Positions 1 through 24,049 of a stretch of DNA of 24,049 nt are shown piece by piece (position 1 is the stretch's first letter; every line of letters starts with the position of its first letter). Origin of the DNA: an uncultured Eubacteriales bacterium (GTDB lineage Bacteria > Bacillota > Clostridia > Oscillospirales > QAMX01). Made by a program: the position numbers and the translations under genes. The DNA lies in assembly GCA_900551265.1 (NCBI GenBank), contig URVL01000016.1, forward strand, positions 1 through 24,049, written 5' to 3'. Below the pieces are notes generated by a model. It was not told the DNA's origin. It saw nothing but the letters and a program-made list of their open reading frames with translations, and ran no database searches.

Positions 1-24
1 GAGGAAATGGATGATGAAGAATAA
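1..24 (+). CDS. C-terminal tail of an upstream conjugative-element gene (partial)
   Basis: Frame 1 reads EEMDDEE and then TAA at 22-24. In Tn1549-like elements a small coiled-coil protein (DUF4315) commonly precedes the CD1107-type secreted protein, and an acidic tail here fits that order. Only eight codons are visible, so the family is inferred from the next fragment rather than seen. The stop overlaps the start region of the following reading frame, as expected for a coupled operon. Confidence 0.35.
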   Translation, partial: EEMDDEE

Positions 25-82
25 GCTGCGCTCTTTTATGGTGCTGGCCGCCCTTGCGGTGTGCTTTGGCACCTTTTGCTGA
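14..82 (+). pseudogene. Signal-peptide fragment of a CD1107/DUF4366-like mobile-element protein
   Basis: An ATG at 14 (or 11), after a GAGGAAA ribosome site at 1-7, opens a frame of about 23 residues: MKNKLRSFMVLAALAVCFG, then TFC and TGA at 80-82. A short basic stretch followed by a hydrophobic run ending in small residues is a typical secretion signal. It resembles the N-terminus of the CD1107-type proteins of Tn1549/CTn elements, which normally continue for about 200 residues with a C-terminal membrane anchor. Here the frame stops at once and ArdA-like sequence begins in another frame, so this is read as a deletion remnant. Whether the 22-residue peptide is made is unknown. Family recalled by resemblance, not searched. 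Confidence 0.5.
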
Positions 83-345
83 ATTATTTTGACTATGAGG
101 CATACGGGCGTGATATTCGGATCAACGAGGACGGCCATTTTGCCCCCGGCGGCTATGTGCTGAATAACGGTGGGAAATTCATCGAGCACTACCACGGGAT
201 CGAGGACATTCCCGCCGAGCACAGGGTTTTCTCCTATCCGAAACTTTCCATCCGGGAACAGATGGCGGCCTACAAGGAGATTATTGACGGTTCCTCTTTG
301 GAAGGCTATCGGAAACTTTCCAATAAGGAGCGTGAGGAACGATAG
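79..345 (+). pseudogene. C-terminal fragment of ArdA-like antirestriction protein
   Basis: The frame from about 79 reads LNYFDYEAYGRDIRINEDG, then a GGYVLNNGG segment and a basic tail ending at 343-345. The DYxAYGRD motif followed by a GGYV strand is characteristic of the C-terminus of ArdA, the acidic DNA-mimic protein that protects incoming conjugative DNA from type I restriction enzymes. Full-length ArdA is about 165 or more residues, and the N-terminal domains are absent. The fragment has no convincing start of its own: the GTG at 61 belongs to the preceding signal-peptide fragment in another frame. It is therefore called a remnant left by a deletion whose junction lies near 78-85. A translated fusion from the GTG at 61 cannot be excluded but would lack most of the DNA-mimic surface. 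Confidence 0.6.
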
Positions 346-351
346 ACGGCA

Positions 352-372
352 CTTCGAGACACTTTGTCCCGA
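352..372. repeat. 21-bp dyad repeat, copy 1 (loop CTT)
   Basis: The core is TCGaGACActtTGTCcCGA, an imperfect palindrome with arms TCG-GACA / TGTC-CGA. It follows the stop of the ArdA fragment by a few bases. Copies 2 and 3 have the loop trinucleotide AAG instead, which is the reverse complement of CTT, so the inner 11 bp is inverted relative to them. Confidence 0.75.
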
Positions 373-400
373 GGTGGCCGCCGGAAAGGAGGCGGTATAA

Positions 401-583
401 CTGATTGATGAAGATGTTTCCCGGCGTACCATAGCAATTTCTGTCCGGGCCAGCAAGCTGACGGCGCGGGGCCTTGCCTATTCTGAAGTAGCTGAAGCGG
501 AAGGCGTTGACGAAAGCGCAGTGCGGCGGGCTGTGGAGCGCGGTTTGGAGAACATGAAAAAATATTTGAAAAAATCCCGCTGA
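401..583 (+). pseudogene. Chimeric small ORF: PcfB-like N-terminus joined to a sigma-like HTH C-terminus
   Basis: After GGAGG at 388-392, a CTG codon at 401 begins LIDEDVSRRTIAISVRASKL and runs 60 codons to TGA. The first 26 residues resemble the start of PcfB (DUF3801), the partner of the VirD4-type coupling protein in Tn1549-like transfer operons. After a TARGLA segment the sequence changes to YSEVAEAEGVDESAVRR and a basic end (MKKYLKKSR), which looks like the final helix-turn-helix of a sigma-factor-like element regulator. PcfB is normally about 150 residues and does not end this way, so the ORF seems to be another deletion fusion. It keeps an open frame and a good ribosome site and might still be translated. 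Confidence is moderate for the two halves and low for any function. Confidence 0.5.
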
Positions 584-918
584 ACCAGTCCGAATATCAT
601 CCAAAAATGTCTCGGTTTATGAGAGGAGGTTTTCTTTTCTTCGCAGATGAACAAGGGCGGCCCCGAGCGCAATCCGGGGAGCCAGGCGGCGGGTGCGCGG
701 TGACTTTTCCCAAAGGAAAATGAGCGAACAACACCAGCGCCGCAAGTGGGCCCGGCCAACCTACGGCCACGATCCGGCAGTGGACAGGCTGGCCGCCTGT
801 CCCTCCGGGCCGCCCTCTCGTCTGCGAGGGAGCGCCGCGCCGAGTATAGTTGTCTTTGGACAGGTCAAGGAAATGGGCGCGGCGTTCCCTAAATTTTTAT
901 CAAAGGGGGAATGAAAAA
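584..918. other. Conjugative-element spacer with no supported gene
   Basis: This is a GC-rich stretch of about 335 bp. A good AGGAGG (623-628) precedes an ATG at 647, but that frame stops after 17 codons. The other frames give proline/arginine-rich translations typical of shadow ORFs. No repeat or terminator is evident apart from short GC-rich dyads. It is probably fused leftover sequence of the element. Confidence 0.4.
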
Positions 919-1119
919 GTGAAGTTCGATTCTACATTGGCCGCTATGCTGGCCGAGCCGTGGAGCAACAACGCCTGCCGGGGATATGTGATCTATGCGA
1001 TGGAAAACTGTGGTTTTTCCCCCGAGGACATCCGGCGCGTTGTCGGTGAGCTCCATTATGTATTTGATTTCAAAACGCTGGACGAGGCCCAGCACCATTA
1101 CGAAAACGGCCCCTATTAA
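919..1119 (+). CDS. Small conserved conjugative-element protein, unknown function (66 aa)
   Basis: GTG at 919 is placed 9 bases after GGGGG (905-909). The ATG at 911 is out of frame and stops after three codons. The product begins MKFDSTLAAMLAEPWSNNAC and ends in an EAQHHYENGPY tail. It is probably a soluble, mostly helical cytoplasmic protein with no signal or membrane segment. The form resembles small hypothetical proteins that travel with Tn1549/CTn-type elements, and I know of no assigned function. It is followed immediately by dyad-repeat copy 2 and a strong intrinsic terminator, so its transcript probably ends before the next gene. Confidence 0.65.
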   Translation: MKFDSTLAAMLAEPWSNNACRGYVIYAMENCGFSPEDIRRVVGELHYVFDFKTLDEAQHHYENGPY

Positions 1120-1140
1120 CTTCGAGACAAAGTGTCCCGA
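1120..1140. repeat. 21-bp dyad repeat, copy 2 (loop AAG)
   Basis: The core is TCGaGACAaagTGTCcCGA, identical over 21 bp to copy 3. It starts one base after the stop codon of the 66-residue gene and lies just ahead of the GC-rich terminator at 1155-1185. Confidence 0.8.
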
Positions 1141-1154
1141 TGTGAGGACAGGCC

Positions 1155-1185
1155 AAAGGGCGGCACTTGTGCGGTGCCGCCTTTT
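1155..1185 (+). terminator. Intrinsic terminator after the 66-aa element gene
   Basis: The stem GGCGGCAC (1159-1166) pairs with GTGCCGCC (1174-1181) around a 7-base loop. It is flanked by AAAG and by CTTTT, so the stem can extend and end in a T run. Confidence 0.75.
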
Positions 1186-1245
1186 CGCGTTTCCCCACAG
1201 GACAACCGGGAGGCGTTTATCAATCTGAACAAAGGAGGTTTTACC

Positions 1246-1512
1246 GTGAGATTAACCGCACAGGAACTGGAACAAATGAAAAGTGTTGACATTGGCGCAG
1301 TTTCCCCCGAGTCTCTGCCCGATGTGAGCGGTATGACCTTTGATAACGCCCTTTCCCGCAAAGAGCGCGTCACAAGGTTTTTGCAAGTTGCCAAAAATCT
1401 GTACTGCTTCAACATCGGCGGAGTCGGTGTGAAAATTGAATTTGCGGAAGGCGGGCCGTCTTTGCAGGACACCTTGACGGACTATTTGATCCGGCAAAAA
1501 AGTGGGCTGTGA
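1246..1512 (+). CDS. DUF6870-like conjugative-element protein (88 aa)
   Basis: The GTG start at 1246 follows AAAGGAGG (1231-1238) with 7-base spacing. Upstream codons in the same frame run through the terminator at 1155-1185, so they are not coding. The product, with segments LTAQELEQMKSVDIG, ERVTRFLQVAKNLYCF and VKIEFAEGG, matches my recollection of the small DUF6870 family found just before the recombinase in Tn1549-like elements: a VDI segment, a helix with KERxxxF, an NxYCFxxG turn and a final VKIxFxE strand. No biochemical role is known to me. It ends 22 bp before dyad-repeat copy 3. Codon use and GC match the recombinase gene downstream. Confidence 0.7.
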   Translation: MRLTAQELEQMKSVDIGAVSPESLPDVSGMTFDNALSRKERVTRFLQVAKNLYCFNIGGVGVKIEFAEGGPSLQDTLTDYLIRQKSGL

Positions 1513-1534
1513 CTTCGGCTGCGGCCCGCCCCAG

Positions 1535-1555
1535 CTTCGAGACAAAGTGTCCCGA
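1535..1555. repeat. 21-bp dyad repeat, copy 3 (loop AAG)
   Basis: It is identical to copy 2 over 21 bp and lies between the DUF6870-like gene and the recombinase promoter. All three copies occur just after a reading frame of the element. Confidence 0.8.
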
Positions 1556-1568
1556 GGCGGAGCCATCC

Positions 1569-1597
1569 TTGTTGTCCCTATGGGACAGAGTTATAAT
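1569..1597 (+). promoter_or_regulatory. Recombinase promoter with internal palindromic operator
   Basis: The -35 TTGTTG (1569-1574) and -10 TATAAT (1592-1597) are 17 bp apart. The spacer holds a perfect 15-bp palindrome, TGTCCC-TAT-GGGACA (1573-1587), overlapping the -35. That is the usual place for a repressor that blocks polymerase. The half-site TGTCCC also occurs inside the 21-bp dyad repeats. Confidence 0.7.
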
Positions 1598-1628
1598 ATA
1601 AGTGTAATGTGATAGGGAAGGAGGAACA

Positions 1629-3308
1629 ATGTCACGAACAAAAAACAGAGGGTTTCAACAGAGTTTCTCTCCCTCTTATACGATCCGGCGCTGGCGGCTG
1701 GGCGAATATATCCGGCTTTCCAAAGAAGATTTGAAAAAAGGAAAAGACGATAGCAACAGCGTAAAAAACCAGCGCGACCTGCTGAATGACTTTTACCAAA
1801 AACACATTGAGGAATTTGAAAGCGTTTCCGAATATGTGGACGATGGACACACGGGGACGGATGCCAACCGCGAAAATTTCCAGCGGCTTCTGGCCGATGT
1901 AATGAGTGGGAAAATCAACTGTGTTGTGGTAAAAGACCTTTCCCGTTTTGCCCGGAATTACAGCGATGCGGGAAGTCTGATTGATAACCTGTTTGTGCAG
2001 ATGGGTGTCCGTTTTATCAGTCTTGCTGAAAATGTGGACAGCTATCTCAACCCGGACAGCGTTTCCAGCATTATTGTTCCGATTACAAATGTAATGAACG
2101 ATCAATACTGCTATCAGACTTCAAAGAAAATCCGCCAGGTGTTTGACTATAAGCGGCGCAACGGCCAGTACATCGGCTCCTTTGCTCCCTACGGCTACAT
2201 AAAAGATCCGAAAGACAAACACCAGTTGATTGTCGATCCCGAGGCCGCCGAGGTTGTAAAGCTCATTTATAACAAGACTTTGCAAGGGGAAACAAGGCGA
2301 GCTATCGTCTACCACCTAAACGACCACGGCATCCCCAGCCCGACAACCTACCGAAAAAATAAGGGCCTGCCCTATTCCTGCTCGGTATCAGATAATCCCA
2401 TGTGGGGAGATCGGGTGCTTACGAACATTCTTACCAACCCGATTTATACCGGGGATTTGGTACAGGGCCGCCGCCGTGTGAAAAGCTATAAGGTACATGA
2501 GATTGAGGCGGTGCCGGAGGATGAATGGGTGCGGGTGGCTGATACCCACGAGGCGATTATAGACCGGGAAACCTTTGAAAAGGTTCAGGCCCTGTTGAAA
2601 CGGGACACCCGGACGGCCCCACGGAAAAAGGAGCTCCATCTGTTCAGCGGTTTTCTCCGCTGTGCGGATTGCGGAAAATCCATTACACGGAGCCAGAGCG
2701 GGAAAAATGTGTATTACGCCTGCTCTACCTACAAATACCGCTCCCGGACTGCCTGCTCCATGCACTCAATCAAGCATGAGCGGCTGGAGGCCGCCGTCCT
2801 GTTTGCCGTCCGTCAACAGGTACATCTGGCCGTTTCCTTTTCGGAGATACTTGCCCGTATCAACTCGGCTCCAGTCAAAAAAAGCCAGTCATTCCGACTG
2901 GATGATCTGATTGCCGCAAAGGAAAAGGAACTGGCGAAAATTACCCGATACAAACAGTCTCTTTATCAAGACTGGAAAGACGGGGAAATTACCCAGCAGG
3001 ACTACCGGACAATGAAGGCTGACTATGAACGGCAAATAAGCTCTATCTCCGATGTGCTGGAGCGGCTGACCGCTGAACGGGCGGAACTGGCAAACGGCGT
3101 TGACAGCGAACATCCGGCGCTGGTGGCATTTAAGAAACACCAGAACATTGAAACGCTCAACCGGGAAATCCTCATTGATCTTGTAAACTACATCAAGGTT
3201 TACGAAAACGGCAATATCAGCGTGAAATTCAAGTTTGCTGACGAGTTTCGTAGAATTGCCGAATACATTGAAATTAACATTTCTGAAATTCCCGCCGCGG
3301 CGGGCTGA
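1629..3308 (+). CDS. Large serine recombinase of a CTn/Tn4451-type element
   Basis: This is a site-specific recombinase that would excise and integrate the element by a 2-bp staggered, serine-linked double-strand exchange. The 559-residue length is normal for the family. The N-terminal resolvase domain starts at about residue 23 with GEYIRLSKED, the nucleophile being Ser31; conserved arginines lie in DLSRFARN (Arg106, Arg109). The recombinase domain covers roughly 170-300. A zinc ribbon follows with Cys345, Cys348, Cys365 and Cys376, and then a long coiled coil (about 410-485) typical of large serine recombinases. The start ATG at 1629 follows GGAAGGAGGAAC. All catalytic residues are present, so the enzyme may be active although the rest of the element is eroded. 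It resembles recombinases of C. difficile CTn2/4/5-type elements, in which the gene sits near one end. The dyad at 3345-3361 is a candidate end site. Confidence 0.95.
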   Translation: MSRTKNRGFQQSFSPSYTIRRWRLGEYIRLSKEDLKKGKDDSNSVKNQRDLLNDFYQKHIEEFESVSEYVDDGHTGTDANRENFQRLLADVMSGKINCVVVKDLSRFARNYSDAGSLIDNLFVQMGVRFISLAENVDSYLNPDSVSSIIVPITNVMNDQYCYQTSKKIRQVFDYKRRNGQYIGSFAPYGYIKDPKDKHQLIVDPEAAEVVKLIYNKTLQGETRRAIVYHLNDHGIPSPTTYRKNKGLPYSCSVSDNPMWGDRVLTNILTNPIYTGDLVQGRRRVKSYKVHEIEAVPEDEWVRVADTHEAIIDRETFEKVQALLKRDTRTAPRKKELHLFSGFLRCADCGKSITRSQSGKNVYYACSTYKYRSRTACSMHSIKHERLEAAVLFAVRQQVHLAVSFSEILARINSAPVKKSQSFRLDDLIAAKEKELAKITRYKQSLYQDWKDGEITQQDYRTMKADYERQISSISDVLERLTAERAELANGVDSEHPALVAFKKHQNIETLNREILIDLVNYIKVYENGNISVKFKFADEFRRIAEYIEINISEIPAAAG

Positions 3309-3344
3309 TGCCCGCCACATCATTTCTGGCAGTGTGTTTTCCTA

Positions 3345-3361
3345 ATATGAAACATTCATAT
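3345..3361. repeat. Perfect dyad past the recombinase; candidate element end
   Basis: ATATGAA-ACA-TTCATAT has 7-bp perfect arms and a 3-base centre, 37 bp after the recombinase stop. Large serine recombinases act on partly symmetric sites, and related elements carry the recombinase gene close to one end. The right junction is therefore proposed here. Inference only. Confidence 0.35.
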
Positions 3362-3671
3362 GCTTGCTACGGAACTTTTGCAGCCTTTTTTCGATAGTGG
3401 ATTTTCGGAAAGAATATCTTAACAACCCATAGCTGTTTTGTATTGTGAGAAATGTTACGCAGTTAAAGGCTGGCTTTGATAGTAAAGGTATAAACTCCTT
3501 GTCACTTAAAAATCAAGCCTTTAAAATCCTTATTTTCAAAGCTTATCTTGCCTTTACACCGTAACAAAACAAAGATAAAATTGAGATTTTCCCTCTCACA
3601 CAATGATTGTACATTGCAGATACAATTTCTATGGTGCCAAAATGGTGCCCAACCTTGCAAAACCACCTTAT

Positions 3672-3776
3672 ACGGAGATACATAGAGATATATGATTTTA
3701 TGAGGAAAGTCTTTAGTTTAAGCCGCTTTTACGGAGTTTTATAAACGTCTACGGAAAGTTATAAAGGGATTTCCGT
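3672..3776. repeat. Cluster of ACGGA direct repeats with an inverted copy
   Basis: ACGGAG or ACGGAA followed by an AT-rich ATAxA run occurs at 3672, 3731 and 3751. The last two are exactly 20 bp apart. TTTCCGT at 3770-3776 is the inverted partner of ACGGAAA at 3751-3757. Spaced short direct repeats of this kind are typical arm-type sites of tyrosine integrases or excisionases, but no such gene is adjacent. Confidence 0.4.
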
Positions 3777-4151
3777 CTATAAAATCAATAAAAAATCATA
3801 AATCGGAAAAAGATGACCGTTACCAAAAGAGGCAGGCGCTGCTGTTTCAAAGTTGCGGAACCGGGTCATATAAGAGCGAATATGGTTTCAGTCAGTTTTA
3901 CTCAGGCGGTGCTCCGTGCATTTTGGGTGCGGTTGTGTTACAGTCCTCTCAAATAAAGGATAAAAGGAAATAGGTGCCTGGGCTGTCTGTTATCCCGTTT
4001 TTGAGGTGCCGGCGTGTGTTATTTGCAAGCAGTATCTTGCGCAGGACGTGTGTTTGGAGTATGATAGGAATGTAATGTTTGAAAAATGTGCTTTTTATTG
4101 ACCGGCGTTCCCTGAAAATTGCACGACACTTGAAACGTAAGGAGTATGCTT

Positions 4152-6113
4152 ATGAAGTACACAAAAGCATGGCTGAATTATGAAAAGGCTGAAAATGCGC
4201 CGGAAGACATCTGTGTGACTTTATCGGAGCGTGGCCCGGTTGCAGACAGCATCCGCCGGGAACTGGAACTCGCGTTTCCCGCTATGTACGGCGTGACGCC
4301 GGTCTTCCGGGACACTGCAGAGGATGCATCGCTTGCCGTAACGTTTGACTGCAACATGGCGTGCGGCCTTGGGGAAGAGGGCTACCGCATTGAGGCTGTG
4401 CCTGGCAGTATTCGCGTTGTATCCGGCTGACAGCGCGGCTTGCTGTACGGTATGTTTGCAATGCTGAAGAGGCTGCGTGTGGGCAAAACCGTTTTTACAC
4501 TTGAAAAAGTACCGTCCAATCCATGGCGCATGCTTGACCACTGGGATAATCTCGACGGCTCCATTGAACGGGGATATTCCGGAAAATCCTTCTTTTTCCG
4601 TGACAATGAGATAACTGTCACAGAACGTATCCGGGATTATGCGCGGATGATCGCTTCTGTCGGTATCAACGCCGTGTGCATCAATAACGTCAATGTGCGC
4701 GGTGTCGCGGCAGAGCTGATCACGGAACGTTATCGTGAACCGCTTGTACGGCTTTCTCGCATTTTTGAGGGGTACGGCGTGAAGCTTTTCCTGTCTCTCA
4801 ACTTTGCGGCTCCAAAGCGTATCGGCGGACTGGATACCTCTGATCCCTGTGATGAGAATGTACGCGCGTTCTGGCGCGCAAAATTTGCCGAAGTATTTGC
4901 GCACATCCCGAATTTCGGCGGTTTTGTCGTCAAAGCAGACTCTGAGGGAGAACCGGGCCCGTTTGCCTATGGCCGTACGCATGCCGACGGCGCGAACATG
5001 CTGGCCGAAATGGTGCGTCCATATGGCGGCATCATTATTTGGCGCTGCTTTGTCTATAACTGCCAACAGGACTGGCGCGACACCAAAACCGACCGTGCCC
5101 GTTCTGGTTATGATAACTTCATCGGACATGATGGAGAATTTGCAGACAATGTGATATTGCAGATTAAAAATGGTCCGATGGATTTGCCGGTGCATCCACT
5201 TTTCGGCGGATTGAAAAAGACGAATATGATGCTTGAGGTGCAGATTGCGCAGGAGTATACCGGACAGCAGCGGCATGTCTGCTATTTGATGCCAATGTTC
5301 CGTGAGGTATTGGACTTTAAAACGTATTGTGGCGCAGAGACAGATACGGTTGCGGATCTTGTCTCCGGGCGTACGCACGGCAATTGCAACTGTGGTATGG
5401 TGGCTGTTACCAACACCGGCGACGACGAAAACTGGACGGGTCATGACCTCGCGGCCGCGAATCTCTATGGTTTTGGGCGTCTTGCTTTTGATACGTCGCT
5501 TAGCGCACAGGAAATTGCGGAGGATTGGATCCGTTTGACATTTGGTTCGGACGAAAGAGTTCTTGAAAATGTGCGGCGCATTTTGATGATGTCGTGGCCG
5601 GCTTATGAGAAATATACATCGCCGCTTGGCATTGGATGGATGGTCACGCCGCATACGCACTATGGACCGGACGTAGAAGGTTACGAGTACGACCGCTGGG
5701 GTACATACCATAGAGCGGATCATATGGGCATTGGCGTTGACCGTACGCCTGAGGGCACGGGCTATACCACGCAGTATCATGAGCCGAATGCTTCAATATA
5801 CGCGGATATCAAGACTTGCCCGGAGGAACTTCTGCTCTTTTTCCATCATGTCCCTTATGCCCATATCTTGAAGACTGGCAAGACCGTGATTCAGCATATT
5901 TACGATACGCATTTTGAGGGCGTAGAGGATGCGGCACAGATGCTCGCTCTCTGGCAGGAGCTAAAGAATCTGGTAGAACCCGCTGTATATGCACGCGTGG
6001 AAGCGCGTCTTGCCTATCAGGCAGAGCACGCAAAGGAGTGGCGTGACAGGATTAATACGTATTTCCATCGTATGACTTGGGTGGAAGATGAGAAGGGCCG
6101 CAAAATTTATTAA
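4152..6113 (+). pseudogene. aguA: GH67 alpha-glucuronidase interrupted by one in-frame TGA
   Basis: The enzyme releases 4-O-methyl-glucuronic acid from the non-reducing ends of xylo-oligosaccharides in hemicellulose breakdown. It is cytoplasmic, since no signal peptide is seen. ATG at 4152 follows AAGGAG (4139-4144). The frame is continuous for 654 codons except for TGA at 4428-4430 (codon 93), in the N-terminal domain just before RGLLYGMFAMLKRL. Family marks are NPWRMLDHWDNLDGSIERGY, SEGEPGPFAYGRTHADGAN, HDGEFADN and EVQIAQEYTGQ. Putative catalytic residues by family alignment from memory are Glu265, Asp327 and Glu362. Total length is near the usual 680. All later motifs are intact and no frame change is needed, so the break is recent, an assembly error, or read through. 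The gene stands alone, without the xylan transporter and xylanase genes that usually accompany it. It ends 75 bp before a strong terminator. Confidence 0.9.
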
Positions 6114-6187
6114 ATTACTTTAAAGCGCAATCGGAAAATAAAAAACATTTCTGCATAGTCTCCGGTGCGCTGCGGGATACGCGGTAT

Positions 6188-6225
6188 AAAAAAGGAAAGG
6201 TATGAAAACATACCTTTCCTTTTTT
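6188..6225. terminator. Bidirectional terminator between aguA and the flavoprotein gene
   Basis: AAAAAAGGAAAGGTATG pairs with CATACCTTTCCTTTTTT around an AAAA loop, a 17-bp perfect stem. T runs exist on both strands, so it can serve aguA on the plus strand and the converging minus-strand gene. Confidence 0.9.
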
Positions 6226-6278
6226 GCTTTATGGCCATAATATTCATAGGCAACTTACACGTTCAGAAACACCGGGCT

Positions 6279-6746
6279 TTATTCATGCCGCTTACAGGTG
6301 TATGTATCCGCAGTCAGGCAAAACACCTCGACGGCACAAGCCATCTCTGGCGTGAACACAAAGTCACGTCCTGTCTGCTGACACATAAGGTGCGACAGCG
6401 CCACTGATTTATCGGCCTCAGAGTTTAAAAATGCGACACGTCCTGTGCCGATGACACTCTCAAACCGATAACCATACGCACAGGCTTGGTTGCCCTCAAT
6501 TAGTTCATGTCCGCAGTCCAGTTCAAAGCCGACGATACCGCCACGCTTTAATATGTCGATTTTTCGCCCCTCTTTTGCACTGTGGAAATAAAGTTTCAGT
6601 GTCTTGTTTTCATAGGTATAACCAAAATTCATGGGTACAATATACACGCCGTCCCCATCCAATAGGCCCAACCGGCAGACTTTGCAACGGTCAATTACCG
6701 AAAGAATGTCTGAAATCTCACGCACTTCACGATCAGCTCTCCGCAT
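6279..6746 (-). CDS. Pyridoxamine 5'-phosphate oxidase family protein (NimA-like)
   Basis: The product is 155 residues. Its start ATG follows AAAGGAGG by 7 bases. The order of elements is that of the FMN-binding split-barrel group that includes the nitroimidazole-resistance protein NimA: an N-terminal helix ending VIDRCKVCRLGLLDGDG, the strands YIVPMNFGYTYENKTLKLYFHSA in two parts, then EGRKIDIL, GFELDCGH and a CAYGYRFESVIGTGR segment. Such proteins are small cytoplasmic flavin- or deazaflavin-type reductases, or sometimes haem-binding proteins, and the exact substrate cannot be read from sequence. It is transcribed alone on the minus strand toward aguA and shares the terminator at 6188-6225. 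It is not a PdxH orthologue: the length and the YIVPMNFG motif place it in the NimA-like branch. Confidence 0.85.
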   Translation of the reverse strand: MRRADREVREISDILSVIDRCKVCRLGLLDGDGVYIVPMNFGYTYENKTLKLYFHSAKEGRKIDILKRGGIVGFELDCGHELIEGNQACAYGYRFESVIGTGRVAFLNSEADKSVALSHLMCQQTGRDFVFTPEMACAVEVFCLTADTYTCKRHE

Positions 6747-7054
6747 TAGCCTGACCTCCTTTTTCTCCGGACCCGGCAGAAAGGAACGTACTGAAAACCA
6801 TTTGCCGTTACAAACCGTATATAGTATTTAATACGATTATTTGATTTGCAATACCCTAGCTTAATACTGCCGGAATTTATGCATACGGTAGCCGTTAATA
6901 CAAAAAAAGTAATCAAATTATGTCGAAAAATGTAAAAAACCATTTAATGGGCGTGAAAAAGTGGGGATACTGATAAAATAAACCGTAAGTGGTTAAACTT
7001 TTGACAAGGAAACACGTAAAATTCTAATTATTAAGACTATTTGGAGTGATACGA
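6747..7054. other. Divergent intergenic region upstream of the flavoprotein and XRE genes
   Basis: This is 308 bp, AT-rich. On the minus strand a possible -35 TTGCAA and -10 AATACT with 17-bp spacing lie near 6834-6862. A small palindrome, GTATT-T-AATAC, sits beside it. On the plus strand the XRE promoter lies at 7001-7028. No small gene was found. Confidence 0.5.
7001..7028 (+). promoter_or_regulatory. Promoter of the small XRE regulator
   Basis: TTGACA (7001-7006) and TCTAAT (7023-7028) are separated by 16 bp. The TTG start of the gene follows at 7055. Confidence 0.6.
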
Positions 7055-7297
7055 TTGAACACAGGGATACTGGTAAAAAATCGGATTCTTGAACTCTGCG
7101 AAGAACATCATATTACCGTTAATAAGCTCTGTACAATTTGCGGCATTACCCAGTCGACACTGAATAACATTGTCAATGATAAAAGCCAAAACCCAACTAT
7201 CTCCACAATTAAAAAGATTTGCGACGGGCTTAACATAACATTGTGCGAATTTTTTAATACAGACGCCTTCAATGAGTCTGAGCAGGAGATCAAATAG
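7055..7297 (+). CDS. Small XRE/Cro-type helix-turn-helix regulator (80 aa)
   Basis: The start TTG at 7055 lies 8 bases after GGAG (7043-7046). The frame stays open upstream but without a better ribosome site. The whole protein is one lambda-repressor-like domain: RILELCEEHHITVNKLCTIC forms the first helices, GITQSTLNNIVND is the recognition segment, and TISTIKKICDGLNITLCEFF closes the fold, as in SinR/Xre relatives. There is no dimerisation or effector domain, so it acts as a simple DNA-binding protein. It has its own promoter, sits between convergent and divergent neighbours with no clear target, and ends 65 bp before the stop of the opposing TetR gene. The single-domain form is common in Clostridia outside phages too. 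Confidence 0.85.
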   Translation: MNTGILVKNRILELCEEHHITVNKLCTICGITQSTLNNIVNDKSQNPTISTIKKICDGLNITLCEFFNTDAFNESEQEIK

Positions 7298-7362
7298 ACT
7301 TGGCAGAGCGTTTCCGATTACGTGAAGTGTTGCAAGACGGCGTAGCTTTTTACAGTAGATAC

Positions 7363-7941
7363 CTACTTTAAAAAGCCTATGCCGTTTGTTATAATACTCT
7401 CTGTCATTTCGGCAAGTTCTTCAGACGAGATCGTCATGCCATTATCCAGCCATTTTTGTAAAAGCCCAATACAGCCGGTGCTGATAAATGCGTAAAAATA
7501 TTCAATTTTAGCGGGGGAGGCATGTTCGTAAAAACGCGAATAGGTCTCCATACAGAGTTGCCGCCCCATATTAATAATTCGATAAAGGAATTCCTTGTCT
7601 CCATATTCGCCAAGTGTAACGGCACATAAATCGGAGTTGTTTTTCAGACATTCAAAAATGCCGGCTGTGATGGTTACTGGTGTGAGTTCTCCATTGTCGG
7701 CATGCAAAAGCGGTTCAGCCGCCTTTTGAAACTCCTGCGTCATTTCATTTTCGATGTTGTCGCGAAGATCGTAAATATCCGTATAATGACTGTAGAAAGT
7801 GCCGCGGTTAATGCCCGCACGCTCACATAACTCTTTGATAGTTATGTGTTGAATCGGCTTTTTGCGCAGAAGATCCGTAAACGCGCTGCGTATAAGCGTG
7901 CGTGTGACACGAGTTCGATGATTAGATGTTAATTTTTTCAA
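7363..7941 (-). CDS. TetR/AcrR family transcriptional regulator
   Basis: I choose TTG at 7941, preceded by AAAGG with 8-base spacing, giving 192 residues. An in-frame ATG at 8004 would add 21 residues, but it has no ribosome site and lies only about 23 bases past the predicted transcript start. The N-terminus has TRTLIRSAFTDLLRKKP, then the HTH ITIKELCERAGINRGTFY with the SHYTDIYDL segment, the classic TetR fold. The C-terminal part (YRIINMGRQLCMETY to the end) is a ligand/dimer domain of the TetR_C type frequent in clostridial regulators. It is divergent from the SDR gene with overlapping promoters, so it probably represses itself and that gene until a ligand binds. The ligand is unknown. 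Confidence 0.9.
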   Translation of the reverse strand: MKKLTSNHRTRVTRTLIRSAFTDLLRKKPIQHITIKELCERAGINRGTFYSHYTDIYDLRDNIENEMTQEFQKAAEPLLHADNGELTPVTITAGIFECLKNNSDLCAVTLGEYGDKEFLYRIINMGRQLCMETYSRFYEHASPAKIEYFYAFISTGCIGLLQKWLDNGMTISSEELAEMTESIITNGIGFLK

Positions 7942-8012
7942 AACTACCGCCTTTACTGAACAAAACCTGTCTGATGTGTCGTTTAAAAATACACGTGACG
8001 CCATTTTGTAAA

Positions 8013-8062
8013 TTGAAATAAGAAGATGAGACTATTATAATATAAATGAAGAGGAAAGACAA
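8013..8062. promoter_or_regulatory. Back-to-back promoters of the TetR and SDR genes
   Basis: On the plus strand, TTGAAA (8013-8018), 17 bp, TATAAT (8036-8041) drives the SDR gene. On the minus strand, TTGTCT (8062-8057), 17 bp, TATAAT (8039-8034) drives the TetR gene. The two -10 elements overlap in ATTATAAT, so a single bound repressor could shut both. No clear operator palindrome was identified. Confidence 0.75.
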
Positions 8063-8098
8063 CACACTGTTTGAAAACCACGCGAGGAGGTGTGTAAA

Positions 8099-9100
8099 AT
8101 GAGCAAGCTGTATCTTGTGACAGGTGCCTGTGGACATCTGGGGAATACCATTATTCGTATTTTGAAAGAACAAAATGTGGCTATACGGGGTCTCGTGTTA
8201 CCATCTGAGAATGTAAAATCGGATGGACAGGTTCAGTATATAAAAGGCGATGTCTGTGACCGTGCGTCGATGGAACCGCTGTTTGAAGGAACTGAAGATC
8301 AGGAGACCATTGTGATTCATACGGCGGGTATTGTCGATATTTCCGGTACGGCGTCGCCGGTACTTTATAATGTCAATGTGGGCGGTACGCGAAACATTAT
8401 TGAGCTGTGTCTGGAGCATAAAGTAAAAAGACTCGTATATGTCAGCTCCGTACATGCAATCCCGGAGAAAGACCACGCTCATGTACTTTCGGAAGTGCGC
8501 GAATTTTCTGCGGAGGCGGTACATGGCGGTTACGCCAAGACGAAAGCGGAGGCAACGCAGGCTGTATTGGATGCCACAAAGCGGGGGTTGGACGCCGTGG
8601 TCGTGCATCCGTCCGGCATTATTGGGCCTTACGGCGATGTGGGAAATCACCTGGTGCAAATGGTGAACGATTATATTAGCGGAAAGTTACCGGCGTGCGT
8701 ACGAGGTGGGTATGATTTTGTAGATGTGCGAGATGTGGCGGAAGGGTGCCTGATGGCGGCGGAACATGGCGTATGCGGAGAGTGTTACATTCTTTCCAAC
8801 CGGCACTATGAAGTGCGCGAAATTTTGCAGATGGTCAAAAAAATGTATGGTGGCCGCCGTCTGCCGACCTTGCCGATGTGGATGGCGCGTGCTGCGGAGC
8901 CTTTCATGAGCGGATTTGCAAAGTGGAAAAAGCGCCGGCCGTTATATACAAAGTATTCGCTCTATACGCTTCAGAGTAATGATAAATTTTCGCACGATAA
9001 GGCGACTTCGGAGTTGGGTTACCGGCCAAGGGACCTCTATCAGACTATCCGGGATACAGTGACATGGTTACGACGTAAAAAATCGAATGATTCTTTCTAA
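8099..9100 (+). CDS. NAD(P)-dependent extended SDR / epimerase-dehydratase
   Basis: ATG at 8099 follows GAGGAGG (8084-8090). The product is 333 residues. It starts with a Rossmann fold, LYLVTGACGHLGNTI, which is the GxxGxxG dinucleotide site of extended short-chain dehydrogenases. GDVCDRASM and VIHTAGIVD follow, then VYVSSVHAI, and YAKTKAEA carries the YxxxK catalytic pair with the serine just before it. The C-terminal half contains DVRDVAEG and ends in LRRKK. The pattern is nearest to the dihydroflavonol-reductase / 3-beta-HSD-like or sugar-epimerase branch, and the substrate cannot be stated. The gene is alone, driven from the promoter shared with the divergent TetR gene, and ends at a strong terminator. 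It is therefore probably a TetR-controlled detoxification or metabolite-reducing enzyme (inference). Confidence 0.9.
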   Translation: MSKLYLVTGACGHLGNTIIRILKEQNVAIRGLVLPSENVKSDGQVQYIKGDVCDRASMEPLFEGTEDQETIVIHTAGIVDISGTASPVLYNVNVGGTRNIIELCLEHKVKRLVYVSSVHAIPEKDHAHVLSEVREFSAEAVHGGYAKTKAEATQAVLDATKRGLDAVVVHPSGIIGPYGDVGNHLVQMVNDYISGKLPACVRGGYDFVDVRDVAEGCLMAAEHGVCGECYILSNRHYEVREILQMVKKMYGGRRLPTLPMWMARAAEPFMSGFAKWKKRRPLYTKYSLYTLQSNDKFSHDKATSELGYRPRDLYQTIRDTVTWLRRKKSNDSF

Positions 9101-9118
9101 AGTACTTTTGAAAATGGC

Positions 9119-9155
9119 AAGACCTTTTGCCACGTTTGGGGCAAAAGGTCTTTTC
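9119..9155 (+). terminator. Terminator of the SDR gene
   Basis: AAGACCTTTTGCC (9119-9131) pairs perfectly with GGCAAAAGGTCTT (9140-9152) and is followed by a short T run. Confidence 0.9.
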
Positions 9156-9266
9156 TATTGGCACTTTCAATCGATACGGCTCGTCATTTTGATCATTTTG
9201 GCACAGAAAATGCAAAGCACGGCGGCTTACCTTATGTTAACATTGTATCCGTAAGGGGGATTGACG

Positions 9267-10133
9267 ATGGATTGGCTCGACAGAATGAATGCCGTGATGG
9301 ATTACATTGAGGAGCATCTTGCCAGCGAAATCTCCTATGATGAAATCGCCCGCCTGGCCTGCACGTCGGCGTACCATTTTCAGCGGATGTTTCCGTATGT
9401 TACCGGTGTAACGCTTTCGGAATATATTCGGCGCAGAAGATTGACAGATGCTGCGTTTATGTTGCAACATACGGACGCGAAGGTGATTGATGTTGCACTG
9501 CGGTATGGATATGAATCGCAGGCCGCGTTTACACGCGCATTTAAAAGCCTGCACGGCGTCACGCCTGCCGCGGCATGTGATGCAGGCGTTTCTCTAAAGG
9601 CTTATCCACGCATGACCTTCAAAATATCGATTCGGGGAGATGTTGAAATGGAATATCGTATTATGGACCGTCCGGCTTTTGAGATGTTTGGGGTTGCAGG
9701 TCAAATAAATGGCTGGGAGGATCCCTTTGAGGCGGTTCCCGCATTTAACCGCAAATGTGATGAGGATGGCAGCGTAGACGAGATGAACGCACTTTTGGGG
9801 CGCTTTCATGATACGTATCTGCATGCGGCGCTTTATGATTTCACGGAAGAGGGATTTCAGTATATGATTTGCTATTACCTACCAGAAGGAATGGCAATTC
9901 CGGAAAAGTTTAAAAAACTTTCTGTCCCGGCATTGACTTGGGCAGTCTTTACAATGCCGGAGAACATCACAATAAAGGAATTTCGCCGCCGTATTTGGCG
10001 TGAATGGTTTCCAACGTCTGGTTATGAGCAAGCAGAAGGGCCGGAATTTGAGATGTACTATGGCCAGGCTGCTCATGGGAATGCCATTTATGAAGTCTGG
10101 GTTCCTGTACGGAAAGATAAAGGAAGATCATAA
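9267..10133 (+). CDS. AraC-family regulator with GyrI-like effector domain
   Basis: ATG at 9267 is set by AAGGGGGA at 9253-9260; the TTG at 9261 is too close. The product is 288 residues. Residues about 1-105 hold two HTH motifs of the AraC/XylS type: DEIARLACTSAYHFQRMF and VIDVALRYGYESQAAFTRAF, followed by the usual GVTPAA. From about residue 125 on comes a GyrI-like/SOUL-type ligand-binding domain (MEYRIMDRPAFEMFGVAGQ, PEGMAIPEKFKKLSVPALTWAVF, and a YEVWVPV end). This order, HTH first and effector domain last, is that of Rob/SoxS-like multidrug sensors such as those controlling efflux or stress genes. It is monocistronic, between two terminators, so its targets are probably elsewhere. Confidence 0.92.
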   Translation: MDWLDRMNAVMDYIEEHLASEISYDEIARLACTSAYHFQRMFPYVTGVTLSEYIRRRRLTDAAFMLQHTDAKVIDVALRYGYESQAAFTRAFKSLHGVTPAAACDAGVSLKAYPRMTFKISIRGDVEMEYRIMDRPAFEMFGVAGQINGWEDPFEAVPAFNRKCDEDGSVDEMNALLGRFHDTYLHAALYDFTEEGFQYMICYYLPEGMAIPEKFKKLSVPALTWAVFTMPENITIKEFRRRIWREWFPTSGYEQAEGPEFEMYYGQAAHGNAIYEVWVPVRKDKGRS

Positions 10134-10165
10134 AAAAAGAGGGAGCGAGAGCTCCCTCTTTTTTT
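10132..10165 (+). terminator. Terminator of the AraC gene
   Basis: AGAGGGAGC-GAGA-GCTCCCTCT is flanked by A and T runs and begins within the stop codon of the gene. Confidence 0.92.
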
Positions 10166-10466
10166 ATGCACAGGATTAAAGTTTTATTGAAACTCTACCG
10201 CATCGATATAGTGCTTTCAATCAATGCTTTTCTAATATATTTCGACAAAATTGCAAAACAATTGGCAAAAAAATGATATCTTACGGTGATTTTTTGATAG
10301 ATTTAACCGGCCGTCATGCTATGTGAGGGCGTTGACGTTGCCGGCTTATGGTATATCCATGGAGATCTCTTTACTTGATGAGTCGCGTTTTTTTGGGCCC
10401 TGCATAGAATGGGGAGGACGCGTGCGTATAACGTACACAGCCAGTACTGTAGAAAGGACTACCAAT
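10166..10466. other. Intergenic region upstream of the DUF3298-type gene
   Basis: This is 301 bp. No second gene and no convincing -35/-10 pair was found. In-frame GTG (10323) and ATG (10359) codons upstream of the chosen start lack ribosome sites. Confidence 0.4.
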
Positions 10467-11144
10467 ATGCCAGCCAATGTGAATATCTCATCCCGCACGA
10501 TTAGACGGGAGCTTACGTATTGCAATACGCCGATTTTAAAATATACCTGTACGTATCCGGTTTTTTCTTCCCGTAATCCACGCGTCCGGGTTGATAAATT
10601 GAACCGGTACTATGAAAATGCCGCAGCAGCCTTTGTACGCTATGTCCGGCAGACGCTCTGGCCCGCAGCCATTGCAGATTACCGGAACAGCGTGGCGAAT
10701 GGTTACCCGATTCACGAATATGAGGCTGTACGGGATTATGCCCTGACGGAAAACGAAGATTGTCTGGTCAGTCTTTACACGGATCAGTATGAATACACGG
10801 GAGGGGCGCATGGCAGCACGATTCGAACGGCCCAGACGTGGTTGTTGCCGCAAGCAGAAAAGCTGAATCTGTGCAATCTGTTTCCGTTTGACAGCACGTA
10901 CTTGGCGAGAGTGAAATTGGCGGTGATTGACCAGATTGAGGCACAAATTGCCGCTGGAAATGACTCCTATTTTGACAATTATCGTGAATTGGTATTGCAG
11001 ACCTTTAATGCCTGCCAGTTTTACCTGACACCGGAGGGTTTGATCATTTATTTTCAGCAGTATGATATCGCGCCGTATTCCAGCGGGATCCCTACATTTT
11101 GCCTCCCATACCAAATGATTGGGGCTGTCCTGCCATGCTGTTGA
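10467..11144 (+). CDS. DUF4163/DUF3298 (PdaC/RsiV-like) domain protein
   Basis: ATG at 10467 follows AGAAAGGA with about 9-base spacing, giving 225 residues. The N-terminal part (TCTYPVF, then VDKLNRYYENAAAAFVRYV) matches the DUF4163 helix-strand unit. The second half carries DQYEYTGGAHGSTIR, the YTGGAHG signature of DUF3298, then LNLCNLFPF and a final strand region FYLTPEGLIIYFQQYDIAPY ending with CLPY. In PdaC and RsiV this module is extracytoplasmic and can bind lysozyme or act beside a peptidoglycan deacetylase. Here no signal peptide or membrane anchor is visible with any start, so it may be cytoplasmic or use an unrecognised export route. It stands alone and ends in a perfect terminator shared with proS. 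Function unknown. Confidence 0.8.
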   Translation: MPANVNISSRTIRRELTYCNTPILKYTCTYPVFSSRNPRVRVDKLNRYYENAAAAFVRYVRQTLWPAAIADYRNSVANGYPIHEYEAVRDYALTENEDCLVSLYTDQYEYTGGAHGSTIRTAQTWLLPQAEKLNLCNLFPFDSTYLARVKLAVIDQIEAQIAAGNDSYFDNYRELVLQTFNACQFYLTPEGLIIYFQQYDIAPYSSGIPTFCLPYQMIGAVLPCC

Positions 11145-11156
11145 TTGAAATTATGG

Positions 11157-11199
11157 CACAAAAAAGGATTCCGTTTTTTAAACGGAATCCTTTTTTGTG
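11157..11199. terminator. Bidirectional terminator between the DUF3298 gene and proS
   Basis: A 20-bp perfect stem, with CACAAAAAAGGATTCCGTTT as its left arm, has a 3-base loop. T runs on both strands allow use by the two converging genes. Confidence 0.92.
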
Positions 11200-11206
11200 A
11201 TATCAC

Positions 11207-12934
11207 TTAAAAATCCCATGATTTTGCAAGCAAATCACTTACCAACGAGCGAGTCGCCTCAAAGATTTCCTCAATGGGTTTTTTCAAGGATACAGATTTG
11301 TCGCGTGTGACCAGTTCACAGCAGCCCTCCTTGAGATTACGTGGGCTGACGATCACACGTACCGGAACGCCAAGTAGGTCGGCATCGGAGAACATGACGC
11401 CGGCGCTGACATGCCGGTCATCATAGAGAACTTCAATTCCCTGCTTTTGCAGGTAATCATAGAGCTGATCGGCCAGCTCATGCGCTTCGGCATTGTCACT
11501 GCGTACGCAACAGATATGAACCTGCCAGGGCGCGATGGAAATTGGCCAGATGGGACCGTAATCGTCATGATGTGCTTCGCAGACCGACGCGGCCAGCCTG
11601 CCGACGCCAATACCGTAGCAACCCATAATGGGATACTGCGACGCACCGTTTTGGTCCAAATACGTCATACCCATGGACTTTGTATATTTCGTGCCGAGCT
11701 GAAAAATGTTGCCGACCTCAATGCCACGCGAAACGGTGATGGCGGGCTTGCCACATTTCGGGCAGATACCGCCGTCGGTAATCTTGGCAAAGTCGTGGAA
11801 TTCGGCGTCGGGGCAGTCGCGTTCGATGTCAAGACCGGTATAGTGATGCTCTGCCAAATTTGCGCCACAGGAAAGATTATTCGTACCTAGCAAAGAATTG
11901 TCATAAAGTACGGTAAAATTACCGCTTAACTGATAGGGGCCAATACATCCGGCAACTAAGCCGCAGTCCTCTGTAATGACAGCGGGGTGAACGTCCACGC
12001 CGATAAAATTGCGAAGCTTCGTCTCGTTTACGTCAAGATCGCCGCGAATAAAGAGCACAATGTAGGAATCGTCCGCATTACGCTGATATACGACCGCCTT
12101 GCAGCTTTTTTCGGTTGGCATATCGAGAAAATTGCAAACCTCTTCAATGGTGTGCATACCCGGCGTGGCAACAAGCGTAAGCGGCCGGGACACTTCATCA
12201 CGCGTATTATAAATGACGCTTTCTGCCGCCTCCATATTGGCACGGTAGTCGCAGTTGCGGCATACGGCGATAGAGTCCTCGCCGACGGGAGTAAGCAGCA
12301 TAAATTCATGCGACAGGTTACCGCCCATCATTCCGGAGTCTGACGCCACGGAAATGACCTCTGGAATGCCTGCACGCGCAAAGATACGCTCGTAGGCACG
12401 GAAACAACGCGCATAATAAGCCTCAAGATCTTCCTGAGACGTATGGAAAGAGTAGGCATCCTTCATGGTGAATTCGCGGACGCGGATCAGACCGGCACGC
12501 GGACGCGCCTCATCGCGAAATTTGGTCTGAATCTGATAAATCATAAAAGGATACTTTGTATAACTTTGGCCGTACTCGCGGACCAAATGCACGGCCGCTT
12601 CTTCGTGTGTCATGCCCAGCACGAGCGGATTTCCGTTACGGTCCGTAAAACGCATCAGTTCACTGCCAACGCTTTCGTAACGTCCGGACTCCTGCCAAAG
12701 AGAAGCGGGCAGCACAACGGGGAACTGTATCTCCTGACCATCTATGGCGTCCATCTCTTCGCGGATAATCTGTTCAATTTTGCGCGTGATACGGCGCAGA
12801 GGCATATAGGAAGAGTAAATGCCGGACGCAACGCCTTTCATGTAACCGCCGCGCAGCATCAGGGCGTGGCTGTCGATGACGCATTCAGAGGGCCGCTCCT
12901 TAAAACGGTCTCCGACTAATTTTTCAAGTTTCAT
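11207..12934 (-). CDS. proS: Prolyl-tRNA synthetase, bacterial type
   Basis: This class II synthetase charges tRNA-Pro. Its 575 residues match the bacterial form (E. coli 572). ATG at 12934 follows AAAGGAGT. Motif 1 lies in the ILPASLWQESGRY-equivalent segment (VVLPASLWQESGRYESVG), motif 2 is FRDEARPRAGLIRVREFTMK, and motif 3 is CYGIGVGRLAASVCEAHHDD. The insertion editing domain that removes mischarged alanine lies between motifs 2 and 3, at about residues 220-400 (includes CKAVVYQ and GDLDVNETKL). The C-terminal anticodon-binding domain begins near WQVHICCV and includes LYDDRHVSAGVMFSDADLLG. It is expressed from a consensus promoter through a T-box leader, so it responds to uncharged tRNA-Pro. 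The gene stands alone. Confidence 0.98.
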   Translation of the reverse strand: MKLEKLVGDRFKERPSECVIDSHALMLRGGYMKGVASGIYSSYMPLRRITRKIEQIIREEMDAIDGQEIQFPVVLPASLWQESGRYESVGSELMRFTDRNGNPLVLGMTHEEAAVHLVREYGQSYTKYPFMIYQIQTKFRDEARPRAGLIRVREFTMKDAYSFHTSQEDLEAYYARCFRAYERIFARAGIPEVISVASDSGMMGGNLSHEFMLLTPVGEDSIAVCRNCDYRANMEAAESVIYNTRDEVSRPLTLVATPGMHTIEEVCNFLDMPTEKSCKAVVYQRNADDSYIVLFIRGDLDVNETKLRNFIGVDVHPAVITEDCGLVAGCIGPYQLSGNFTVLYDNSLLGTNNLSCGANLAEHHYTGLDIERDCPDAEFHDFAKITDGGICPKCGKPAITVSRGIEVGNIFQLGTKYTKSMGMTYLDQNGASQYPIMGCYGIGVGRLAASVCEAHHDDYGPIWPISIAPWQVHICCVRSDNAEAHELADQLYDYLQKQGIEVLYDDRHVSAGVMFSDADLLGVPVRVIVSPRNLKEGCCELVTRDKSVSLKKPIEEIFEATRSLVSDLLAKSWDF

Positions 12935-13017
12935 GAAGATACTCCTTTCGTATCAGAAAAATCAGATTATACCTACGCGCGGCAGGCTTCCTGCAATACC
13001 GTCAACTGAATCCGACA

Positions 13018-13286
13018 TGAAAAAACGCCCTAAGAAAAAACTCCTTAGGGCGAACATCAATCCGCGGTACCACCTAAATTCGGAAACCATACGATTCCCG
13101 CACTTCCCGGGTTTTTGACACCGGTATCCTGTAACGGGAACACCCGGCGGGATATACTGTCTGTTCCATCCCGCAGCTCGGAGAGGGGTTCGACGCACTA
13201 TACCGGGAACTTACACCAGCCGTTCCCTCTCTGTCGGATACAGATACGCATACTGATTCTCGTCTCAGCTTTTCACTATTATTTTA
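13018..13286 (-). promoter_or_regulatory. T-box riboswitch leader of proS
   Basis: On the minus strand the T-box sequence AGGTGGTACCGCG lies at 13075-13063. Its UGGU bulge would pair with the ACCA end of uncharged tRNA-Pro (discriminator A). The competing terminator follows: CGCCCTAAG and CTTAGGGCG (13052-13026) with a U run. Upstream, a long Stem I region contains GTCGAACCCC; the CCCC at 13188-13185 supplies a proline codon in the right part of the specifier loop, though I did not fix the exact triplet. Uncharged tRNA-Pro should stabilise the antiterminator and turn proS on. Confidence 0.93.
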
Positions 13287-13315
13287 ATTATAGGACATTG
13301 TATCCCAAAAGTCAA
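13287..13315 (-). promoter_or_regulatory. Promoter of the proS T-box transcript
   Basis: On the minus strand TTGACT (13315-13310) and TATAAT (13292-13287) are exactly 17 bp apart. The -35 starts only 31 bp after the stop of the truncated MocR gene. Confidence 0.9.
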
Positions 13316-13345
13316 TGACAATTTTGCTTACCGAAGGACCAGACG

Positions 13346-14440
13346 CTAATATTCTCGCGTTTCGCGCAAGCGTTTACGCAGGCGATTGAGGTGACGTTCA
13401 AAGTATCCGCGCGAGATATATTCTGCCAGTAGGTACTGATCGAACGCGGGAACGGTACAGGAGTAAAATCCAAGACGCTCTTCGTAGAATTCGCGCAAAC
13501 GTTCGGGAAGCACCATATATCCAATTCGCATGGAGGGAGAGAGACTTTTTGAAAAAGTATTGAGGTAAATTACATTCTGTCCGCCGTCCATGGAATACAG
13601 TGTTTCAGGAGGCAGGCCTCTTGCCGCAAATTCCGAATCAAAGTCGTCTTCGATGAGTACGGCGCCGCGTGCGGCGCCCCACGCAAGGTACTCCAACCGG
13701 CGAGACGCGGGCGCCGTAACGCCGGTCGGAAAACTGTGAAATGGTGTGACATGCAGCACGTCTGCACGTGATTTTTGCAATGCGGCGGGGAGAATGCCGT
13801 CGCGCCCGAGCGGAAGCAGCTCACACTGTGCGCCGTTTGCCTCGTAAACAGCACGTATTTTATCATAGCCTGGCGTTTCGATGCCGTAGATTTTGTCCCT
13901 GCCGAGCAATTGCACAATGAGACTGTAAAGATATTCGGCGCCCGCGCCAATGATAATATTGGCCGGTTGTGCCGTCATGCCTCGTGTATGCAGCAAATGC
14001 AGTGCAATGGCGTTGCGCAGAGCCGCACAGCCGTTGTGCGGCGTTTTTTGCAGCAAAGCGTGATCATATTTGGAGATGACCTCGCGCATGAGTTTTGTCA
14101 TAACGGAATACTCAAAACCGCTGGGATTCCCCACGTCCGGCACGGGATCGGAGCAGAGCGCAATGGCGCGGTCGGATATTCTCTGCGGGCGCGGCGTGTT
14201 AATCTGTGCCACGAAGTATCCGCTGCGTTCACGGGCGTGCACATAGCCCTCGGCAACGAGCTGTTGATAGGCGTGATCGACTGTGGCGGTGCTGACACCA
14301 AGATGCTCGGCAAACGCGCGCCGTGATGGCAGACGGAATCCGGAAGGGAGAACACCGGAGGCAATATCGTTGCGCATCAGCGTGTAAAGCGCCTGATATT
14401 TTGGCATGTTTTTAGAGAAAGAAAGATCGTAAGTAATCAT
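13346..14440 (-). CDS. MocR-type regulator (GntR HTH plus aminotransferase-like), C-terminally truncated
   Basis: The product is 364 residues. Residues 1-75 are a GntR winged helix (SGFRLPSRRAFAEHLGVSTA, then TVDHAYQQLVAEGYV). From about 105 comes a fold-type-I aminotransferase domain, with IETPGYDKIRAVYEANGAQ, VLIEDDFDSEF (Asp pairing the PLP ring) and YLNTFSKSLSPSMRIGY carrying the PLP lysine Lys298. MocR proteins are usually 450-500 residues. This one stops after RLRKRLRETREY, where others continue about 100 residues, including the substrate-carboxylate arginine. No continuation exists in other frames before the proS promoter. It is divergent from an ECF S component, which suggests a PdxR/vitamin-B6-type sensor. 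The truncated form may bind DNA without normal effector response, or be decaying. The ribosome site is weak (AAAGGA about 16 bases upstream). Confidence 0.85.
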   Translation of the reverse strand: MITYDLSFSKNMPKYQALYTLMRNDIASGVLPSGFRLPSRRAFAEHLGVSTATVDHAYQQLVAEGYVHARERSGYFVAQINTPRPQRISDRAIALCSDPVPDVGNPSGFEYSVMTKLMREVISKYDHALLQKTPHNGCAALRNAIALHLLHTRGMTAQPANIIIGAGAEYLYSLIVQLLGRDKIYGIETPGYDKIRAVYEANGAQCELLPLGRDGILPAALQKSRADVLHVTPFHSFPTGVTAPASRRLEYLAWGAARGAVLIEDDFDSEFAARGLPPETLYSMDGGQNVIYLNTFSKSLSPSMRIGYMVLPERLREFYEERLGFYSCTVPAFDQYLLAEYISRGYFERHLNRLRKRLRETREY

Positions 14441-14611
14441 CTGGTATGAAAAGAAATCCTTTGTTTGGGTATTTTAAGATCACCAGTTTTCACTATAATA
14501 GAGGAAAAGCCGGATGTCAAGCCCCGGCAGAGATAAAATATGGACAGGGATGTGACGCTTTGGAGATCAGTGTAGCCATTGCACATCCTACGTCGGAGAG
14601 AAGGTAATGAA
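14441..14611 (+). promoter_or_regulatory. Divergent MocR / ECF S-component control region
   Basis: A TATAAT at 14494-14499 is a good -10 for the plus-strand gene. The matching -35 (TTTTAA area near 14472) is weak, as expected for an activator-dependent promoter. CTGGT (14440-14444) and ACCAG (14482-14486) lie on either side of the MocR upstream region. The leader to the GTG start is about 105 bases, and no known riboswitch was recognised in it. Confidence 0.5.
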
Positions 14612-15127
14612 GTGGAGCAGAAACATGCAAAAAGAAATCTGCGGCTTATGATTGTCACGGCGCTTTTGATGGCAATGAACATTGTAATGAGCTCGTTTTC
14701 CCTACCCGTACCGGGCGGTCATCTGTATTTAAACGATATTGTAATCTGCACGGCGGCGATCCTGTTGCCGCCGCCCTATTCTTTTGCAGTTGGTGGTGTA
14801 GGCGCTTTTCTTGGAGACCTGTTTTTTTATCCGGCGCCGATGTTTGTTTCGCTTGTCACGCACGGCCTGCAAGCCATCGTAATTTCACTTTGCGCTCGTA
14901 GTAACTGGAAGATGGCTCTCGTCTGGAAAACCGGAATTGGCGTTTCTATTGGCGCGGTAATTATGGTGGTAGGATATACCTTTGGACGTGCCTATATTTA
15001 CGGCACACCAGAATATGCTGTTTTAAAATTACCGTATCAGATCCTACAGGCAGCCGTTGGGGCGGTTTTGGGCGTTATTATCGCTCTGGCCATCTTGCAA
15101 AAGAAGAAACCGGAGGAACTGTTTTAG
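14612..15127 (+). CDS. ECF transporter S component (vitamin uptake, possibly B6-related)
   Basis: GTG at 14612 follows GGAGAGAAGG with 7-base spacing; the earlier in-frame GTG-type codon lacks a site. The product is 171 residues with about five or six hydrophobic helices, starting LMIVTALLMAMNIVMSSF. It then has VPGGHLYLNDIVICTAAIL, a PPYSFAVGGVGAFLGDLFF loop-helix, and a final GAVLGVIIALAIL. This is the fold of group II ECF substrate-binding S proteins (COG4720-like), which share an EcfA/A'/T energising module encoded elsewhere. The conserved G-x-F-x-G-D-L-F segment is typical. Substrate is not readable from sequence; the divergent MocR regulator points to a pyridoxine-type or HMP-type vitamin (inference). 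An intrinsic terminator follows. Confidence 0.88.
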   Translation: MEQKHAKRNLRLMIVTALLMAMNIVMSSFSLPVPGGHLYLNDIVICTAAILLPPPYSFAVGGVGAFLGDLFFYPAPMFVSLVTHGLQAIVISLCARSNWKMALVWKTGIGVSIGAVIMVVGYTFGRAYIYGTPEYAVLKLPYQILQAAVGAVLGVIIALAILQKKKPEELF

Positions 15128-15140
15128 AATATGGCGAAAG

Positions 15141-15176
15141 ACGAGAGTTGTTCCGTAGCCATGCTCTCGTTTTTTT
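15141..15176 (+). terminator. Terminator of the ECF S-component gene
   Basis: ACGAGAG (15141-15147) pairs with CTCTCGT (15164-15170), followed by seven T. The loop is 16 bases. Confidence 0.75.
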
Positions 15177-15278
15177 ACGATATTGAAAAGGTAAAAATTA
15201 CTGTAGACAAAGCATGCGCGCTTACGTTCATGCAAGAGAGAATATAAGAGAGGTTATTTAAAAAGTTAGCTATATACA

Positions 15279-15319
15279 AAGAAAAACCAACTATCTCCTT
15301 GATAGTTGGTTTTTCTTTT
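15279..15319. terminator. Terminator of the GNAT gene (bidirectional form)
   Basis: GAAAAACCAACTATC (15281-15295) pairs perfectly with GATAGTTGGTTTTTC (15301-15315) around TCCTT. Flanking A/T runs make it usable from the minus-strand gene ending at 15387. Confidence 0.9.
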
Positions 15320-15386
15320 GTCTGACTGCGACGAAATAGATATTTTCGATTTCTCGGAGGTGGGAGTTTCATGTAAGGGAGATTGG

Positions 15387-15917
15387 TTATTTAGAAAAAT
15401 ACTGCTCTCTGGTAATTAATAGTTCAATATTATCGTTTTCTTTGTTGCATTCTTTAAAACCAGCTGCAAGATGTGTTCGAACAGCAGCTGTCCGATTCAC
15501 TTCAAAACTATTATGGATAGCATCGACATTTAAGTTCACAAAGGCATACTCTAGAAGTAATTTCAACGCCTCGACCGCGTAACCTTGCCCTCGAAATTTA
15601 GCATCTAAAACGATGCCCATTTCATGCCACGGTGCAGTATCGCTTTTATGGATATTAACCTCACCAATAAACTTGCCATCATGCGACCGTGTTATATAGG
15701 CATAAAATCGTTCTGGTTCTTGACCAATAAACCAGTCGTACCAGTTTTTCCATTGCTCTTCGGGAAAATCAATACAGCCGCTGTCTTTGTGATATCCTCT
15801 AAAGTCCAAATCGTATCCTTTATTATAGTCCATGGTAGCAGCATCGTTTAGTAATTGTTGTCGATACCATAAATCACGGTATTGAGGAACATACAATTTT
15901 AATTGACTATCTAACAC
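15387..15917 (-). CDS. GNAT-family N-acetyltransferase
   Basis: GTG at 15917 follows GGAGAG with 7-base spacing; the ATG at 15941 has no ribosome site. The product is 176 residues. The acetyl-CoA fold is shown by YAYITRSHDGKFIGEVNIH (strands 2-4), MGIVLDAKFRGQGYAVEALK (the V-x-x-x-x-RGxGYA pyrophosphate loop) and NRTAAVRTHLAAGFK (the late motif B helix). Members of this RimJ/RimL-like branch acetylate small amines or protein N-termini, and the substrate here is unknown. The gene is clearly more AT-rich than its host neighbours, and its position beside a prophage insertion site suggests it may have been acquired. It is monocistronic. Confidence 0.88.
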   Translation of the reverse strand: MLDSQLKLYVPQYRDLWYRQQLLNDAATMDYNKGYDLDFRGYHKDSGCIDFPEEQWKNWYDWFIGQEPERFYAYITRSHDGKFIGEVNIHKSDTAPWHEMGIVLDAKFRGQGYAVEALKLLLEYAFVNLNVDAIHNSFEVNRTAAVRTHLAAGFKECNKENDNIELLITREQYFSK

Positions 15918-16056
15918 AAAACAACTCTCCAAATACCACATAATTTAGTATGAAAATCAATTGCTCCGCAGAACAAAGCTACCAATTTTTCACTTGGTTC
16001 TCTTTTCACTGGAAACGGCAATTTTAGAGAAAAAGTGAAAAGTGAATAGAGAAAAG

Positions 16057-16107
16057 GCCAAAAAGAAACAACAATTTTCGATCAGAAGATTGTTGTTTCT
16101 TTTTGGC
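16057..16107 (-). terminator. Terminator of the tRNA-Ser gene at the prophage junction
   Basis: A 19-bp perfect stem, with left arm GCCAAAAAGAAACAACAAT, has a 13-base loop and starts within the CCA end of the tRNA fragment. This is probably the native terminator of the tRNA-Ser gene, left on the host side of the phage insertion. Confidence 0.8.
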
Positions 16108-16128
16108 GGAGAAGGAGGGAATCGAACC
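16104..16128 (-). other. Prophage attachment site: 3' end of a tRNA-Ser gene
   Basis: The minus strand reads GGTTCGATTCC, then CTCCTTCTCCGCCA. This equals a T-loop, the 3' half of the T-stem (CCCTC), the acceptor strand (CTTCTCC), discriminator G and CCA. The acceptor CTTCTCC with G73 matches Gram-positive tRNA-Ser (GCU) genes. Upstream of the GGTTC the sequence is no longer tRNA, so only the last 25 nucleotides are present: the classic att core beside a tyrosine integrase. The intact tRNA gene should lie at the far end of the prophage. Confidence 0.85.
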
Positions 16129-16173
16129 ATACATATAAATAAAAAAATAGGATATATAGCTTGACTTTTTTAA

Positions 16174-17220
16174 TTAATTAGCATTCTTGTTAGCATTTTT
16201 GAATTTGTCGTAATAGGATTGCATGGCATTAACACTTTTTTTACGATCTAATTCTGAGATGTGTGTATATATTTTGCGCATGGTTTGATCGTCTGACCAT
16301 CCTCCAATCTCCATGGCTATTTTTTCAGGCATACCTAAATGATAAGCTAATGAAGCAAAACTATGACGTAAGCCATGTACACCAACAAGAGGCAAATGAT
16401 ACTTTTCACAAATTGAATTTATGCCTTTCAACATCCAACTTGCAGACATTGTAACAACCATTTCGTCTTTTTCTTTTACGGAAGAAAGTGCGTCTACAAG
16501 TTGAGACATAATTGGTACGCATCTGCGAGACGAACTATTTTTTGATGTTTCCTTACGGATAAATTTGTTATGCTCGTCTGGAACCGTCGCGCCGCGAACA
16601 TAGACGACTTTATTTGATAAATCTACATCACACCAACGCAGACCCAATATTTCAGACTGACGAAGACTGCAAAGCGCTAATAATGCTGGTATTTCAAATG
16701 GTGTATCTTTTATTGCAGGCATAAAAATTTCAATTTGCTCTGGTGTAAGGAAAGGCTTTGTATGTCTTACTATTTGCGGCAACCTTACATCGATTTTATT
16801 TTTTGTTTCTGAGTAAATTACGCTTGACACAAAGCGCCACGCGTTGCAAAGTGTTTTTGCCGAACATTTCAACGCTTCATTATTCACCGCATTTTGTGCA
16901 ACCTCCAGAGTAATATCCTGTACCCCCAAAGTCATAATACTTTGCAGTCTATTATTCTGTATAATCCTATATCCGCGAATAGTGGAAGGGGAAAGTACAT
17001 TTTCACGGGATGATATATATTTATCGATTGCCTGTGACAATGTGGTGTTTTGCTTTTGAGCAGAAAGTCTTTTCCCACTCAAATACTCCGCTTTGATAAG
17101 CTGGGCAGACTTAATGCACTTCTTTTCAGTAGGTTCCGTGACTGAAATGCTTTCGCCGCCTAAACGCAATTGGATAAACCAATTCCCGGAGGACAGTTTA
17201 CGGGGTTTTGGGACTTTCAT
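16174..17220 (-). CDS. int: Prophage tyrosine integrase
   Basis: The product is 348 residues, the ordinary length of a Tn916/phage-type integrase, catalysing insertion at the tRNA-Ser site 46 bp away. The N-terminal part (to about 55) is an arm-DNA-binding region. Residues 60-145 form the SAM-like core-binding domain. The catalytic domain contains LCSLRQSEILGLRW (Arg187), VHGLRHSFASLAYHLG (His282, Arg285), IGGWSD (Trp308 at the second His position) and the nucleophile Tyr318 in KIYTHI. All active residues are present. The ATG at 17220 begins MKVPKPRKLSSGNWFIQL. It is read toward the attachment site on the minus strand, about 40 bp after the DUF4041 gene, probably co-transcribed with it. Confidence 0.96.
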   Translation of the reverse strand: MKVPKPRKLSSGNWFIQLRLGGESISVTEPTEKKCIKSAQLIKAEYLSGKRLSAQKQNTTLSQAIDKYISSRENVLSPSTIRGYRIIQNNRLQSIMTLGVQDITLEVAQNAVNNEALKCSAKTLCNAWRFVSSVIYSETKNKIDVRLPQIVRHTKPFLTPEQIEIFMPAIKDTPFEIPALLALCSLRQSEILGLRWCDVDLSNKVVYVRGATVPDEHNKFIRKETSKNSSSRRCVPIMSQLVDALSSVKEKDEMVVTMSASWMLKGINSICEKYHLPLVGVHGLRHSFASLAYHLGMPEKIAMEIGGWSDDQTMRKIYTHISELDRKKSVNAMQSYYDKFKNANKNAN

Positions 17221-17263
17221 ATTTAACTACCTCAATATTGTGATCATTTATATAAGCTATATT

Positions 17264-18727
17264 TTATCCAACATAATCTTCCATTTTATACGTACTTGTA
17301 TAAAGTTTTTCAGATAATTGTGACTGTCTAAATTCTTCTGCAAGCATAGTTTTTGTAAATTCTGCGGACGGATCAATTTCCATCACAAGTTTTTCTAATT
17401 CTTCAACAGTGGAATAAAAAAATTCTTTACGTAAATTTACTTTATTGACTCTCTTTTCTTTAAGTGTATCATGCAGTCGGCTTTCTAGGTCAACGGCATC
17501 CTCTGAAAAAATAAAACTATGTACATCAAACTTAAAAGGTACACTTGCGTCTCCAAGTTCATCTATACGATCTTGTGGATTGATGCGTCTTGTCATTCCA
17601 ATTTTAAATATATTTTCACCAAAAGAACCAAGATTAGAAATAATATATATATTCCCAGCTTTACCGTTTTGCAGATTTATAATATTATCTTTTTTAATCA
17701 AAACGTCTGAGAGCTTGGATTCAAGGCTAATAATGCGTTGTTGTAGCTGGTTGGCTTCTGTTTCACTAGCATTTTCTAACTGTGACTTTATGCGTTCAAT
17801 TTCATTGGTATATTTCGATTCTTCTTGTTCAATTTTCTTTCGTTCTTCTTCCAAAGCCCTGCGTTCTGCTGCTTCTTGCCTAATTTGCTCACGGATAGCT
17901 GCTTGTTCTTGGCGCGCTTGTTCTTTCTTAATATAGTAGTTATACTCAATCTTAACTGCATTTATAAAAAGATATTCAATTTCACCGATAAAACGCGAGA
18001 GTGTACCTGCAATACTCTGATTCCCATCTGAAGCAATTTCCAGATACTTTTTTGTAATCTTTTTTATATTATCAATTGCGCGATCTAGTTTTTCATATTT
18101 TAAATCATAAAGAACATTTTGCAATTCCGCCTTAAGTGCAATGACCATAAGTTTATAAATTGCTTGATTTGTTTTTGTTGTATAGCGTACTGCATATTGA
18201 TTAAAAACAAATTCTATTTGTCTATTGTTATCACGGAAAGCACGGCGCAAATCTTGAATATCCATACAGTGGAGTTTCAATATTATAGATGGAGCCAAAT
18301 CATCTAGTACTTGTATATCTTCAGGAGATAAAGTTGTAGTTTTTTCGCCAGAATAAAAATCGGCATAATGTGAAATTGAATATTCAATACTTTTATAAAT
18401 TTCACGTGATTTTATCAATTTATTTGTTGAAGTATGCAATTGTTTATTTAGAGCCGCTTCTTTTTCCGTTAATTCATTAATAGTATCATTCTGCTCCATA
18501 ATCGTTGCACTGTTTTGCGCAATGATTTTATTGCCATCTTCAATCGCCGCTTGTATTTTCTCGTATTCAGTATAACGAAGTCCGTCAATTTTTTTTTGAA
18601 ATTCTTCGCAAGCTTTTTTATAAGATTCCAAATCATCATGCAATGACTGTATCTGTTTTAATAGTTTTTGATTTTGATCTTCTACACGTTTTAATTCTCT
18701 TGCAGCTTTTCTTCCGAATAAATCCAT
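17264..18727 (-). CDS. DUF4041 coiled-coil protein with C-terminal GIY-YIG (MUG113/T5orf172) nuclease-like domain
   Basis: ATG at 18727 follows GGTGGTG with 9-base spacing; the ATG at 18748 has no ribosome site. The product is 487 residues. Residues 1-115 are coiled coil (RKAARELKRVEDQNQKLL and on). Residues about 120-260 are the DUF4041 core (KLHCMDIQDLRRAFRDNN region). Residues 265-350 are a charged E/R/K/Q-rich coiled coil. Residues 359-443 are GIY-YIG-like: GNIYIISNLG, ENIFKIGMTRR, then DRIDELGDAS and LESRLHDTLKEKRVNKV, holding Tyr, Gly, Arg and Glu candidates. Proteins of this build recur in phages and islands near integrase and repressor genes. Their role is unproven, and an exclusion or defence function is an inference. 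Consensus promoter at 18761-18789. Likely expressed in the lysogen. Confidence 0.85.
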   Translation of the reverse strand: MDLFGRKAARELKRVEDQNQKLLKQIQSLHDDLESYKKACEEFQKKIDGLRYTEYEKIQAAIEDGNKIIAQNSATIMEQNDTINELTEKEAALNKQLHTSTNKLIKSREIYKSIEYSISHYADFYSGEKTTTLSPEDIQVLDDLAPSIILKLHCMDIQDLRRAFRDNNRQIEFVFNQYAVRYTTKTNQAIYKLMVIALKAELQNVLYDLKYEKLDRAIDNIKKITKKYLEIASDGNQSIAGTLSRFIGEIEYLFINAVKIEYNYYIKKEQARQEQAAIREQIRQEAAERRALEEERKKIEQEESKYTNEIERIKSQLENASETEANQLQQRIISLESKLSDVLIKKDNIINLQNGKAGNIYIISNLGSFGENIFKIGMTRRINPQDRIDELGDASVPFKFDVHSFIFSEDAVDLESRLHDTLKEKRVNKVNLRKEFFYSTVEELEKLVMEIDPSAEFTKTMLAEEFRQSQLSEKLYTSTYKMEDYVG

Positions 18728-18760
18728 AATTTTTTCACCACCAAACATTATATTTTTATA

Positions 18761-18789
18761 ATTTTAACAGACGTATTTCAATATTGCAA
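18761..18789 (-). promoter_or_regulatory. Promoter of the DUF4041 gene
   Basis: On the minus strand TTGCAA (18789-18784), 17 bp, TAAAAT (18766-18761). The start codon is 34 bases downstream of the -10. Confidence 0.7.
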
Positions 18790-18828
18790 CACAATATAAA
18801 AAATATAGGAATTTTTTTCTTTTTTGAC

Positions 18829-18857
18829 TTTACAAATAAGAACATTTGTTCTATAAT
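18829..18857 (+). promoter_or_regulatory. Promoter with LexA-type box for the 29-aa peptide gene
   Basis: TTTACA (18829-18834), 17 bp, TATAAT (18852-18857). The spacer holds AGAACATTTGTTCT (18839-18852), a perfect palindrome that matches the Gram-positive LexA/DinR core GAAC-N4-GTTC. LexA bound here would cover the region between -35 and -10. It differs completely from the three CI operators at 19466-19529. Confidence 0.75.
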
Positions 18858-18887
18858 AACAACACTAAAATAGAAAGGTGTTGCCAG

Positions 18888-18977
18888 GTGAAAAGTGAAA
18901 TTATAAAGTTGATAGAGAGAGCCACAAAAAAACAGTTAAAAGTTATATATAGAATTATAAAGAAAATCATACAATAA
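18888..18977 (+). CDS. Small cationic prophage peptide (29 aa), putatively SOS-controlled
   Basis: GTG at 18888 follows AAAGGTG. The frame runs 29 codons to TAA. The product begins MKSEIIKLIERATKKQLK and ends in VIYRIIKKIIQ. It has nine Lys/Arg against two Glu, and hydrophobic residues spaced for an amphipathic helix. It has its own promoter and terminator and is convergent with the repressor gene. Small helical proteins of this outline (an EIIKLI part followed by a QLKxIY part) are frequent beside clostridial phage repressors and usually unannotated. Possible roles are antirepressor, membrane-acting SOS peptide, or leader-like partner; none is shown. Confidence 0.6.
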   Translation: MKSEIIKLIERATKKQLKVIYRIIKKIIQ

Positions 18978-18993
18978 TCAAATATCAAAATAT

Positions 18994-19033
18994 AAGAAAG
19001 CGACGGTCTAAATTTGATCGTCGCTTTCTTTTT
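18994..19033. terminator. Terminator between the peptide gene and the repressor gene
   Basis: AAGAAAGCGACG (18994-19005) pairs with CGTCGCTTTCTT (19019-19030), followed by T. It serves the plus-strand peptide gene. It overlaps the last codons of the repressor on the other strand. Confidence 0.85.
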
Positions 19034-19403
19034 GCATGTCTGCAACTAATTGGGTCGCCACTTTTTCGAGCATTTCCCACTGTTCGGAAGATAGCCGGGA
19101 CAAGGCATAAATAAATCTACGTTTGAAATCTGGTTCTCCTGCCAGTATATTGCCAAAAAAATCTGCGAGTTCTTCGTCCGGCGTGACAGGGTCAAACATT
19201 TCCCCTTCCCCTGTTCGCAGCCAAATTTCATTGATGCCAAATTCCCGGCAGATATCAGCAATAGTTCGGTCACTAGGTTGTGACGTACCTGCGCATAATT
19301 GAGATACAAATGCTTGAGATACTTTAATCTTCTTAGCAAAATCAGTTTTTCTTATCCCTGACACAGATATAACTTTATTTATCCTATCTTTTAGTTCACT
19401 CAA
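19008..19403 (-). CDS. CI-type prophage repressor (XRE family, without peptidase domain)
   Basis: TTG at 19403 follows GGAGGTG with 7-base spacing; the upstream in-frame residues (FLIIYDLIFIVLE) are the control region read through. The product is 131 residues. SELKDRINKVISVSGIRKTD begins a lambda-like HTH with FAKKIKVSQAFVSQLCAG as turn and recognition helix, and SDRTIADICREFGINEIWLR closes it. The C-terminal 60 residues are acidic and helical (DEELADFFGNIL, then SSEQWEMLEKVATQLV) and contain no LexA/CI-like Ser-Lys peptidase. Induction would therefore not go by RecA-stimulated self-cleavage, and an antirepressor is expected. This makes the LexA-box peptide next to it interesting. The promoter at 19429-19457 reads leftward from the operator region. 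Confidence 0.9.
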   Translation of the reverse strand: MSELKDRINKVISVSGIRKTDFAKKIKVSQAFVSQLCAGTSQPSDRTIADICREFGINEIWLRTGEGEMFDPVTPDEELADFFGNILAGEPDFKRRFIYALSRLSSEQWEMLEKVATQLVADMQKESDDQI

Positions 19404-19428
19404 AAGTATCACCTCCAATACAATAAAT

Positions 19429-19457
19429 ATTAAATCATAGATAATTAAAAAAGTCAA
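19429..19457 (-). promoter_or_regulatory. Repressor promoter (PRM-like)
   Basis: On the minus strand TTGACT (19457-19452), 17 bp, TTTAAT (19434-19429). Operator O1 lies directly upstream of the -35, where bound repressor could contact polymerase. Confidence 0.75.
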
Positions 19458-19465
19458 GAAGATTA

Positions 19466-19529
19466 TTTAAGTGACTTAAAAAATATGCTTGACTTTTTAA
19501 GTTGCTTATGATATTATATAAGCAACTTA
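19466..19529. promoter_or_regulatory. Three-operator lysogeny switch and early promoter PR
   Basis: O1 is TTTAAGTGACTTAAA (19466-19480), perfectly symmetric. O2 is TAAGTTGCTTA (19498-19508) and O3 is TAAGCAACTTA (19519-19529), exact reverse complements of each other with centres 21 bp apart. The shared half-site is TTAAG. The rightward promoter TTGACT (19489-19494), 17 bp, TATTAT (19512-19517) is covered by O2 in its spacer and O3 just downstream. Repressor at O2/O3 would block early transcription. Confidence 0.85.
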
Positions 19530-19553
19530 AAAGATAGACAAGGAGTGATTCAA

Positions 19554-19727
19554 ATGAGCGAACGAGACAAAGAAATCTTGTCCAAACTTGCAGCGGCATG
19601 CGAGGTTTTACCGGATGGAAAGCGTGAATTTTTAATTGGATACGCGGAAGGCGTAGTGGCAATGAAGAAAAAGGAACAGGAGGCGAAGCGTAGTGAAGGA
19701 ACTCAAGAAAGCAGCGAATCGGTATAA
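19554..19727 (+). CDS. First early prophage gene, small protein (57 aa)
   Basis: ATG at 19554 follows AAGGAG with 8-base spacing; the in-frame GTG at 19545 overlaps that site. The product, MSERDKEILSKLAAACEVLP then GKREFLIGYAEGVVAMKKKE, resembles the small helical proteins that open the early operons of clostridial phages (the LPDxKREFLxGYAEG segment recurs in my memory of these). No function is known. It has no HTH. Its end overlaps the next gene by 35 bp. It is the first gene under PR, so repressed in the lysogen. Confidence 0.8.
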   Translation: MSERDKEILSKLAAACEVLPDGKREFLIGYAEGVVAMKKKEQEAKRSEGTQESSESV

Positions 19728-19935
19728 CGACTTGATTGCCATGGTGTGCGGGCGGGCTTTTGTCAAATACGGCAGGCTGGATTATGCGGCATTCAGTAAT
19801 GAAGTTGGAATCAGCGTATCGACACTGAGAAGACGGCTTGAAGATCCGGAAACAATTACGCTGGGAGAGCTACATAAAATTGCATCTGCACTTAAACTCG
19901 AGCAGGACGAAATAAAGGAGAAATTGCCGGTATGA
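19693..19935 (+). CDS. Cro-like HTH protein of the prophage (80 aa)
   Basis: GTG at 19693 follows AGGAGG (19678-19683). The product has YGRLDYAAFSNEVGISVSTL followed by RRRLEDPETITLGELHKIAS, a lambda-type HTH with EDPxTITLxEL as commonly seen in phage regulators of Firmicutes. It ends LEQDEIKEKLPV. It is single-domain, second gene under PR, opposite to the repressor. A Cro-like role at the O1-O3 sites is likely but not shown. Its TGA stop overlaps the ATG of the next gene (ATGA). Confidence 0.85.
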   Translation: MKELKKAANRYNDLIAMVCGRAFVKYGRLDYAAFSNEVGISVSTLRRRLEDPETITLGELHKIASALKLEQDEIKEKLPV

Positions 19936-20078
19936 AGCAGCGTATCCGCCTGATTTATAAAAATTGCGAGGTATGTGGAGAACGGTTTCCGGCATCGATT
20001 GGGAGCATGGAGCGGTATTGCAGCGTATGCTGGACCGGAAAATATCCGTTACTGAGTTTGCAAATATACTCGGTGTGA
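19932..20078 (+). CDS. Small zinc-ribbon-like protein (48 aa)
   Basis: ATG at 19932 overlaps the preceding stop as ATGA, so translation is probably coupled. The product has MKQRIRLIYKNCEVCGERFP followed by a YCSVCWTGKYP segment: two CxxC knuckles about 20 residues apart, a minimal zinc ribbon. It resembles the short treble-clef proteins in phage early operons. The last 105 bp are shared, in another frame, with the start of the next HTH gene if that gene begins at 19973. Confidence 0.6.
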   Translation: MKQRIRLIYKNCEVCGERFPASIGSMERYCSVCWTGKYPLLSLQIYSV

Positions 20079-20197
20079 CACGGCCTTATTTGAACAACGT
20101 CATAAACGGTTCGGCAAATTCTGAGGGATTGCAGGCGCGCATCAACGAGTATCTTGCAATACCGCCCGACTTTCGAGCCACCAAGACAAATTCTTGA
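19973..20197 (+). CDS. Phage HTH protein overlapping the zinc-ribbon gene
   Basis: The frame encodes VLQRMLDRKISVTEFANIL, then GVTRPYLNNVINGSANSEGL, then QARINEYLAIP: a clear XRE-type HTH that ends at TGA 20195-20197. The start is uncertain. ATG 19973 (after GCGAGG, close spacing) gives 74 residues. TTG 20018 (after GGAG) and ATG 20027 are alternatives that begin just before the first helix. In related proteins the domain begins a few residues before the helix, which favours a start before 20018. It is a regulator or a DNA-binding accessory in the early operon. Confidence 0.7.
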   Translation: MWRTVSGIDWEHGAVLQRMLDRKISVTEFANILGVTRPYLNNVINGSANSEGLQARINEYLAIPPDFRATKTNS

Positions 20198-20236
20198 CGC
20201 ATAAATGTCGGTTTGCAAAACGAAAGGAGGTGACAC

Positions 20237-20434
20237 ATGAAACACCGTACAGTTCCCTACCCTGATAACCCGGTAATCAAGATAGACGTCAACGAGATTC
20301 CGGAAGAAATAAAATGGGATCTTGCGAGGGCGACCTATGAAGCCGTGTTGAGAAGCTTACGCGACCCGGAACAGCGCGCGATCATAGAGGCCCGCAAAAA
20401 GCTGAACGCCGAAAAAGCTCACGAAGGGAGGTAA
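20237..20434 (+). CDS. Early prophage protein, unknown (65 aa)
   Basis: ATG at 20237 follows AAAGGAGGTGACAC, a strong ribosome site. The product, MKHRTVPYPDNPVIKIDVNE then EIKWDLARATYEAVLRSLRD, is soluble with one predicted long helix and a basic end (EARKKLNAEKAHEGR). I do not recognise the family. Separated from the previous gene by 39 bp and from the next by 9 bp, it belongs to the PR operon. Confidence 0.75.
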   Translation: MKHRTVPYPDNPVIKIDVNEIPEEIKWDLARATYEAVLRSLRDPEQRAIIEARKKLNAEKAHEGR

Positions 20435-20443
20435 TAGTCTTTG

Positions 20444-20929
20444 ATGGAACAAAAAGAAAAGGCCGCGCTGACACCACAGACGCGACCACGTGAAATGAAC
20501 CACGAAATTATTATAGCAGAAATGGCGCTGGTTTGTCAAACGGAACATTTGCGGGAGACAATCGGCGGTAAGATTTCCACCCGTGACTGTGTAAAAACGC
20601 TAAAGGCGCTTTATCCGGGGTTTGACAAGACACTGCTGTCAAAATGCATGAACACCGCGCATTACGGCGTTGTATTACACCGGAATGGGATGGCCGCATT
20701 ACGACAGGCATTCCCGGAGCTTGACGCTCAGAATGCGCCAGAATCCAAAATGCGGCGTAAATCCGACGGGCATAAGTTTACATGCCGTGTGCAGGCTCGA
20801 TTGCCTGACGAGCAATACAGCGAGTTGCAACGGTTCATACGTGCTGACGGTTACTGTACGATGCAGGACTGGATTTCCGATCAGATACGGAAGTACCTGA
20901 AACGTAAAAGAAGGGAGAAAAGAAAATGA
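20444..20929 (+). CDS. Early prophage protein, unknown (161 aa)
   Basis: ATG at 20444 follows GGGAGG. The first 100 residues (MNHEIIIAEMALVCQTEHLR, then DCVKTLKALYPGFDKTLLSK, then YGVVLHRNGMAALRQAFPE) look like a small helical domain. The last 55 (TCRVQARLPDEQYSELQRFI, then YCTMQDWISDQIRKYLKRK) have the sheet-helix-helix order of a ribbon-helix-helix or CopG-like DNA-binding motif: a short strand, then two helices, with a very basic tail. A DNA-binding function is inferred only from this pattern. The stop overlaps the next start as ATGA. Confidence 0.75.
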   Translation: MEQKEKAALTPQTRPREMNHEIIIAEMALVCQTEHLRETIGGKISTRDCVKTLKALYPGFDKTLLSKCMNTAHYGVVLHRNGMAALRQAFPELDAQNAPESKMRRKSDGHKFTCRVQARLPDEQYSELQRFIRADGYCTMQDWISDQIRKYLKRKRREKRK

Positions 20930-21159
20930 GCATGGTACCAGATTACCCGGATGTACCGGAGAAAGACTATGATTTGCGCTGCGGGATCTGTGGCGGCGGA
21001 ATTGAAGACGACGAATTGTACGGGGTAGACTGGCATGGAAAAGCCGTGTGCGAGGCGTGTGCAAGAGAACAGATAGAAAACGTAACCGCCTACGAACTGT
21101 TCCGGCTGCTGGGATACGATGCATTTGTCTTTCAGCCTGTAAAGGGCGGTGTCGTATGA
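20926..21159 (+). CDS. Zinc-finger-like early prophage protein (77 aa)
   Basis: ATG at 20926 forms an ATGA overlap with the previous gene. The product contains LRCGICGGGIEDDELYGVDW then KAVCEACAREQIENV: two CxxC pairs about 26 residues apart with a conserved Y-x-V-D-W-H segment, a zinc-binding treble-clef/LIM-like fold. Proteins of this outline (a DxxDYDxRC start, a C-terminal LLGY helix) are common in Clostridia phages beside replication genes. They are uncharacterised. It overlaps the next start by 4 bp. Confidence 0.8.
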   Translation: MSMVPDYPDVPEKDYDLRCGICGGGIEDDELYGVDWHGKAVCEACAREQIENVTAYELFRLLGYDAFVFQPVKGGVV

Positions 21160-21404
21160 GTTCAAAATTTGAAGGCGGTGTTAGGTATTATACGAAGGGA
21201 AAAGCGACTGTCAAAATACCATTTCCGGAGCAAGATATCTGTTGCCAGAACTGCAAGTTGATGATTGGAGAGTATATCACACGACGGAGCAGGTGCGCGG
21301 TGACAGGCGAGATTATCCCGGATCCGGAATATATGATCGGATATGACTGTCCATTAACATTTGAAGAAAAGGAGAACGATCATGAGTTTGATTGTAAGCA
21401 GTAA
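21156..21404 (+). CDS. Cysteine-rich early prophage protein (82 aa)
   Basis: ATG at 21156 overlaps the previous stop (ATGA). The product has KIPFPEQDICCQNCKLMIGE, then RSRCAVTGEIIPDPEYMIGY and DCPLTFE. Its cysteines (CCxxC, C-x2-T-G-E, DC) could bind one zinc. This family occurs directly before the gene for the SSB-tail protein in many Gram-positive phages and is probably part of the replication module. Its last 23 bp overlap the next gene in another frame. Confidence 0.8.
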   Translation: MSSKFEGGVRYYTKGKATVKIPFPEQDICCQNCKLMIGEYITRRSRCAVTGEIIPDPEYMIGYDCPLTFEEKENDHEFDCKQ

Positions 21405-21990
21405 CGCGACTGGCGGTTTTGCGCCCATGGAGGCCGGTACTTATCCGGCGATCTGCTATGGCCTGGTAGACCTGGGCGAACAGTACAGCGAGACCTATGA
21501 CAAATGGTCGCCCAAAATCCTGATTCTGTTTGAAATCCCGGGCGAGACGCTGGAAATCAACGGTGAAGAAGTCTCCCGGACTATGAGCAAGTCGTATACG
21601 ATGAGCTTAAACGAGAAAGCCGCGCTGCGCAAGGATCTGGCCAGCTGGCGCGGACGGGATTTTACGCCGGAGGAACTCAAAGGCTTTGACCTGCGCAACA
21701 TTTTAGGCGCGCCGTGCATGGTCAGCGTGATTCACCGCGAACGCGGCGGAAAAACGTATGCGGATATCAACGGCATTATGAAATTGCCAAAGTCCATCCC
21801 CGTTGACCTGCCTCGGTGTAAAAAGATTGTGTTTGACCTGGACGAAAGTCCCCTTTCCGACATGGAAAAGCTTCCGGAATGGATTCAGGAACGGATCCGC
21901 GGCAGCCAGACATATGCTCAGCGCATCGGTCTTGTCCGAGAAGCGACGGAGCAAACAGACGATATAGACGATGAGGAAGTCCCCTTTTAA
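21382..21990 (+). CDS. Phage replication-module protein with SSB-like acidic tail (202 aa)
   Basis: ATG at 21382 follows AAGGAG; in-frame codons further upstream lie in the previous gene. The product starts MSLIVSSNATGGFAPMEAGT, has WSPKILILFEIPGETLEING and KSYTMSLNEKAALRKDLASW, and then a beta-rich part GAPCMVSVIHRERGGKTYAD. It ends DDIDDEEVPF, which matches the acidic C-terminal tail of single-stranded-DNA-binding proteins (DDDIPF type) used to recruit replication and repair partners. The general outline, an OB-like beta domain followed by a tail, supports a phage ssDNA-binding protein. A specific family name is not asserted. It lies just upstream of the initiator and helicase loader. Confidence 0.8.
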   Translation: MSLIVSSNATGGFAPMEAGTYPAICYGLVDLGEQYSETYDKWSPKILILFEIPGETLEINGEEVSRTMSKSYTMSLNEKAALRKDLASWRGRDFTPEELKGFDLRNILGAPCMVSVIHRERGGKTYADINGIMKLPKSIPVDLPRCKKIVFDLDESPLSDMEKLPEWIQERIRGSQTYAQRIGLVREATEQTDDIDDEEVPF

Positions 21991-22011
21991 AAGCATACAG
22001 GAGGGATGACA

Positions 22012-22809
22012 ATGAAAGATCCTGCTATGCTGTTTTACGCATCCGACTTCCTGACAGGCGTTGCGCTGATGAGCATGAAGGAGCGCGGCCAGTATATTAC
22101 GCTTCTATGTTTACAGCAGCAGCGCGGGCATCTGACTCTTTTGGAAATGCGCAAAGCTGCCGGGGCACTATCAGCAGAAGTACTCGGGAAGTTTGTGGAG
22201 GACGAAAACGGCAAGTTCTATAACATACGTGCCGATCGGGAAATTGCACGCCGTGCGGCCCACTGCGACCGGCAGAGGAAGAATGTAGAAGCCCGATGGA
22301 AAAAAGAAAAAGATACTTACGGTCATGATTCTGGTAACACAAACGGAACCCCGAAAGGTAATACCACGGTATTACCTTTAGAAATGGGAAATAGAAATAA
22401 TAATATAACCCCTGTTATTAGCACAGTAGAACCGGATAAGAAGAACTGTACGGATACGGTACGTGACCATAAAGACCTGGTACACGACTTTGGAAACCGG
22501 GAGTTAAACGAGGCCTTTGCCGAGTGGGTACGGTATAAGACCGAGAAACGGCAGGCGTATAAGCCAACAGGACTTGCAAACCTGATTGCACAGGTAACGC
22601 GCTATGCAGCACAGTATACGCCGGAGGCGGTTGCGGGGCTGATACGTGATTGCATGGCAAGCAACTGGGCAGGGATCATCTTTGACCGGCTGCGAAGCGG
22701 TAATGCAGCGAAAAAGGGTCTGTCCCGTGGACAAGCCGCCGCGGAGGATATGCAACAGTTTTACCGCAATGTTGCCAATTGGGCGATCCGGGAGGATGAG
22801 CAGGTATGA
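22012..22809 (+). CDS. Phage replication initiator-like protein (DUF1376-like)
   Basis: ATG at 22012 follows AGGAGGG with 6-base spacing; the ATG at 22006 overlaps that site. The product is 265 residues. It begins MKDPAMLFYASDFLTGVALM and SMKERGQYITLLCLQQQRGH, the D-x-x-YxxDFLxGTxxMSxEErGxYxxLLC-type winged-helix start of DUF1376/DnaD-like replication proteins. A low-complexity linker (KKEKDTYGHDSGNTNG) follows. The second half (NEAFAEWVRYKTEKRQAYKP, VTRYAAQYTPEAVAGLIRDC, WAGIIFDRL) is the DnaB_2/DnaD-like C-terminal region typical of phage initiators. It should bind the phage origin and recruit the helicase loader encoded next, with a 4-bp ATGA overlap. Confidence 0.88.
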   Translation: MKDPAMLFYASDFLTGVALMSMKERGQYITLLCLQQQRGHLTLLEMRKAAGALSAEVLGKFVEDENGKFYNIRADREIARRAAHCDRQRKNVEARWKKEKDTYGHDSGNTNGTPKGNTTVLPLEMGNRNNNITPVISTVEPDKKNCTDTVRDHKDLVHDFGNRELNEAFAEWVRYKTEKRQAYKPTGLANLIAQVTRYAAQYTPEAVAGLIRDCMASNWAGIIFDRLRSGNAAKKGLSRGQAAAEDMQQFYRNVANWAIREDEQV

Positions 22810-23342
22810 CAAAGATCGAGTTTGGAAAATTCGCCATGGCATTGAAAACGTATTATCCGAAAGAAACGCTGCTTGTAAGCGATGTAGCGATGGATTTGTG
22901 GTACGAAGCCCTACGGGATATCGAGTACCGTACGGCGGAGCTGGTGCTTTTGGCCTGGGTGGCGAACAACCGGTGGTCGCCCACGATCAGCGATATTCGA
23001 GAAGGCGCCGTAAAGATGCTGCATCCAAAACAGATGTCGGAGCAAGATGCATGGAACTGTGTTTTACGAGCCGTAGGAAACTCGATTTATCACGCGGACG
23101 TAGAGTTTGAGAAACTGCCGCAGATTGTAAAAAGCCTTGTTGGAAGTCCGACTCAGTTGCGCCTTTGGGCCATGATGGACGCGGATACACTGGAAAGCGT
23201 AGTGGCAAGTAATTTTATGCGGTCATACCGGATTCGGTCAAAGGAGGAACAGGAGCTTGGCGTGCTCCCGGAAGCGCTGCGGAATGAAATGCTGGAGCTG
23301 GGGAAATCGCTGTTTCAGGAGTTACCGGAGGCAAAAGGATGA
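22806..23342 (+). CDS. Replicative helicase loader/inhibitor (G39P-like)
   Basis: ATG at 22806 overlaps the initiator stop (ATGA). The product is 178 residues. The N-terminal part, FGKFAMALKTYYPKETLLVS then DVAMDLWYEALRDIEYRTAE and WVANNRWSPTISDIRE, matches the loader-and-inhibitor-of-helicase domain (SPP1 G39P), recognisable from the YYP motif, the L-W-Y-x-x-L segment and W-x-P-T-I-x-D-I. In SPP1 it hands the DnaB-type helicase to the origin-bound initiator. The C-terminal half (PTQLRLWAMMDADTLESVVA, then FMRSYRIRSKEEQELG) is a helical extension. No phage helicase gene is visible nearby in this window, so the target may be the host DnaB or lie further right. Confidence 0.85.
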   Translation: MTKIEFGKFAMALKTYYPKETLLVSDVAMDLWYEALRDIEYRTAELVLLAWVANNRWSPTISDIREGAVKMLHPKQMSEQDAWNCVLRAVGNSIYHADVEFEKLPQIVKSLVGSPTQLRLWAMMDADTLESVVASNFMRSYRIRSKEEQELGVLPEALRNEMLELGKSLFQELPEAKG

Positions 23343-23764
23343 TGGGAGAAAATACACGGCTGCTATCAGAGCGGATGTCTCTTGGATTTTGTGTCAGACG
23401 TATGGCAAAGTATTTAGGCGTAGATCCTACGGCCTATCATGAGATCGAGCAGGGATACCGCGTACCGGCGAAAGTGACACGGGAACGTATTTCACAAAAG
23501 CTTGGCATATCGGAAGAAATATTATTTGCAGATGCTGTATTTATACGGGTTTGTGTACGGTGCGGCAGGATGTTTGAGGCGGAACATCCCAGGCGTAAGA
23601 CGTGCAACCGGTGCAGGGACATGGGTACACAGGATAACCTGAAATACGGCTTACGCCGGGGAACCGGTCAGGAACGCATTGCGCGTCTTGCCCGCGAAGC
23701 GCGGGAGGCTGGGATGAGCTACGGGCAGTATGTAGCGGGAATGGAGAAAGGAAAGAAGAAATGA
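23339..23764 (+). CDS. XRE HTH plus zinc-ribbon prophage protein (141 aa)
   Basis: ATG at 23339 forms an ATGA overlap with the previous gene, and a second ATG follows at once. Residues 1-60 hold LLSERMSLGFCVRRMAKYLG, then VDPTAYHEIEQGYRVPAKV, an XRE-like HTH. Residues 70-95 have VCVRCGRMFEAEHPRRKTCN and RCRDMG, a four-cysteine zinc ribbon. The basic C-terminus has AREAREAGMSYGQYVAGMEK, a short segment seen at the ends of several phage and plasmid proteins of Firmicutes. Function is unknown; the position in the replication operon fits a DNA-binding accessory. Confidence 0.8.
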   Translation: MMGENTRLLSERMSLGFCVRRMAKYLGVDPTAYHEIEQGYRVPAKVTRERISQKLGISEEILFADAVFIRVCVRCGRMFEAEHPRRKTCNRCRDMGTQDNLKYGLRRGTGQERIARLAREAREAGMSYGQYVAGMEKGKKK

Positions 23765-24049
23765 AGCTAACGTTGGAAGACGCAAAGCGCATGATGGAAG
23801 AAAACGGTGGCAGTCTCGATCTCAGAGATACGCCAATCACCGCACTGCCGGAAGGGCTAGCGGTAGGCGGATACCTCGATCTCAGACGTACGCCAATCAC
23901 AGCGCTGCCGGAAGGGCTAGCGGTAGGCGGATACCTCGATCTCAGACGTACGCCAATCACAGCACTGCCGGAAGGGCTTACGGTAGGAGGCAGTCTCGAT
24001 CTCAAAGGAAAGAATATAAGAGATATTCGAGAAGGCCTTGGGGTACGAA
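23761..24049 (+). CDS. Leucine-rich-repeat-type prophage protein (partial, runs off window)
   Basis: ATG at 23761 overlaps the previous stop (ATGA). After MKLTLEDAKRMMEENGGS the product is built of 20-residue units of the form YLDLRRTPITALPEGLAVGG. Three units are nearly identical in DNA as well as in protein, and a diverged fourth unit begins after them (SLDLKGKNIRDIREGLGV). The LxLxxTxIxxLPxGLxVGG spacing is that of short leucine-rich or LRR-like repeats, and the protein is likely solenoid and intracellular. Such repeats occur in uncharacterised phage and prophage early genes. The reading frame is open at the end of the window, so length and C-terminus are unknown. Confidence 0.8.
   Translation, partial: MKLTLEDAKRMMEENGGSLDLRDTPITALPEGLAVGGYLDLRRTPITALPEGLAVGGYLDLRRTPITALPEGLTVGGSLDLKGKNIRDIREGLGVR
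23815..23994 (+). repeat. 60-bp in-phase tandem repeats in the LRR gene
   Basis: Three copies of 60 bp (starting near 23815, 23875 and 23935) each include GATCTCAGACGTACGCCAAT or a near copy. Differences are few and mostly at unit starts and at the ALPEG codons. The exact 20-codon period keeps the frame, so unit number can change without breaking the gene. Confidence 0.9.

Follow-up and report, generated by a model that had tools for sequence, protein, structure and literature searches.

A gene of 29 codons, placed under a LexA-type operator and convergent to the gene of a CI-like phage repressor, was identified in the stretch of clostridial DNA analysed here (24,049 nucleotides; hereafter the window). 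We regard it as likely, with a probability of roughly 0.7, that this locus is the DNA-damage switch of a prophage with a non-self-cleaving repressor, and that the encoded peptide displaces CI. This reading draws on features visible at the sequence level: the operator, promoter, open reading frame, terminator and convergent layout, the tie between such peptides and short CIs, a profile resemblance, and covariation with the CI C-terminal region.

In the undamaged cell, host LexA bound to GAACATTTGTTC in the promoter spacer would silence the peptide gene. RecA-driven cleavage would remove LexA and the peptide would be made; it would fold as a two-helix hairpin like the C-terminal hairpin of CI and join the C-terminal (oligomerisation) domain of the repressor as a false subunit. 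CI would then leave its operators, probably a set of AAG-N3-CTT palindromes, the early genes would start and the prophage would be induced. Departure of LexA from the spacer operator appears to be a well supported step. LexA binding at this site, binding of the peptide to CI, derepression, induction and oligomerisation through the CI C-terminal domain are steps that we infer.

Promoter, operator and peptide gene

The promoter (18829-18857, forward strand) consists of TTTACA (18829-18834), a 17-nt spacer and TATAAT (18852-18857). It matches the consensus at 11/12 positions and was the best of 19 promoter-like sites when 17500-20500 was scanned. The LexA-type operator sequence GAACATTTGTTC (18840-18851, forward strand; reverse complement GAACAAATGTTC) fills the spacer and abuts the -10 hexamer; with one flanking base on each side it reads AGAACATTTGTTCT (18839-18852). 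A Shine-Dalgarno-like AGAAAGGTG (18872-18880, forward strand) ends 7 nt ahead of the GTG start of the peptide gene (18888-18977, forward strand), which is supported by its translation and by family alignments. Its product, VKSEIIKLIERATKKQLKVIYRIIKKIIQ, has 29 residues, among them 7 K, 2 R and 2 E.

An intrinsic-terminator-like hairpin (18994-19030, forward strand; stem arms 18994-19008 and 19016-19030, with a T run) starts 16 nt past the peptide stop codon and overlaps the 3' end of the convergent repressor gene. Folding of 18980-19040 gave -25.1 kcal/mol (z -8), and none of 200 shuffles folded equally well; a simple terminator scan of the window did not call this hairpin. An earlier note on this DNA had described a TTTACA-17-TATAAT promoter with the box in its spacer, driving a short gene with its own terminator, and these features held up on re-examination.

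The same note had matched the box to the Gram-positive LexA core GAAC-N4-GTTC. That pattern occurs once in the whole window, where 0.31 copies are expected, and 27 of 100 window shuffles held at least one. Taken alone, the box is weak evidence and could be due to chance. We nevertheless place it beyond chance because it sits in the promoter spacer and recurs at the same place in relatives, and it is this recurrence that settles the match.

Repressor and prophage setting

The peptide gene adjoins, 3' end to 3' end, a convergent gene for a CI-like repressor of 131 residues (19008-19403, reverse strand; TTG start assumed) with a helix-turn-helix (HTH) and a three-helix C-terminal domain. Its Pfam matches were to HTH families alone, with no peptidase among them, in agreement with the earlier claim that the adjoining repressor lacks a self-cleaving peptidase domain. 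The predicted structure (pLDDT 94.7) comprises the HTH and C-terminal helices at residues 75-88, 93-102 and 106-129. The last two helices (residues 93-129; 19017-19127, reverse strand, coordinates derived from the residue numbers) form the part matched by the peptide profile described below. Three AAG-N3-CTT palindromes, at 19469, 19499 and 19520 (19469-19528), lie between CI and the early genes; they are unlike the LexA-type box and are likely to be the CI operators.

A tyrosine integrase gene (16174-17220) and, beside the repressor, a PD-Lambda-1 anti-phage defence gene (17264-18748, reverse strand; PADLOC E 1.6e-78, T5orf172 domain) lie on one side, and small early genes with a phage replication-initiation gene (21361-21990) lie on the other, which suggests that one end of a prophage is present. 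No tRNA was found in the window, and a CI-family search in five host relatives gave no match. Elsewhere in the window, a 575-residue protein encoded at 11207-12934 is presumably prolyl-tRNA synthetase. One gene at 4146-6113 (forward strand), which we take to be an alpha-glucuronidase gene, is apparently split over two frames (4146-4430 and 4440-6113). A large open reading frame at 1629-3308 (forward strand) looks to us like a serine recombinase, and a second mobile element may end in the window.

The layout in related phages

CI relatives were gathered from viral contigs and genomes with the sequences of the window repressor and its relatives. Some of these queries came from contigs that had been picked by the box, and the CI alignment comprised those results plus the window, L004 and L007. 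We lined up 136 loci, of which 134 entered (L246 and L012 lacked a CI stop) and formed 103 clusters at 85% CI identity; 101 clusters were counted after L242 and L003 were dropped for short flanks. A small open reading frame was scored if it had 25-62 codons and a ribosome site, lay on the opposite strand, and stopped between 60 nt beyond and 30 nt inside the CI stop.

Such a convergent frame was present at the CI 3' end in 65 of the 79 loci with a CI of at most 135 residues (shuffle mean 10.3/79 over ten rounds) and in only 3/22 loci with longer CIs (Fisher p 4.5e-9, for a length cut of 135 residues chosen after the pattern had been seen). Two of the three frames at long CIs were judged by eye to lie outside the peptide family. 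The same judgement was made for three of the 65 (L150, L171 and L009), which were left out of the peptide profile and the property counts (n=62); L143, L229 and L008 were further omitted from the covariation and own-tail comparisons (n=59). Of the 14 short-CI loci scored as misses, two (L225 and L005) do encode a family-like peptide, but at a place that the positional rule does not admit. At 4587-4748 and 5349-5513, L005 also shows two tandem CI-like genes, each near a small hydrophobic frame (TIVLITAILNL...) of nearly identical sequence, and its family-like peptide lies beyond the second of them.

A nucleotide-level match to the repressor gene led to a phage scaffold from human faeces, MT838851.1, in which the gene order agrees with that of the window. 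There, GAACTAATGTTC abuts TATAAT and precedes a small frame, of 35 codons if counted from GTG or 41 if counted from a TTG further upstream; a hairpin and a convergent repressor come next. When 391 genomes from a single class were searched with the peptide profile, 14 matches were obtained in 11 genomes, at 12 distinct loci. Eight of the 12 are accompanied by a convergent CI gene of this family, six of these with a box of at most one mismatch and four with an exact box; one of the eight is L007's own locus, which is in the profile, and two are near-copies of each other. The remaining four lack a strong convergent CI-family gene, one having a weak, non-convergent CI match and three none.

CI matches were also found in 128 phage and plasmid records (59 phage, 69 plasmid), and all seven of those examined encode a family-like peptide convergent to CI. 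An exact box stands at the peptide in Terrisporobacter phage TPDSL_ph2, and one-mismatch boxes stand near it in Blautia phage Montmirail, a Eubacterium callanderi plasmid prophage and a C. difficile phage. No box was found in Butyrivibrio phages Arawn and Idris, although the convergent family-like peptide is present in both. A tblastn search of named phages with a consensus-like peptide probe returned only two weak records.

The alignments give a family consensus of roughly YK-xx-II-x-LL-(N)-L-xx-IY-x-FIK. No peptide matched Pfam or NCBIfam above a curated cut-off; the library matches were weak and included DUF7889 (E 0.0016; 18.1 bits against a cut-off of 27) and PHROGs of unknown function (E 0.04-0.2). 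A protein search with the first seven peptides gave 14 proteins among 26 candidates, without Pfam domains. For one relative, the predicted peptide structure is a pair of helices with a short turn between them (pLDDT 90.7). A substitution-rate test had one usable pair (pN 0.026, pS 0.058), too little to count.

In 17 of 58 loci, an HTH model built from five of those loci or their cluster mates picked out a gene for a small HTH protein (about 65 aa) upstream of the peptide. It is on the same strand in 15 (L178, L179, L148, L203, L208, L217, L161, L224, L237, L241, L251, L253, L140, L001 and L007), and 11 of the 17 loci also have a LexA-type box. The HTH protein is a possible second input to the peptide.

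Probable control by LexA

An exact GAACN4GTTC was found within 150 nt upstream of the peptide frame in 26 of 65 loci (shuffle mean 0.04); 44 of the 65 have a box there if one mismatch is allowed (shuffle mean 2.5). The corresponding counts were 0/65 and 4/65 upstream of CI, and 2/480 and 12/480 upstream of other open reading frames. When the window, L140, L142 and L143, the loci closest to the box-picked contigs, were left aside, exact boxes stood at 22/61. The commonest near-variants were GAACN4GTTT and AAACN4GTTC. Most of the exact boxes lie in the -35/-10 spacer or close to the -10, and a TATAAT-like hexamer (at least 5/6 positions) was near 25 of 29 exact boxes. The earlier note had named conservation of the frame and the box in related prophages as the point on which its proposal could fail; the comparison was run, and both were found to recur, the box with the reservation that 21/65 loci have not even a one-mismatch copy upstream of the peptide frame. 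LexA is therefore not the sole input. As 15 of 58 loci also carry the same-strand HTH gene, different inputs may feed into the peptide as a shared output.

The box itself has many other users, since a family-like peptide was found in only three (L076, L127 and L137) of at least 120 viral stretches picked by GAACN4GTTCTATAAT. In L137 (5563-5810), an exact box and a peptide-like frame occur with no CI of the family seen adjoining; this frame ends early in a TA repeat and looks broken or wrongly sequenced. Another viral contig (L027, 9690-9892) has five GAACN4GTTC boxes within about 200 bp.

A C. difficile LexA study gives GAAC-N4-GTTT as the site ahead of lexA and recA and GAAC-N4-GTTC as that of uvrB; its binding assays used a recA operator containing GAACAAATGTTT (PMC4234289). 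This same GAACAAATGTTT also precedes lexA in the two nearest relatives of the host that were found, whose counterparts of the protein encoded at 11207-12934 of the window are 91% and 89% identical to it; the sequence is one base off the window box read on the other strand (GAACAAATGTTC). In these two, no good box was seen in the stretch read at recA. None was seen at lexA in the third closest relative, where the lexA start is over-extended. Among six genomes reached through the collected loci, a box with at most one mismatch precedes lexA in four and recA in four, and was absent at lexA in two and at recA in two. Pseudobacteroides (P. cellulosolvens) has exact boxes before both genes, that of lexA being GAACATTTGTTC, identical to the window's, and that of recA GAACGGATGTTC.

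In a plasmid prophage of Paraclostridium sordellii (L298, NZ_CP124276.1), a lexA gene (2558-3178) lies directly upstream of the peptide and is co-oriented with it. Its product scores 147.5 bits with the lexA equivalog model, whose cut-off is 110.95, and two one-mismatch boxes precede the gene. This phage-like plasmid may represent a phage supplied with an SOS sensor of its own. The proposal that LexA controls the peptide gene thus gains support from the comparison, through the exact and near-exact boxes at the peptide, the lexA variant in host relatives and the prophage-borne lexA, and we consider it very probable that the window promoter is under LexA control.

Resemblance to the repressor C-terminal hairpin

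The profile of the 62 peptides was aligned with a profile of the last 44 residues of CI. In this single comparison hhalign gave E 4.2e-6 and a score of 22.7 over 32 columns, and the maximum score in 100 column shuffles was 11.4. Against full-length CI, the peptide profile matched residues 86-117, which form the C-terminal hairpin and not the HTH helices (E 7.9e-5). Both sides of this match are short amphipathic hairpins, and their likeness could have arisen by convergence.

When 59 loci were compared, the divergence of the peptides tracked that of the C-terminal domain of CI (partial Mantel r 0.304, p 0.0005) and more weakly that of the DNA-binding domain (partial r 0.117, p 0.089). In a sliding scan along CI the covariation peaked at residues 73-105 (r 0.31-0.33). 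It was smaller in a divergent subset of 48 loci (C-terminal domain r 0.21, p 0.022; N-terminal domain r 0.13, p 0.096). Peptides were about as similar to their own CI tails as to those of other loci (25.2 vs 24.6, p 0.20; shuffled tail 20.5), giving no cognate signal. We read these results as suggesting common origin or convergence at the family level, together with co-adaptation at an interface.

DdrO of Deinococcus (PDB 6jq1) was the best PDB Foldseek match to the window CI and the only one with E <= 0.001 (E 6e-4), with a TM-score of only 0.46. Matches with E 3e-3 to 9e-3 included SinR/SinI (PDB 1b0n, E 3.4e-3) and the phi106 repressor solved with AimX. These matches say little about the C-terminal domain of CI because the TM-scores are near 0.46 and many matches cover the HTH only. 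The VIA-align comparison of the CI model extended mostly over residues 1-70 and so is silent on that domain; for the peptide, VIA took in 12 chains, a number too small for the absence of AimX, SinI and others from its list to count against them.

Alternative explanations

The convergent layout with CI, the tie to short, hairpin-type CIs, the profile match and the C-terminal covariation all lead us to favour an antirepressor, a role that these comparisons make probable; that it acts by mimicry of the CI C-terminal hairpin is somewhat better than an even prospect. The earlier note had left the choice between an antirepressor and an SOS-induced membrane peptide, and of these we prefer the former. 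A TisB-like peptide that acts on membranes or as a toxin, and has no part in CI control, would fit the 29 residues, net charge of +7 and LexA-type box of the window copy. TisB-like SOS peptides are hydrophobic and membrane-spanning, a character that was not found here (GRAVY -0.06 in the window copy; over the family, mean -0.17 and maximum 0.63). The description of the peptide as cationic, with 9 Lys/Arg and 2 Glu, was correct for the window copy but does not extend to the family, in which net charge runs from -3 to +7, the window peptide is the highest of 62, and 21/62 are at or below zero. Non-conserved charge and low hydropathy led us to reject a membrane peptide or toxin as the main reading; the placing of such frames beside short CIs (65/79) and rarely beside long ones (3/22), and the covariation with the CI C-terminal region, also argue against it, and we give it hardly any weight. 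Another reading is a LexA-controlled modulator or partner of CI, Mor-like or a stabiliser, that would alter and not abolish repression after damage. The same tie to CI and its C-terminal region would then appear, and the 21/65 loci without a LexA-type box imply that expression need not be SOS-limited. LexA repression, however, would make the peptide scarce in the lysogen, when a co-repressor would be needed, and likeness to the CI hairpin would suit competition better than help, so we consider such a modulator unlikely.

There are two further readings. The box might be the operator of another regulator, such as CI or the small HTH protein that 15/58 loci encode upstream of the peptide on the same strand. 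Yet of 40 box-bearing loci with sufficient flanking sequence, 29 lack an upstream HTH gene on the same strand, and several of the genomes examined have boxes of this type ahead of lexA and recA. A CI operator was rejected on the absence of exact boxes before CI (0/65) and by the different palindromes, AAG-N3-CTT, beside CI in the window. Operation by another regulator is accordingly quite improbable. It is also conceivable that the convergent transcript, as antisense or through collision, is what matters and that the frame is incidental; the promoter aims at the 3' end of cI, as it must by definition of the layout. Against this, the protein family is recognisable in frame over divergent loci and, in the window, a strong hairpin parts the promoter from most of cI, which leaves this reading very improbable. 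An antirepressor peptide under LexA control remains our preferred reading.

Comparison with known systems

The SinI antagonist is a small helical protein that resembles the C-terminal hairpin of its partner, an HTH repressor. SinR/SinI of Bacillus subtilis (PDB 1b0n) is in this respect like the window pair, in which profile and prediction indicate a helical hairpin resembling that of the partner; the window locus differs in its LexA-type box, its phage-borne nature and its convergent arrangement. The SinI Pfam model gave no match at E <= 1 for nine peptides, in a search whose filters drop most matches above 0.1. AimX, judging by the titles of PDB entries 9iaq and 9sf2, is likewise a small antirepressor; its target, the phi106 repressor, is an HTH phage protein similar in size, and by entry title the system is activated through arbitrium. 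No AimX chain was among the sequence matches to the peptides at E <= 10, a comparison limited by the shortness of the sequences.

The Salmonella Gifsy prophages have antirepressors under direct LexA control, GfoA and GfhA, and a repressor that is not cleaved on induction (PMC3121763). Like the window, they combine a small gene that has a LexA operator sequence in its promoter with a repressor without a self-cleaving peptidase domain. The Gifsy genes belong to enterobacterial phages and, by the abstract of that paper, lie outside the immunity region (PMC3121763), whereas here the gene is convergent and adjacent to cI. Unlike the Gifsy proteins, the present peptides are carried by phages of Clostridia and relatives, have about 29-57 residues and resemble the C-terminal hairpin of the repressor itself. 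The window peptide may work like a Gifsy antirepressor but would not be a member of that family, from which its gene position sets it apart. Coliphage 186 Tum and the phage-plasmid N15 are, judging by titles cited in PMC10432266, further cases of LexA-controlled antirepressors.

The TF-smORF modules of Silpe et al. 2023 include phage small proteins that inactivate cI, smORF72 doing so without proteolysis (PMC10432266). These modules are given there as independent of DNA damage and activated by a partner transcription factor, whereas 44/65 loci here have a LexA-type box. DdrO is inactivated by the metalloprotease IrrE (PMC7907104). Phage small proteins, including antirepressors, have been reviewed in PMC11323111. 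In the open-access literature, titles and the beginnings of abstracts held no account of this peptide family or of a LexA-controlled antirepressor with this layout in Firmicutes. LexA-controlled antirepressors that act on non-cleaved repressors are already known in Salmonella phages; what seems new here is this peptide family and its layout.

Implications

The results point to a widespread, unannotated family of genes that are smaller than gene callers usually accept, with a likely target domain named. Prophage repressors of Firmicutes often lack a self-cleaving domain. It seems to us an even bet that temperate phages of Clostridia and relatives with a short (about 120-130 residue), non-cleavable CI share antirepressor micropeptides of about 29-57 residues, derived from the C-terminal hairpin of CI itself and encoded convergent to cI. 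On this reading such peptides would serve as an interchangeable input port, connected often to host LexA, in at least one case to a phage-borne LexA and elsewhere to other regulators. The inducing signal of such prophages could then partly be read from sequence. If the proposal is true, a 29-residue mimic of the oligomerisation hairpin of a repressor would be an unusually small antirepressor.
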